Part shown: one piece after another, positions 1 through 64,000 of the stretch
How positions within the stretch are numbered: position 1 is the stretch's first letter
Layout of the letters: the number at the start of each line of letters is the position of its first letter
NCBI RefSeq assembly: GCF_016863115.1
Contig: NZ_BOOG01000016.1
Span: 62,001-126,000 of the forward strand
Direction: 5' to 3'
From: Sphaerimonospora thailandensis
GTDB taxonomy: Bacteria; Actinomycetota; Actinomycetes; Streptosporangiales; Streptosporangiaceae
Length of the DNA: 64,000 nucleotides
Program-made: the position numbers and the translations under genes
The notes under the pieces: model-generated
What the model was told of the DNA's origin: nothing
The model's database searches: none
What the model saw: the letters and a program-made list of their open reading frames with translations, nothing else

Positions 1-276
1 ACGCGCCTCGTCCGCCGCCGCCTCGTGCAGCAGCCGCCGGACGTCCTCCGGCCGCCGCAGCACCGACCGTGCGATGTCGTAGAGCCGCTGGAACCGGAAC
101 CAGCCCCGCTCGTCGGTCGCCCGCAACCTGGGCGGCCAGTCCTGGACGAGCGCGTCGGGCAGATGGACGCCCCGCTCCCGGGCCAGCTCGATCAGCGTCG
201 TGTGCCGCATCGAGCCGGTGAAGTGCAGGTGCAGATGTGCCTTGGGCAGCGTGTCGAGTGGACGTGCCATTTTCAT
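1..276 (-). CDS. add: Adenosine deaminase, N-terminal part (cut by window edge)
   Basis: This is the first ~92 codons of a gene running off the left edge. Adenosine deaminase converts adenosine to inosine in purine salvage in the cytosol. The motif PKAHLHLHFTGSMR near the N-terminus is the metal-binding HxH strand of the adenosine/AMP deaminase family, followed by a typical ERGVHLPD segment. Three in-frame ATGs lie at 288, 276 and 270. A GGGGG run at 289-293 gives 12 nt spacing to the ATG at 276, so I chose that one; 270 matches the usual start of homologues and is almost as likely. The C-terminal catalytic residues lie outside the window. Confidence 0.85.
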   Translation of the reverse strand, partial: MKMARPLDTLPKAHLHLHFTGSMRHTTLIELARERGVHLPDALVQDWPPRLRATDERGWFRFQRLYDIARSVLRRPEDVRRLLHEAAADEAR

Positions 277-352
277 ATGGTGCCGCATCCCCCGAGCGCG
301 CGTGCTGCGCTCCTGGACTCGGCGGCCATCTCGGCCGGCTAGGACATGCGAA

Positions 353-380
353 AAGGCCCGGATGTCGCCATCCGGGCCTT
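353..380 (-). terminator. Intrinsic terminator of the aspartate aminotransferase gene
   Basis: A perfect 12-bp inverted repeat (353-364 with 369-380) has a 4-nt loop. Read on the minus strand it runs into TTTT, 12 bases after the stop of the aminotransferase gene. It separates that gene from the downstream adenosine deaminase gene. Confidence 0.85.
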
Positions 381-391
381 CGCCGGCAGAG

Positions 392-1597
392 CTAGTGTGC
401 TTCGTCGAGGAACTTGGCCAGACGGCTGACGCCCTCGACCAGGTCGTCATCGCCCAGTGCGTACGAGAGCCGGAAATAACCAGGAGTGCCGAACGCCTCG
501 CCGGGGACCAGCGCGACCTCGGCCTCCTCGAGGATGATCTCAGCCAACTCGGCCGACGACCGCGGCCGCCTGCCGCGGATCTCCTTGCCGAGCAGCGCCT
601 TCACCGAGGGGTAGGCGTAGAACGCGCCCAGCGGCTCGGGGCAGACCACGCCGGGGATCTCGTTGAGCATCCTGACCATGGTCTGGCGGCGGCGGTCGAA
701 GGCCGCGCGCATGGCGGAGACGGCCGACAGGTCACCGGAGACGGCGGCGAGGGCGGCGGCCTGCGCGACGTTCGAGACGTTGGACGTCGCGTGCGACTGC
801 AGGTTGGTCGCCGCCTTCACGACGTCGGCGGGGCCGATGAGCCAGCCCACCCGCCACCCGGTCATCGCATAGGTCTTCGCCACGCCGTTCAGCACGACGA
901 CGCGGTCCCGCAACTCGGGTACGGCGGTGGCCACGCTGGAAAACGCGGCGTCGCCGTACACGAGGTGCTCGTAGATCTCGTCGGTGACGATCCACAGGCC
1001 CTTGTCGAGCGCCCAGCGGCCGATCTCCGCCACCTGCTCGGGGGTGTAGACGGCGCCGGTCGGGTTGGAGGGGGAGACGAAGAGCAGCACCTTGGTGCGC
1101 TCGGTCAGCTTCTCATCGAGCTGCTCGACCGAGGCGAGGTAGCCGGTCGTCTCGTCGGTCACGACGTCGACCTGGACACCGCCCGCCAGCTTGATCGCCT
1201 CGGGGTAGGTCGTCCAGTACGGAGCGACCACCAGGACCTCGTCGCCCGGGTCGAGCAGCGTGGCGAACGCCTCGTAGACCGCCTGCTTGCCACCGTTGGT
1301 CACGAGCACCTGGGCGGCGTCGACCTGGAACCCGCTGTCGCGCAGCGTCTTGTCGGCGATCGCCTGCTTGAGCTCGGGCAGGCCCCCGGCGGGCGTGTAC
1401 TTGTGGAATCTGGGGTTCCTGCACGCCTCGACGGCCGCCTCGACGATGTAGTCGGGTGTGGGGAAGTCGGGCTCGCCGGCGCCGAAGCCGATGACCGGGC
1501 GACCGGCGGCCTTCATCGCCTTGGCCTTGCTGTCCACGGCCAGCGTCGCGGACTCGGAGATCGCGGAGATACGCGCGGAGATGCGAGGTCGGGTCAT
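392..1597 (-). CDS. aspC: Pyridoxal-phosphate-dependent aspartate aminotransferase (class I)
   Basis: This 401-residue enzyme should move the amino group between aspartate and 2-oxoglutarate. The N-terminal region carries [14 protein letters not shown], the hallmark of subgroup-I-gamma aspartate aminotransferases, then [10 protein letters not shown] and [16 protein letters not shown], where Lys241 is the predicted Schiff-base lysine. The C-terminus has the FRLSYA arginine motif that binds the substrate carboxylate. The start at 1597 (MTRPRIS) fits homologues; GGAGG sits only one base upstream, and the longer reading frame upstream has no supported start. It lies divergent to the tRNA-Trp/secE unit, the usual actinobacterial neighbourhood. 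Aspartate versus prephenate or other acceptor preference cannot be read from sequence. Confidence 0.9.
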
Positions 1598-1740
1598 GCC
1601 TCCATCGTTCCAGATCGCCTGTGTGGTTTCCCCGCGATATCCGGCCCTGGGAGGCCGTGCTGCGGTACGGTCGAGGGGCACGGAGGCGATCTCCGGGCAA
1701 CGCTGTGAGCTGGGACGCGGTCGGTGTGGACAACGTCGGT

Positions 1741-1769
1741 TCGACGTAGCCGCCATTCCCCCGTACACT
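1741..1769 (+). promoter_or_regulatory. Candidate sigma70-type promoter for tRNA-Trp/secE-nusG
   Basis: TCGACG (1741-1746), a 17-bp spacer and TACACT (1764-1769) match the actinobacterial housekeeping pattern, with a perfect TAnnnT -10. The predicted start is near 1776, about 68 bases before the tRNA. A second possible -10, TATCGT at 1826-1831, lies closer to the tRNA but has no recognisable -35. Confidence 0.5.
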
Positions 1770-1843
1770 TCACCGTCTAGTGGGCCACGCGGGGAACGTG
1801 CGGACGCATCAGAGCGTTTCTCGGGTATCGTGGTGCACGGCCT

Positions 1844-1916
1844 AGGGCACTGGCGCAATTGGTAGCGCACCGGTCTCCAAAACCGGCGGTTGGGGGTTCG
1901 AGTCCCTCGTGCCCTG
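1844..1916 (+). tRNA. trpT: tRNA-Trp (anticodon CCA)
   Basis: The 73-nt cloverleaf has a 7-bp acceptor stem (AGGGCAC with GTGCCCT), anticodon stem CCGGT/ACCGG closing the loop CTCCAAA with CCA at 1877-1879, and a GTTCGAGTC T-loop. Discriminator base G1916 is as in bacterial tRNA-Trp. The 3' CCA is not encoded. A tRNA-Trp directly before secE is a conserved arrangement in actinobacteria. Confidence 0.97.
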
Positions 1917-1993
1917 CGGAGTGCGGTCCGCGCAACAATGGCGTGAAAAGCGCGCCGCAAGCTGCGACGGACACGACGGATCAGGTGAGGACT

Positions 1994-2254
1994 GTGGCGA
2001 TCGACACCCGCGGCGAGACCGCTGGAAAGCCAGGCAAGTCGACCGGTGAGAAGAAGACCAAGCGCACCTCTCCCGCCCTCTTCTATCGGCAGGTCGCCGC
2101 TGAGCTGCGCAAAGTCATCTGGCCACGGCGAAACGAGCTGGTCTCGTACACGGCTGTGGTCCTGGTCTTTGTGCTGATCATGGTTGGCCTTGTGTTCGGG
2201 TTCGACACCCTGCTGGGTAAGGCTGTGCTCTGGCTCTTCGGCAGCGGATCCTGA
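1994..2254 (+). CDS. secE: Preprotein translocase subunit SecE
   Basis: SecE is the small clamp subunit of the SecYEG channel in the cytoplasmic membrane. The 86-residue protein has a Lys/Thr-rich cytosolic N-terminus, the conserved amphipathic helix [17 protein letters not shown] and one transmembrane helix (about residues 49-70). The reading frame stays open back into the tRNA gene. GTG 1994 was chosen because it follows a GTGAGG purine run; GTG 1985 is the alternative. nusG begins 61 bases downstream and is expected on the same transcript. Confidence 0.92.
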
Positions 2255-2315
2255 TCCGGATTCGATCCGAGACGTCCCAGCGCGTCAAGACACCGAACGA
2301 AGAAGGAAGAGTCCC

Positions 2316-3080
2316 GTGTCCGAGTCCCCGATGTCGGCCGACCACTCCCGCGACGAGTGGGAGATCGAGCAGGACGAGGCCGTAGCGGAGGTTGGCGACA
2401 CCGCGGCCGTCGACTCAGACGCCGTCGGCGACGACGCCGACTCGACCTCGGCCGCGCCGGAAGTCGACGAGGACGGCGACATCGTCCCGGACGTCGACCC
2501 GGTTGAAGAGTTCAAGCGTCAGCTTCGCGGGCAGATCGGCGAGTGGTACGTGATCCACTCCTACGCCGGCTACGAGAACCGTGTGAAGCAGAACATCGAG
2601 AGCCGGATCGGCAATCTCAACATGGAGGAGTTCATCTTCCAGGTCGAGGTGCCGACTCACACGATCACCGAGTTCAAGGGCGGCAAGAAGACCCCGATCA
2701 AGGAGCGGGTGCTTCCCGGCTACGTGCTGGTCCGCATGGAACTGAGCGACGAGTCCTGGGCCGCTGTACGGAACACGCCCGGTGTGACCGGTTTCGTCGG
2801 CCTCTCGAACAAGCCGAGCCCGCTGAACCTCGACGAGGTCGCCAAGCTGCTCGCACCGGAGCCTTCCGAGGAAGTCAAGAAGACGACGACCAAGACGGTC
2901 ACCGCGACCGTCGACTTCGAGGTCGGCGAGTCGGTCACCGTGATGGACGGGCCGTTCGCCACGCTCCCGGCCACCGTCAGCGAGATCAGCGCCGAGTCGC
3001 AGAAGCTCAAGGTGCTCGTGTCGATCTTCGGGCGGGAGACGCCGGTGGAGCTGTCGTTCAACCAGGTCTCGAAGATCTGA
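2316..3080 (+). CDS. nusG: Transcription termination/antitermination factor NusG
   Basis: NusG binds RNA polymerase and modulates pausing, Rho termination and coupling to ribosomes. The 254-residue protein starts with a long acidic, low-complexity extension (about residues 1-75) typical of actinobacterial NusG. It then has the NGN domain ([18 protein letters not shown] and [10 protein letters not shown]) and a C-terminal KOW domain ([16 protein letters not shown]). The GTG start follows GGAAGA at good spacing. The frame is open further upstream, but that part overlaps the secE coding region and has no ribosome-binding site. Confidence 0.95.
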
Positions 3081-3105
3081 CCGTCTGACTTAGACTCGAT
3101 AGTCG

Positions 3106-3127
3106 TCCTCGCGCGCATGCGCGAGGA
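3106..3127 (+). promoter_or_regulatory. Hairpin between nusG and rplK
   Basis: A perfect 9-bp inverted repeat with a GCAT loop is followed by TTCTGT, 33 bases before rplK. A TAGACT box (3091-3096) just upstream looks like a -10 element, but I see no convincing -35. It may be a weak terminator, an attenuator of the L11-L1 operon, or part of the rplK leader. Confidence 0.45.
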
Positions 3128-3159
3128 TTCTGTAGGACCAAGGACCCGGAGAAGGACAA

Positions 3160-3591
3160 ATGCCTCCTAAGAAGAAAGTCGCGGCGCTGGTGAAGGTCCA
3201 GCTTCCCGCTGGACAGGCCACGCCCGCGCCGCCGGTCGGTACCGCGCTCGGTCCGCACGGTGTCAACATCATGGATTTCGTCAAGCAGTACAACGCTGCC
3301 ACGGAATCTCAGCGGGGCAACATCATCCCCGTCGAAATCACCATCTTCGAAGACCGCACCTTCACCTTCATCACGAAGACGCCTCCGGCGCCTGAGCTGA
3401 TCAAGAAGGCGGCCGGCCTGCAGAAGGGCAGCCCGAGCCCGCACAAGGAGAAGGTGGGCAAGCTGACCCGCGAGCAGCTCCGCCAGATCGCCGAGACGAA
3501 GATGAAGGACCTCAACGCCAACGACGTCGAGGCCGCCGAGAAGATCATCGCCGGCACCGCCCGTTCCATGGGCGTCACGATCGCCGACTAG
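3160..3591 (+). CDS. rplK: 50S ribosomal protein L11
   Basis: L11 forms the stalk base with 23S rRNA and is needed for factor-dependent GTPase events and for RelA sensing. The 143-residue protein has the expected N-terminal domain ([20 protein letters not shown]) and the C-terminal rRNA-binding domain ending in ARSMGVTI. The proline-rich helix that binds thiostrepton-type antibiotics is intact, so nothing suggests resistance. The start follows a good GGAGAAGG site. It is the first gene of the L11-L1 pair. Confidence 0.97.
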
Positions 3592-3668
3592 TCCTCGCGA
3601 GCCGAGCAACCGAGCACTGTGGCAGGGCCTGCGCCGGCCCGGACCACGAACTCCACAAGGAGCATCAA

Positions 3669-4382
3669 GTGAAGCGCAGCAAGAGCTGGAAGAACGCGGC
3701 CGCCCAGGTCGACCGCGAGAACCTGTACAGCCCGCTGGAGGGCGCCCGGCTGGCCAAGGAGACGGCCACCACCAAGTTCGACGCCACCGTCGAGGTCGCC
3801 CTGCGCCTGGGCGTCGACCCGCGCAAGGCGGACCAGATGGTCCGCGGCACCGTCAACCTCCCGCACGGCACCGGTAAGACCGCCCGGGTCCTGGTCTTCG
3901 CGACCGGTGCCCGTGCCGAGGAGGCCCGCGCCGCCGGCGCGGACATCGTGGGTGCGGACGAGCTCATCGACGAGGTGTCCAAGGGCCGCCTCGACTTCGA
4001 CGCGGTCGTGGCGACCCCGGACCTGATGGGCAAGGTCGGCCGCCTGGGCCGCGTGCTCGGCCCGCGTGGTCTCATGCCCAACCCGAAGACCGGTACGGTC
4101 ACGCCCGACGTGGCCAAGGCCGTCACCGACATCAAGGGCGGCAAGATCGAGTTCCGCGTCGACCGGCACGCGAACCTGCACTTCATCATCGGCAAGGCGT
4201 CCTTCAGCGAGCGTCAGCTCGTGGAGAACTACGCCGCCGCCCTTGACGAGGTGCTGCGTCTCAAGCCGTCGGCCGCCAAGGGCCGCTACCTCAAGAAGGT
4301 CAGCTTCAGCACGTCCATGGGTCCGGGCATCCCGGTCGACCCGAACGTGACGCGGGGACTGACCGCCGAGATCGAGGCCTGA
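3669..4382 (+). CDS. rplA: 50S ribosomal protein L1
   Basis: L1 builds the mobile L1 stalk at the E-site and in many bacteria represses its own operon. The 237-residue protein has the family length and the signature region [20 protein letters not shown]. The GTG start is preceded by AAGGAG. It follows rplK after 77 bases and is closed by the strong terminator at 4413-4446, so rplKA appears to be a transcription unit that can end here. Confidence 0.97.
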
Positions 4383-4412
4383 TCGAGGCCTGGTCGCCTG
4401 ATCGAAATTCCG

Positions 4413-4446
4413 AAGAACCCCTGCCCGTCGCCGGGCGGGGGTTCTT
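4413..4446 (+). terminator. Intrinsic terminator after rplA
   Basis: A nearly perfect ~15-bp stem (4413-4427 with 4432-4446, one G-T pair) with a TCGC loop lies 30 bases after the rplA stop and ends in TTCTTTCCT. Confidence 0.9.
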
Positions 4447-4521
4447 TCCTGCATTCAGGGTTTCTTGTTTCCACTGAACAGCGTGATTCGCGTGAGACCA
4501 GCTGTGCCGTACGGGCGGAGA

Positions 4522-4546
4522 AGTGTGCAGCGGGTGTGCACACTTC
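4522..4546. promoter_or_regulatory. Candidate operator upstream of the lipoprotein gene
   Basis: AAGTGTGCA (4522-4530) and TGCACACTT (4538-4546) form a perfect 9-bp inverted repeat with a 7-bp spacer. The right half overlaps a perfect 10-bp palindrome, GTGTGCACAC (4535-4544). It sits about 90 bases before the lipoprotein start, where a regulator could bind. No regulator gene is adjacent. Confidence 0.45.
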
Positions 4547-4632
4547 ATGGGAATTTCCGCGGTTCGCCGCGTTCGGCTCCTCGGCCGAATAGGGTCAAGG
4601 GTAAGTAAACGGGGAACAGAAGGGATGCAACG

Positions 4633-5463
4633 ATGCGCCGACTTCTGGTGGCCGCTTGTGCGGCGGCCGCGATCACGATCGCGGGATGTGGCTCGACCAC
4701 GACGCCGACGCTGGAGAATGCCAAGCTTTCGGCCGCCGCGGTGCTCACGCAGAGCGCGAAGAAGGCCGATGAGGTCACTTCCTACTCTGCCGACCTCGTC
4801 ATGGACATCACGGCAGGTGCGCAGGGCAAGGGCAACATTCAGGGGACGATGCTCTACCAGAAGACCCCTGAGCTGGCCACGGACACGACCCTCGACAAGG
4901 TCTCGTTCGCCGGCCAGGACCTGCCCGGGGGCATGCGGGTGATCCTCCTGGGCGATGTGATGTACATGAAGATGGACATGCTGAAGGCCCTCACGGGCTC
5001 CACCAAGCCGTGGGTCAAGGTGGACCTCAAGCAGATCGGCTCCTCCGCGGGAGTCAACGTCGACCAGCTCCTCGGACAGTCCAAGCAGATGGACCTCAAG
5101 ACCAGCGTCACGATGCTCACGGCGTCCAAGGACGTCAAGGAGGTCGGTGCGGAGCAGGTCGGGGGCGTCGACACCACGCACTACGCGGGAACGTTCCCGA
5201 TCGAAGAGGCGATCAAGCAGCTGCCGGCGGAGGCCCAGAAGAACATGAAGGGCCAGCTCCCGGCGGAGGTGAAGGACATGAAGTTCGACGCCTGGATCGA
5301 CGGCGACGGGCTGCCCCGCAAGGTGCAGCTCAGCGGGGAGCAGAAGGAGGGCGCGTTCGCCGCCACCATGATCTTCAAGGCTTTCAACGAACCCGTCGAG
5401 ATCAAGGCGCCGCCGGCCGACCAGGTGGGCGATCTTCCGCAGAACCTCCCGGTGGGCGGCTGA
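4633..5463 (+). CDS. LppX/LprAFG-like lipoprotein (DUF1396-type)
   Basis: A 276-residue exported lipoprotein. The signal peptide ends in the lipobox IAGC with Cys19 as the lipidation site. The mature part resembles the LppX/LprG family: early helix KADEVTSYSADLVMDI, a string of beta-strands and WIDGDGLPRKVQL near the end. In mycobacteria such proteins carry lipids in a hydrophobic cavity. The ligand here is unknown. The start follows AAGGGA at about 9 bases. It is a single-gene unit between the rplKA terminator and the L10 leader, which is an unusual spot for an envelope gene. Confidence 0.8.
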   Translation: MRRLLVAACAAAAITIAGCGSTTTPTLENAKLSAAAVLTQSAKKADEVTSYSADLVMDITAGAQGKGNIQGTMLYQKTPELATDTTLDKVSFAGQDLPGGMRVILLGDVMYMKMDMLKALTGSTKPWVKVDLKQIGSSAGVNVDQLLGQSKQMDLKTSVTMLTASKDVKEVGAEQVGGVDTTHYAGTFPIEEAIKQLPAEAQKNMKGQLPAEVKDMKFDAWIDGDGLPRKVQLSGEQKEGAFAATMIFKAFNEPVEIKAPPADQVGDLPQNLPVGG

Positions 5464-5500
5464 TTTGGCGTCCTAGGGATTGACACGTATTCTGGCTTCT

Positions 5501-5640
5501 GCCGAAGACCGCCGGTCGTCGCCGGGCTCACAGCCTGGCGACCGAAGGATCCACTCAGTGGGTGGCCCGCGTAGGTGTATGTAGAAGCTTGGGACGTGTC
5601 ATGTCAGTCCAAGCCCCGTGCGCCTGCGCCGGGGCTTGTC
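5501..5640 (+). ncRNA. L10 (rplJL) leader, autoregulatory mRNA structure
   Basis: The segment before rplJ holds CCGAAGACCGCCGGT, an 11-bp hairpin (5518-5528 with 5532-5542, loop CAC), then GCGACCGAAGG and CGCGTAGGTG. This order resembles the Rfam L10 leader, which binds L10(L12)4 and controls rplJL. TATTCT (5489-5494) is a plausible -10, which would start the RNA near 5501; TTGACA at 5480-5485 lies too close to it to be its -35. No covariance search was possible. Confidence 0.55.
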
Positions 5641-5648
5641 CGTTTTTG
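5610..5648 (+). terminator. Attenuator-type terminator in the rplJ leader
   Basis: CAAGCCCCG (5610-5618) pairs perfectly with CGGGGCTTG (5630-5638). Four bases later comes TTTTT (5643-5647), 37 bases before rplJ. A hairpin plus U-tract here means transcription can stop before rplJL, as expected for attenuation coupled to the L10 leader. Confidence 0.65.
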
Positions 5649-5684
5649 TGGGCCTTCGCCGGTGGCACATCTGGAAGGAGGCCC

Positions 5685-6209
5685 ATGGCGAAGGCAGACA
5701 AGAGCGGTGCGATCGCCGAACTCAAGAGCGAGTTCGAGAGCTCCAGCGCCGCCGTTCTGACCGAGTACCGCGGTCTCACCGTCGCCCAGCTCAAGGAGCT
5801 GCGCGTTTCGCTCGGTGGGAATGCGAAGTTCGCCGTGGCGAAGAACACGTTGACCAAGATCGCGGCGAATCACGCCGGGATCAGCGTCCTGGACGACCTG
5901 TTCCAGGGGCCGACCGCCATCGCCTTCGTGAAGGGCGACGTGGTCGAGGCGGCCAAGGGTCTGCGTGATTTCGCCAAGGCCAACCCCCTCCTGGTGATCA
6001 AGGGAGGTGTCGTCGACGGCAAGTCGATGACCCCGGCCGAAATCACGAAGCTTGCCGACCTCGAGTCCCGTGAGGTGCTCCTCGCGAAGCTGGCCGGTGC
6101 GCTGAAGGCCAAGCAGTCCCAGGCTGCCGCCACCTTCGCCGCGCTGCCCACCAACATGGCTCGACTGGCCGAGGCTCTGCGCGCCAAGCGCGAAGAGGCC
6201 GGCGAGTAA
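5685..6209 (+). CDS. rplJ: 50S ribosomal protein L10
   Basis: L10 anchors the L7/L12 dimers to the ribosomal stalk. The 174-residue protein starts [10 protein letters not shown], has the conserved [16 protein letters not shown] and AKNTL segments that contact 23S rRNA, and a C-terminal helix ([20 protein letters not shown]) that binds L7/L12. ATG 5685 follows AAGGAGG. The longer upstream frame is just the leader. rplL follows after 80 bases. Confidence 0.96.
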
Positions 6210-6289
6210 GGTCCGCGCAGGCGGCGGGGGAAGCGCGCACCGCGGTCCCTTTTCACGTTTTTCGCTAGATCCACGAGAGGAACACCATC

Positions 6290-6682
6290 ATGGCGAAGCT
6301 CAGCACCGACGAGCTGCTTGAGACCTTCAAGGAGATGACCCTCCTTGAGCTGTCGGAGTTCGTGAAGGTCTTCGAGGAGACCTTCGACGTCAAGGCCGCT
6401 GCCCCCGTCGCCGTTGCCGCGGCCGGCCCGGCCGGCCCCGCTGCCGCCGCTGAGGAGGCGGAGGAGCAGGACGAGTTCGAGGTTGTCCTCGAGGCCGCCG
6501 GCGACAAGAAGATCCAGGTCATCAAGGAGATCCGCGCCCTGACGAGCCTGGGCCTCAAGGAGGCGAAGGACCTGGTCGACGGCGCTCCGAAGCCGGTCTT
6601 CGATGGCAAGGTCAACAAGGAGCAGGCCGAGAAGGCGAAGGCGGCCCTCGAGGGCGCCGGCGCGACGGTCACCGTCAAGTAA
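6290..6682 (+). CDS. rplL: 50S ribosomal protein L7/L12
   Basis: L7/L12 forms the flexible stalk that recruits translation factors. The 130-residue protein has an N-terminal dimerisation helix, an Ala/Gly/Pro-rich hinge ([19 protein letters not shown]) and the C-terminal factor-binding domain with [20 protein letters not shown]. It ends at a strong hairpin 9 bases after the stop. Confidence 0.97.
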
Positions 6683-6690
6683 CGCTCTTC

Positions 6691-6736
6691 CGAAAGGGGC
6701 GGATCCATCCAGGTGCCGGATGGTCCGCCCCTTTCG
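6691..6736 (+). terminator. Long hairpin terminator after rplL
   Basis: A 13-bp outer stem (6691-6703 with 6724-6736) is extended inside by CCATCC/GGATGG (6705-6710 with 6718-6723). There is little U-tract after it (CATG follows), so termination may be partial. Confidence 0.7.
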
Positions 6737-6862
6737 CATGTTCGCAGTCAGTGCGGCGCGCGGCGGGGAAGTCGTGCGACGAGCGTCGAACCGGTGGGCA
6801 GATCGCGCAGGCTGATCTATGTTCGGAACTACCGCTCTTGGCGCGGCCGGCAGGGGAGCAGC

Positions 6863-6889
6863 GGGACCATCGGGACCATCGGGACCATC
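6863..6889. repeat. Three tandem copies of a 9-bp unit
   Basis: GGGACCATC is repeated exactly three times (6863-6871, 6872-6880, 6881-6889) and followed by GGGAGCAGG. The array ends directly before the ribosome-binding site of the gene at 6901, so copy-number change could alter its leader. Confidence 0.85.
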
Positions 6890-6900
6890 GGGAGCAGGGG

Positions 6901-7395
6901 GTGGCGGGCATGCGACGGCGGGTGCCGATCATCGGGCTCGTCGTCCTTGTGGCGCTCCTGTCGGGAACGGTCTTCCAGGTCAGGGCGAGCCGGGGCGCGG
7001 CGCGGGACGCGGCCGAGGCCCGACAGGAGGCGGTGCGTGCGGCGGCGGCTCATGCGATGAGCCTGCTGTCCCTGAACCACCGGACCATCGATGAGGACAT
7101 GAAGCGGGTACTTGTCACCTCCACGGGCCGGGAGCACGAGCGGTACGCCGATGGCCGTGCTGCGTTACGGGCCGCCACCCTGAAGAACAAAGTCGTGCAG
7201 ACCGGGGTGCTCCGGGCGTCCGCCCTGGAGTCTGCCCAAGCGGGAAAGGCACAGGTCCTGATCGTCGCCGACGCGGTGATCCATTGGGAGGACGGCAAGA
7301 AGTCGGCGCCTGAGGAGCGGTTCTTCCGTTGGCGTATGACGGTCACCGAGGTCTCCGGCCGGTGGCTGGTCTCCGACTCGGAACTGGTGCCGTGA
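6901..7395 (+). CDS. Mce-associated-like single-pass membrane protein
   Basis: A 164-residue protein with a short basic N-terminus, one transmembrane segment (about residues 9-25, IIGLVVLVALLSGTVFQV), an Ala/Arg-rich coiled-coil-like stretch and a small exported domain. The order 'TM, AAxHAMSLLSLNHRTIDED, compact alpha+beta domain ending in VSGRWLVSDSELV' resembles mycobacterial Mce-associated proteins. Function is unknown. GTG 6901 has GGGAG six bases upstream; ATG 6910 is also possible. Its stop overlaps the start of the next, related gene. Confidence 0.7.
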   Translation: MAGMRRRVPIIGLVVLVALLSGTVFQVRASRGAARDAAEARQEAVRAAAAHAMSLLSLNHRTIDEDMKRVLVTSTGREHERYADGRAALRAATLKNKVVQTGVLRASALESAQAGKAQVLIVADAVIHWEDGKKSAPEERFFRWRMTVTEVSGRWLVSDSELVP

Positions 7396-7916
7396 GCCGG
7401 AGGCGCGGGCGGAGCAGGGTACTGCCCGCCCTGCTGGCGCTCGTGGCCGTCGGGTTGGCCGCCGCGGCCCTGTGGATCTTCCTCGACCTGCGCCGCCTGC
7501 AGGAGAGTGCCGCGTCGGCCGCGTCGGCCCGCACGGCTGCCCGGTTATATGCCGCCGAGATGTTGTCGTACGACTATCGTACGATTGATCGGGATTTAGC
7601 CAGGGCGAGCGGTCGTGCCACCGGAAGCCTGGTGGCTCACTTCCGTGAACTCGCCGGGACGCTGGGGCCACAGGCCCGGCAGCGGAAGACGGTCCAGCAG
7701 GCAGTGGTGGCGGCGGTGGGAGTGGAGTCGGCGACCCCGGACGAGGTGCACGTGCTGGTGTTCGTGAACATGGTCACGACCAGTACGCCACCGGGGCAGG
7801 AGAGCCCCCGACAGGAGATCAGCCAGGGTAGGGTCCGGCTTGTCCTGGTTACGCAGGGTGACGACTGGCGGGTCGCTCGGCTGTCCACCCTGCTGGGCGA
7901 CGCACCCGTTCGGTAG
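7392..7916 (+). CDS. Second Mce-associated-like membrane protein (paralogue of previous gene)
   Basis: A 174-residue protein with the same plan as its neighbour: basic start SRRRGRSRV, a transmembrane helix (about residues 9-30), a helical linker and the motif MLSYDYRTIDRDL, which matches LSLNHRTIDEDM in the upstream gene. The exported domain ends DDWRVARLSTL. The GTG start overlaps the upstream TGA (GTGA), so the two are probably translated together and the products may act as a pair. No Mce or YrbE gene is nearby. They sit between rplL and rpoB. Confidence 0.72.
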   Translation: MSRRRGRSRVLPALLALVAVGLAAAALWIFLDLRRLQESAASAASARTAARLYAAEMLSYDYRTIDRDLARASGRATGSLVAHFRELAGTLGPQARQRKTVQQAVVAAVGVESATPDEVHVLVFVNMVTTSTPPGQESPRQEISQGRVRLVLVTQGDDWRVARLSTLLGDAPVR

Positions 7917-8346
7917 TTCGCGTTATTTAATTGTTAGCAAAGGCCGTGTTTAGGGCGCGGATACGGGTGGGATACCTACGGCACGGCAGCGTCGACCCAC
8001 GGTCAGCGTTGGACCCTTCGCGTGACGGAGCGTTACCCGGACGGGCTCTCGGGTAGGGACTGGAACCCCGGCGCTCGCGAGTCCTGCGAAGGGAAACACC
8101 CAGCGTGGCGGCTGTGAGTTAGGCGAAATGTCGGCTCTTGGGGTTGACGTATCGCCGCTAACGGGTGATGCTGCCAGCAACGTGGAGCGTAGAGCGAAAG
8201 CGGAGTGGACAGGTGTATGCCTATCGGCTACACTGCCCCTTTGCGCTGCCCTTTGACGACCGCTTCGCTGAGTGACTCCGAAACTCCTTGATTCTGGTCG
8301 TCTGGCGTGCGTGTAGTCAGTCCGCGAGCCCTCGGAAGGACATCTG
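7917..8346 (+). other. rpoB leader region (430 bp without a gene)
   Basis: No coding sequence was found. It holds the promoter at 8206-8234 and a predicted ~105-nt 5' UTR. A further TTGACG at 8144-8149 has only a poor partner (GATGCT) at the right distance. No terminator is seen after the gene ending at 7916. Confidence 0.6.
8206..8234 (+). promoter_or_regulatory. rpoBC promoter
   Basis: TGGACA (8206-8211), a 17-bp spacer and TACACT (8229-8234) form a near-consensus housekeeping promoter. The expected start is near 8241, giving a leader of about 105 bases before rpoB. Confidence 0.75.
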
Positions 8347-11811
<3,465 letters not shown>

Positions 11812-11834
11812 TCTAAAAGCGAGGGGACATCAAC

Positions 11835-15710
<3,876 letters not shown>

Positions 15711-15729
15711 CGAGACGACCCAGGTCGAC

Positions 15730-15771
15730 GGGAAAACGCCCGGAGTGGTTCGCCACTCCGGGCGTTTTCCC
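15730..15771 (+). terminator. Strong intrinsic terminator of rpoBC
   Basis: A perfect 19-bp stem (15730-15748 with 15753-15771) is capped by a stable TTCG tetraloop. The stem itself ends in GTTTTCCC and is followed by GTTTCCC. Confidence 0.95.
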
Positions 15772-16221
15772 GTTTCCCGGCACGGTGACCCCGCTCGTAC
15801 CGGTAGACTCAGCGAGGGCCTTGTGTGGTCTGCGTAGAAGCAGGCCGCCGGAACAGGGAACGTGGACAGCGTCGATCCAGGCGCGTTCGTTTTGACGAGC
15901 GGCGTCGGCCTGGGTAGTGTTGTCCTTCGTGCCCACGGTTCGTGGGCTCACATGCGTGTGCTCGAGGGCCTGCTCCTCGCATGGGAGACGGGCGTAGGCG
16001 CCGCGTGATTCCTCCAGATCGACCGGGTCAGCCCGGGCGTGGTGCGGCAAGTCTGCGACACGCCCGAGCGCGTGGGTCGGAGGGCGAGGAAGACCAGCAG
16101 GTCATGACACCGGCAGTACCTGCGAAAAGCACAGTCGGAGGAAGAAACTGGGCCGAGCGTGGCCGAGGGACCTCGATCCGGCAACGACGTAGCACCGGCC
16201 AAGGCGCGAAATGGAGACGTA
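15772..16221 (+). other. rpsL upstream region (450 bp without a gene)
   Basis: No supported coding sequence. It holds a consensus promoter (15892-15920) and a predicted leader of nearly 300 bases to rpsL. TAGACT at 15804-15809 resembles another -10 but lacks a -35 partner. The long leader could hold a control structure; I could not define one. Confidence 0.55.
15892..15920 (+). promoter_or_regulatory. Promoter of the rpsL-rpsG-fusA-tuf cluster
   Basis: TTGACG (15892-15897), a 17-bp spacer and TAGTGT (15915-15920) closely fit the sigma70/HrdB consensus. The predicted start is near 15927. Confidence 0.75.
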
Positions 16222-16596
16222 GTGCCTACTATCCAGCAGTTGGTCCGTAAGGGCCGGCAGGACAAGGTAACGAAGACGAAGACACCGGCGCTGAAGGGAA
16301 GCCCGCAGCTCCGGGGCCACTGCGTGCGCGTTTACACTACGACTCCCAAGAAGCCCAACTCGGCCCTGCGCAAGGTGGCGCGTGTCCGCCTCACCAGCGG
16401 CATCGAGGTCACCGCCTACATCCCGGGCGTTGGGCACAACCTTCAGGAGCACTCCATCGTGCTCGTGCGTGGCGGTCGTGTGAAGGACTTGCCGGGCGTT
16501 CGTTACAAGATCGTCCGTGGGGCGCTCGACGCTCAGGGTGTCCGCAACCGCAAGCAGGCCCGCAGCCGTTACGGCGCGAAGAAGGAGAAGAGCTGA
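16222..16596 (+). CDS. rpsL: 30S ribosomal protein S12
   Basis: S12 lines the decoding centre and sets accuracy. The 124-residue protein starts [15 protein letters not shown] at GTG 16222, after GGAGA; the longer upstream frame is not part of the family. Lys43 (TPKKPNSAL) and Lys88 (GGRVKDLPG) are present, so classical streptomycin-resistance changes are absent. Residues 30-35 read LRGHCV where most bacteria have RRGVCT, and residue 70 is Val where many have Glu (PGEGHNL). Confidence 0.96.
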
Positions 16597-16597
16597 C

Positions 16598-17068
16598 ATG
16601 CCGCGCAAGGGTTCCCCTGGCCGCCGCCAGTTGGTCGCCGACCCGGTGCACAACTCGCCGCTGGTGACCGCGCTGATCAACAAGGTTCTCCTGGACGGCA
16701 AGCGCTCGATCGCCCAGTCGATCGTCTACGGAGCCCTCGAGGGCTGCCGGGACAAGACGGGCAACGACCCGGTCGTCACGCTCAAGCGGGCTCTGGACAA
16801 CGTCAAGCCCACCCTCGAGGTCCGCAGCCGCCGTGTCGGTGGCGCGACCTACCAGGTGCCGGTCGAGGTGCGCGCGTCGCGCAGCACCACCTTGGCCCTG
16901 CGGTGGATCGTCCAGTACGCGCGGGCACGCCGCGAGAAGACCATGACCGAGCGCCTCATGAACGAGCTGCTCGACGCGAGCAACGGCCTCGGCGCCAGCG
17001 TGAAGCGGCGCGAGGACACGCACAAGATGGCCGAGTCCAACAAGGCTTTCGCCCACTACCGCTGGTAG
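16598..17068 (+). CDS. rpsG: 30S ribosomal protein S7
   Basis: S7 nucleates assembly of the 30S head and contacts E-site tRNA and mRNA. The 156-residue protein begins [12 protein letters not shown] and ends in the conserved [14 protein letters not shown]. It starts one base after the rpsL stop, so the two are translationally coupled. Confidence 0.97.
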
Positions 17069-17101
17069 TAGGCACCTACGACGAGTTAGGACGCGAGAGA
17101 A

Positions 17102-19201
<2,100 letters not shown>

Positions 19202-19318
19202 GTTCCGCTCAGGACGACAGCCCCGCACGTACGGCGGAGCGCTCATGCGAGTGCCCCGCCGTACAGAGCCTGAGTTAGTAGACGCAAGTCAAGTCAGAAT
19301 CTCTAAGGAGACAGACCA

Positions 19319-20512
19319 GTGGCCAAGGCCAAGTTCGAGCGGAACAAGCCGCACGTGAACATCGGCACCATTGGGCACATCGACCACGGCAAGACCACTC
19401 TGACCGCGGCGATCACCAAGGTGCTTCACGACCGCCTCCCGCAGCTCAACGAGGCGACCCCGTTCGACAAGATCGACAAGGCGCCCGAGGAGAAGGCTCG
19501 CGGCATCACCATCTCGATCTCCCACGTCGAGTACCAGACCGAGAAGCGCCACTACGCCCACGTGGACTGCCCCGGTCACGCCGACTACGTGAAGAACATG
19601 ATCACCGGTGCCGCCCAGATGGACGGTGCGATCCTGGTGGTCGCGGCCACCGACGGCCCGATGCCGCAGACGAAGGAGCACGTCCTCCTGGCCCGCCAGG
19701 TCGGCGTTCCCTACATCGTCGTCGCGCTGAACAAGTCGGACATGGTGGACGACGAGGAGATCCTGGAGCTCGTCGAGCTCGAGGTCCGCGAGCTGCTGTC
19801 GGCTCAGGAGTTCCCCGGCGACGACGTGCCGGTCGTCCGCGTCTCGGCGCTGAAGGCGCTCGAGGGCGACGAGAAGTGGGGCGACGCCATCATCGAGCTG
19901 ATGACGGCTGTCGACGACAACGTCCCCGAGCCGGTCCGTGACACCGACAAGCCGTTCCTGATGCCGATCGAGGACGTCTTCTCGATCACCGGTCGCGGCA
20001 CCGTCGTCACCGGCCGTATCGAGCGCGGCATCGTCAAGGTCAACGAGACCGTCGACATCATCGGCATCAAGGAGAAGGGCACCACGACGACCGTCACCGG
20101 CGTCGAGATGTTCCGCAAGCTCCTCGACGAGGGCCAGGCCGGTGACAACGTCGGTCTGCTCCTGCGCGGCATCAAGCGCGAGGACGTCGAGCGCGGTCAG
20201 TGTGTCATCAAGCCGGGCACGACCACCCCGCACACCGAGTTCGAGGCGCAGGTCTACATCCTGAACAAGGACGAGGGCGGCCGCCACACGCCGTTCTTCA
20301 ACAACTACCGTCCTCAGTTCTACTTCCGTACGACTGACGTGACCGGCGTGGTGAACCTCCCCGAGGGCACCGAGATGGTCATGCCGGGCGACAACACTGA
20401 GATGCGCGTCGAGCTCATCCAGCCGATCGCCATGGAAGAGGGTCTGAAGTTCGCGATCCGCGAGGGTGGCCGCACCGTCGGCGCCGGTCGCGTGACCAAG
20501 ATCATCAAGTAG
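19319..20512 (+). CDS. tuf: Translation elongation factor Tu
   Basis: EF-Tu brings aminoacyl-tRNA to the ribosome. The 397-residue protein has GHIDHGKTT (Ile in place of the common Val), DCPGHADYV and NKSD as nucleotide motifs, plus effector loop EKARGITI. Domains 2 and 3 are complete ([26 protein letters not shown]). I cannot judge kirromycin- or GE2270-type resistance from sequence alone. A GGAGA site precedes the GTG start. Downstream lies a 265-base gap with two long hairpins. Confidence 0.97.
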
Positions 20513-20526
20513 GACCGTTGCCGGGC

Positions 20527-20582
20527 GGCGGTCGGGTCCGTCCAGGCAGTGTCAGACGGCACTGCCGAGGGGCCTGACCGCC
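20527..20582 (+). terminator. Long two-step hairpin after tuf
   Basis: A 13-bp outer stem (20527-20539 with 20570-20582, two G-T pairs) encloses a second 7-bp stem, GGCAGTG/CACTGCC (20545-20551 with 20560-20566). It starts 15 bases after the tuf stop. No U-tract follows, so it may be a factor-assisted or partial terminator, or an RNA stabiliser. Confidence 0.6.
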
Positions 20583-20627
20583 GCACCGCGAAGGGGCCGC
20601 CAGCCGGCCCCGCCCACGGGCGACGAC

Positions 20628-20684
20628 ACCGTGATCTCGCAGTCGTCTCGGCCGGAACGGCCGAGGGCACTGCCAGATCACGGT
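20628..20684 (+). promoter_or_regulatory. Second long hairpin before rpsJ
   Basis: Three stacked stems: 10 bp (20628-20637 with 20675-20684), 5 bp (20639-20643 with 20669-20673) and 8 bp (20647-20654 with 20658-20665, loop GAA). It lies about 95 bases before rpsJ and may form part of the S10-cluster leader. A small TAGGGC/GCCCTA hairpin follows at 20711-20727. Confidence 0.55.
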
Positions 20685-20777
20685 TCGGCTGGGTGGGATG
20701 ACCTGCGGCGTAGGGCGAAATGCCCTATCGGCCGCGTGAAGCTTTATACGACGACAGCGAAGGACACCGAGGCCATC

Positions 20778-21086
20778 ATGGCGGGACAGAAGATCCGCAT
20801 CCGGCTCAAGGCGTATGACCACGAGGTCATCGACAGCTCGGCCAAGAAGATCGTCGAGACGGTGACGCGGACCGGTGCCAAGGTCGCTGGCCCGGTGCCG
20901 CTTCCGACCGAGAAGAACGTGTACTGCGTCATCCGGTCGCCGCACAAGTACAAGGACAGCCGCGAGCACTTTGAGATGCGCACCCACAAGCGGCTGATTG
21001 ACATCATCGACCCCACGCCGAAGACGGTCGACTCGCTCATGCGCCTCGACCTGCCCGCCGGCGTCGACATCTCGATCAAGCTCTAA
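20778..21086 (+). CDS. rpsJ: 30S ribosomal protein S10
   Basis: S10 is in the 30S head and doubles as NusE, the NusB partner in antitermination. The 102-residue protein starts [19 protein letters not shown] and ends [12 protein letters not shown], full length. ATG 20778 follows GAGG; the upstream extension of the frame lies in the structured leader. It is the first gene of the S10 cluster. Confidence 0.97.
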
Positions 21087-21099
21087 GGAACGCACTGAC

Positions 21100-21756
21100 A
21101 TGGCTAAGCAGATCAAGGGCGTCCTGGGCAAGAAGCTCGGCATGACCCAGGTCTTCGACGAGGCGAACCGGGTGGTCCCGGTGACCGTTGTCGAGGCCGG
21201 TCCGTGCGTGGTGTCCCGGGTTCGCACCCCTGAGAAGGACGGCTACTCGGCGATTCAGCTCGGGTACGGCCAGATCGACCCGCGCAAGGTCAACAAGCCG
21301 CTGGGCGACTACCTGCGTAAGCACGACATCACGCCCCGCCGTTACTTTGTCGAGGTCCGGACCGACGACGCCTCCGAGTACACGCTCGGACAGGAGATCC
21401 TCGCCGACACCTTCGAAGCCGGGCAGTACGTGGACGTCACCGGCAAGAGCAAGGGCAAGGGCTTCGCGGGTGTCATGAAGCGCCACAACTTCGGTGGTCT
21501 GAGCGCTTCGCACGGTACCCAGCGCAAGCACCGCTCGCCGGGCTCCATCGGCGGCTGCGCCACCCCTGGCCGCGTTTTCAAGGGCCTGCGCATGGCCGGT
21601 CGGATGGGCAACGTCCGCACGACTATTCAGAGCCTCACGGTCCACGCCGTCGACGCCGAGAAGAACCTCATCCTGATCAAGGGTGCGATTCCCGGCCCCA
21701 ACGGCAGCCTCGTCCTCATCCGCACCGCCGCCAAGAAGGGGGTTGCCGCCAAGTGA
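21100..21756 (+). CDS. rplC: 50S ribosomal protein L3
   Basis: L3 is an early assembly protein reaching towards the peptidyl-transferase centre. The 218-residue protein starts [19 protein letters not shown] after AAGGAA, and has the [19 protein letters not shown] loop region that contacts 23S rRNA. The long loop that carries linezolid/tiamulin resistance changes looks ordinary. Its stop overlaps the start of rplD. Confidence 0.97.
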
Positions 21757-22400
21757 ACAGCATTGACGTCCTCGACGCGACCGGTGCCAAGACGGACACC
21801 GTGGACCTGCCCGCGGAGATCTTCGGCGCCAAGGTCAACGTGCCGCTGATCCACCAGGTCGTGGTCGCGCAGCTCGCGGCGGCCCGGCAGGGCACCCACT
21901 CCACCAAGACCCGCGGCGAGGTCCGCGGCGGCGGCAAGAAGCCGTACCGCCAGAAGGGCACCGGCCGCGCCCGCCAGGGCTCGACCCGCGCACCGCAGTT
22001 CGCCGGTGGTGGCACCGTGCACGGGCCCAAGCCCCGCTCGTACGACCAGCGGACGCCCAAGAAGATGAAGGCGGCCGCGCTGCGCGGCGCCCTGTCCGAC
22101 CGGGCCGGCTTCGGTCGCATCCACGTGGTGACCGACTTCAACACCGGTGAGACGCCCAAGACCAAGGTGGCCCTGGAGGCGCTGCGCAAGGTCACCCAGG
22201 CCCGCCGGGTGCTGGTGGTCCTGGACGCGAACGACGAGGTCACCTGGTTGAGCCTGCGCAACGTGCCCGAGGTTCACCTCCTGGACGCGGGTCAGCTCAA
22301 CACCTACGACGTGATGTGCAGCGACGACGTGGTCTTCACCCGCGAGGCGTACGACCAGGTCGTGGCCCGGCTGGCGAACAGCGGGAAGGAAGAGGCCTGA
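21753..22400 (+). CDS. rplD: 50S ribosomal protein L4
   Basis: L4 lines the peptide exit tunnel. The 215-residue protein has the Arg/Gly-rich tunnel loop ([23 protein letters not shown], given in part: [17 protein letters not shown]) and the expected C-terminal domain. The GTG start overlaps the rplC stop by four bases (GTGA). In E. coli L4 controls the S10 operon by binding its leader; whether that occurs here is unknown. Confidence 0.96.
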
Positions 22401-22702
22401 TGGAGAAGATCACCGACCCGCGCGACATCATCGTCAAGCCGATCGTCTCGGAGAAGAGCTACGGCCTGATCGATGAGCACAACCAGTACACGTTCCTGGT
22501 GCGCAAGGACGCGAACAAGACCCAGGTGAAGATCGCCGTTGAGCAGATCTTCGGGGTCAAGGTGACCAGCGTGAACACGATCAACCGGCAGGGCAAGCGC
22601 AAGCGGACCCGCCAGGGTTACGGGCAGCGTCCGGGCTCCAAGCGCGCGATCGTGAGCCTGGCCGAGGGTGAGCGGATCGACATTTTCGGTCAGATCGGCT
22701 AA
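22400..22702 (+). CDS. rplW: 50S ribosomal protein L23
   Basis: L23 sits at the tunnel exit and is the docking site for trigger factor and SRP. The 100-residue protein has [34 protein letters not shown] and the basic loop [17 protein letters not shown] 22400 shares one base with the rplD stop and follows GGAAGGAAGAGG. Confidence 0.96.
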
Positions 22703-22792
22703 CGCGGCGGGATCGCCACCATGTCAGCGCCGGGGGGACCGCCGTGAGGCGGACCCCGACCGGTACGAACCGACAAAGGATGAACGAAAGAG

Positions 22793-23629
22793 ATGGGCAT
22801 CCGTAAATACAAGCCGACGACCCCGGGTCGCCGCGGCGCGAGCGTCTCGGACTTCTCCGAGATCACGCGCAGCACACCGGAGAAGTCGCTGCTTGCTCCC
22901 CTGCACAACAAGGGCGGTCGTAACGTCCACGGCCGGATTACCGCCCGGCACCAGGGAGGCGGGCACAAGCGCGCCTACCGGATCATCGACTTCCGTCGCC
23001 ACGACAAGGACGGAATCCCGGCCAAGGTCGCGCACATCGAGTACGACCCGAACCGGACCTCCCGGATCGCGCTGCTCCACTACGCCGACGGCGAGAAGCG
23101 GTACATCATCGCCCCCGTCGGACTGAAGCAGGGGGACCACGTCGAGAACGGTCCCGGCGCCGACATCAAGCCGGGCAACTGCCTGCCGCTCCGCAACATC
23201 CCGACCGGTACCTTCATCCACGCGGTGGAGCTCCGTCCGGGCGGTGGCGCCAAGCTGGGCCGCAGCGCCGGCGCGCAGATCCAGCTCCTCGCCAAGGAGG
23301 GCAACTACGCCACGCTGCGGATGCCGTCCGGTGAGATGCGCCAGGTCGACGTGCGTTGCCGGGCCTCCGTGGGCCAGGTCGGCAACACCGAGCAGGGCAA
23401 CATCAGCATCGGCAAGGCCGGCCGTAACCGGTGGAAGGGCAAGCGCCCCACGGTCCGCGGTGTCGCCATGAACCCGGTCGATCACCCGCACGGTGGTGGT
23501 GAGGGCAAGACCTCCGGTGGTCGCCACCCGGTGAACCCGAAGGGCAAGCCCGAGGGCCGTACCCGTCAGCCGAACAAGGCGAGCGACCGGCTGATCATCC
23601 GTCGTCGGAGCAAGAGGAAGAAGCGGTAG
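22793..23629 (+). CDS. rplB: 50S ribosomal protein L2
   Basis: L2 is needed for subunit association and peptidyl-transferase activity. The 278-residue protein has the conserved C-terminal region [18 protein letters not shown], including the invariant histidine of HPHGGGEG, and a basic tail RRRSKRKKR. It follows rplW after 90 bases in which I see no gene. Confidence 0.97.
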
Positions 23630-23640
23630 GAGCAGCCGAC

Positions 23641-23919
23641 ATGCCACGTAGCCTCAAGAAGGGTCCCTTCGTGGACGACCACCTGATGAAGAAGGTGGAC
23701 GCCCAGAACGAGAAGGGCACCAAGACCGTCATCAAGACGTGGTCGCGGCGTTCCATGATCGTGCCGGACATGATCGGTCACACGATCGCCGTGCACGACG
23801 GCCGCAAGCACGTCCCGGTCTTCGTCTCCGAGTCGATGATCGGTCACAAGCTCGGAGAGTTCGCCCCGACGCGGACGTTCCGCAGCCACGTCAAGGAAGA
23901 CCGCCGCAGCCGGCGGTAA
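23641..23919 (+). CDS. rpsS: 30S ribosomal protein S19
   Basis: S19 is in the 30S head and pairs with S13. The 92-residue protein reads [19 protein letters not shown] at the start and has [18 protein letters not shown] and GEFAPTRTF, all typical. It begins 11 bases after rplB. Confidence 0.97.
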
Positions 23920-23951
23920 GCGCCTTCAAGTAAGCATCAGAGGAGACAGCG

Positions 23952-24305
23952 ATGGAAGCCAGGGCACAGGCGCGGTACGCGCGCCACACGCCCCGGAAGG
24001 CCCGCCGCGTGGTGGACCTCATTCGCGGGCTGCCCGCTTCGGAGGCGCAGGCCGTGCTGCGGTTCGCTCCCCAGGCGGCGAGCGAGACGGTTTACAAGGT
24101 GCTCTCGAGCGCGATCGCGAACGCCGAGCACAACTTCAAGCTCGACCGGGACACACTGGTCGTGAGCCGCGCGTGGGTCGACGAGGGACCGACGCTGAAG
24201 CGGTTCCGCCCGCGCGCCCAGGGTCGTGCCTATCGGATCAACAAGCGGACCAGCCACATCACCGTGATCGTGGAGTCCCGCGAGCCGAAGGGGAGGACCC
24301 GCTAG
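23952..24305 (+). CDS. rplV: 50S ribosomal protein L22
   Basis: L22 spans the 50S and its beta-hairpin lines the exit tunnel near L4. The 117-residue protein has [20 protein letters not shown] and the hairpin region [19 protein letters not shown], without the deletions linked to macrolide resistance. A GGAGA site precedes the ATG. Its stop shares a base with the rpsC start. Confidence 0.96.
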
Positions 24306-25186
24306 TGGGCCAGAAGGTTAACCCGCACGGGTTCCGCCTTGGTATCACGACCGACTTCAAGAGCCGGTGGTACGCCGACAAGCTGTACAAGTCGTACGTC
24401 GCCGAGGACGTGGCGATCCGCCGCATGCTGCAGAAGGGCATGGAGCGGGCCGGCATCTCCAAGGTCGAGATCGAGCGCACCACCGACCGCGTTCAGGTCG
24501 ACATCCACACCGCCCGGCCGGGCATCGTCATCGGCCGCCGCGGCGCGGAGGCCGACCGCATCCGCGGCGACCTGGAGAAGCTGACCAAGAAGCAGGTCCA
24601 GCTCAACATCCTCGAGGTGAAGAACCCCGAGATCGACGCGCAGCTCGTCGCGCAGGGCGTGGCCGAGCAGCTGTCCAGCCGCGTCTCGTTCCGGCGGGCG
24701 ATGCGCAAGGCCATGCAGTCCGCGATGAAGAGCGGGGCCAAGGGCATCCGGGTCCAGTGCTCGGGCCGTCTGGGCGGCGCCGAGATGTCGCGCTCGGAGT
24801 TCTACCGCGAGGGCCGGGTGCCGCTGCACACGCTGCGCGCGGACATCGACTTCGGCTTCTACGAGGCCCGCACCACCTTCGGCCGCATCGGCGTGAAGGT
24901 GTGGATCTACAAGGGTGAGGCCCCGACGAGCCGCGCCGAGCGTGAGGCGGCCGCTGCGGCCGCGGCCGGCGCCCGGGCGGGCCAGCGCCGTGAGGACCGT
25001 CGTGGCGGCGGCGAGCGCCCCCGTCGTGGCGGTGGCGGCGAGCGTCCGCGCCGGGGCGGCGCGGGCCGCGGGGACCGTGCCGGCCGGGGCGAGGGCCCCA
25101 GGACCGACGCAAGCAGGAGCGAGGCGGCTTCGCAGGCCGCCCCCGAGACCGGCCCGGCGCAGCAGCCGGGTGCTGAAGGGAGCTGA
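24305..25186 (+). CDS. rpsC: 30S ribosomal protein S3 with long Arg/Gly-rich tail
   Basis: S3 forms the mRNA entry with S4 and S5 and has helicase-like activity. The 293-residue protein starts at GTG 24305, overlapping the rplV stop by one base. It has the KH-domain motif [18 protein letters not shown] and the C-terminal domain ending in [10 protein letters not shown]. After about residue 212 comes a low-complexity tail, first Ala-rich, then Arg/Gly-rich repeats such as [13 protein letters not shown]. The tail is longer than in E. coli (233 residues) and probably disordered and RNA-binding. Confidence 0.96.
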
Positions 25187-25188
25187 CC

Positions 25189-25608
25189 ATGCTGATCCCG
25201 CGCAGGGTCAAGCACCGCAAGCAGCACCGGCCTGACCGCAGCGGCGCCGCCAAGGGTGGCACCCGGGTCGTGTTCGGCGAGTTCGGCATCCAGGCGCTTG
25301 AGCACGCCTACGTGACGAACCGCCAGATCGAGGCCGCGCGTATCGCCATGACCCGGCACATTCGCCGTGGTGGAAAGGTCTGGATCAACATCTTCCCGGA
25401 CCGTCCGCTCACGAAGAAGCCCGCCGAGACCCGGATGGGTTCCGGTAAGGGCTCGCCGGAGTGGTGGATCGCCAATGTCAAGCCCGGCCGCGTCATGTTC
25501 GAGCTGTCCGGCGTCGCCGAGCCCGTGGCCCGTGAGGCCATGCGGCGGGCGATGCACAAGCTCCCGATGAAGTGCCGGTTCGTCAAGCGTGAAGTGGGTG
25601 AGGCGTGA
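25189..25608 (+). CDS. rplP: 50S ribosomal protein L16
   Basis: L16 positions the tRNA elbows near the A-site. The 139-residue protein has [19 protein letters not shown], the loop [19 protein letters not shown] and [21 protein letters not shown], all normal. It begins 2 bases after rpsC and its stop overlaps the start of rpmC. Confidence 0.97.
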
Positions 25609-25844
25609 TGGCTAAGGGTCTGACCGCCGCTGAGCTGCGGGTGGAGGACCAGGACGTCCTGGTCCAGAAGCTGAAGGAAGCCAAGGAGGAGCTGTTCAAC
25701 CTCCGCTTCCAGGCGGCGACCGGCCAGTTGGAGAGCCACGGGCGGCTCCGTGCCGTCCGCCGCGAGATCGCCCGTATCTACACCGTGATGCGCGAGCGCG
25801 AGCTCGGCATCGTCACGGTCGAGAAGGAGTCGAGCGATGGCTGA
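25608..25844 (+). CDS. rpmC: 50S ribosomal protein L29
   Basis: L29 sits beside L23 at the tunnel exit. The 78-residue protein has the helical-hairpin core [17 protein letters not shown] and [12 protein letters not shown]. Both GTG 25605 and ATG 25608 are in frame; GAGG at 25600-25603 fits ATG 25608 better. Its end overlaps rpsQ by 8 bases. Confidence 0.95.
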
Positions 25845-26148
25845 GACAACCGAGGCAACTGAGACGACCGAGGCGACCGAGGCCGGTCGCCAGGCCGCGC
25901 GGAACTACCGCAAGACCCGTGAGGGTCTGGTGGTCAGCGACAAGATGGACAAGACCGTCGTCGTCGCTGTCGAGGACCGCGTGAAGCACCCGCTGTACGG
26001 CAAGGTCATCCGTCGGACGACCAAGTACAAGGCCCACGACGAGCAGAACGCGTGCGGCGTCGGCGACCGCGTCCTCCTGATGGAGACCCGGCCGATGTCC
26101 GCCACCAAGCGCTGGCGAGTCGTCGAGATCCTCGAGAAGGCCAAGTAA
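25837..26148 (+). CDS. rpsQ: 30S ribosomal protein S17
   Basis: S17 binds 16S rRNA early in assembly. The 103-residue protein has a Thr/Glu-repeat N-terminal extension ([15 protein letters not shown]), then the core [20 protein letters not shown] and [16 protein letters not shown]. The repeat-type extension is not part of the S17 fold. It overlaps rpmC and is followed by a 187-base gap with a hairpin. Confidence 0.95.
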
Positions 26149-26161
26149 CACGAACGCGCCT

Positions 26162-26190
26162 CGTGGGGGGTGGGCGGACCACCCCCCACG
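26162..26190 (+). promoter_or_regulatory. 12-bp GC hairpin between rpsQ and rplN
   Basis: A perfect 12-bp stem (26162-26173 with 26179-26190) containing a run of six G-C pairs, loop GCGGA, starts 14 bases after the rpsQ stop. No U-tract follows. It sits at the boundary between the S10 and spc clusters, where other bacteria have separate promoters, so it may end part of the S10 transcripts. I found no clear promoter between it and rplN. Confidence 0.6.
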
Positions 26191-26335
26191 ACGGTGTCCA
26201 AGGGGCCGGGCGGATCACCCGCACGGCCCGCCCGCGGCGGCGGTCGTACGGCTGTCGCCGGGGGAACAAGACCACATCAGGTTCCGCCAGGCTCACCCGC
26301 GAGGGTGAGAACCGGCGCGACACACAGGAGTTGAC

Positions 26336-26704
26336 GTGATCCAGCAGGAGTCGCGGCTCAAGGTCGCCGACAACACGGGTGCGAAGGAGATTCTCTGCAT
26401 CCGTGTTCTCGGTGGCTCGGGTCGGCGCTACGCGGGAATCGGCGATGTCATCGTTGCTACGGTGAAGGACGCCATTCCCGGCGGAGGCGTGAAGAAAGGC
26501 GACGTTGTCAAGGCTGTCGTGGTGCGCACCGTGAAGGAGCGCCGCCGCCCCGACGGCTCCTACATCCGCTTCGACGAGAACGCGGCGGTCATCATCAAGG
26601 ACAGCGGCGACCCTCGGGGCACCCGCATCTTCGGCCCGGTGGGCCGGGAGTTGCGTGACAAGAAGTTCATGCGCATCATCTCGCTCGCCCCGGAGGTGCT
26701 GTGA
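26336..26704 (+). CDS. rplN: 50S ribosomal protein L14
   Basis: L14 is at the subunit interface and binds silencing factor RsfS. The 122-residue protein starts [18 protein letters not shown] and has [17 protein letters not shown] and GTRIFGPV. The GTG start follows CAGGAG. Its stop overlaps the rplX start. Confidence 0.97.
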
Positions 26705-27015
26705 TGCCGACGCCGAAGCTGCATGTGAAGAAGGGTGACCTTGTCCAGGTCATCGCCGGCAAGGACAAGGGCGCCAAGGGCCGTGTGATCGCCGCCTACC
26801 CGCGCGACCAGCGCGTGGTGGTCGAGGGTGTGAACATGATCAAGAAGCACTCCAAGGTGACCCACCAGGGCCCGCGCGGCGCCAAGGAGGGCGGCGTGCA
26901 GACCATGGAGGCCCCCATCCACGTGAGCAACGTCAAGAAGCTCAAGGACGAGGACAAGGCCGAGAAGAAGTCCGCCGGCAAGGACGAGTCCGGCGCGGCG
27001 GGTGAGGACAGCTGA
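26704..27015 (+). CDS. rplX: 50S ribosomal protein L24
   Basis: L24 is one of the two assembly-initiator proteins of the 50S. The 103-residue protein has the KOW motif [23 protein letters not shown] 26704 is 7 bases after GGAGG and overlaps the rplN stop; GTG 26701 is possible but too close. The C-terminal tail is Lys/Glu-rich. Confidence 0.95.
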
Positions 27016-27584
27016 TGACCGCCACGACTGAAGAACGCGTCGTTCCGCGCCTCAAGCAGCGCTACCGCGAGGAGATCATCGCGAAGCTGCGTGAGGAGTT
27101 CGGGATCGAGAACATCATGCAGGTGCCCACGATCACCAAGATCAAGGTGAACATGGGCGTCGGCGAGGCCGCCCGCGACTCGAAGCTCATCGAAGGCGCC
27201 GTTCGCGACCTCACCGCGATCACCGGTCAGAAGCCGGCCGTCGCCCGTGCCCGCAAGTCCATCGCGCAGTTCAAGCTGCGCGAGGGCATGCCGATCGGCG
27301 CGCACGTGACGTTGCGTGGCGACCGCATGTGGGAGTTCCTCGACCGCCTGCTGTCCCTGGCGCTGCCGCGCATCCGGGACTTCCGCGGCCTGTCGCCGAA
27401 GCAGTTCGACGGCAACGGCAACTACACGTTCGGTCTGACCGAGCAGGTCATGTTCCACGAGGTGGACCAGGACAAGGTCGACCGGCAGCGGGGCATGGAC
27501 ATCACGGTCGTGACCACCGCGAAGAACGACGAGCAGGGCCGGGCGCTGCTGAAGCTCCTCGGATTCCCCTTCAAGGAGGCCTGA
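27015..27584 (+). CDS. rplE: 50S ribosomal protein L5
   Basis: L5 binds 5S rRNA in the central protuberance and contacts P-site tRNA. The 189-residue protein has [40 protein letters not shown] and [11 protein letters not shown]. It overlaps rplX by one base and is followed 2 bases later by rpsN. Confidence 0.97.
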
Positions 27585-27586
27585 TC

Positions 27587-27772
27587 ATGGCGAAGACGTC
27601 GCTGAAGGTCAAGGCAGCGCGCAAGCAGAAGTTCGAGGTCCGGGCGTACACTCGTTGCTCCCGCTGTGGCCGGCCCCGCGCTGTCTACCGCAAGTTCGGG
27701 CTGTGCCGCGTGTGCTTCCGTGAGATGGCGCACCGCGGCGAGCTGCCCGGCATCACCAAGTCGAGCTGGTAA
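27587..27772 (+). CDS. rpsN: 30S ribosomal protein S14, zinc-binding type
   Basis: S14 is in the 30S head. This is the short, 61-residue zinc form: [10 protein letters not shown] and CRVCFREM supply the four cysteines, and the end [10 protein letters not shown] is typical. ATG 27587 follows AAGGAGG. Actinobacteria often keep a second zinc-free S14 elsewhere for zinc starvation; none is in this window. Confidence 0.97.
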
Positions 27773-27916
27773 GCCCCGCCGGGCTGCCGGCCGTACGTCA
27801 GAAGTAGTAACCAACCGGGCGCTGCTCGCAGCGCCCACGACCGCACCGAAGGTCCGCCGCGTGTCGAAGACACGAAACGAACCGGGCGGAAACCGCGGTG
27901 AGGAAGGCCACCGGCC

Positions 27917-28315
27917 ATGACGATGACCGACCCGATCGCAGACATGTTGACGCGTCTGCGCAACGCGAACTCGGCCTATCACGACAGCGTGACCATGCCC
28001 TACTCCAAGATCAAGGCCCACATCGCCGAGATCCTGCAGCAGGAGGGCTACATCCAGGCCTGGAGCGTCGAGGACGCCAAGGTCGGCAAGAACCTCGTGG
28101 TGGAGCTCAAGTTCGGGCCCACCCGGGAGCGTGCGCTCGCGGGCCTGCGCCGGGTGTCGAAGCCCGGTCTGCGGGTCTATGCAAGGAAGGACAATCTGCC
28201 TCGAGTCCTGGGCGGGCTGGGCGTCGCGATCATTTCGACGTCCAGCGGCCTGATGACCGACAGGCAGGCCGGCAAGCGTGGAGTGGGCGGGGAAGTCCTC
28301 GCCTACGTCTGGTAA
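27917..28315 (+). CDS. rpsH: 30S ribosomal protein S8
   Basis: S8 binds the central domain of 16S rRNA and in E. coli represses the spc operon. The 132-residue protein starts [18 protein letters not shown] and ends [10 protein letters not shown], with the rRNA-contact motif [20 protein letters not shown] precedes ATG 27917. The 144-base gap before it shows no obvious signal. Confidence 0.97.
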
Positions 28316-28334
28316 CGAGGGGAGGAACCACAGC

Positions 28335-28877
28335 ATGTCGAGAATCGGACGGCTGCCCATCCCCGTACCGTCGGGTGTCGAGGTCACCATCAACGGCCGG
28401 GATGTCCAGGTCAAGGGGCCGAAGGGCACGCTCGCTCACACCGTCGTCGATCCGATCGAGGTCGCCAGGGCCGAGGACGGCGCCATCGCCGTCACCCGCC
28501 CGAACGATGAGAACAAGGTTCGTGCGCTTCACGGGCTGTCTCGGACGCTCATCGCCAACATGGTGACGGGTGTGACGCAGGGGTACACGAAGACGCTGGA
28601 GATCGTGGGCGTCGGTTACCGTGTCCAGGCCAAGGGCCCGAACCAGCTCGAGTTCTCGCTGGGCTTCAGCCACCCGGTGGTCGTGGACGCTCCTGAGGGC
28701 GTCACCTTCCGCGTCGAGAAGCCGACGCTGTTCCACGTGGACGGCATCGACAAGCAGAGGGTCGGCGAGGTCGCCGCGAACATCAGGAAGTTGCGCAAGC
28801 CGGACCCGTACAAGGGCAAGGGCGTGCGCTACCAGGGTGAGGTTATCCGCCGCAAGGTCGGAAAGGCTGGTAAGTAG
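28335..28877 (+). CDS. rplF: 50S ribosomal protein L6
   Basis: L6 lies near the factor-binding site. The 180-residue protein starts [17 protein letters not shown], has two similar alpha/beta domains and ends with [15 protein letters not shown], the conserved C-terminal signature. A GAGGGGAGGA site precedes the ATG. Confidence 0.97.
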
Positions 28878-28879
28878 GC

Positions 28880-29263
28880 ATGGCTGGGAAGACTGCGTTC
28901 GGCAAGCACACCGCCGCCCGCACGGTCTCGCGGGCCCGCCGGCACCGTCGCGTCCGGAAGAAGGTCGTCGGCACGGTGGAGCGTCCGCGCCTGGTCGTCA
29001 ACCGGTCCACGCGGCACCTGTTCGTGCAGATCGTCGACGACACCAAGGGCCACACGCTGGTGAGTGCGTCCACCATGGACGCCTCGCTGCGCGGCGCGGA
29101 GGGCGACAAGACCGAGAAGGCGAAGAAGGTCGGCGAGCTTCTCGCTCAGCGGGCCAAGACCGCCGGGATCACCGCTGTCGTTTTCGACCGCGGTGGCAAC
29201 CGCTACGCGGGGCGCCTCGCGGCCCTCGCGGACAGCGCCCGTGAAGGCGGGCTGGAGTTCTGA
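28880..29263 (+). CDS. rplR: 50S ribosomal protein L18
   Basis: L18 joins 5S rRNA to the central protuberance. The 127-residue protein has the basic N-terminus [18 protein letters not shown], then [20 protein letters not shown] and [20 protein letters not shown]. It begins 2 bases after rplF. Confidence 0.96.
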
Positions 29264-29306
29264 TGACCTCGGCCCGTGACATGAGCAACGAGAAGAGGAA
29301 CCACTG

Positions 29307-29939
29307 ATGGCTGCAGCTCCGCGTCGCGGTGCGGGCGGCGGTGGCGAGCGGCGGGACCGTCGTGACGATCGCCGCGGCGGCGCCGCCGACAAGGGCGTCT
29401 CGTACATCGAGCGCGTCGTAAAGATCAACCGAGTGGCCAAGGTCGTCAAGGGCGGCCGGCGCTTCAGCTTCACCGCGCTGGTCGTCGTCGGCGACGGCAA
29501 CGGCATGGTCGGAGTCGGGTACGGCAAGGCCAAGGAGGTGCCCGCGGCGATCGCCAAGGGCGTCGAGGAGGCCAAGAAGCACTTCTTCAAGGTGCCCCGC
29601 ATCCAGGGCACGATCCCGCACACCGTGCAGGGCGAGGAAGCCGCCGGCGTCGTTCTGCTGCGTCCGGCCTCGCCCGGTACCGGTGTCATCGCGGGTGGCC
29701 CGGTGCGTGCGGTCCTGGAGGCCGCCGGGATCCACGACGTGCTGTCGAAGTCGCTCGGCTCCCAGAACCCGATCAACATCGTCCACGCCACCGTGCGGGC
29801 TCTGAAGGACCTGAGCCGTCCCGAGGAGATCGCCGCCCGCCGTGGGCTGCCGATCGAGGACGTCGCGCCCAAGGCCATGCTCAAGGCGCGTGCCGAGGGT
29901 CTCGCCGAGGCCGCAGCGGCGGCGAAGGCGGTGAGCTGA
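29307..29939 (+). CDS. rpsE: 30S ribosomal protein S5
   Basis: S5 works with S3 and S4 at the mRNA entry and affects accuracy. The 210-residue protein has an Arg/Gly/Asp-rich N-terminal extension of about 30 residues, then the core [19 protein letters not shown], the loop [15 protein letters not shown] and [18 protein letters not shown]. The spectinomycin-loop region looks ordinary. Confidence 0.97.
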
Positions 29940-29942
29940 CGG

Positions 29943-30125
29943 ATGGCCCGACTGAAGATCACCCAGCTCCGGTCGAAGATCGGTGGCAAGCAGAACCAGC
30001 GTGACTCGCTGCGCTCGCTGGGTCTGAAGCGGATCGGCGACGTCGTCATCAAGGAGGACCGCCCGGAGATCCGGGGCATGGTCGCCACGGTGGCGCACCT
30101 CGTCCACGTCGAAGAGGTCGATTAG
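29943..30125 (+). CDS. rpmD: 50S ribosomal protein L30
   Basis: A 60-residue protein of normal length for L30, with [19 protein letters not shown] and [11 protein letters not shown]. It begins 3 bases after rpsE and is followed 2 bases later by rplO. Confidence 0.96.
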
Positions 30126-30127
30126 GC

Positions 30128-30583
30128 ATGACTGAGAACGCTCCTCTCAAGATTCACGACCTCCGTCCCGCCCCCGGCGCCAACAAGGCCAAGGTCCGTA
30201 AGGGTCGCGGCGAGGCTTCCAAGGGCAAGACGGCCGGTCGCGGCACCAAGGGCACCAAGGCCCGTAAGACCGTCGCCCTCGGCTTCGAGGGTGGCCAGAT
30301 CCCGCTCCAGCGGCGGCTGCCGAAGCTGAAGGGCTTCTCCAACGCCCTGTTCAAGACGACCTACCAGGTCGTCAACCTGGACAGGCTCGGCGAACTGTTC
30401 CCGGCCGGTGGGACCGTGACCCTCGACGACCTGGTCGCCAAGGGTGCGGTGCGCAAGAACCAGCCCGTCAAGGTGCTGGGAACCGGTGACATCTCCGTGG
30501 CGTTGAACGTGCAGGCGCACGCATTCTCGGCCACCGCCAAGGAGAAGATCGCCGCCGCCGGTGGTTCGGTATCCGAGCTGTAG
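30128..30583 (+). CDS. rplO: 50S ribosomal protein L15
   Basis: L15 is a late assembly protein. The 151-residue protein has the Gly/Lys-rich N-terminus [37 protein letters not shown] and a C-terminal domain ending in [10 protein letters not shown]. It closes the run of spc ribosomal genes before secY. Confidence 0.97.
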
Positions 30584-30615
30584 ACACAGCTGGGGTCTGG
30601 CCAAGGATGTGCGGA

Positions 30616-30688
30616 GGCGCGGAGGTTCGTTATGAGCCTCCGCGCCCGTAGTGCGTTAGAGTTCGCTGGGCAGCGAGTTGACTCGCTG
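30616..30688 (+). promoter_or_regulatory. Hairpin and inverted repeat between rplO and secY
   Basis: A perfect 10-bp stem (30616-30625 with 30637-30646, 11-nt loop) is followed by a separate 8-bp inverted repeat, CAGCGAGT/ACTCGCTG (30671-30678 and 30681-30688), which contains TTGACT. The second repeat overlaps a possible -35 box, but no good -10 stands 17-18 bases on. It may be a promoter-operator for secY-adk-map. Confidence 0.4.
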
Positions 30689-30780
30689 TTCGGCCTGACT
30701 TGTTGGCAAGAAGAAATGTCGATGGTCGCCCCCCAGCCCATCGCCGACCATTACCGCGTCTCTGGCGCGCAGGAGGGACC

Positions 30781-32088
30781 GTGCTAACCGCGATTACCCG
30801 GGCATTCCGGACGCCGGACCTGCGCAAGAAGTTGCTCTTCACCTTGGGCATCATCGTGCTGTTCCGGCTGGGCTCGGTGCTTCCCACGCCCGGCGTCAAC
30901 TCCGAGAACGTCGCCAAGGCGCTGGAGCAGGCGCAGGCCGGAGAGTCCAACAACATCTACGGGATGGTGCAGTTGTTCAGCGGCGGCGCGCTGCTGAGAC
31001 TCTCAGTCTTCGCGCTGGGCATCATGCCGTACATCACCGCGAGCATCATCTTGCAGTTGCTCGTTGTGGTGATCCCCCGTCTTGAGGCCCTGAAGAAGGA
31101 GGGCCAGGCGGGCACCGCGAAGATCACACAATACACCCGATATCTGACCATCGGGCTCGCCGTGCTCCAGTCGACTGCTTTCGTAGCTCTGGCGCGCTCG
31201 GGGCAACTCTTCCCGAACAGCAACCTGCCGGTCCTGCTGAGCAATGACGTCTTCCCGCTCGTGACCATGGTGATCACGATGACGGCTGGCACCGCCGTGA
31301 TCATGTGGCTGGGTGAGCTGATCACCGACCGCGGTATCGGAAACGGCATGTCGGTCCTGATCTTCGCGCAGGTCATCGCGGTCTTTCCTGCCGAACTGAT
31401 CAACATCTACCGGCTCAGCCCGTTCAAGTTCGCCGTCGTGATGATCACCGGTATCGCGATGATCGCGTTCGTGGTGTTCATCGAGCAGGCGCAGCGCCGC
31501 GTCCCGGTCCAGTACGCCAAGCGCATGGTGGGCCGGCGGATGTACGGCGGGACCTCGACCTACATCCCGCTGAAGGTGAACCAGGCCGGCATCATCCCGG
31601 TCATCTTCGCCTCGTCGCTGATGTACCTGCCGCAGTTGGCGGTCACCATGTGGGGCAACAGTGAGAAGCCCAACGTGGTGGTCGAGTGGCTGGCGCAGAA
31701 CCTGATGCAGGGCGATCACCCCGTCTACGCGAGCGTGTACTTTCTGCTGATCATTTTCTTCACGTACTTCTACGTGTCGATTACCTTCAACCCCACTGAA
31801 GTGGCCGACAACATGAAGAAGTACGGTGGGTTCATCCCGGGCATCCGTCCGGGCAGGCCGACCGCCGAGTATCTGGGCTTCGTGCTCAACAGGCTCACGG
31901 CCACAGGCGCTCCGTATCTGGGTTTCATCTCGCTGATCCCGGTCGTCGCGCTTGGGGCGGTCGGCGCCAGCGCGAACTTCCCGTTCGGAGGGACCAGCAT
32001 TCTGATCATGGTTGGTGTGGGCCTGGACACGGTCAAGCAGATCGAAAGCCAGCTTCAGCAGCGTAACTACGAGGGCTTCCTGAGATAG
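30781..32088 (+). CDS. secY: Preprotein translocase subunit SecY
   Basis: SecY forms the protein-conducting channel with SecE and SecG. The 435-residue protein has about ten transmembrane helices, first near residues 18-36, and the conserved [18 protein letters not shown] plug/TM2 region, plus [12 protein letters not shown] in the cytosolic C5 loop. The GTG start follows GGAGGGACC; the upstream frame lies in the intergenic region. Its TAG stop shares one base with the adk start. Confidence 0.97.
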
Positions 32089-32741
32089 TGCGCCTCGTCT
32101 TGGTCGGGCCCCCCGGAGCGGGTAAGGGGACGCAGGCCCAGTTCATCGCATCGCACCTGTCGATCCCGAAGATATCGACCGGTGACATCTTCCGCGCCAA
32201 CGTGTCGGGGGGCACGCCCCTCGGCAAGCTCGCCAAGGAGTACATGGACCGCGGCGACCTCGTCCCCGACGAGGTGACGGTCGCCATGGTCCGAGACCGC
32301 CTGTCGGAGGACGACGCGCAGGAGGGCTTCCTCCTCGACGGCTTCCCGCGCAACGTGCCCCAGGCGGAAGTGCTCAAGAAAATGCTGGCCGAGTTCGGCA
32401 CGACACTCGACCTGGTCCTCGAGTTGGTCGTCGACGACGATGAGGTCGTCAGGCGGCTGGCCGGCAGACGCACCTGCCGCTCCTGCGGCAAGGTATGGCA
32501 CGTGCTGTTCGATCCGCCGGCGGAACCGGGTGTCTGCGACGCCTGCGGCGGCGAGTTGTTCCAGCGCGACGACGATCGGGAGGAGACCATCAGGCACCGC
32601 CTGGAGGTCTACCAGGAGCAGACGGCTCCGCTGGTCGCCTTCTACGCCGACGAGGGCATCCTCGTGGGGGTGGACGCGACCGGGCCCGTCGAGGAGGTAA
32701 CCCAGCGGGCGATGGCCGTACTGCGACGGTTCGCCGACTAG
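32088..32741 (+). CDS. adk: Adenylate kinase (zinc-type, long form)
   Basis: It interconverts ATP + AMP with 2 ADP. The 217-residue protein has P-loop [15 protein letters not shown]-binding [10 protein letters not shown] and a long LID with four cysteines (CRSCG and CDACG), indicating a structural zinc. The GTG start overlaps the secY stop (TAGTG), so the genes are coupled. Confidence 0.96.
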
Positions 32742-32833
32742 GGGACCGCCTGGCAGGGGCTGTCCGTCGCGAGCGTGGGCCGCGCGGACCAGGGCTGGTT
32801 TGCCGGACGCGACCGAGTTGCTTACTCAAGGCG

Positions 32834-32866
32834 TGAACGCCACTCCAATGTATGGAGTGGCGTTCA
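32834..32866 (+). terminator. Hairpin between adk and map
   Basis: A perfect 14-bp stem (32834-32847 with 32853-32866, loop ATGTA) is followed by GTCTTATAT. It could end secY-adk transcripts or attenuate map. Confidence 0.65.
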
Positions 32867-32905
32867 GTCTTATATGGGACAATTGACACGAGGGGGTGCG
32901 AATAC

Positions 32906-33757
32906 GTGTTCAAGAAGAGCCGGCACGGGATCCAGATCAAGAGCGCCGAACAGCTGGACAAGATGCGTGCCGCGGGACTGGTGGTGGCCAGGACGCTGGA
33001 GCTGCTCCGGGCGGCCGTGGAACCCGGGCTCACCCCTCTCGATCTCGATGCCGTCGCGGAGAAGGCCATTCGGGATGAGGGTGCGATCCCGTCGTTCAAG
33101 GGGTACCAGGGCTTTCCCGCCACGATCTGCGCCTCGGTGAACGAGGAGGTCGTTCACGGCATCCCGACGGACCGCCGGAAGCTGCGCGAGGGCGACGTCA
33201 TCTCCATCGACTGCGGCGCGATCCTGGACGGCTGGCACGGAGACTCGGCCATCACGGTTCCGGTCGGCGAGGTCGACCCGAAGCTGACCGAGCTGATGCG
33301 GGTCACCGAGGAGGCCATGTGGCGGGGCATCTCGGCCCTGCGGGTCGGCGGCCACCTGTCGGACATCGGCTTTCGGATCGAGCGCTACGTTCGCTCTCAG
33401 GGCCGCTACGGGATCCCGCCTGAGTACGGCGGGCACGGGATCGGCACCGAGATGCACATGGACCCGTGGGTGGCCAACCACGGTAAGCCCGGCCGGGGAC
33501 CGCGCTTCGAGGTGGGCATGTGCTTCGCGGTCGAGCCCATGGTCAACCTCGGCACAGAGCGCACGAAGGTTCTCGCGGACGACTGGACCGTGATCACGCT
33601 TGACGGCAGGGCCTCGGCGCACTTCGAGCACAGCGTCGCGGTGACCGAGGACGGCCCGCTGGTGCTTACCGCCCTTGACGGAGGTGCCTCCCGATTCGGG
33701 CCGCACCACACGGCGGACGCGGAGACAGCCGAGGATCAGGCAACCGGCGAAACCTGA
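32906..33757 (+). CDS. map: Methionine aminopeptidase, type I
   Basis: It removes the initiator methionine from new proteins. The 283-residue protein has the metal-site segments SIDCGAILDGWHGDSAITV (two Asp), GGHGIGTEMHMDPW (His), FAVEPMV (Glu) and EHSVAVTEDG (Glu), and the substrate-loop His in NEEVVHGIPT. GTG 32906 follows GAGGGGG at 9 bases; the upstream ATG 32852 lies inside the hairpin region. A short C-terminal tail extends past the family core. Confidence 0.93.
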   Translation: MFKKSRHGIQIKSAEQLDKMRAAGLVVARTLELLRAAVEPGLTPLDLDAVAEKAIRDEGAIPSFKGYQGFPATICASVNEEVVHGIPTDRRKLREGDVISIDCGAILDGWHGDSAITVPVGEVDPKLTELMRVTEEAMWRGISALRVGGHLSDIGFRIERYVRSQGRYGIPPEYGGHGIGTEMHMDPWVANHGKPGRGPRFEVGMCFAVEPMVNLGTERTKVLADDWTVITLDGRASAHFEHSVAVTEDGPLVLTALDGGASRFGPHHTADAETAEDQATGET

Positions 33758-33825
33758 ACTGCGTGGCACGCGGCAGCCAAGAAGGCTCCATAATAGTCTT
33801 ATCGCTCTATCAGCGGGAGTTGGTG

Positions 33826-34266
33826 ATGGCGGCAACGCCGGAGATGCGCGCCTCCGACGGCGACCGAGACCGGGTCGCCGCCGCGCTGCGGGAGCACATG
33901 GCGGAGGGCAGGCTCGACGTTGACGAGTTCAACGAACGGCTGGAGCGGGTGTATGAGAGCCGCACCTACGGCGAACTCGCCCGGCTCACCGTCGACCTGC
34001 CCGAGATCGATCTGCACACGCTGCCCGCCACGGTCGGCAGGAGCGGTGACCAGCCGCGTCCGCGTGACAAGGGCCGGGCCGGGTTGAAGGCCGCCTGGGG
34101 CGTGTGGGCGACGGTCAGCATGATCAACTGGGCGGTCTGGCTGGTCGCGATCATCGGTGCCGGCCACCTGATCTATCCGTGGCCGCTGTGGGTGATGGGC
34201 CCGTGGGGCATCGTTCTGCTGATGGGCACGATCTTCGGCGACGGCCAGGCGCGCCGCCGGTCCTGA
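33826..34266 (+). CDS. DUF1707 (SHOCT-like) membrane protein
   Basis: A 146-residue protein of unknown function. Residues 1-55 form the DUF1707 domain: RASDGDRDRVAAALREHMAEGRLDVDEFNERLE is its typical pattern (MRASDGDRDRVAAALREHM shown in sequence). After a Pro/Arg linker come two hydrophobic segments (about 88-108 and 112-132), then an Arg-rich end. ATG 33826 follows GGGAG at 6 bases. It has its own position between map and infA and may be separately transcribed. Such proteins are common in actinobacteria. Confidence 0.82.
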   Translation: MAATPEMRASDGDRDRVAAALREHMAEGRLDVDEFNERLERVYESRTYGELARLTVDLPEIDLHTLPATVGRSGDQPRPRDKGRAGLKAAWGVWATVSMINWAVWLVAIIGAGHLIYPWPLWVMGPWGIVLLMGTIFGDGQARRRS

Positions 34267-34331
34267 TCCTCGCCGCTGCTCCTGATCACTCCGGGGGAGA
34301 GGGTCCCGTCGGTCCCTCGTCGGAGGTTCGT

Positions 34332-34361
34332 TTCGCATTCCGGGCCGTGTTGTCGTAGACT
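34332..34361 (+). promoter_or_regulatory. Candidate promoter of the infA/alpha cluster
   Basis: TTCGCA (34332-34337), an 18-bp spacer and TAGACT (34356-34361). The -10 fits TAnnnT well; the -35 matches four of six. The predicted leader to infA is about 125 bases. Confidence 0.5.
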
Positions 34362-34493
34362 CCTTTGTCGGTTCACTATGACCTTATGCGCCAAGGCGGC
34401 CTGGCTGGCCGCCGCTCTCTGGAAGCGCCCGAAAGGTCGCGGCTACTTAGTGTTCCGAAGCCTCTGACGATCGATCAGTGAAACGCGAGGGCC

Positions 34494-34715
34494 ATGGCCA
34501 AGAAAGACGGCGCCATCGAGATTGAGGGCACTGTGATCGAGTCACTCCCGAACGCCATGTTCCGGGTGCAGCTCGACAACGGCCACAAGGTCCTTGCCCA
34601 CATCAGCGGACGGATGCGGATGCACTACATCCGAATCCTCCCCGACGACCGAGTTGTGGTCGAACTGAGTCCCTACGACCTGAGTCGTGGTCGGATCGTC
34701 TACCGGTACAAGTAG
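34494..34715 (+). CDS. infA: Translation initiation factor IF-1
   Basis: IF-1 blocks the A-site during initiation. The 73-residue OB-fold protein reads [20 protein letters not shown] and ends RGRIVYRYK, family length. GAGGG precedes the ATG. It heads the alpha-type cluster. Confidence 0.97.
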
Positions 34716-34760
34716 GTTCCCCCTCTCAGGAGGGCGGACCGCGCGGAACGAATTAGGACT

Positions 34761-34874
34761 ATGAAGGTCAAGCCGAGCGTCAAGAAGATCTGCGACAAGT
34801 GCAAGGTGATCCGCCGGCACGGTCGCGTCATGGTGATCTGCGACAACCTGCGCCACAAGCAGCGCCAGGGCTAG
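34761..34874 (+). CDS. rpmJ: 50S ribosomal protein L36
   Basis: A 37-residue protein beginning [14 protein letters not shown] and ending LRHKQRQG. The zinc ligands C11, C14, C27 and His32 (CDKC; CDNLRH) are all present, so this is the zinc form. It lies between infA and rpsM, the usual place. Confidence 0.96.
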
Positions 34875-35094
34875 TCGAGTCGCAGCGGCCCCGCTGAGCC
34901 CGCTCTGGTGGCGGACTCGAGGCACGTGGGGCCGGACAACAGAAATCGCGTCTCACACCCGCGCAGGCGGTTTCCGGAAGCGGAAGCCGTACCACGTGGG
35001 AGACCCCCGGTCGGAGGCCGGGGCCCTCGCCCCGGGCATGGGGAGGGGAGTCGAGGCGCAGGACCTCCGCCATACCGAAGGAGAATGCCCGACC

Positions 35095-35475
35095 ATGGCC
35101 CGCCTGGTTGGCGTCGACCTCCCCCGCGACAAGCGGCTGGAGATCGCTCTCACCTACATTTTCGGAATCGGCCGCACCCGCGCCCAGGAGATCCTGGAGG
35201 CGACGGGCATCAGCCCCGACCTGCGTGTCCACCAGCTCACCGATGCCGAGCTGGTCCCGATGCGTGACTTCATCGAGGCGAACTACAAGATCGAGGGTGA
35301 CCTCCGCCGCGAGGTTCAGGCCGACATCCGCCGCAAGATCGAGATCGGCTGTTACCAGGGCATCCGGCACCGCAAGGGGCTGCCCGTCCACGGCCAGCGG
35401 ACGCAGACGAACGCCCGCACCCGCAAGGGCAAGAAGAAGACCGTGGCCGGCAAGAAGAAGCCGGGCAAGAAGTAG
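35095..35475 (+). CDS. rpsM: 30S ribosomal protein S13
   Basis: S13 makes the head-to-50S bridges and touches P-site tRNA. The 126-residue protein starts [20 protein letters not shown], has [14 protein letters not shown] and the basic tail [20 protein letters not shown] 35095 follows AAGGAGA at 10 bases. The 220-base gap before it holds only a small CCCCGG/CCGGGG hairpin (35005-35023). Confidence 0.96.
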
Positions 35476-35510
35476 TCCTAGTAGCCACCATTCCAGGAGA
35501 TAGCGCTTAA

Positions 35511-35915
35511 ATGCCGCCGAAGAGCCGCCAGGGCGCACCGAAGAAGGTGCGCCGCAAGGAGAAGAAGAACGTCGCTCACGGGCACGCCCACATCAAGAGC
35601 ACGTTCAACAACACGATCGTTTCGATCACCGACCCCAACGGGAACGTGATCTCCTGGGCCAGCGCCGGTCACGTCGGGTTCAAGGGCTCCCGCAAGTCCA
35701 CCCCGTTCGCCGCGCAGATGGCTGCCGAGAACGCCGCTCGCCGGGCCATGGAGCACGGCATGCGCAAGGTCGACGTGTTCGTCAAGGGTCCCGGCTCCGG
35801 TCGGGAGACCGCGATCCGTTCGCTCCAGGCCACCGGCCTGGAGGTCGGGTCCATCCAGGACGTCACCCCCGTTCCGCACAACGGCTGCCGCCCGCCCAAG
35901 CGCCGTCGCGTCTGA
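35511..35915 (+). CDS. rpsK: 30S ribosomal protein S11
   Basis: S11 lies on the platform near the mRNA exit. The 134-residue protein has a basic N-terminus, [19 protein letters not shown] and the C-terminal signature [15 protein letters not shown]. It starts 35 bases after rpsM with AGGAGA ahead of it. Confidence 0.97.
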
Positions 35916-35934
35916 GCTCAGGAGATAGAAAGAA

Positions 35935-36561
35935 ATGGCTCGTTACACGGGTCCGGACTGCAAGCTCTGCCGCCGTGAGAAGACGAAGCTCTTCCTCAAG
36001 GGCAAGAAGTGCGAGTCCGCCAAGTGCCCCATCGAGATCCGTCCTTACCCGCCGGGTGAGCACGGCCGCGGCCGTCCGAAGGAGTCTGAGTACCAGCTCC
36101 AGCTTCGTGAGAAGCAGAAGACCCGCCGCATCTACGGCGTCCTCGAGAAGCAGTTCCACAACTACTACGAGGAAGCCAACCGCAAGGCAGGAAAGACCGG
36201 TGAGAACCTCCTCCAGATCCTGGAGAGCCGTCTCGACAACGTGGTCTACCGCGCCGGTTTCGCCGAGTCGCGCGACGCCGCCCGCCAGCAGGTGCGCCAC
36301 GGCCACTTCCTGGTGAACGGCAGGAAGGTCGACATCCCGTCGTACCGGGTGCGCGAGCACGACATCATCGAGGTGCGCGAGAAGGCTCGGGGCCTCATGC
36401 CGTACGAGGTCGCGCGCGCGGTCGCCGGCGACAAGACCGTCCCGGCGTGGCTGGGCGTGTCCGCCGAGCAGATGCGCGTCCTCGTGCACCAGCTCCCGGT
36501 CCGCCAGCAGATCGACACGCTGGTCCAGGAGCAGCTGATCGTCGAGCTCTACTCGAAGTAG
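35935..36561 (+). CDS. rpsD: 30S ribosomal protein S4
   Basis: S4 nucleates 30S assembly and in some bacteria represses the alpha operon. The 208-residue protein carries the N-terminal cysteine cluster [19 protein letters not shown] and the S4 RNA-binding domain [19 protein letters not shown]. Four cysteines suggest a zinc-binding N-terminus. Confidence 0.96.
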
Positions 36562-36617
36562 TAGGGCTCGTGGCCAGGGCTCGCGGTTAGAGCCCGCGGT
36601 CTCAGATATCGCATGGC

Positions 36618-36650
36618 GCCGTACGGCCCGCCCCGCGCGAGCCGTACGGC
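36618..36650. repeat. Two copies of a 10-bp palindrome before rpoA
   Basis: GCCGTACGGC occurs at 36618-36627 and 36641-36650. Each copy is its own reverse complement, so together they can form one 10-bp hairpin with a 13-nt loop. It lies 68 bases before rpoA, in a 156-base gap without a gene. It may be a protein site or an mRNA structure. Confidence 0.6.
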
Positions 36651-36717
36651 ATCATGGTTGTAAGCGAGTGGCGTCAAATAGCGGGCGTCACCGTAATTCG
36701 GGACAGGGAGTTCCCAC

Positions 36718-37734
36718 ATGCTGATCGCACAGCGCCCGAGCCTCCAGGAGGAGACGCTCGAGGAGCACCGGTCCAGGTTCGTCATCGAGCCGCTGGAGCC
36801 GGGCTTCGGTTACACCATCGGCAACTCGCTGCGGCGCACGCTGCTGTCCTCCATTCCGGGGGCGGCCGTCACGAGCATCCGCATCGAGGGCGTGCTGCAC
36901 GAGTTCTCGACCGTGCCGGGGGTCAAGGAAGACGTCACCGACATCATCCTGAACCTCAAGTCGCTGGTCGTCTCGTCCGAGCACGACGAGCCCGTGGTGA
37001 TGTACCTCCGCAAGCAGGGCCCCGGTGAGGTCACCGCCGCCGACATCGCGCCTCCGGCCGGTGTCGAGGTGCACAACCCCGACCTGCACATCGCCACGCT
37101 GAACGGCAAGGCGAAGCTGGAGATGGAGCTGACCGTCGAGCGCGGTCGTGGCTACGTCTCCGCGGCGCAGAACAAGCAGCCGGGTCAGGAGATCGGCCGG
37201 ATTCCGATCGACTCGATCTACTCTCCGGTGCTCAAGGTCACCTACAAGGTCGAGGCCACCCGTGTCGAGCAGCGCACGGACTTCGACCGTCTGATCCTCG
37301 ACGTCGAGACCAAGCCGTCCATGAAGCCCCGCGACGCGGTGGCCTCGGCCGGTAAGACCCTGGTCGAGCTGTTCGGCCTGGCTCGTGAGCTCAACGTCGA
37401 GGCCGAGGGCATCGACATCGGCCCGTCGCCGACCGACGCCGCCCTCGCCGCCGATCTGGCACTGCCGATCGAGGAGCTGAACCTCACGGTCCGCTCCTAC
37501 AACTGTCTCAAGCGCGAGGGCATCCACACCGTGGGTGAGCTCGTCGCCCGCAGCGAGCAGGACCTCCTCGACATCAGGAACTTCGGCGCCAAGTCGATAG
37601 AGGAAGTCAAGCAGAAGCTGCACGAGATGGGCCTCGCTCTCAAGGACTCCCCGCCCGGATTCGACCCCACCGCGGTCGCCGGCGCCGGGTTCGACGACGA
37701 GGACGGCGGCTTCATCGAGACCGAGCAGTACTGA
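36718..37734 (+). CDS. rpoA: DNA-directed RNA polymerase subunit alpha
   Basis: The alpha subunit (338 residues) dimerises to start polymerase assembly and its C-terminal domain contacts promoters and activators. N-terminal domain: [21 protein letters not shown]-terminal domain: [17 protein letters not shown] and [17 protein letters not shown] 36718 is preceded by CAGGGAG. It is followed by rplQ after 150 bases containing an 8-bp hairpin (37770-37799). Confidence 0.98.
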
Positions 37735-37884
37735 CCTGCGCGGTTCGTCGATCCGCTGATCACAACTGTCCGTCTCAGCTCGATGAACTGATGAGACGGC
37801 GATGACAAGTCACGACCGGTTCGCCGGTCGGCCCGACCCCGGTACCTCATACGGCCGGGGCGGGTTATTCATGAGGAGCATGAA

Positions 37885-38418
37885 ATGCCCAAGCCCACCA
37901 AGGGCGCCCGTCTCGGCGGCAGCCCGGCGCACGAGCGGCTGATCCTGGCGAACCTCGCCACCCAGCTGTTCCAGCACGGCCGGATCCGCACCACCGAGGC
38001 CAAGGCCAAGCGTCTCCGCCCGCTCGCGGAGAAGCTGATCACCAAGGCGAAGAAGGGCGACATCCACAACCGGCGCCAGGTGCTGACCGTCGTCCGGGAC
38101 AAGAGCGTCGTCCACCACCTCTTCACCGAGATCGCGCCGACGTTCGCCGAGCGTCCCGGTGGCTACACCCGGATCACCAAGCTCGGTCCGCGCCGTGGCG
38201 ACGCCGCGCCGATGGCCGTCATCGAGCTGGTGAGCGAGCCGATGAACGCGGTCCGCGTCGGGCGTACGGCTCCCGCCGAGGCGGCAGAGGCGGCCGAGCA
38301 GGGCCAGACGGAGGCGCCGGCTCAGGAGAGCGCCGCTCAGGAGGCACCGGAGGCCGCCGTCGCGGAGTCCGCTGAGGCCGCCGTACCCGCCGAGGGCAGC
38401 GGAGAGACCAAGGCCTGA
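37885..38418 (+). CDS. rplQ: 50S ribosomal protein L17 with Ala/Glu-rich tail
   Basis: L17 sits near the tunnel exit. The 177-residue protein has the family core ([41 protein letters not shown]) for about 120 residues, then an acidic Ala/Glu/Gln-rich tail of about 55 residues. Many bacterial L17 proteins lack this tail. A strong terminator follows 15 bases after the stop. Confidence 0.95.
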
Positions 38419-38433
38419 TTTGCGGCATGGTGC

Positions 38434-38472
38434 GCGGACCCAGTTTCCCCTCGGGAAACTGGGTCCGCTTTT
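38434..38472 (+). terminator. Strong terminator after rplQ
   Basis: A perfect 16-bp stem (38434-38449 with 38453-38468), loop CTC, is followed by TTTTCGTT. Confidence 0.95.
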
Positions 38473-38502
38473 CGTTGTACGGCTGCCTGAGGGAGGAGCT
38501 TC

Positions 38503-39405
38503 GTGGATCGAGACGTACGGCTGAGGCTGGACCTGGGCTATGACGGCACCGAGTTCTCCGGATGGGCCAAGCAACCCGGACGGCGCACCGTCCAGGGCGA
38601 GTTGGAGGACGCCTTCGGCCGGATCCTGCGACTGGAGGTCCCGCCCGCGCTGACCGTCGCCGGCCGCACCGACGCGGGAGTCCACGCCCGTGGCCAGGTC
38701 GCGCACGTGGACGTCCCCATGTCCGCGTTGGCCGCGGTCGGCATGCGCCAGTCGGCAGCTCCCCACGGCATGGCCCAGGGAGGGAGCGAGGCGTCCACCG
38801 GTTCGGCCGCGGGGGCGGCCGCCGGCTTGATCAGGAGGCTGGCCGGTGTGTTACCGCCAGATGTCCGGGTTCATGCCGTCTCCGTCGCTCCTGAGGGCTT
38901 CGACGCCCGGTTCTCCGCGCTTTCCCGCCGGTACGGCTACCGCGTGTGCGACGCGCCCGGGGGCGTCGATCCCCTGCGCCGCCGCGAGGTGCTCTGGCAC
39001 AGCCGTCCGCTGGACGTCGAACTCATGAACGCGGCGGCCGTCCGGTTGCTGGGGGAGCACGACTTCGCCGCCTTCTGCAAGCGCCGTGAGGGCGCCACCA
39101 CGATCCGTGAGCTGCGGCGGCTCGACCTGGACCGGGGAGCCGACGGGATCATCCTCGCGACCGTGGCGGCCGACGCGTTCTGCCACTCGATGGTCAGGGC
39201 TCTGGTGGGCTCCCTGCTGGTGGTCGGAGAGGGCAGGCGGCCGGTCGGGTGGCCGGGGGAGGTGCTGGGCAGAGCCGTACGCGACTCGGGCGTGCATGTC
39301 GCGCCCGCGCACGGCCTGACGCTGGAGGAGGTGCGCTATCCGGCCGAGGCCGAGTTGGCCCGGCGCGCCCTGCAGACGCGCCGGGTCCGCACGCTCAGCC
39401 GGTGA
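38503..39405 (+). CDS. truA: tRNA pseudouridine synthase A
   Basis: TruA makes pseudouridine at tRNA positions 38-40. The 300-residue protein has the catalytic-Asp motif [17 protein letters not shown] and [10 protein letters not shown], plus [19 protein letters not shown] in the C-terminal part. Between about residues 77 and 113 it has an Ala/Gly/Ser-rich insertion not seen in E. coli TruA. The GTG start follows GGAGG. The next gene, on the opposite strand, overlaps its end by 11 bases. Confidence 0.93.
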
Positions 39406-41245
39406 CGCGCTTTTCGATCACCTTGGCGGTGTGATCGCGGAAGGCTCCGCTGATCGGCCCCAGGGTCTTGTCCTTGTCATCAGGGGTGTGACCGTCGGCG
39501 TAGGTGGCGTAGCTGAAGACGACGTAGCGCCCCCACACCATGCCGGCCGCGTAGCCGCCGGAGATCGAGACCCGGTCGGCGCGGCTGGCCCGGCTGCCGT
39601 CGAGACCGCGGAACCACACGTTGCCGCCGAGGTCCTTGGCCTGGTCGACGGCGAGCGCGGCCTCCTTGGAGGGGAGCACGGCGATGCCCGTCGTGACGGC
39701 GTACTCCCGCTTGCCGTCCACATAGGTGGCGCGAACCACGCGCCGGCACTGGTGCTGCTCGAGGGCCCTGGCGAAGGCACCGGCGGCTGCGCGCTCGCAC
39801 TTCTCGGTGATGCCGACCTTCACTCGCCGGTATGTGCGCCCGGCGAGGGTGATCTTCTGCTCGGGGAACGTTTCGGAGACGGTCAGCGTCCGCGGGTCGG
39901 TCGTCTCGGAGTCCAGGATCGCGGAGGCGGCGCCGGTCTGCTGGGGGAAGGCGGTCGCGTCGGGATCCGGGGCGGAGGCGTCCGTGGTGGGAGCGACGGT
40001 GGCTCCCGCCGTCCCGCCGTTCGCGGAGCCGCCCGGCTGGTCGGCGTAGGCGAAGTAGGCCGCCGTGCCGATCGCGCCGATCACGACCACGGAGCAGGCG
40101 GTGAGCAGCACCTTCCGCAGGCCGCCGCCCCCGCCGTCGGTCGTGGCGGCCCCCGGGGATCCGTTGCCCGGCCCGCCCGGCACGCCCCGTGTGGCCTCCG
40201 ACGGCGGCACGGCCGGTCCGAACCCCGGTGGCGGGGACGGCTTGCCGGCCCGGGCCGGCGTCACCGGGGTAAAGGCGAACGGCGTCGAGTCGGGTGCCGG
40301 GGAGCCGGACGGGAGCCCCTGCTGGGACACCGCTGGAGGCGGCATGGGCCCAGCGGGGGGTGCTGCGGCGGGAATCGGTCCTGGGGGCGTCTGGAGGGAT
40401 GTCTGGGGCCGCACCTCTCGCGGGGCATCGGACGGCGCTCCTCCCCCCGCAGGGAGCGCCCGCGTCTCCGGCGTCTCCCGCGGCGCGGGGACGCCGATCG
40501 GCATGCCGTCCGTGCTGTGTGCGGGCTCATGCGCGGATCCGGTGCCGGCAGCGTCGGCGGCGATCTGCGAGGGGGCCATGTCGGTCGGCTGGCGGGCCGG
40601 GGCCCCGTCCGGTGGCGGGACCTGCGCCTGTGGCGGCCCGGCCGATGTCGCCTCGGCCCCGCGCTGCGGGTGCCTCTGGTCGTCCCCGTGCGAAGTGGGT
40701 GGCGGCGAAGTGGGCGGCGGGGAAGGGGGCGGCGGCCATGGGGCGCCGAACGGACGGGTGACGGCGGCGGTGGGCGCGCCGGGCCAGGCGGCGGGCGACG
40801 GATGGTCGGGCTCACCCGGCAGCCGGGGCGGCCACGCGGGAAACTCGGGGGGACCCGGCATACGGAAGCGCGCGGTGTCGTCGGGTTGCGGGGTTTCGGG
40901 GGGCTGTGGGGTTTCGGGCGGCTGAGGAGACTGCCCGTACGGTCGTTGGTCCCCCTGCGTCGGGGCACCTCCGTAGATCGGCTGATATCCCTGTGCTTCC
41001 TGACGCCAGTACGCCTGATGATGCCCCGGGGCCTGGGCCTGGACATGGCCGTAGGTCCAAGTGGTATCGACAGTGCCGTGCTCATTTGGGCTGCCCGCAA
41101 TGCCGGGGGCTCCCGGAGCGTCTGCCGGCGCCTGGCCGAAGCTCGGCGGTGGCATGGGCGGCGCCGCCGAGCCCTCGGCGTCGGACTCGCGGCGAGTCCA
41201 CGCCGGGTCGTTTTCGTGCTCGGAACCGGAATCCTGGCCACGCAT
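39395..41245 (-). CDS. Proline-rich membrane protein with exported C-terminal domain (paralogue A)
   Basis: A 616-residue protein of unknown function. Residues 1-375 are cytosolic, low-complexity and very rich in Pro, Gly, Ala and Gln. One transmembrane helix (about 376-400) follows, then an exported domain of about 215 residues. That domain has two close cysteines (EKCERAAAG and EQHQCRRVV), likely a disulphide, and ends near [19 protein letters not shown]. The same exported domain occurs in the next gene. The product could sense or bind something at the surface; no catalytic motif is recognisable. The ATG has no ribosome-binding site, but a -10-like box lies 10 bases upstream. Confidence 0.78.
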
Positions 41246-41254
41246 ACGCGGAAG

Positions 41255-41260
41255 CGTATA
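41255..41260 (-). promoter_or_regulatory. -10-like box implying a near-leaderless transcript (paralogue A)
   Basis: On the minus strand TATACG ends 9 bases before the ATG at 41245, so transcription would begin within a few bases of the start codon. It is part of an ATACGC/GCGTAT inverted repeat (41244-41259). No clear -35 was found. Confidence 0.35.
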
Positions 41261-41365
41261 GGCGCACGCGAGATCGACGTGCCGCTATGGGCGTTTCCGT
41301 ATCTGCCCCGGCGGCGGCCCGCCCCCCGCTTCCATCGCCCAGAACGACGCGTCGACCGGCCGGTT

Positions 41366-42439
41366 TCAGGTGCGGCGACCCGTCAGCGAGCGGTGCTCCA
41401 GGGCCGGGAAGACGGTTTTGTCAGCGATGTCCGCGGCGGCTTGATACAGCAGCTTCTGCTCGGCCTTGGTGGGCTTGTGGCCATCCTTGAACTGGAACCA
41501 CAGCAGAACCGCGTAGTGGCCGTACGCCCAGCCGCCGGCGTACGCATCCCCGGCGCCGCCCAGGTGCTTGGTGGCGTCGTCCTTGCCGGGCAGGGGCTTG
41601 AGGTAGTCAGTGCGCTGGGCGCCCCCGCCCGCCGAGGTGACCTTCTTGGCGTGGGCCGAGGTCGTGAGGTTGGCCACGCCCACCGTGCCGATGATCGTGC
41701 CCTTCGCGTCGGCGAAGCTCGCCCGGATGAGCTGGGTGCACCTGCCCGCCTTGAGCGCTTTCTGGATCTTCGCGCCGGAGACCCCGTCGGTGCAGGTCTT
41801 CTCCTTGCGGCGCACGGTCATGACATACGCCCGTCCGCTCCTGCCGAACTTCTTGTCGCCGAAGACCTCCCCGAGGGTCAGGGGCATCTTGTCGGTGGCC
41901 CGCGAGCCGGCGAAGCCGTACTTGCCCTTGGGCGCCTCCGGCACCTGGAGCGTCGGCGTGGGCAGGGCGCGCGGCGCCGGCGGCTTCTCGCTGCGCGCCG
42001 CGACCCACAGCCCGAGGAAGAGCGCCCCGATCAGGGCCAGCAGGGCGCAGCCGAGCACGACTGGGCGACGCCACAGGGGAGCCGGAGCGTACGGATCCCA
42101 TTCCGGCCCCCCGTACTGGGGTGAGGACGTGCGTTCCGGCAGCGGTCGGTCGGCGGCCGCCGCCTGGTCCGGCTGTTCTCGGCGCCGGCCGGCGTACGGC
42201 GAGCTCTCGCCGGGTTCCTCCTGCCCGGCTTCCGGCGGTCCGCCGTCCCGGCTCTGCCACGGCGTCTCGTAGGGATTGCCATAGGGGTTCTCCCGAGACG
42301 CGCCGTACGGGGAGGCGTTGCCGTACGGGGAGGTGCCCTGTGGACTCGGCGGAGGCGGTGACGATGGTGCAGGCGGTGACGATGGCGCAGGCGGTGCAGG
42401 CGGCTGGCGGGGTGTTAGCGGATCGCCGGGGTAACCCAT
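41366..42439 (-). CDS. Proline-rich membrane protein with exported C-terminal domain (paralogue B)
   Basis: A 357-residue protein built like its downstream neighbour: a Pro/Ser/Tyr-rich cytosolic part (1-120, with repeats such as PYGNASPYG), one transmembrane helix (about 122-147) and an exported domain. Shared features are the cysteine pair (EKTCTDG and AGRCTQLIRASFAD), a GVANLTTSAHAKK strand and WAYGHYAVLLWFQFKDGHKPT, which matches [19 protein letters not shown] in paralogue A. Sequence divergence is high, so the duplication is old or fast evolving. Function unknown. The start ATG overlaps the predicted transcription start. Confidence 0.78.
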   Translation of the reverse strand: MGYPGDPLTPRQPPAPPAPSSPPAPSSPPPPSPQGTSPYGNASPYGASRENPYGNPYETPWQSRDGGPPEAGQEEPGESSPYAGRRREQPDQAAAADRPLPERTSSPQYGGPEWDPYAPAPLWRRPVVLGCALLALIGALFLGLWVAARSEKPPAPRALPTPTLQVPEAPKGKYGFAGSRATDKMPLTLGEVFGDKKFGRSGRAYVMTVRRKEKTCTDGVSGAKIQKALKAGRCTQLIRASFADAKGTIIGTVGVANLTTSAHAKKVTSAGGGAQRTDYLKPLPGKDDATKHLGGAGDAYAGGWAYGHYAVLLWFQFKDGHKPTKAEQKLLYQAAADIADKTVFPALEHRSLTGRRT

Positions 42440-42445
42440 GCCCCG

Positions 42446-42451
42446 AGATTA
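42446..42451 (-). promoter_or_regulatory. -10 box placing the transcript start at the ATG (paralogue B)
   Basis: TAATCT on the minus strand, a perfect TAnnnT, ends 6 bases before the ATG at 42439. The expected start base coincides with the A of ATG: a leaderless mRNA. No -35 match is evident. Confidence 0.45.
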
Positions 42452-42479
42452 GTCGGCTGGCCGGACACGGGAGGAACGG

Positions 42480-43271
42480 TCAGGAATAACCGAAGTCCTC
42501 GGTCCACCAGGGGCCGCCCGGCCCCATGTTCACCCCGACGCCGGTCGCGACCAGGCGGCAGTTGAGGATGGTCGTCCGGTCCTGGCGGTCGGCCATCCAG
42601 CCTCGTACGACTTCCTGGGCGGTCTGGTAGCCACGGGCGATGATCTCCGCGCCGCTGTTGGTGTATCCGGCCGCGGCCATGCGGTCCCAGGGCGTGGCGC
42701 CGTTCGGGGAAGAATGATCGAAATGGTTGGCGGCCGCCATCTCGGCCGAGTGGGCGCGGGCGGACCTGACCAGACGGCGGTCCATCCGCAACGGCGCGCA
42801 GCCGCGCCTGGCACGCTCGGCATTGACCAGTCGTACGACCTGCCGCTCCAGCGAGGGGAAGACGTCCGAGCCGACGCCGCCGTCGGCCGTCCCACCGGTG
42901 TTCTCCCGGCCGAGCGTGCTCCACAGCGGACTCCCGCCATCCGAGCCGTCGATCATGTTGGAGGGGCGGCGCGGTCGCGAGCGGGGAGTCGGAGAGGCCT
43001 TGGCCGCCTGCCCTGTCCTGGGCGTGTCGGTGCGCATCACGTGGTCGAGCGGCGGGCGGTCCTTTGAGGGAGCGGGCGGGGCGCTCTCCACCGGGGTGGG
43101 GGAGGGAGCCTGGTTGCGCAGATAGACGTCGTCCATGTCCTCTCTGGGCGAGGTCACCCGGCCGATGACTACGCCGATCAGCAGGATCGCCGTTGAGCAC
43201 GCGAGCAGACCCAAAAGAGTCCCGCGCCGGGGCGTCCGTTGGGTATGCCGGTTGTGAGGGGGCTGCCACAT
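42480..43271 (-). CDS. Membrane-anchored CAP-domain (SCP-like) protein
   Basis: A 263-residue protein with a basic start, one transmembrane helix (about 20-38) and a Pro/Ser/Arg-rich linker, then a C-terminal CAP domain (about 135-263). Motifs are RLVNAERARRGCAPLRMD, ARAHSAEMAAANHFDHSSP and GVNMGPGGPWWTEDFG. The His/Glu pair (AHSAEMA; HFDHSS) of bacterial CAP proteins is present. Two cysteines (GCAPL; NCRLVA) may pair. Such proteins are secreted or surface proteins of mostly unknown role. It lies upstream of the two proline-rich genes on the same strand, but each has its own start signal. Confidence 0.85.
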   Translation of the reverse strand: MWQPPHNRHTQRTPRRGTLLGLLACSTAILLIGVVIGRVTSPREDMDDVYLRNQAPSPTPVESAPPAPSKDRPPLDHVMRTDTPRTGQAAKASPTPRSRPRRPSNMIDGSDGGSPLWSTLGRENTGGTADGGVGSDVFPSLERQVVRLVNAERARRGCAPLRMDRRLVRSARAHSAEMAAANHFDHSSPNGATPWDRMAAAGYTNSGAEIIARGYQTAQEVVRGWMADRQDRTTILNCRLVATGVGVNMGPGGPWWTEDFGYS

Positions 43272-43281
43272 ACCGCAGTCA

Positions 43282-43287
43282 AATATA
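43282..43287 (-). promoter_or_regulatory. -10 box close to the CAP gene start
   Basis: TATATT on the minus strand ends 10 bases before the ATG at 43271; TTACCT 18 bases further upstream (43306-43311) is a fair -35. The leader would be only about 4 bases, so the mRNA is nearly leaderless. Confidence 0.45.
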
Positions 43288-43388
43288 GGGATGTCGGGGA
43301 GAGGGAGGTAAGTGTCGGCAGATATGGATTTGATGAACGTTCAAAAGCCGTCCTGCCGACGGCTGAGCCCGGTGCCCGGGCTGCTGTT

Positions 43389-43417
43389 TTGACCGGGGGT
43401 CGGGAGGCCGGTAGTCT
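43389..43417 (+). promoter_or_regulatory. rplM-rpsI(-glmM) promoter
   Basis: TTGACC (43389-43394), 17 bp, TAGTCT (43412-43417): near consensus. The predicted start is near 43424, about 143 bases before rplM. Confidence 0.75.
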
Positions 43418-43566
43418 GCTAGTTCGTTGTGTGTGGATCGGTCTGCTCGATCGCGGACCGGTGCACGGCGCGTCCGGCGTCTTCTCCCGTACATGTGGAG
43501 ACGGAGGTTGTGTCGTGCCTGCGCAACCTACCGAGTGTTCACATCCCGACAGAAGGCAGCACTGCC

Positions 43567-44010
43567 GTGCGCACGTTCTCACCGAAGCCCAACGACGTCG
43601 AGCGTCAGTGGTACGTCATCGACGCCACCGACGTCGTGCTCGGCCGGCTGGCCAGTCAGGTAGCGACCCTGCTCCGTGGCAAGCACAAGCCGATCTTCGC
43701 TCCGCATGTCGACACCGGTGACTTCGTCGTCGTCGTCAACGCCGACAAGGTCGCACTGTCCGGCAACAAGCTTCAGCAGAAGAAGGCCTACCGCCACTCG
43801 GGCTACCCCGGCGGTCTCCGTGCCGTCACCTACGGCGAGCTCATGGAGAAGCGTCCCGACCGGGCCGTGGAGAAGGCGGTCCGCGGCATGCTGCCCAAGA
43901 ACTCGCTCGGCCGGAAGATGGCGAAGAAGCTCAAGGTCTACGCCGGCCCCGAGCACCCGCACCAGGCCCAGCAGCCGGTGCCGTACCAGATCACCCAGAT
44001 CGCCCAGTAA
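43567..44010 (+). CDS. rplM: 50S ribosomal protein L13
   Basis: L13 is an early 50S assembly protein. The 147-residue protein starts [19 protein letters not shown], has [18 protein letters not shown] and [23 protein letters not shown] 43567 follows AAGG; the upstream frame extension lies in the leader after the promoter. Confidence 0.96.
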
Positions 44011-44040
44011 TCGCCGAGCCAGGAAAGTTAGAGGAGAGCC

Positions 44041-44562
44041 GTGGCCGAGCCCACCGGTATCGAGACGCTCGTCGAGGGCGAGCCGGAAGAAATCTCCTCG
44101 GAGGAGTTCCCCTCCGAGTACACCACTGAGTCCGCTCCCGCCGACGACGCCGCCGTTCGCCAGCCCATCACCACCGGCAACTCGTACGGCACCGGCCGCC
44201 GCAAGCAGGCCATCGCCCGAGTCCGGATCGTGCCGGGCACCGGCAAGTGGACCATCAACGGGCGTTCGCTCGACGCCTACTTCCCGAACAAGGTCCACCA
44301 GCAGATCGTCAACGAGCCGTTCGTCGTGCTCGGCGCCGAGGACGCGTTCGACGTCATCGCGCGCATCGACGGCGGCGGCGTGACCGGCCAGGCCGGTGCG
44401 CTGCGCATGGGGCTGGCCCGCGCGCTCGCCCTGCTGGACGTCGAGGTCAACCGCCCGCCGCTGAAGAAGGCCGGCTTCCTCACCCGTGACGCCCGCGCCA
44501 CGGAGCGGAAGAAGTACGGTCTCAAGAAGGCCCGCAAGGCTCCGCAGTACAGCAAGCGCTAG
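44041..44562 (+). CDS. rpsI: 30S ribosomal protein S9 with acidic N-terminal extension
   Basis: S9 reaches the P-site tRNA with its C-terminal tail. The 173-residue protein has a Glu/Ser/Pro-rich extension of about 45 residues before the core [18 protein letters not shown]. The end [12 protein letters not shown] supplies the tRNA-contact Lys-Arg tail. The GTG start follows GAGGAGAG. It pairs with rplM as usual. Confidence 0.96.
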
Positions 44563-44567
44563 CAGCA

Positions 44568-45953
44568 GTGTCTCTGGAGCCAGCAGGCGCCTCCTTGAGG
44601 GGACGCCTCTTCGGCACCGACGGGGTACGTGGGGTCGCGGGTCGCGACCTCACAGCCGAGCTGGCCATGGATCTGTCCGTGGCCGCGGCGCACGTCCTCG
44701 GCGATGCCGGGGCTTTCCACGCCAGCGTCGGGCGGCGCGGCCGCCCGATCGCCGTCGTAGGCCGGGACCCGCGAGCCTCGGGGGAGTTCCTCGAGGCCGC
44801 CGTGGTCGCCGGCCTCGCGTCGTCAGGCGTGGACGTGCTCCGGCTCGGCGTGCTGCCCACCCCGGCGGTCGCGTACCTCACCTCAGCGCTGGGGGCTGAC
44901 CTCGGGGTCATGCTTTCCGCTTCGCACAACCCCGCGCCCGACAACGGGATCAAGTTCTTCACACGTGGCGGGTACAAGCTGCCCGACGCGGTTGAGAACG
45001 AGATCGAACGTCGGCTCGGGGAGAAATGGGACCGCCCGATCGGTGCGTCCGTCGGCCGTGTCCGGGACGCGTACGGCGAGGCCGACCGATATGTCTCGCA
45101 CCTGCTGACCACGCTGCCGCACCGTCTCGACGGTTTGCGCGTCGTCGTCGACTGCGCGCACGGGGCGGCGCACATGGTCGCCCCGGAGGCGCTGCTGCGC
45201 GCCGGCGCCGAGGTGGAGACCATCGGGGCGGCTCCGGACGGTCTGAACATCAACGACGGGGCGGGCTCCACCCACCTGGACGCCCTGAAGGAGGTCGTCG
45301 TCAAGCGCGGCGCCGACCTCGGGGTCGCCTACGACGGAGACGCGGACCGGTGCCTGGCGGTGACCGGCTCCGGCGAGGAGATCGACGGCGACCAGATCAT
45401 GGCGATCCTGGCCCTGGCCATGCATGCCGACGGCCGCCTGGCCGGCGACACCGTCGTCGCGACCGTGATGTCCAATCTGGGCTTCAAGATCGCATTGCGG
45501 AACGCGGGCCTGACCATGGTGGAGACCGCGGTCGGCGACCGGTACGTCCTGGAGGCCATGCAGGAGGGCGGCTACAACCTGGGCGGTGAGCAGTCGGGCC
45601 ATGTGATCATGCGTGATCACGCCACCACCGGTGACGGCCTGCTCACCTCGCTCCAACTGATCGCCGAGGTGGCGAGGTCGGGGCGTTCCCTGGCCGAACT
45701 GGCCACGGTGATGACCAAGATGCCGCAGGTGCTGGTCAACGTCCGTGACGTGACGAAGTCGAAGGCGTCGGCGCCCGAGCTCCGGGCCGCGGTCGAGAAG
45801 GCCGAGGCCGAGCTGGGAGACGCCGGCCGGGTGCTGCTGCGGCCGAGCGGAACCGAGCCCATCATCCGCGTCATGGTCGAGGCCGAGTCGCACGACCGGG
45901 CCGCCGCCGTGGCGGACCATCTCGCCCAGGTCGTCCGTACGGTCTGCGGCTGA
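44568..45953 (+). CDS. glmM: Phosphoglucosamine mutase
   Basis: GlmM converts glucosamine-6-phosphate to glucosamine-1-phosphate for peptidoglycan precursors. The 461-residue protein has [10 protein letters not shown] near the start, the phosphoserine loop [12 protein letters not shown] with Ser119 as the phosphorylated residue, the metal loop AYDGDADRC and the C-terminal phosphate-binding [17 protein letters not shown] 44568 begins 5 bases after rpsI without a clear ribosome-binding site, which suggests coupling; TTG 44595 is another option. The rpsI-glmM link is common in actinobacteria. Confidence 0.94.
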
Positions 45954-45978
45954 CCGCTCCCACGCGCTGGAGCGAACC

Positions 45979-46006
45979 AGGGCCGTCCGGATCACCGGGC
46001 GGCCCT
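45979..46006. terminator. Bidirectional terminator between glmM and purC
   Basis: A 12-bp stem (45979-45990 with 45995-46006, one G-T pair), loop ATCA, lies between convergent genes: 25 bases after the glmM stop and 20 bases after the purC stop. TCGTCTTC follows on the plus strand. Confidence 0.75.
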
Positions 46007-46026
46007 TCGTCTTCATGCCAGGGCTT

Positions 46027-46857
46027 CTACCAGGATTGTCCGGTGATGCGTTCGTAGGCCTCGATGTAGCGGGCTCGGGTCGCGTCGACGACCTCCTGGG
46101 GGACCTCCGGAGCCGGAGAGGTCCTGTCCCAACCCGTGCCGGTCGCCCAGTCTCGGACGTACTGTTTGTCGAACGCGAACTGGGGGCCGCCCGGCTGCCA
46201 GTCGTCCAGCGGCCAGAACCGTGAGGAGTCGGGGGTGAGGACCTCGTCTCCGAGCACGAGCCTGCCGTCGGCGTCCCGGCCGAACTCCAGCTTGGTGTCC
46301 GCGATGATGACGCCGCGCCCGCGGGCGATCTCCGCACCGCGCCGGTAGATCTCCATCGTGATCCGGCGGAGCTCCTCGGCGACGTCCGAGCCCTCCTGCT
46401 CCATCACATCGTCGAACGTGATGAACTCGTCATGCGCCCCGAGCTGGGCCTTCGTCGTGGGCGTGAAGATCGGTTCGGGAAGCCGCGATCCCTCCACGAG
46501 CCCGGCCGGCAGCGGCACGCCGGAAACCGAACCGTCGCGTTCGTACTCCTTCAGCCCCAGGCCCGCCAGGTAGCCGCGGGCGATGCACTCGACCGGGATC
46601 ATGTCGAGCCTGCGGCACCGTACGGCACGGCCCGCGAACTCCGCCGGCACGTCCGTCGCGGAGATGAAGTGGTTCGGCACGATGTCCGCGAGTTGTTCGA
46701 ACCACCACAGCGAGAGCCGCGTGAGGACCTTGCCCTTGTCCGGGATGGGCGTAGGCAAGATCACGTCATATACGGACACCCGGTCCGACGCGACGAGGAT
46801 GATGTCTCCACGATCCTCGTAAACGTCCCGGACCTTCCCCGAATGGATCAGCTTCAC
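46027..46857 (-). CDS. purC: Phosphoribosylaminoimidazole-succinocarboxamide synthase
   Basis: PurC joins CAIR and aspartate with ATP in purine synthesis. The 276-residue protein has SGKVRDVYE at the start, the signature IPVECIARGYLAG, IADTKLEFG and DSSRFWP. The GTG start follows AGGAAG at 7 bases. It begins 21 bases after lysS and is probably cotranscribed with it. Confidence 0.96.
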   Translation of the reverse strand: MKLIHSGKVRDVYEDRGDIILVASDRVSVYDVILPTPIPDKGKVLTRLSLWWFEQLADIVPNHFISATDVPAEFAGRAVRCRRLDMIPVECIARGYLAGLGLKEYERDGSVSGVPLPAGLVEGSRLPEPIFTPTTKAQLGAHDEFITFDDVMEQEGSDVAEELRRITMEIYRRGAEIARGRGVIIADTKLEFGRDADGRLVLGDEVLTPDSSRFWPLDDWQPGGPQFAFDKQYVRDWATGTGWDRTSPAPEVPQEVVDATRARYIEAYERITGQSW

Positions 46858-46878
46858 TGTTGTGCTTCCTGTGGATCG

Positions 46879-48576
46879 TCAGATGGTGAGGAGCTTGTGT
46901 ACGCGGTCGGCGCCGACGGCGAGCAGCAGGGTCGGCAGCCGGGGGCCGGTGTCGCGGCCTACCAGGAGCTTGTAGAGCAGGGCGAAGAACTCGCGCTGAG
47001 CCGTCTTCAACTCGGGGGTGGGCTTGGCGTCGGGGGTGAGCCCCGCCTGGATCTTCGGCACGCCGTACACGAGCGTGGTCAGGCCGTCGAGCGACCAGTG
47101 CTCGTCGAGACCGTCCAGCAGGATCCGCAGCGACTCGCGTTCGGCCTCGCCGAGCGAGGCGAGCAGGTCGGCGTCGGGGGTCTCGCGAACCTGGGTGCGC
47201 TGCTCGGCCGGAACCTGCGTGGTGATCCACCGCTCGGCGCGGTCGAGCCGGGGTCGGACCTCGTCCAGGGAGGTCACCGGGCTGTCCGGGTCCAGGTCGC
47301 GCAGGATGCGCAGCGTCTGCTCGTCGTGGCCGGTCGTGATGTCCACGATCGAGGCCAGGGTCCGGTACGACAGGGGCCGCGGCGTGGTCGGGAGGAGGCC
47401 GGCGGCGGTGCCGACCGAGCGCTGGTGGGCCGCGAGGTCGGCCGGCTGCGCCGTACCGTCCGTGACCTTCCGGACGAGTGAGTCCCACTCGTCGTACATC
47501 CGCTGGACCTCCTGGTCGAACGCGACCTTGAAGGACTGGTTCGGCCGGCGGCGCGCGTACAGCCAGCGAAGCAGCGGCGGCTCCATGATCTCCAGGGCGT
47601 CCGACGGGGTCGGCACACCGCCCTTGGAGCTGCTCATCTTGGCCATGCCGGAGATGCCGACGAAGGCGTACATCGGCCCGATGGGCTGGTCGGCCTTGAA
47701 GACGTCCCTGACGATCTGCCCGCCGACGACGAAGGACGACCCGGGAGAGGTGTGGTCGACTCCGGAAGGCTCGAAGACGACGCCCTCGTAGGCCCAGCGC
47801 ATCGGCCAGTCGACCTTCCACACCAGCTTGCCGTGGTTGTGCTCCGACAGCAGCACGGTCTCGGCGTGCCCGCACGCGCAGGTGTAGGACAGCGCGGTGG
47901 TGTCGTCGTCGTAGGAGGTGACCGTGGTCAGGTCGCGGTCGCAGGCCGAGCAGTACGGCTTGTAGGGGAAGTAGCCGGTCGCCGCCGAGCCGTCGTCCTC
48001 GCCGGCCGCGCCCGACCCCTCCAACGCGGCGGCCTCGTCCGCGTCGGTGATCGGCTTGGCGGCCTTGGGCTTGGTCCGATACTGCGCCAGAATCGCATCG
48101 ATCCTGCCGCGTTCGCGCATCGCGAGGAGGATCTGCTCCCGGTAGGCGCCGGAGGTGTACATCTGGGTCTGGCTGATGCCCCGGAACTCGACGCCCAGCT
48201 CGGCCAGCGCGGCGGCCATCGCCGCCTTGAAGTGCTCCGCCCAGTTCGGGTACGTGCTCCCGGGCGGAGCCGGCACCGCGGTCAGCGGCTTGCCGATGTG
48301 CTCGTTCCACGCCTCGTCGATCCCGACGGGGACCTTGCGGAAGCGGTCGAAGTCGTCCCAGGAGATGATGTGCACGCAGTCGTGGCCCCGGCGCCGGATC
48401 TCGTCGGCCACCAGGTGCGGGGTCATGACCTCGCGCAGGTTGCCCAGGTGGATCGGCCCGGACGGGCTGAGTCCGGAGGCGCAGACGATTGTTTTGCCCG
48501 GCGCACGCCGCTCCGCTTCGGCGATGACCTCATCCGCGAAACGAGAGACCCAGTCGGCCTCGATGCTACGAGCCAC
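46879..48576 (-). CDS. lysS: Lysyl-tRNA synthetase, class I (archaeal type)
   Basis: It charges tRNA-Lys. This is the class I form (LysK type), not the common class II enzyme. The 565-residue protein has the Rossmann-fold HIGH-like motif at residues 43-46 (PSGPIHLGNLREV), the KMSKS-like KMSSSKGG, and a zinc-like insertion (CSACDRDL; CACGHAE). The GTG start at 48576 follows AGGAAGGA at 10 bases; the longer frame to 48660 lacks a site. Class I LysRS is known in some actinobacteria. No second lysS is in the window. Confidence 0.93.
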   Translation of the reverse strand: MARSIEADWVSRFADEVIAEAERRAPGKTIVCASGLSPSGPIHLGNLREVMTPHLVADEIRRRGHDCVHIISWDDFDRFRKVPVGIDEAWNEHIGKPLTAVPAPPGSTYPNWAEHFKAAMAAALAELGVEFRGISQTQMYTSGAYREQILLAMRERGRIDAILAQYRTKPKAAKPITDADEAAALEGSGAAGEDDGSAATGYFPYKPYCSACDRDLTTVTSYDDDTTALSYTCACGHAETVLLSEHNHGKLVWKVDWPMRWAYEGVVFEPSGVDHTSPGSSFVVGGQIVRDVFKADQPIGPMYAFVGISGMAKMSSSKGGVPTPSDALEIMEPPLLRWLYARRRPNQSFKVAFDQEVQRMYDEWDSLVRKVTDGTAQPADLAAHQRSVGTAAGLLPTTPRPLSYRTLASIVDITTGHDEQTLRILRDLDPDSPVTSLDEVRPRLDRAERWITTQVPAEQRTQVRETPDADLLASLGEAERESLRILLDGLDEHWSLDGLTTLVYGVPKIQAGLTPDAKPTPELKTAQREFFALLYKLLVGRDTGPRLPTLLLAVGADRVHKLLTI

Positions 48577-49097
48577 TGTCGGCGTGTCCTTCCTAGAAAC
48601 CTGGCGTATCCGCTCTGACGCCCCAGAATCAATCCATAGCGTAGTCGCCTTTCCCGCCACGGGTTTCCAGCGATGCCGGTGGGACCCTCGTCGCGGTCCT
48701 CACTCCCCATGCTCCGCCGGCTGGATCCATCCGAAGCGGTGAGCGTGAAGCACGGCGGGGCGTGCATCGGGGCAGGCGGTTTTCAGACCGCTTGACCATG
48801 GGGTGGCAGGCACAGTCACGCTCTCGTAACGAGTCCCGGTTCGAGCCCTCGATTCGTTGATTTATGGCCATATCTGGGTGATGCTGCGCAGCAATGATCA
48901 GGGGACGTACGCACAACGTTGCTTCGCCTGTCATCGGTGTTCACGCGGGCCGAACAGGGACGGCCAGAGCTGATCGAGCGGGAGGACGTCAGGGCTACTG
49001 GTACGCGGGTTTTTCTTAGGTAGGTCTTTCTGGACGGGCGAACCTCGCCCGAGGCGGCCGGATCGCAAGCACGAGGTATGCGAGTCAAGGAGTTGAC
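48577..49097. other. Divergent intergenic region, lysS / hexosaminidase (521 bp)
   Basis: No coding sequence supported. It must hold both promoters; for lysS only a weak TTGATT-N18-TACGCC is seen on the minus strand (about 48635-48606). The stretch 48823-48850 resembles tRNA parts: CTCGTAA (as in the anticodon loop of tRNA-Thr CGT) and GTTCGAGCC (T-loop), but too close together to fold as a tRNA. CGGTTTTCAGACCG at 48778-48791 is a small hairpin. Confidence 0.5.
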
Positions 49098-51713
49098 TTG
49101 AGCATTTCGTTCTTATCCGCCGTGTCCGCCAGGTGGGTGCGGCGGAGGAACCGTGACCGGGGCCGGCGCCCCCGGGCCCGGACGATCTCCGCCCTGACAG
49201 CCGGCGCGCTGCTCACCGCGTCTCTCACCGGTGTCATGACGGACGGCGGCGCCTCGGCCGACGCGTCGGCGGTGCCCGCCGCGCCCCGAGTCGTCCCACT
49301 CCCGGTTTCGATGACCTCCGGCAAGGCCGGGGATGCCTTCACGCTCGGCTCGGGCGCCCGCATCGTGGTGAACGACGCCTCCGCCGTCGCGGTGGCCGAC
49401 CAGTTGGCGGCGATCCTGCGTCCGTCGACGGGCTATGCCCTGCCGGTTTCGAAGGGGTCCGCTGTGGCGGGTGACATCTCGCTGGCAGTGGGTGATCCGG
49501 GTGTTCCCGATGCCGAGGGCTACCGGCTGGACGTCACGCACAGCGGTGTCGAGATCGTCGCGGCGAACGGGCATGGCCTGTTCAACGGGGTGCAGACGCT
49601 GCGGCAACTTTTCCCCGTCTGGGTCGAGAGCAGGACCGTGCGGCCGGCCGGCTGGACCATCCCCGGGGTGAAGATCTCCGACTATCCGCGCTACGAGTAC
49701 CGGGGCGCGATGCTCGACATCGGCCGGCACTACGAGCCGCCCTCGGTGATCAAGACGTATATCGATGAGATCGCGGCGTACAAGGTGAACACGCTGCACC
49801 TGCACCTCAGTGACGACCAGGGTTTCCGCATCGCCATCGACGGCCGCCCCGAGCTCACCGACATCGGCGGGCAGTATTCCGGCGGCACGAGCAAGCCGGG
49901 CGACGGCGCCGAGAACGCCGACCCGGGCGGCTACTGGACGCAGGCGGACTACGTCGACGTGGTGAAGTACGCGGCATCGCGCTTCGTCACGATCGTGCCG
50001 GAGATCGACCTGCCGGGTCACACCAACGCGATCATCATGTCGTACGCCTCTGACGAGGCACAGGCGTACAAGGACGGCACGATCTACGACCCGAGCGTCA
50101 ACTGCAGCAACAAGAAGCCGCCGGTCTGGAACCTCAGCAACCAGGTGAACTACAGCGCGCTGTGTCCGGACAGCCCGCTTACCTGGCGGATCGTCACGGA
50201 CATCGTCGAGCAGCTGTCCGCCCTGACGCCGGGGCCGTACTTCCACATCGGCGGCGACGAGGTCTCGACGAAGCTGCTCTCCCACGACCAGTACCGGGAC
50301 TTCGTCGCGCGCACAGCGAAGATCGTCAAGGCGCGGGGCAAGTCCGCGATGGGCTGGAACGAGATCGGCGTGGCGCCCTTCGGATCCGATCCGGAGATGC
50401 CGCAGGGCGTCGTGCAGTACTGGGGCGTCGCCCCGGCCGGCGCGGGCGGCGACTCGGCGCGGACCGCGGTCCAGAAGGGCATGAAGATCGTCATGTCCCC
50501 GGCCAACAAGACCTATCTGGACATGAAGTACACCCCCGGCACGCCGATCGGCACCAGTTGGGCCTGCGTCTGCGACAACGACGTCTTCTACGACTGGGAG
50601 CCGAGCACGCTGGTCCCGGAGCGTACGGCCTCCGGCACCACTCTGCCCGCCGTCACCGACGAACACATCATCGGGGTCGAGGCGCCGATCTGGACGGAGA
50701 CCCTCAAGACCCTCTCCCACATCGAGTTCATGGCCTTCCCCCGGCTCACCGCGATCGCGGAGATCGGCTGGTCTCCGAAGCCCGGACCTGATCAACCCGA
50801 CCGCTCCCTGGCCTCGTTCAAGGTGCGCGAGGCGGCTCAGGGCGGGCGTTGGCAGGTGAAGGGGCAGAATTTCTACCCCTCAACTCAGGTGCCGTGGGGC
50901 CTCGATCTGCTCGCCGGTGACAGGACGCTGAGCGACCGGAACGAGGTCTCCGGCGCGCTGGCGACCCTCGCCGCGCCCGGCAGGGCCCTCGGTGAGCTGT
51001 CGGCCACGATTGAGTGGGGCGACGGCACCAGCTCGAAGGGCAGGCTGACCGGCGTCGAGGCCACCGACCGGACCGCCAACGGCCTGTACACGCTCAGCGG
51101 AGACCACACCTACCGCGCCAACGGCGAGTACCAGGCGAAGGTAACCGTGTCCGTCGACGGCCGCGACCCCGTCGTCGCCGGTTTCACCGTAACGGCGAGC
51201 GGCGTGCCCTCGTGCACGACGACGATCACCGGGACCCGCTCCGGTCCGTTGACCGTCTCTTCGGGTGTCACGTGCCTGGACCGTGCGACGATCTCCGGTC
51301 CCGTGACGGTGAGGGCCGGTGCGGGACTGTACGCGTCCCGTTCCCGGCTGACCGGCCCGTTGACGGCGTCCGGTGCCGTCGATGTGCTGCTGTGCGACAC
51401 CACCGTCTCGGGGCCGCTCTCCCTGGCCGGCGGGGGGCGGGTCTGGCTCGGCAACCGGAACGGCGGCTGCGCACCGGTGAAGATCAACGGCCCGGTGACG
51501 GTCACCCGCACGACGGGTCAGGTGACGATCGACGGCGGGGTGGTGAGCGGTCCGCTCCATCTGCGGGACAACAAGGTGTCGGCGGCGCCGAGCGTCGCCG
51601 GCAACCGCATCGGCGGCCCGCTGTCATGCGCTGGAAACTCCCCGATGCCGAGCAACGACGGCAGGCCCAACACCGTCTCCGGCCCGAAGACCGGCCAGTG
51701 CGCCAAGCTCTGA
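49098..51713 (+). CDS. Secreted GH20 beta-N-acetylhexosaminidase with beta-helix-like tail
   Basis: An 871-residue exported glycosidase, likely acting on chitin or peptidoglycan fragments. The N-terminus has a basic stretch, a hydrophobic segment (about 30-47) and an ASA cleavage site near 52-54. The GH20b domain is followed by the catalytic TIM barrel: HLHLSDDQGFR, EIDLPGHTNA and HIGGDEV with Asp387-Glu388 as the predicted catalytic pair. Residues 598-703 look like a PKD-type beta-sandwich (WGDGTSSKG; GDHTYRANGEY). Residues 704-871 hold about eight repeats with the core GPLxV, resembling a right-handed beta-helix. TTG 49098 follows AAGGAG at 5 bases. Confidence 0.9.
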   Translation: MSISFLSAVSARWVRRRNRDRGRRPRARTISALTAGALLTASLTGVMTDGGASADASAVPAAPRVVPLPVSMTSGKAGDAFTLGSGARIVVNDASAVAVADQLAAILRPSTGYALPVSKGSAVAGDISLAVGDPGVPDAEGYRLDVTHSGVEIVAANGHGLFNGVQTLRQLFPVWVESRTVRPAGWTIPGVKISDYPRYEYRGAMLDIGRHYEPPSVIKTYIDEIAAYKVNTLHLHLSDDQGFRIAIDGRPELTDIGGQYSGGTSKPGDGAENADPGGYWTQADYVDVVKYAASRFVTIVPEIDLPGHTNAIIMSYASDEAQAYKDGTIYDPSVNCSNKKPPVWNLSNQVNYSALCPDSPLTWRIVTDIVEQLSALTPGPYFHIGGDEVSTKLLSHDQYRDFVARTAKIVKARGKSAMGWNEIGVAPFGSDPEMPQGVVQYWGVAPAGAGGDSARTAVQKGMKIVMSPANKTYLDMKYTPGTPIGTSWACVCDNDVFYDWEPSTLVPERTASGTTLPAVTDEHIIGVEAPIWTETLKTLSHIEFMAFPRLTAIAEIGWSPKPGPDQPDRSLASFKVREAAQGGRWQVKGQNFYPSTQVPWGLDLLAGDRTLSDRNEVSGALATLAAPGRALGELSATIEWGDGTSSKGRLTGVEATDRTANGLYTLSGDHTYRANGEYQAKVTVSVDGRDPVVAGFTVTASGVPSCTTTITGTRSGPLTVSSGVTCLDRATISGPVTVRAGAGLYASRSRLTGPLTASGAVDVLLCDTTVSGPLSLAGGGRVWLGNRNGGCAPVKINGPVTVTRTTGQVTIDGGVVSGPLHLRDNKVSAAPSVAGNRIGGPLSCAGNSPMPSNDGRPNTVSGPKTGQCAKL

Positions 51714-51729
51714 TCCCCACCCCACGTGC

Positions 51730-51776
51730 GTGATCTCGCGGAAACTCGCAGCGATGCCATTGATCCGCGAGATCAC
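51730..51776. terminator. Hairpin between convergent hexosaminidase and MFS genes
   Basis: A perfect 13-bp inverted repeat (51730-51742 with 51764-51776) with a 21-nt loop. Flanking CCCCAC and GTGGGG sequences could extend it. It lacks a T-tract, so bidirectional termination is only suggested by position. Confidence 0.5.
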
Positions 51777-51791
51777 CACGAGGTGGTGGGG

Positions 51792-53051
51792 TTAGGCGTT
51801 CCCCGGTTCGGGGTGGGTGTAGCGGTCACGGCCCGCCCACAGGGCCACGCACGCCTGCGCGAGCGCGAGCCCGGCGGTGAGGACGATGACGAGGGTCCAG
51901 GATCCGGTGCCGCCCGCGAGCCGCCCCGCGGCGAGCGGGCCGGCGGCGGCGAGCAGGTAGCCCACCGACTGCGCCATGCCGGACAGCTTGGCGGTCTGCG
52001 CGAAGGTACGGGTACGCAGGCCGATGAGGGCGAGGGCGATCACGATGGTGCTTCCGGAACTGATCCCGGCGAGCACCACCCAGACCGGGCTCCAGCCGGG
52101 AGCCCACAGCATGCCGGCCATCGCGGCGACCATCGGCGTGCTCATCAGCACGCCGGTCGCGCGCTGGTCGGCCCGGGCGCCCATGATCACGGTCACCGCC
52201 AGCCCCGAGACGATGCCGACCGCCTGGAAGAGGAAGAGGTGCCAGCCGGCCGTGCTCGCCGGGACCCCGCGCGCCGTCTGGATCGTGGGCAGCCAGTTGA
52301 CCAGCAGATAGAACGTCGCGGACTGCAGGCCCAGGAAGAACGTCACCTGCCAGGCGACGGCCGACCTCCAGACCGAGGTCTCCCGCACGGTGGCGACGGC
52401 GGGCGCGGCCGTCCCCGCGGACGCCGTACGGGAGCGCGTGCCGCGCATGCGCAGCGCCCAGACCCCGGCGGCCAGCAACGCGGGGACGGCCCACACGGCC
52501 AGCGACCACCGCCAGCCGCTCCCGGTCGCGGCGGCGATCGGGACGGCGACGCCCGATGCGAGCGCCGCGAAGCCGGTCATCACGGACGTGTAGAGGCCGG
52601 TGACCCGCGAGATCGCGCCGGGATGGTCGCGTTTGACGATCGAGGGGACGAGCACGTTGCCGAGCGCGATCGACGCGCCCACCCCGACGGTGCCGGCCCA
52701 CAGCCAGGCGTTGCCCGGGAGCGACCGTACGGCGATGCCGGCGGCCAGCGCGACCATCGCCCACAGGACCACGCGTTCGGCCCCGAACCGGCTGCTGGTC
52801 CCGTGAGCGAGAGGGGACAGGACGGCGAAGGCGAGCAGCGGCAGCGCGCCGAGGGCGCCGAGGGCGGCGGTGCCGAGGCCGGTGTCGGCGCCGAGCAGGT
52901 CCAGGACCGGGCCGACGGAGGTCAGCGGCGGACGCAGGCAACCGGCCACGAGCAGGACGGCCAGGAGTTTCACCGCCGGGTGCACCGCGCTGCGACTTTC
53001 CCCGGTGGTGTGCGGTGTCGTGGATGTGCTCGACATGGTCATCCGCGACAC
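51792..53051 (-). CDS. MFS transporter, CynX/NimT family
   Basis: A 419-residue membrane protein with about 12 transmembrane helices. The early segment CLRPPLTSVGPVLDLL is typical of the cyanate permease (CynX/NimT-like) branch, whose members move small anions or 2-nitroimidazoles. The substrate here is unknown. GTG 53051 has GGGAG five bases upstream; ATG 53042 and 53036 are in frame. TACGAT (53087-53082) is a possible -10 on the minus strand. It lies 71 bases downstream of the BMP gene on the same strand, so it could extend the catabolic operon or stand alone. Confidence 0.82.
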   Translation of the reverse strand: MSRMTMSSTSTTPHTTGESRSAVHPAVKLLAVLLVAGCLRPPLTSVGPVLDLLGADTGLGTAALGALGALPLLAFAVLSPLAHGTSSRFGAERVVLWAMVALAAGIAVRSLPGNAWLWAGTVGVGASIALGNVLVPSIVKRDHPGAISRVTGLYTSVMTGFAALASGVAVPIAAATGSGWRWSLAVWAVPALLAAGVWALRMRGTRSRTASAGTAAPAVATVRETSVWRSAVAWQVTFFLGLQSATFYLLVNWLPTIQTARGVPASTAGWHLFLFQAVGIVSGLAVTVIMGARADQRATGVLMSTPMVAAMAGMLWAPGWSPVWVVLAGISSGSTIVIALALIGLRTRTFAQTAKLSGMAQSVGYLLAAAGPLAAGRLAGGTGSWTLVIVLTAGLALAQACVALWAGRDRYTHPEPGNA

Positions 53052-53122
53052 TGCCACTCCCATGCATGCGGTTTGTCCAACATCGTAAGCGTCGCCGGAA
53101 ACGTGGTCGCCGCTCGCCTCGG

Positions 53123-54241
53123 TCACAGAGCCCGGGATTCGGCATCCTGTTCGAGCCAGGCCTGCAGCGGGTCGACGCTGCCGGTGATCGCCTCGTGGAA
53201 CCAGGCGAACTGCCGCGAAGTCAGGTAGGCCTCGGCCCTGGTGAGGTCGGGCTCCGGCTCCGGACCGTCGTACAGGTCGCCGATCGACGTGCCGGCGGGC
53301 ACCACCAGGTTCCCCCGATGATCGCGGATCGGGCCTCGCCAGATGTCCAGCTCGCCGGCCTGGAGCGCGCGGGAGGCCTGGCGGGCGCGCTCCGCGGCCT
53401 CCGGTGGCACCACCGCGGCCGGTTCGGTGTTGCGGACCACCCCGTCCCTGGACCGCAGGTAGGCGTGCCGAGCCCGCCATGTCCCGTCCTGGACTGCGCG
53501 CACCTCACGGATGTAGAACGGCGCCCAGTCGATGTAGGCCACGTCCAGCACCGCGCTCTGGTGCACCGACCGCAGGTCCCGTCCCATCGACCACAACCCG
53601 CGCTCGGAGGCCATCTTGGTGATGGTCGGCATCTCGGTGAGCGTGCCGCCGAAGGTGTCGACGCCGAGGTCGATGAGCTCGGTCACGACCGCCGCCTCCC
53701 GCTCGGCCTGATCCTCGGCGAAGTAACTGCCGACCCAGCGGTCGTGGATGATCGCGTCGGGGTTCGCGGTCCGGACGCCGATCGCCCAGGCGTTGACGAT
53801 CTGCAGGTCCAGCGGCCCGGGGGTGCCGCCGACGGCACCCAGGACACCGGTCTTGGTCATCGCCCCGCACAGCAGCCCCGACACGTACGCGTGCTCGTCG
53901 CGGGCCTCACGGAAGGTGCCGAAGTTGGCCGCCAGGTCGACGCCCTGGTTGTGCATGAACCGGGTGCCGGGAAAGCGTTCGGCGACCGGCAGGACCTCGA
54001 GCCCACCGCGGGTGTCGCAGGCGAACACCAGGTCGAAGCCGCGCTCGGCGAAGTCGGTGGCCGCAGCCGTGAAGCCCTCGGCCCGGCCGGCGCCGTCGGC
54101 CACCTCGGTGTGCACCGCATCGCCGAACTCGGCCTCCACGGCTTTCCTGGCCCGCTCATGGCTGTGCAGCCAGCTGCTGATGCTGTCGCCCACCTTGGCG
54201 CGGTGGATCCAGCCGACGCGGACCGGTGAAGAGGTAGTCAT
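53123..54241 (-). CDS. BMP-domain protein without signal peptide
   Basis: A 372-residue protein of the basic membrane protein (Med/PnrA-like) periplasmic-binding fold. Segments RVGWIHRAKVGDSISSWLHS, DLVFACDTRGGLEVLPVAERFPG, HAYVSGLLCGAMTKTGVLGAVGG and NPDAIIHDRWVGSYFAEDQAEREA follow the family layout. Unlike transporter-linked BMP proteins it has no signal peptide or lipobox, and the start MTTSSPVRVGW runs straight into the first strand. So it is probably cytosolic. No BMP-type ABC transporter is nearby. The start overlaps the stop of the oxidoreductase gene (ATGA). The role may be ligand binding or sensing. Confidence 0.8.
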   Translation of the reverse strand: MTTSSPVRVGWIHRAKVGDSISSWLHSHERARKAVEAEFGDAVHTEVADGAGRAEGFTAAATDFAERGFDLVFACDTRGGLEVLPVAERFPGTRFMHNQGVDLAANFGTFREARDEHAYVSGLLCGAMTKTGVLGAVGGTPGPLDLQIVNAWAIGVRTANPDAIIHDRWVGSYFAEDQAEREAAVVTELIDLGVDTFGGTLTEMPTITKMASERGLWSMGRDLRSVHQSAVLDVAYIDWAPFYIREVRAVQDGTWRARHAYLRSRDGVVRNTEPAAVVPPEAAERARQASRALQAGELDIWRGPIRDHRGNLVVPAGTSIGDLYDGPEPEPDLTRAEAYLTSRQFAWFHEAITGSVDPLQAWLEQDAESRAL

Positions 54242-55152
54242 GATGTCCTTTGGGTCGTGGTGTCGAATTCCTGGGCCAGCAGCCGTCCGCCGTCGTCGAA
54301 TACGGCCGAGGCCGAGATTTCGACGACGTCCACGCCGCTGTGGTCGCGCAGCCGCCCTATCGCGGTCTTCAGCTCCGGCCGGGGCGCGACGAGGGTGAAC
54401 TGGGCGAGGAGTTCCTCGGGCACCAGATCGGCGGCGCGGTCGAGTGTTCCGCCGCCGAACAGCTCCCGCTTGACCGCCTCGACCAGCTTGGCGTCGATGC
54501 CCGCGGCCTCGCGGTACTCGTCGCGGAGATTGCCGAGTTCGAGCGCGACGCGGATCAGCCCGTCACGGGTGACCGTCGCGTCGTCGCCGCCGTAGGCGAC
54601 GCTGAGGCCGATGGTGACCGGCCGGTCCATGCCCGACCGCAGCTCCGCCGTCACCTGCGGCAATAACGCGTGCGGTATGCCGGAGAGCAGCAGTCCGTCG
54701 GCATGGCGCAGCGCCATCTGGGCCATCGCCGGGCCTTTGGTGGCCACCCAGGTCTCGGCGCCGGGACACAGCTCCCTGACCGCTCCCAGGGTCTCGCGGA
54801 CCGCCGCGATCGGCCGCTGCGCGACCGCGCCGCCGCCGGCCAGGATCCGCTCGCCGCCGCGTGCCAGCACCACGAAGGCTCTGCCGCCGGTCAGCTCCCG
54901 CAGGGTGCGCAACGCGTTCGCGGTGGTGGCCGGCGTCCGGGTGAACGGGTTCGTCACCAATCCCAGCCGGATCCGCTCGGTGGCGCCGGCCATGGCGCCG
55001 AGCATCACCCACTGATCGCGGCCGTCCAGCCCGCGATCGGCGAGGTGGAACCGCCCGAACCCGCACCGGTCGGCGGCCCGTACCCGGTTCGCTCCCGCAT
55101 CGGTCGGGCTGTCGGCCAGCATCACCCCTGAATGGGCGGTTTTTGCCGTCAT
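54238..55152 (-). CDS. LLM-class flavin/F420-dependent oxidoreductase
   Basis: A 304-residue TIM-barrel protein of the luciferase-like family. RFHLADRGLDGRDQWVML, ATERIRLGLVTNPFTRTPATTA and the segment near ETWVATKGPAMAQMALRHADGLLLSG fit the pattern of LLM proteins that bind F420 or FMN. Whether it is a monooxygenase, reductase or dehydrogenase cannot be told. Both ends overlap neighbours by ATGA, so it is made together with the ABC ATPase and the BMP protein. In this operon it could oxidise the imported compound. Confidence 0.82.
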   Translation of the reverse strand: MTAKTAHSGVMLADSPTDAGANRVRAADRCGFGRFHLADRGLDGRDQWVMLGAMAGATERIRLGLVTNPFTRTPATTANALRTLRELTGGRAFVVLARGGERILAGGGAVAQRPIAAVRETLGAVRELCPGAETWVATKGPAMAQMALRHADGLLLSGIPHALLPQVTAELRSGMDRPVTIGLSVAYGGDDATVTRDGLIRVALELGNLRDEYREAAGIDAKLVEAVKRELFGGGTLDRAADLVPEELLAQFTLVAPRPELKTAIGRLRDHSGVDVVEISASAVFDDGGRLLAQEFDTTTQRTS

Positions 55153-56219
55153 GCCGATTCCTTTCGCTCAGCAGGGTCGGCCAGATGACAGGCGACCCGC
55201 GTACCGTTGGCCGGCTCACGCATGGCCGGCACCTCAGTCCGGCACCGATCGATCACCAGCGGGCAGCGGTGTTGGAAGGCACAGCCGGCCACGGGGACAG
55301 AGGTCGGCGGCTCGTTCAGCGAGAACCGCCGGCGCTCCTCGCGCCGCCGCCGCTGCCGCACCGGATCGGCCACCGGCGTGGCCTCCAACAGCATCCGGGT
55401 GTAGGGGTGGCCGGGCCGGCGGAAGACCTCGACCACCGGGCCGATCTCGACGATCCGGCCGCGGAACATCACCGCCAGTTGATCGCTGACGTGCGCCACC
55501 ACGTCCAGGTCATGGCCGATGAACAGGTAGGACATCCCCAACTCCGCCTGGACATCGGCGAACAGGTTGATCACCTGGGCCTGGGTCGAGACGTCCAGCG
55601 CCGCCACCGGTTCGTCGCAGACGATGAGCCGGGTCTGGCTGGCGAGGGCGCGCGCGATCGCGATCCGCTGCTGCTGGCCGCCGGAGAACTCCGCCGGGTA
55701 GCGATGCCGATGGTGCGCGGCGATACCCACCATGTCCAACAGTTCGACCACCCGCGCGTCGGCGGCCGCGCCGCGCAGCCCCAGGTGCAGCCGCAACGGC
55801 TCGGCGATCGCATCGGCGACGGGGTGTGAGGGGTCCAGCGACGAGCCCGGGTCCTGGAAGACCGCCTGGATCTGCCGCCGCAGCTCCCGCGGCATCCGTG
55901 GGGAGGCCGCGCCGTACTCGTGATCGCCGAAGCTGATCGATCCGGTTGTCGGCCGCTGCAGTCCGAGTACGGCGCGGCCGGTGGTCGACTTGCCCGAGCC
56001 GGACTCGCCCACCAGACCGAGCGTGCTGCCGGGCGGGATGGTGAACGAGACATCCTCCACCGCCCGGACTACGCCGGCGCGGGTGAACGGCAGGCCTCGA
56101 TGGGCGAAATGCACGGACAGGTTCCGCACCCGGAGCAACCCGGGATCGACCGACCCCGAGGGCGCGCCGGAGCGCGGCTTCTCATCCGGCGGCGAGGCGG
56201 CGGGTTCTGAGGTGTTCAC
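55149..56219 (-). CDS. Peptide-type ABC transporter ATPase (DppF-like)
   Basis: The second nucleotide-binding subunit of the importer, 356 residues. Walker [11 protein letters not shown]-loop [11 protein letters not shown], signature EFSGGQQQR, Walker B LIVCDEP and H-loop FIGHDL are all present. The C-terminal cysteine-containing extension ([14 protein letters not shown]) is typical of oligopeptide ATPases. GTG 56219 overlaps the upstream stop (GTGA); the longer frame to 56354 lies inside the previous gene. Substrate family: dipeptides, nickel or similar small solutes. Confidence 0.93.
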
Positions 56220-58225
56220 AGCCAAGGGTGCTCCTGTGCTCGCAGGCAGCGTGACCGGTGATCTCCGGTGAGCGTGATGGTCGGGACGGCCGCGGCCGAA
56301 CAGTCGGTCATGGCGTGGGCGCAGCGCGACTGGAAGCGGCAGCCGTCGGGCCACTGCCCCGGGGCCGGCACCGAGCCGGGAATGGTCGGCAGCCGTCGGC
56401 CGGTCAACGCCACGGGCCGGGCACCGAGCAGGCCGTGGGTGTAGGGGTGCGCGGGCGCGCGGAACAACTCCTCGACCGGCGCCTGCTCCACCAGCTCCCC
56501 CGCGTAGGCGACGATCGTGCGGTCGCAGGCATCGGCCACCACCCCCAGGTCGTGGGTGACCAGCAGCACGGCCATTCCGAACTCCGCGCGTAGGTCCAAG
56601 ATCAGATCCAGGACCTGTTCCCGGACGCGTACGTCGAGCGCGGTGACCGGCTCGTCGGCGATCAGCAGCTTGGGACGGCCGGCGATGGCCATCGCGATCA
56701 TCGCTCGCTGGGCCATTCCACCGGAGAACTCGTGCGGATACTGCCTGGCCCGGCGTGCGGGGTCGGGAACGCCCACCTTCTCCAGCAGGGCGACCGCTTC
56801 GGCGCGGGCGGTGCGGGCGCTGTGCCCGGCCAGCCGAAGCGGCTCGGCGATCTGGTCGCCGATCCGCATCGTCGGGTTGAGGCTGGTCTGCGGGTTCTGG
56901 AAGACCATCGCCAGGCCGTGTCCGCGGGTCCGCTCCCAGTCCGTCGCCGAGGCGCCGACCAGTTCGGTCCCGGCCAGACGGATGGAGCCGGCGGCGACGC
57001 GTCGCTGGTCGTCGAGCAACCCCATCAGCGCCAGGGCGATCGTCGACTTCCCGCAGCCGGACTCGCCGACCAGACCCACCACTTCGCCCTCGGCGATGTC
57101 GAAGGAGACATCCGAGACGACCCGCGTCTCACCGGCGGTGACCGTCAGTCCACTCACCCGGAGCAGCGGTTCGGCGTCGTCCGGTTCCCTGGCCGGTTCC
57201 GTGGCCGCGGTCGTGGTCGTGGTCGCGGTAGGGGTGGGCTGTGGGACGGTTTCCGCCCGCCGGCGGCGGCCCGGCCGGATGCGGGACATCCGTCGGCCGC
57301 GGCCCGGCTTCAACGCGGCCAGCAGCCCGTCACCGACCAGGTTCAGGGCGAGCACGGTGACCGTGATCGCCACCCCCGGCCAGACCACCAGCAGCGTGTC
57401 GGCTCCCTGGATGCTGGTGGCGGCCATGGCCAGCAGAGTGCCCCAGCTGACGTCCGGCGGCTGGGCGCCGAGGCCGATGAAACTCAGCGAGGCCTCGATG
57501 GTCAGCACCACGCCGCATTGCAGCGCGAGTTGCACCATGATCGGCCCGAGGGCGTTGGGCAGCACGTGCCGTCGTACGAGCTGCCCGGTAGGCACCCCGA
57601 TCACCTGTGCAGCCGCCAGATAGGTCTCCTCGCGGATGGCGGTGACCGCGTTGCGGCTCACCCGGATGAAGCCGGTGGAGAACACCAGCCCGAGCGCCGC
57701 CATCGACGGGCCGAGACCGGTGCCGAGCACCGCGATCACCAGCATCACCAGGACCAGCGCGGGGATGGCGAACACCAGGTCGTTGAGCCGCATCACGATC
57801 CGGTCGAGCAACCCACCGCGGAAGCCCGCCAGCAGCCCGATGGGCACACCGACCGCCACCGCGATGCCAACGGCTTCGGCCACGGCGAGCAGCGAGATCC
57901 GGGTCGCCACCAGCATCCGGCTGAGTTCGTCCCTGCCCAGTTCGTCGGTGCCGAGCCAATGCTCCCAGCTCGGCCCGCCGAAGGCCTGTAGCAGGTCCTG
58001 CCGCTCGGGATCGTGGGGAGCCAACCACGGCGCGAAGACCGCGACCACGACCAGCAGCCCCAGGTAGCCGGCGGCGATCAGCGCCCACCGGTCGGTCCGG
58101 AACCGCTGCCAGATCCGGAGCATCTGCCCGGTGGGCGTCGGCTCCTCGGCCGCGGGGGCGGACGCCGAGTCGGCTGCCGGGTCGGCTGCCGGGTCGGACT
58201 CAGCTGTGGACATGGCGCTGCTCAT
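56216..58225 (-). CDS. ABC transporter permease-ATPase fusion (DppC-DppD)
   Basis: A 669-residue fusion. Residues about 40-320 are the DppC-type permease: a cytosolic start, about six transmembrane helices and the EAA-type loop [24 protein letters not shown] Thr/Pro/Arg-rich linker (about 320-355) leads to the ATPase: Walker [10 protein letters not shown] with Lys393, [11 protein letters not shown], signature [16 protein letters not shown] and LVTHDL. The end carries the cysteine region [14 protein letters not shown]. These two parts are usually separate genes. Both ends overlap neighbours by four bases. The reading frame is open through the join, so it is not a sequencing artefact visible here. 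Confidence 0.9.
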
Positions 58226-59166
58226 GCCTGCCTCGTCTTCGGATTGAGCGCCGACAGGAACAGGTCGACGACCAGGTTCACCAGCACCACGATCACCACC
58301 AGGGCCAGGGCCAGTCCCACCAGCAGCGGGACGTCGTGCTGCATGATCGCGTTGCTCATCGCGCCGCCGATGCCCGGCAGCGAGAACACCTGCTCGACGA
58401 TCAGCGAGGTGCCCAGCATGATCGCCACCCAGAAACCGAGCTGAGTGACCACTGGGCCGGCCGCGTTCCGCAGGGCGTGCCGCTGGACGATCTGCGCCCG
58501 TGGCATGCCCTTGGCGTGGGCGGTGCGCACGTAGTCGCTGCCCATCACTTCGGCCATCGAGTTGCGCATCTGCCGTGCCAGCGCGGCCGCCGGGGTCAGT
58601 CCGAGCGCGACGGCCGGGAGGATGATGCTGCCCAGCCAGCCGGCCGGATCCACGTCGATCGGGACATAGCCGGTGGCCGGCAACCAGCCCAGCCGCAGCG
58701 AGAAGATCGCGACCAGGATCAGTCCGAGCCAGAAGGCCGGAAAGGCGACTCCGATGGAGGCCCCGGTGGTGGCCGCCCGGTCCCAGAGGGTTCGCGGCCG
58801 CAGACCGGCCATCACCCCCGCGGGGACTCCCAACAGGCAGGCCACCACCGCACCGGCGACGGTCAGAGACAGCGTCACCGGCAGCCGGTCGGCGATGGTT
58901 CCCGCCACCGGTGCACCGTCGATGAGCGAGCGGCCGAGATCACCGCGTACCGCGTCCAGCAGCCAGGAGAGATACTGACTCGGCAAGGGGGCGTCCAGCC
59001 CCATTTCCTGGCGCAGCCGAGCCACCTGGGCGGCATCGGCCTGCACTCCGGCCACGGACTCGGCGGCGTCGCCGGGCACCAGGTAGGTGATCCCGAAGAT
59101 CACCGCCGACATCGCCAGCACGACCAGCGGTAGCGACACCAGCCGTTCGGCAAGGACCTTGCGCAT
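58222..59166 (-). CDS. ABC transporter permease (DppB-like)
   Basis: A 314-residue inner-membrane permease with six predicted transmembrane helices. Typical parts are the start RKVLAERLVSLPLVVLAMS, GDLGRSLIDGAPV and the EAA-type loop YVRTAHAKGMPRAQIVQRH. It is the partner of the fused DppC half. It starts 4 bases after the binding-protein gene and overlaps the fusion gene by ATGA. Confidence 0.94.
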   Translation of the reverse strand: MRKVLAERLVSLPLVVLAMSAVIFGITYLVPGDAAESVAGVQADAAQVARLRQEMGLDAPLPSQYLSWLLDAVRGDLGRSLIDGAPVAGTIADRLPVTLSLTVAGAVVACLLGVPAGVMAGLRPRTLWDRAATTGASIGVAFPAFWLGLILVAIFSLRLGWLPATGYVPIDVDPAGWLGSIILPAVALGLTPAAALARQMRNSMAEVMGSDYVRTAHAKGMPRAQIVQRHALRNAAGPVVTQLGFWVAIMLGTSLIVEQVFSLPGIGGAMSNAIMQHDVPLLVGLALALVVIVVLVNLVVDLFLSALNPKTRQA

Positions 59167-59170
59167 CAGG

Positions 59171-60724
59171 TCAGCCCTGCCTGCCGACGGTCACGCCGTA
59201 CACGGGCGGGCCCATGTAGCCACCGGCCCACGGCTGCAGGCCCTTGACATGGTCGGCGTAGGCCACGCCGACCGGGCTCCAGAAGGCCGGGATGACCACG
59301 CCTTCCTCGGTCAGGTCGGCCATCATCTCGCCGTACAGCGCCCTGGCCTCGGCCTCGTCGGAGACGCTGGCGGCGGCCGCCTGCTTGGCGAGGTCCAGAG
59401 CCTTGGCGTAGGGCTGTCCGGTGGGGTTCATCGAACCGCCCTTGGGCGCCAGGGCGTCGGCGAGCATGGGAGCGTCCGGGACGAATACCGGCACGTACGC
59501 CAGGTGGTACTTGCCGGAGAAGACCTCCCGGCCGATCATCTGCGGCGGCGGGGAGACCACCTTCGCCTGGAAGCCCACCGCGTTGAGCATTCCGGCGACG
59601 GCCTCGGCCTCCGTCTTGTTCTGCGGGCCCGGCATGGCCGGAATGGTCACCGGCACGTCCTTCACACCGGCCTCGGCCAGCAGCGCGCGGGCCTTGTCCG
59701 GGTCATAGGTGTAGGTGAAGGAGGGGTTGTCGACGTGACCGGGGTTGCCGGGAGAGAACAACTGGTCCGACGGGGTCGACATGCCCTTGCGGAACGGGGT
59801 GCCCGTCAGGGCCGCTCGGTCGAGCGCGTAACCGACCGCCTGCCGTACCCGCTTGTCGGCGAACGGCCCGCTGGGGTCGACGGTGACGACGCCGATCGGG
59901 TCACCGCCCTCGGAGACCGCGGTCGCCACCCCGGCCTGCTTGTAGCTCTCCAGTTCCTGGGCGTCGCCGATCATCGAGGCGTCCACCTGGCCGGTGCGCA
60001 GTGCGGCGACCCGCTGCTGCGCAGTGTTGATCAGCACGATCTCCAGCCGCTCCAGCGTCTGCTGGCTGGGGTCCCAGTAGTTCTTGTTCTTGGTGTAGAC
60101 CCACTTCGAGCCCGGTACGGTGGCCTGCTCGTCCAGCACATAGGCGCCGGCTCCGACCGGTATCCGGCCCAGGTCGGGGGAGTCGAAGGCCTTCGGGCTC
60201 ACCATCATTCCGGCACCGGTGGTCAGCCCGAAGAGCAGCGCCGGCTGTGGGCCGTCGGTGTTGAGCACCACGGTGGTGTCGTCGGGGGTGTCGATGCTGG
60301 TGACGTGGGCCAGCGTGCTGCCGCAGCCGCCGCCGACGGCCTGGCATCGCTCCAGGTTCGCCTTGACCGCGGCCGCGTTCAGGGGCTCTCCGTCGCTGAA
60401 CTTGAGGCCCGACCGCAGGGTCAGGGTGACATTGTCGGCACTCAGCTTCCACTGGGTGGCCAGCCCCTCGACCACCTTGCCGGTCGGATCGGTGCGCAGC
60501 AGCGGATCGTAGACCGGGAACAGGTAGTTCAGTCCCGAGGTGCCGGCGGAGCGCTTGGTGGGGTCGAAGGTGTCGGGAACGGTGAAGGTCGCGAACCGGA
60601 GAACCCCACCGGTGGTGTCCGCGGCGTTGGGACGGGTGGTCGGCGACTGCCCGCCACCACAGGCGGCCAGCGTGAGCAGACCGGTCAGGGCGGCGGCTGC
60701 GAGGCCTTTGGGACGATGACGCAC
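59171..60724 (-). CDS. Family 5 extracellular solute-binding lipoprotein
   Basis: A 517-residue peptide/nickel-type binding protein anchored by a lipid at Cys22 (lipobox LAAC). It has the SBP5 layout: YDPLLRTDPTGKVVEGLATQW near the start, LRSGLKFSDGEPLNAAAVKANLER and VRQAVGYALDRAAL, ending with WSPVGVAYADHVKGL. The GTG start follows GAAAGGAG at 6 bases. It defines the substrate of the importer, which I cannot read from sequence. The 46 bases between it and the dioxygenase gene contain a pentanucleotide repeat. Confidence 0.93.
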   Translation of the reverse strand: MRHRPKGLAAAALTGLLTLAACGGGQSPTTRPNAADTTGGVLRFATFTVPDTFDPTKRSAGTSGLNYLFPVYDPLLRTDPTGKVVEGLATQWKLSADNVTLTLRSGLKFSDGEPLNAAAVKANLERCQAVGGGCGSTLAHVTSIDTPDDTTVVLNTDGPQPALLFGLTTGAGMMVSPKAFDSPDLGRIPVGAGAYVLDEQATVPGSKWVYTKNKNYWDPSQQTLERLEIVLINTAQQRVAALRTGQVDASMIGDAQELESYKQAGVATAVSEGGDPIGVVTVDPSGPFADKRVRQAVGYALDRAALTGTPFRKGMSTPSDQLFSPGNPGHVDNPSFTYTYDPDKARALLAEAGVKDVPVTIPAMPGPQNKTEAEAVAGMLNAVGFQAKVVSPPPQMIGREVFSGKYHLAYVPVFVPDAPMLADALAPKGGSMNPTGQPYAKALDLAKQAAAASVSDEAEARALYGEMMADLTEEGVVIPAFWSPVGVAYADHVKGLQPWAGGYMGPPVYGVTVGRQG

Positions 60725-60734
60725 AGCAGTCTCC

Positions 60735-60758
60735 TTTCGTTTCGTTTCGTTCGTTTCG
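60735..60758. repeat. TTTCG pentanucleotide repeat in the leader of the solute-binding gene
   Basis: TTTCG occurs at 60735, 60740, 60745 and 60754, with a four-base TTCG at 60750. On the coding strand this is CGAAA repeats merging into the AAGGAG ribosome-binding site. Confidence 0.8.
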
Positions 60759-60770
60759 TGTTGGGGCTGG

Positions 60771-61667
60771 TCAGAGCCGGGTCCGTACCGCCCACAGCTC
60801 GGGGAAGAACTGGTGTTCCACGATCTTTCGCAGCCAGCCGGAGCCGCTGGTCCCGCCGGTGCCGGGCTTGTAGCCGATGATCCGTTCCACGGTGATCAGG
60901 TGCCGGTAGCGCCACTGCTGGAAGCGGTCGGCGATGTCCATCAACGCCTCGCCGAGCTGGTAGAGGTCGTTGCCGGGAGTCGGGTCGCCGTAGACCTCGA
61001 ACCAGGCCTGCTCCACCGAGTCGTTGGCGGCATAGGCCTGCGACCAGTCCCGATCCAGCGCCTCGGCGTCCACCTTGTGGCCCCGGGCGGCCAGCAGGCC
61101 GATGACGTCGTCGTACAGGCTGGGCGCGTGCAGTGCTTCCTCCAGCTCCTGATACACCCCGGCCACACCGCGGTGCGGGTTCAGCAGCGCCCGGACCTTG
61201 TTGCCCAGCAGGAACTCCAGGTGCCGGTACATGTAGGACTGGAAGCCCGAGGCGGTGCCGAGGTGGTCCCGGAAGGCGTTGAACTGGGCCGGGGTGAGCG
61301 TGCCGAGCACGTCCCAGGTGGAGACCAGCAGTTCCTGGATCCGCACCACCCGGCGGAAGGCCTCGAACGCGCCCGGCAGATGGTCGGCCCGGATGTGCCG
61401 CTGTGCGGCCAGCAGCTCGTGCCGCATCAGCTTGAACAGCAGCTCCTTGACCTGGCCCATGATGTAGAAGGCCATCTCGTCGTGGGTGCCGCTGCGGGTC
61501 TGCTGCAGGTTCAGCAGCACGTCGATGCTCTCGTAGTCGATGTACGGCGTGCTCCCGCCCGGCAGTTCCAGCAGCGGGGTGCCGCCGGTTCGGGCGACGG
61601 TCGCGGACCTGGCTTCGTCCGACGAACGCTCGATCAGCCGGGGTGCGGGGTTGGGGGAACCGGTCAT
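60771..61667 (-). CDS. Tryptophan 2,3-dioxygenase family protein
   Basis: A 298-residue heme protein related to tryptophan 2,3-dioxygenase, which opens the indole ring to N-formylkynurenine. The C-terminal heme region RYRHLITVERIIGYKPGTGG is well kept, with His256 as the predicted axial ligand, and so is FFPELWAVRT. The segment SGFQSYMYRHLEFLLGN keeps an arginine of the substrate pocket. In the distal part THDEMAFYIMGQVKELL, Gly71 replaces the His of the usual HDEMLFIxxHQ. The start 61667 follows GGAG and overlaps the formamidase stop (ATGA). The neighbouring formamidase supports indole-ring cleavage, but the substrate might not be tryptophan. Confidence 0.85.
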   Translation of the reverse strand: MTGSPNPAPRLIERSSDEARSATVARTGGTPLLELPGGSTPYIDYESIDVLLNLQQTRSGTHDEMAFYIMGQVKELLFKLMRHELLAAQRHIRADHLPGAFEAFRRVVRIQELLVSTWDVLGTLTPAQFNAFRDHLGTASGFQSYMYRHLEFLLGNKVRALLNPHRGVAGVYQELEEALHAPSLYDDVIGLLAARGHKVDAEALDRDWSQAYAANDSVEQAWFEVYGDPTPGNDLYQLGEALMDIADRFQQWRYRHLITVERIIGYKPGTGGTSGSGWLRKIVEHQFFPELWAVRTRL

Positions 61668-62503
61668 GGTGTCTCCAAGAGGGAAAGGGTGGACGCGCCC
61701 ACCGGCGTCGCCGGGTCGGTGAGCGCGAAGACGTTGTCGAAGTGGTTCAGCCCGGCCAGTTCGTAGGCCTCGACCCGGTTGCCGGCCGCCGCCATGGCGG
61801 CGGCGAAGTCCCGGCTCTGTGCCACGAACTCGCTGGTCTCGATCTCGCCCCAGGCCACCGCCACCCGGGCCGGGGTGCACCGCACCCGGTTCATCGGGCT
61901 CAGCCGCCAGGCTTCCCGCTCGGTCAGCCCCAACGGGTCGTTGACGGTGGTGGTGACCAGTGGGCGCAGGTCGTAGACGCCGGAGAGCAGGGTGACCGCG
62001 CGCAGCGGCACGCGGCCGTGCAACAGCACGCAGGCCGCCAGGTGCGCGCCGGCCGAGCTGCCGGCGAGCTGGATCCGTTCGGGGTCGATCCCGTACGCGG
62101 GCGCGTGGCCGTGTAGCCAGCTGACGGCCCGGCAGACGGCGTCGGTGATCTGGGCCACGGAGGCCGTCGGCGCCAGTGGATAGCCCACCGAGGCGTAGGC
62201 CGCGCCGCGGGCGAGCACGGCGTCCGCGGGGAAGCCGGCGTCCTCCTTGCCGAGTTCCTGCCAGTAGCCGCCATGCACGAAGATCAGCAGCGGTGCGGGC
62301 CCGGGGGTCTCGGGCAGGAACAGGTCCAGCAGTTCGCCGGGGCCGGGGCCGTAGCGCAGCTCGACCGGCGGATGAGCCGACCGGGTGCGGGCGCTGGCGG
62401 TGGCGTAGGCCTCCAGCTCAGCGGCGAGCGAGTCGATCACCGAGCTGGGGGTGTACTCGCGCTCCAGGTCGGCGGCGTCCAGCGACTGCCACGATCTGCT
62501 CAT
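61664..62503 (-). CDS. Arylformamidase-like alpha/beta hydrolase (kynurenine formamidase type)
   Basis: A 279-residue hydrolase. FVHGGYWQELGKED contains the HGGYW oxyanion motif, LAGSSAGAHLAA the nucleophile Ser150, and GLNHFDNVF the catalytic His. This pattern matches bacterial kynurenine formamidases, which turn N-formylkynurenine into kynurenine and formate. Direct coupling (ATGA) to the dioxygenase gene strongly supports that role. No kynureninase is in the window. It starts 1 base after the amidohydrolase stop. Confidence 0.85.
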   Translation of the reverse strand: MSRSWQSLDAADLEREYTPSSVIDSLAAELEAYATASARTRSAHPPVELRYGPGPGELLDLFLPETPGPAPLLIFVHGGYWQELGKEDAGFPADAVLARGAAYASVGYPLAPTASVAQITDAVCRAVSWLHGHAPAYGIDPERIQLAGSSAGAHLAACVLLHGRVPLRAVTLLSGVYDLRPLVTTTVNDPLGLTEREAWRLSPMNRVRCTPARVAVAWGEIETSEFVAQSRDFAAAMAAAGNRVEAYELAGLNHFDNVFALTDPATPVGASTLSLLETP

Positions 62504-62504
62504 C

Positions 62505-63725
62505 TCAGTACCCCTTTCCTGCCGGGAAGATCTGCTTGACGGAGGTCCGGCTCACCACCACGCCGTCCTTGAACACCACCCGGGCCGCCGGTCGCTCGGC
62601 GATCGCCTCCCGCGCTGAGGCGGCCGGCAGGGCGACCAGGTCCGCCCGCGCGCCGACCTCGACACCGGCCGGGGGGAACCCCAGCACCCGCCGTGCCGTA
62701 GTGCTGACGGCGCTGACGGCGGTGTCGGCGTCGGCGTGTCCGGCCAGCATCAGCAGCAGCGCCACGTCCAGTGGGTCGCCGTTGCCGAGGGGATTGAAGG
62801 GGTCCTGCACGTTGTCCCCGCCGGCGGCGACCAGGCAGCCGGCGCCGCGTAGTACGGCCACCGCGGTCAGGCCCCGGGGGGTGGCCACCGGGTGGCCACG
62901 GCCCTGCAGCCACAGATTGGTCGGGGGACAGGCCACCACCGAAATCCCGGCGGCGGCGGCAGCGGCCGCGATCCGGATCTGGGTCTCGGCTTCCTGCATC
63001 GCCAGGCTCACACAGTGGCTGGCGGTGACGCCCGTCGAGCGGCGGGCCATGACGAGCCCGGCCAACGCGAGCAGGTCGAGGTCGGTGCGCAGATGCTCAT
63101 CCATGTGCAGGTCCACCGGGCAGCCCCGCTCGGCGGCCAGATCGAGGCAGTAGCGCATGGCCTCCAACGGGTCGGACTCGCCGTGGGGCACACCGCCGAC
63201 CACGTCCGCGCCCTCAGCAAGCGCCCGCTCCAGGTCTGCCCGGCCGGTGGCGGCGTCCGGACCGCTGAGCGGTGCGCCCATGGCGACGATCTGGATGTCG
63301 ACCAGGCCGGCCAGTCGCTCTCGGGCCGCTGCCACGCCGGCCAGCGCGGTGAAGTCGACCCCCGGGCCGCCGACATGGGTCCGGATAGCGGTCGTGCCCC
63401 TGGCCAGACCCGCCAGCGCGGCTCGGACCGCTCGCTCCTCGATGTCGCGAGCGCTCAGACCCGCGCGATACCGCCGCCAGCCCCGCACCGCCCCGGAGAG
63501 GTCGTCCGTCGGGTTCGCCACCGCCTCGGCGGTGTAGGCCTTGTCCAGGTGGGCGTGCGGCTCGGCGAAGGCCGGCCAGAGCAGATGTCCGGTCAGGGTG
63601 ATGGCCTCCTCGCCGGGTGACGTCGTCAGTGACCCGGCGGGCACCACCTCGGTGATCAGCCCTTCGGCGACGCGCACATCCACCCGGTCACCGGCGCCGG
63701 TGGTCACGTCGAGCAACGCGGTCAT
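62505..63725 (-). CDS. Amidohydrolase, cytosine-deaminase-like
   Basis: A 406-residue metal-dependent hydrolase. The metal and catalytic motifs are EPHAHLDKAY (His57, His59), LHMDEH (His207, Glu210), ASHCVSLA and GGDNVQDPFNPLG (Asp304), in the order seen in cytosine deaminase and N-isopropylammelide hydrolase. It probably deaminates or opens a small N-heterocycle. The cytosine-type HDD is here GDN, so the substrate may differ from cytosine. No signal peptide. Its start overlaps the upstream gene (ATGA). Confidence 0.83.
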   Translation of the reverse strand: MTALLDVTTGAGDRVDVRVAEGLITEVVPAGSLTTSPGEEAITLTGHLLWPAFAEPHAHLDKAYTAEAVANPTDDLSGAVRGWRRYRAGLSARDIEERAVRAALAGLARGTTAIRTHVGGPGVDFTALAGVAAARERLAGLVDIQIVAMGAPLSGPDAATGRADLERALAEGADVVGGVPHGESDPLEAMRYCLDLAAERGCPVDLHMDEHLRTDLDLLALAGLVMARRSTGVTASHCVSLAMQEAETQIRIAAAAAAAGISVVACPPTNLWLQGRGHPVATPRGLTAVAVLRGAGCLVAAGGDNVQDPFNPLGNGDPLDVALLLMLAGHADADTAVSAVSTTARRVLGFPPAGVEVGARADLVALPAASAREAIAERPAARVVFKDGVVVSRTSVKQIFPAGKGY

Positions 63726-64000
63726 CGGGACGGCCAGACGCGGGGACGGCGGGTGGCTTCCGCACGATGGCCGGTGGCTTCGGCTTCGACGAATCCTTCA
63801 GAGCGGGCCGTCGCGATGCCGTCGGCGGTCCGCCGTAGGATGGAGCACGGCTTCTGAACGCCCGTCCGTCCCCGGGAGCCGGCGAGCGCTGTGTGAGCGG
63901 CCCGCAGCGCCGCGTCGACGAGGTCGCGCGGGGCTTCGGGAAAGATTCCTGCCTGGCTCCCGTCGACGGGCGAAAGCAGCGGAAAGGCCGGTCCCGTCGT
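63722..64000 (-). CDS. Unidentified protein, C-terminal 92 residues (cut by right edge)
   Basis: The reading frame is open from the right edge to the TGA at 63722-63724, which overlaps the amidohydrolase ATG. The tail reads LLSPVDGSQAGIFPEAP near the edge, then an Ala-rich helix DLVDAALRAAHTALAG and an Arg/Ala/Glu-rich end. I do not recognise a family. Gene coupling says it belongs to the same operon; its identity could name the pathway. Confidence 0.6.
   Translation of the reverse strand, partial: TTGPAFPLLSPVDGSQAGIFPEAPRDLVDAALRAAHTALAGSRGRTGVQKPCSILRRTADGIATARSEGFVEAEATGHRAEATRRPRVWPSR

Follow-up and report, generated by a model that had tools for sequence, protein, structure and literature searches.

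Conserved proteins of predicted PknH-sensor fold encoded with a CAP-domain protein between truA and rplM in actinobacteria

Introduction

In the window analysed here, a stretch of 64,000 nucleotides from Sphaerimonospora thailandensis, three genes are read from the minus strand between truA and rplM, both of which lie on the plus strand. One encodes a CAP-domain protein and the other two, termed A and B, encode proteins with a common domain. An earlier note, made from the sequence, had described them as an island of fast-evolving exported proteins, and the question was whether they form such an island or belong to this neighbourhood, and what A and B might do there.

Results and Discussion

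The CAP-B-A cluster in the truA-rplM gap

The genes concerned are the following.

39395-41245, minus strand: gene A (616 aa), proline-rich tail, one helix and an exported domain of PknH-sensor-like modelled fold
41366-42439, minus strand: gene B (357 aa), proline-rich tail, one helix and an exported domain
42480-43271, minus strand: gene for a CAP-domain protein (263 aa)

The placing of three minus-strand genes between truA and rplM was confirmed; the 3′ end of gene A overlaps the convergent truA, which ends at position 39405, by 11 bases. The reading of the third gene as a CAP-domain gene was likewise correct, as it scored 73.4 bits against Pfam CAP (PF00188, E 3.5e-20), above the gathering score of 21.1. 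It is a clear Pfam member of the CAP superfamily and, unlike YkwD-type members, stays under the TIGR02909 (E 5.5e-25) and DalA cut-offs. By hydropathy and Pfam, its product consists of an N-terminal helix (about residues 16-38), a linker and the CAP domain (residues 146-257).

Conservation of the cluster was followed in 80 named loci, collected with A as the query, so that A is present by construction and B and the CAP gene are not. The order CAP-B-A between rplM and truA was seen in all 67 loci holding both. Contig ends cut 12 of the 80, and among the 68 uncut loci the sole exception was L146, where B-A adjoins truA, different genes lie upstream of B, and neither a CAP gene nor rplM occurs within 5.2 kb. 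A CAP match was absent from 4 of 20 related regions. As CAP-B-A was kept in 67 of the 68 uncut loci, the earlier claim that it interrupts a conserved ribosomal neighbourhood did not hold, and a mobile island or insertion was rejected on the same count. In this family the cluster belongs firmly to the truA-rplM neighbourhood, and its location is nearly fixed across many soil actinobacteria. The corresponding Streptomyces coelicolor neighbourhood, SCO4731-4733, was met in the open-access literature in one paper with a different topic, among the matches listed.

Rates of change were compared in seven named genomes. There, the domains of A and B were 59-90% identical to their counterparts in the window and TruA 69-84%, with 31-52% for the A tail and 5-50% for the B tail, the 5% coming from a protein in which the tail is missing. 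The description "fast-evolving" is therefore apt for tails and linkers and not for the domains. This quick drift of tails and linkers is what would speak for a strain-specific, fast-evolving island, a framing that is almost certainly wrong given the retention of the cluster and the identity of its domains.

Anatomy and modelled fold of A and B

The segments of the two proteins, all encoded on the minus strand, are listed below.

41096-41245, minus strand: A, conserved N-terminal tip, residues 1-50 (MR[GA][QK]..., then PPPSFG)
40127-41095, minus strand: A, variable Pro/Ala/Gly-rich tail, residues 51-373
40055-40126, minus strand: A, predicted transmembrane helix, about residues 374-397 (hydropathy)
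39398-39925, minus strand: A, predicted exported domain, residues 441-616, two cysteines (HMM and model)
42002-42076, minus strand: B, predicted transmembrane helix, about residues 122-146 (hydropathy)
41369-41929, minus strand: B, predicted exported domain, residues 171-357, two cysteines (HMM and model)

Each protein has one hydrophobic helix with basic residues ahead of it and exactly two cysteines C-terminal to it (483 and 500 in A; 216 and 234 in B), which allows at most one disulphide in each. Hydropathy and predicted topology agree with the plan proposed in the earlier note, in which a proline-rich cytosolic tail is followed by one helix and an exported disulphide domain; the tail would thereby lie in the cytosol. 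The common domain that the note had seen in A and B was recovered by BLASTP (E 2e-6, 23%) and by a single HMM, which scored both at about 1e-55, both being in its training set.

Searches with A, with B and with the exported domain gave no known family at threshold in Pfam, NCBIfam, PADLOC or the PDB sequences, and the suggestion that this domain may be a new family has so far stood, in that Pfam and NCBIfam lack it at threshold. Special to the island it is not, being present in 117 of 394 sampled genomes of the class and having a modelled fold like that of the PknH sensor; judged by A and B, a domain of this distribution has no Pfam or NCBIfam name. None of the anti-phage defence models (PADLOC) was matched by A, B or the CAP protein at E up to 0.01. 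At E up to 1, neither A nor B matched PknH_C (PF14032) or any Pfam kinase, and PknH_C matched nothing across the genome of origin at 1e-5. Weak matches among 50 domain members were to PknH_C (five, best E 0.0037), DUF7373 (three, best E 5e-4), DUF7059 (one, E 9e-4) and the Rv1815 serine proteinase model (two, best E 1.4e-5), the last scoring 17.2 bits with the B domain against a cut-off of 175. In single members, those other families equalled or exceeded PknH_C. Aligned with PknH_C by hhalign, the domain gave E 0.004 and a probability of 8.4% with a wide alignment, and E 0.22 and a probability of 0.3 with a closer one, which is weak evidence of kinship in sequence. Swapped effector modules were also considered and nothing was gained, as a search at E up to 0.01 found no Pfam family in five distant domain proteins (L220, L222, L225, L226 and L228).

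Structure prediction, which the earlier note had advised, gave AlphaFold models (pLDDT 89.7 for the A domain, 91.3 for the B domain) that resemble the PknH sensor. By VIA-align, the A model matched the PknH sensor (PDB 4esq) with Z 11.1 and rmsd 3.4 over 135 aligned residues, followed by the soluble domain of mycobacterial TiME (PDB 7cu8, 7cu9) with Z 9.2 and by the next other protein with 6.1. The B model matched 4esq with Z 8.8 and rmsd 4.0 over 136 aligned residues, a value barely above the best Z of 7 to 8 usually reached by unrelated folds, and TiME, again second-best and at 8-10% identity to the two proteins, with 7.8. TiME and PknH were present in both Foldseek lists with E values that were not significant (best 0.17 and 0.29). 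In the models, the exported domain of A and B has the PknH sensor fold.

A and B are like PknH in predicted fold and in the exported position after one helix, and PknH also has a proline-rich stretch ahead of its helix. They differ from it in that PknH has a kinase and two sensor disulphides, whereas A and B have no kinase, two exported cysteines each and no Pfam match. The PknH sensor is described as having two disulphides and a large cleft, the presumed binding site of a small molecule, and PknH-like domains are described in mycobacterial lipoproteins (PMC3601408, PMC4118811). Judged by description, LpqQ, LprH, LppH, LpqA and Rv3705c are comparable to A and B in having an exported PknH-like domain without a kinase; the first four are termed lipoproteins and Rv3705c has a predicted signal peptide, and the passages on them mention no long cytosolic tail such as that of A (PMC4118811).

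The tails

Among the orthologues of A whose 5′ end is not truncated, all 70 carried the start motif and 69 had PPPSFG within 110 residues of the start of the frame. Tip identity in the seven genomes was 44-88%, against the lower values of the tail behind it, and tail length ranged more than fivefold, from about 328 to 1815 residues (22% Pro; 70 orthologues). B was almost tail-less in 2 of 18 proteins compared (L094 and L102), which start nearly at the helix, and its tail is dispensable. The proposal that the tails are interaction platforms thus gained ground for A in one respect, a constant tip on a tail of changing length, and lost it for B. The A tip could alternatively serve in localisation or stability and not in signalling.

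Other homes of the domain and type VII secretion genes

Copies of the domain adjoin truA or rplM in further families of actinobacteria as well, and two more homes were seen. In the second home, MauE-DsbA-Lgt neighbours were present in 14 of 14 regions; in the third, which is defined by that neighbour, a mycosin-like ORF adjoins all 10 copies, from 7 loci. A tree of the domain groups the copies by home, with the lgt home as one clade (100/99) and the mycosin home as another (91/85). These two homes, the truA/rplM copies in other families, the A tip motif and the element upstream of A are new here. Open-access literature gave nothing joining three of ESX-4, truA, rplM and Actinobacteria, and no work on PknH-like sensors in these genera among the matches listed.

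In two genomes from other actinobacterial families the truA-rplM gap holds type VII secretion genes, namely L274 (EccB, EccC, EccD, mycosin and a TIGR03931 protein) and L269 (EccC, TIGR03931 and a mycosin-like ORF). At E up to 1, none of the six regions L269-L274 yielded a copy of the domain. Two short WXG100-like frames were also noticed by eye in the L274 gap. The TIGR03931 protein (type VII secretion-associated, Rv3446c family) has the gap in common with A and B and, in L274, also their plan of a cytosolic part, a proline-rich stretch, a helix and an exported domain. It is conceivable, if improbable, that A and B are descendants or replacements of such ESX-4-type secretion-associated proteins, as both the occupancy of the gap and this plan would suggest. 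Against it, the TIGR03931 cysteines lie at the C-terminal end, unlike those of the A/B domain, and no kinship was detectable by hhalign (E 0.12, probability 0.5); EccC and mycosin matches in the genome of origin stayed under the cut-offs, and EccB was not found there, although that control was silent in all 14 genomes. No NCBIfam type VII secretion family was matched by A, B or the CAP protein at E up to 1. A type VII component as the identity of A and B was rejected for lack of detectable TIGR03931 kinship.

Proposed role and alternatives

Our preferred reading, held tentatively and at somewhat less than even confidence, is that A and B are kinase-less PknH-fold envelope receptors or adaptors tied to the handling of exported proteins. 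As members of one family in the envelope, both would cross the membrane once, and in the cell wall zone, alongside the CAP protein, the exported domain would most likely bind either a ligand or a client that is itself exported. The conserved peptide that ends A's long disordered cytosolic tail would most likely dock one cytosolic partner, by which A could report or tether across the membrane, and outside the cell B would be the partner of A. The wider family may monitor or assist the handling of exported proteins, a role suggested by its adjoining CAP proteins, mycosin-like proteases and DsbA/Lgt.

The same neighbours, which accompany the domain in all three homes, together with a tree that sorts by home, would be expected if the domain did no signalling and helped exported proteins to fold, to be processed or to assemble, its tails setting only reach or localisation. 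This is possible, if rather unlikely: it leaves unexplained both why so long a tail should end in a conserved cytosolic tip and the resemblance to a receptor sensor, the related regions lacking a CAP match tell against it, and neighbouring genes are not the same as physical association. A role that is structural only, as a tether or in surface display, the tail being a spacer that anchors the envelope to a cytosolic scaffold, would account for a tip that stays constant while tail length changes; it is nonetheless improbable, since a spacer has no need of a conserved sensor-type fold and the tail can be missing from B.

Were the receptor reading correct, kinase-less relatives of the PknH sensor would show a sensor working without a kinase, and the A tail tip would be a direct bait for the cytosolic partner. 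One domain would then join three separate loci for exported-protein handling, and it would be known what occupies the site of the type VII secretion genes of other actinobacteria. A more far-reaching version is doubtful: a new receptor family of kinase-less PknH-fold proteins wired to CAP (at the ESX-4 site), DsbA/Lgt, mycosin and pseudo-mycosin, in which A signals or tethers through the peptide ending its variable disordered tail, and the truA-rplM gap is an ancestral envelope locus holding either ESX-4 or the receptor.

DNA upstream of A and B

Two conserved stretches precede gene A.

41271-41297, minus strand: conserved element, GRAACGCCCATA..G.CA...CGATCT, kept in 69 distinct upstream sequences
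41253-41258, minus strand: TACGCT (TAnnnT), conserved, 7 bases ahead of the A start codon, candidate -10 box

With up to 3 mismatches allowed, the element had one other site in the genome of origin, with 2 mismatches, and its reversed control had 0. TACGCT is a possible -10 box, and would then have a promoter role; a sigma-70 promoter scan of positions 39200-43700 found none. The conserved element resembles GGAAC-N16-CGAT, a pattern typical for ECF sigma promoters. Upstream of B, an ungapped comparison covering 57 of 70 B genes, their starts being set by pattern, showed no long block comparable to that of A; in the same comparison, an A base at -11 was kept in 93%.

A conserved gene cluster between truA and rplM

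Three minus-strand genes, here called A, B and CAP, are flanked by truA and rplM:

39395-41245, minus strand: gene A, between truA and rplM
41366-42439, minus strand: gene B, between truA and rplM
42480-43271, minus strand: CAP gene, between truA and rplM
end at 39405, plus strand: truA, flanking the cluster
plus strand: rplM, flanking the cluster

Hydropathy analysis gave one helix per protein, near residue 374 of A, 122 of B and 16 of CAP, with basic residues preceding it in each case and, in A and in B, exactly two cysteines following it. This arrangement fits a predicted topology in which the N-terminus lies inside and the domain outside. A and B resemble each other in the exported domain (residues 441-616 and 171-357, respectively; BLASTP, 23%, E 2e-6). 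An 897-codon open frame antisense to A and B (window 39431-42124, plus strand) is most likely a high-GC artefact. By eye, TruA (window 38503-39405) has an insertion rich in Ala, Gly and Ser at about residues 80-105, and its match to one TruA model falls in two stretches.

A scan of genomes with A as the seed confirmed 178 stretches, of which the best 80 were used; by title these belong to Microbispora, Nonomuraea, Streptosporangium, Herbidospora and allied genera of the Streptosporangiaceae, and include one MAG titled only Actinobacteria (L121). Both rplM and truA were present in 67 of the 80 loci, and in all 67 CAP, B and A lay between them, in that order and on the opposite strand, although several of our counts rest on loci found through the feature itself. 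Contig ends truncated 12 of the remaining 13 loci. The other one, L146 (Nonomuraea corallina; 1-6524), was the sole rearranged locus among 68: B and A adjoin truA, different genes lie upstream of B, and neither CAP nor rplM was found within 5.2 kb. Their place is taken by other genes, one of them enolase-like by eye. A further set of 20 regions, selected for carrying B, showed a CAP match in 16 (none in L050, L051, L052 and L054) and two domain copies in 19 (the exception being L054). Given the constant order and this further set, the cluster belongs to the conserved neighbourhood and does not interrupt it as the earlier note had proposed.

The domain also adjoins truA and/or rplM in other groups of genomes, the regions of which were selected by a domain hit and so show location, not frequency: as single copies in f1 (L063, L065, L067, L074, L198, L200, L204), f3 (L072), f19 (L192-L194, L197, and L071, where the domain adjoins rplM at the end of a contig), f20 (L186-L191, with truA several kilobases away in L188, L189 and L191) and f39 (L195 and L196, whose regions lack rplM).

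The truA-rplM gap is also the ESX-4 site of M. tuberculosis. Type VII secretion genes were found in this gap in L274 (2-19900; a TIGR03931 protein, EccC, EccD, mycosin, EccB and, by eye, two short WXG100-like frames) and L269 (3-19760; EccC, TIGR03931 and a mycosin-like ORF). In each of L270, L271 and L272, which end before rplM, a mycosin-like ORF lies some 12 to 15 kb away from truA; L273 has no such ORF. No domain copy was detected at E up to 1 in the six regions L269-L274. The TIGR03931 protein of L274 has a DnaK/HscA-like N-terminus. In the window's own genome, EccC and mycosin matches were sub-threshold only and EccB was not found, a weak result because the control was silent. The domain cluster and the type VII genes have the gap position in common, which does not in itself show common descent, and no relationship between TIGR03931 and the domain was detectable.

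Evolutionary rates and the tail of A

In seven named genomes, identity to the window was 61-90% for the A domain, 59-85% for the B domain, 54-93% for the CAP domain and 69-84% for TruA, as against 31-52% for the A tail and 5-50% for the B tail, part of which reflects composition since the tails are of low complexity. The rapid evolution previously ascribed to the whole island is a property of the tails and not of the domains.

The tail of A nevertheless has a conserved tip. The window and the 80 loci gave 81 A proteins, of which 11 with a start at a contig end were left out (ten starting at bases 1-3, and L130 at base 10, behind adapter-like sequence). All of the remaining 70 matched one longer motif and had MR[GA] among the frame's first 60 residues, and 69 carried PPPSFG within the first 110. 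Residues 1-50 kept 44-88% identity in seven genomes, and the tail behind the tip spans about 328-1815 residues with 22% proline. Such a fixed tip on a freely varying tail is the pattern expected of a docking peptide for a putative partner. The proposal of the earlier note that the tails look like interaction platforms gains ground in this one respect for A but not for B, in which no comparable tip was seen (18 of 70 B proteins inspected) and the tail is missing in L094 and L102. The longest A frame among named loci (L137:4283-10522, Nonomuraea pusilla) measures 2080 residues from stop to stop.

Family status and predicted fold of the domain

Iterated HMM searches of 40 fetched regions and the window yielded 69 frames with the domain. 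Counting the window's own genome, a B-domain match at 1e-3 was present in 64 of 100 genomes of relatives and a family-profile match at 1e-4 in 117 of the 394 class genomes sampled. An alignment of 50 members showed an invariant second cysteine and a first cysteine conserved at 90% or more. That this may be a new family holds insofar as neither A nor B matched a Pfam or NCBIfam family at threshold and no solved protein was matched by sequence. Individual members among the 50 gave weak matches to PknH_C (5, best E 0.0037), DUF7373 (3, best E 5e-4), DUF7059 (1, E 9e-4) and an Rv1815 serine proteinase model (2, best E 1.4e-5). In L220:1405-3024, a distant copy of the domain is preceded by an N-terminal module of some 330 residues and a helix; Pfam yielded nothing for this protein at E up to 0.01.

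AlphaFold2 models, built with input from the window and the A-seeded scan only, reached pLDDT 89.7 (A) and 91.3 (B). Foldseek gave no significant match in the PDB (best E 0.17 and 0.29), with TiME and PknH appearing in both lists. When the Foldseek candidates were re-examined with VIA-align (stated background Z 7 to 8), A lay above background, matching the PknH sensor 4esq at Z 11.1 (rmsd 3.4, 135 residues) and TiME at 9.2 before falling to 6.1 for the next candidate, and B lay just slightly above it (4esq 8.8, TiME 7.8, Rv0999 orthologue 6.5). As profile comparisons with PknH_C did not settle kinship (hhalign E 0.004, probability 8.4%; another comparison E 0.22), we describe the modelled domain as having a "PknH-sensor-like fold" and do not file it under PknH_C. 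Two papers (PMC3601408, PMC4118811) describe the PknH sensor as having two disulphides and a large cleft thought to accommodate a small ligand, and report that lipoproteins of M. tuberculosis, as well as Rv3705c, also contain PknH-like domains.

Genomic homes and possible function

Outside the gap the domain has two further homes. In all 14 regions that were fetched for the domain and lie neither in the gap nor beside mycosin, MauE, DsbA-like and Lgt genes adjoin one or two domain copies (neighbours checked with Pfam: those in L056 and one in L062), with GltB on the opposite side in 13, the exception, L075, being a short stretch. In four of the 14 (L056, L059, L061, L070), Lgt and the domain gene are separated by a VIT1-family gene. 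The third home is defined by its mycosin-like S8 protease ORF, which adjoins 10 of 10 copies in seven loci. On a midpoint-rooted tree of 115 domains, with many close relatives, several long rows and weak support at deep branches, two changes suffice for the three homes; the DsbA/Lgt home forms one clade (100/99, 25 rows), as does the mycosin home (91/85, 8 rows, with L224 and L227 scoring too low to enter the tree).

The neighbours in all three homes point to exported-protein handling, which feeds two readings, both computed from sequence. The most economical, which we favour tentatively, is that A and B are a kinase-less transmembrane receptor or adaptor: the exported domain would meet a putative ligand or client outside the cell, the disordered tail of A would dock a putative cytosolic partner through its tip, and B and CAP would be exported companions of A. 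The chief alternative, which we regard as somewhat less likely, draws on the same neighbours and would make the domain of A and B a maturation cofactor of exported proteins.

Mycosin-like proteases alternate with domain copies in L058:7290-10981, L202:5767-9944 and L203:5220-9058, and L057:6537-8156 has a single one. In the first three loci one mycosin keeps its Asp-His-Ser triad intact, and all three residues are gone from its neighbour; the single mycosin of L057 likewise lacks the triad. In type VII secretion, mycosin can function without its protease activity, according to PMC5082899.

A conserved element upstream of A

Among 69 distinct upstream sequences, a conserved block precedes A (GGrAACgCCCATA, then CGATCT, then TAnGCT near the start codon), and conservation is absent beyond it. 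At up to three mismatches, the pattern occurred in the window's own genome at one exact site and one with two mismatches, and its reversed control at none. This conservation and near-uniqueness suggest that A has its own promoter.
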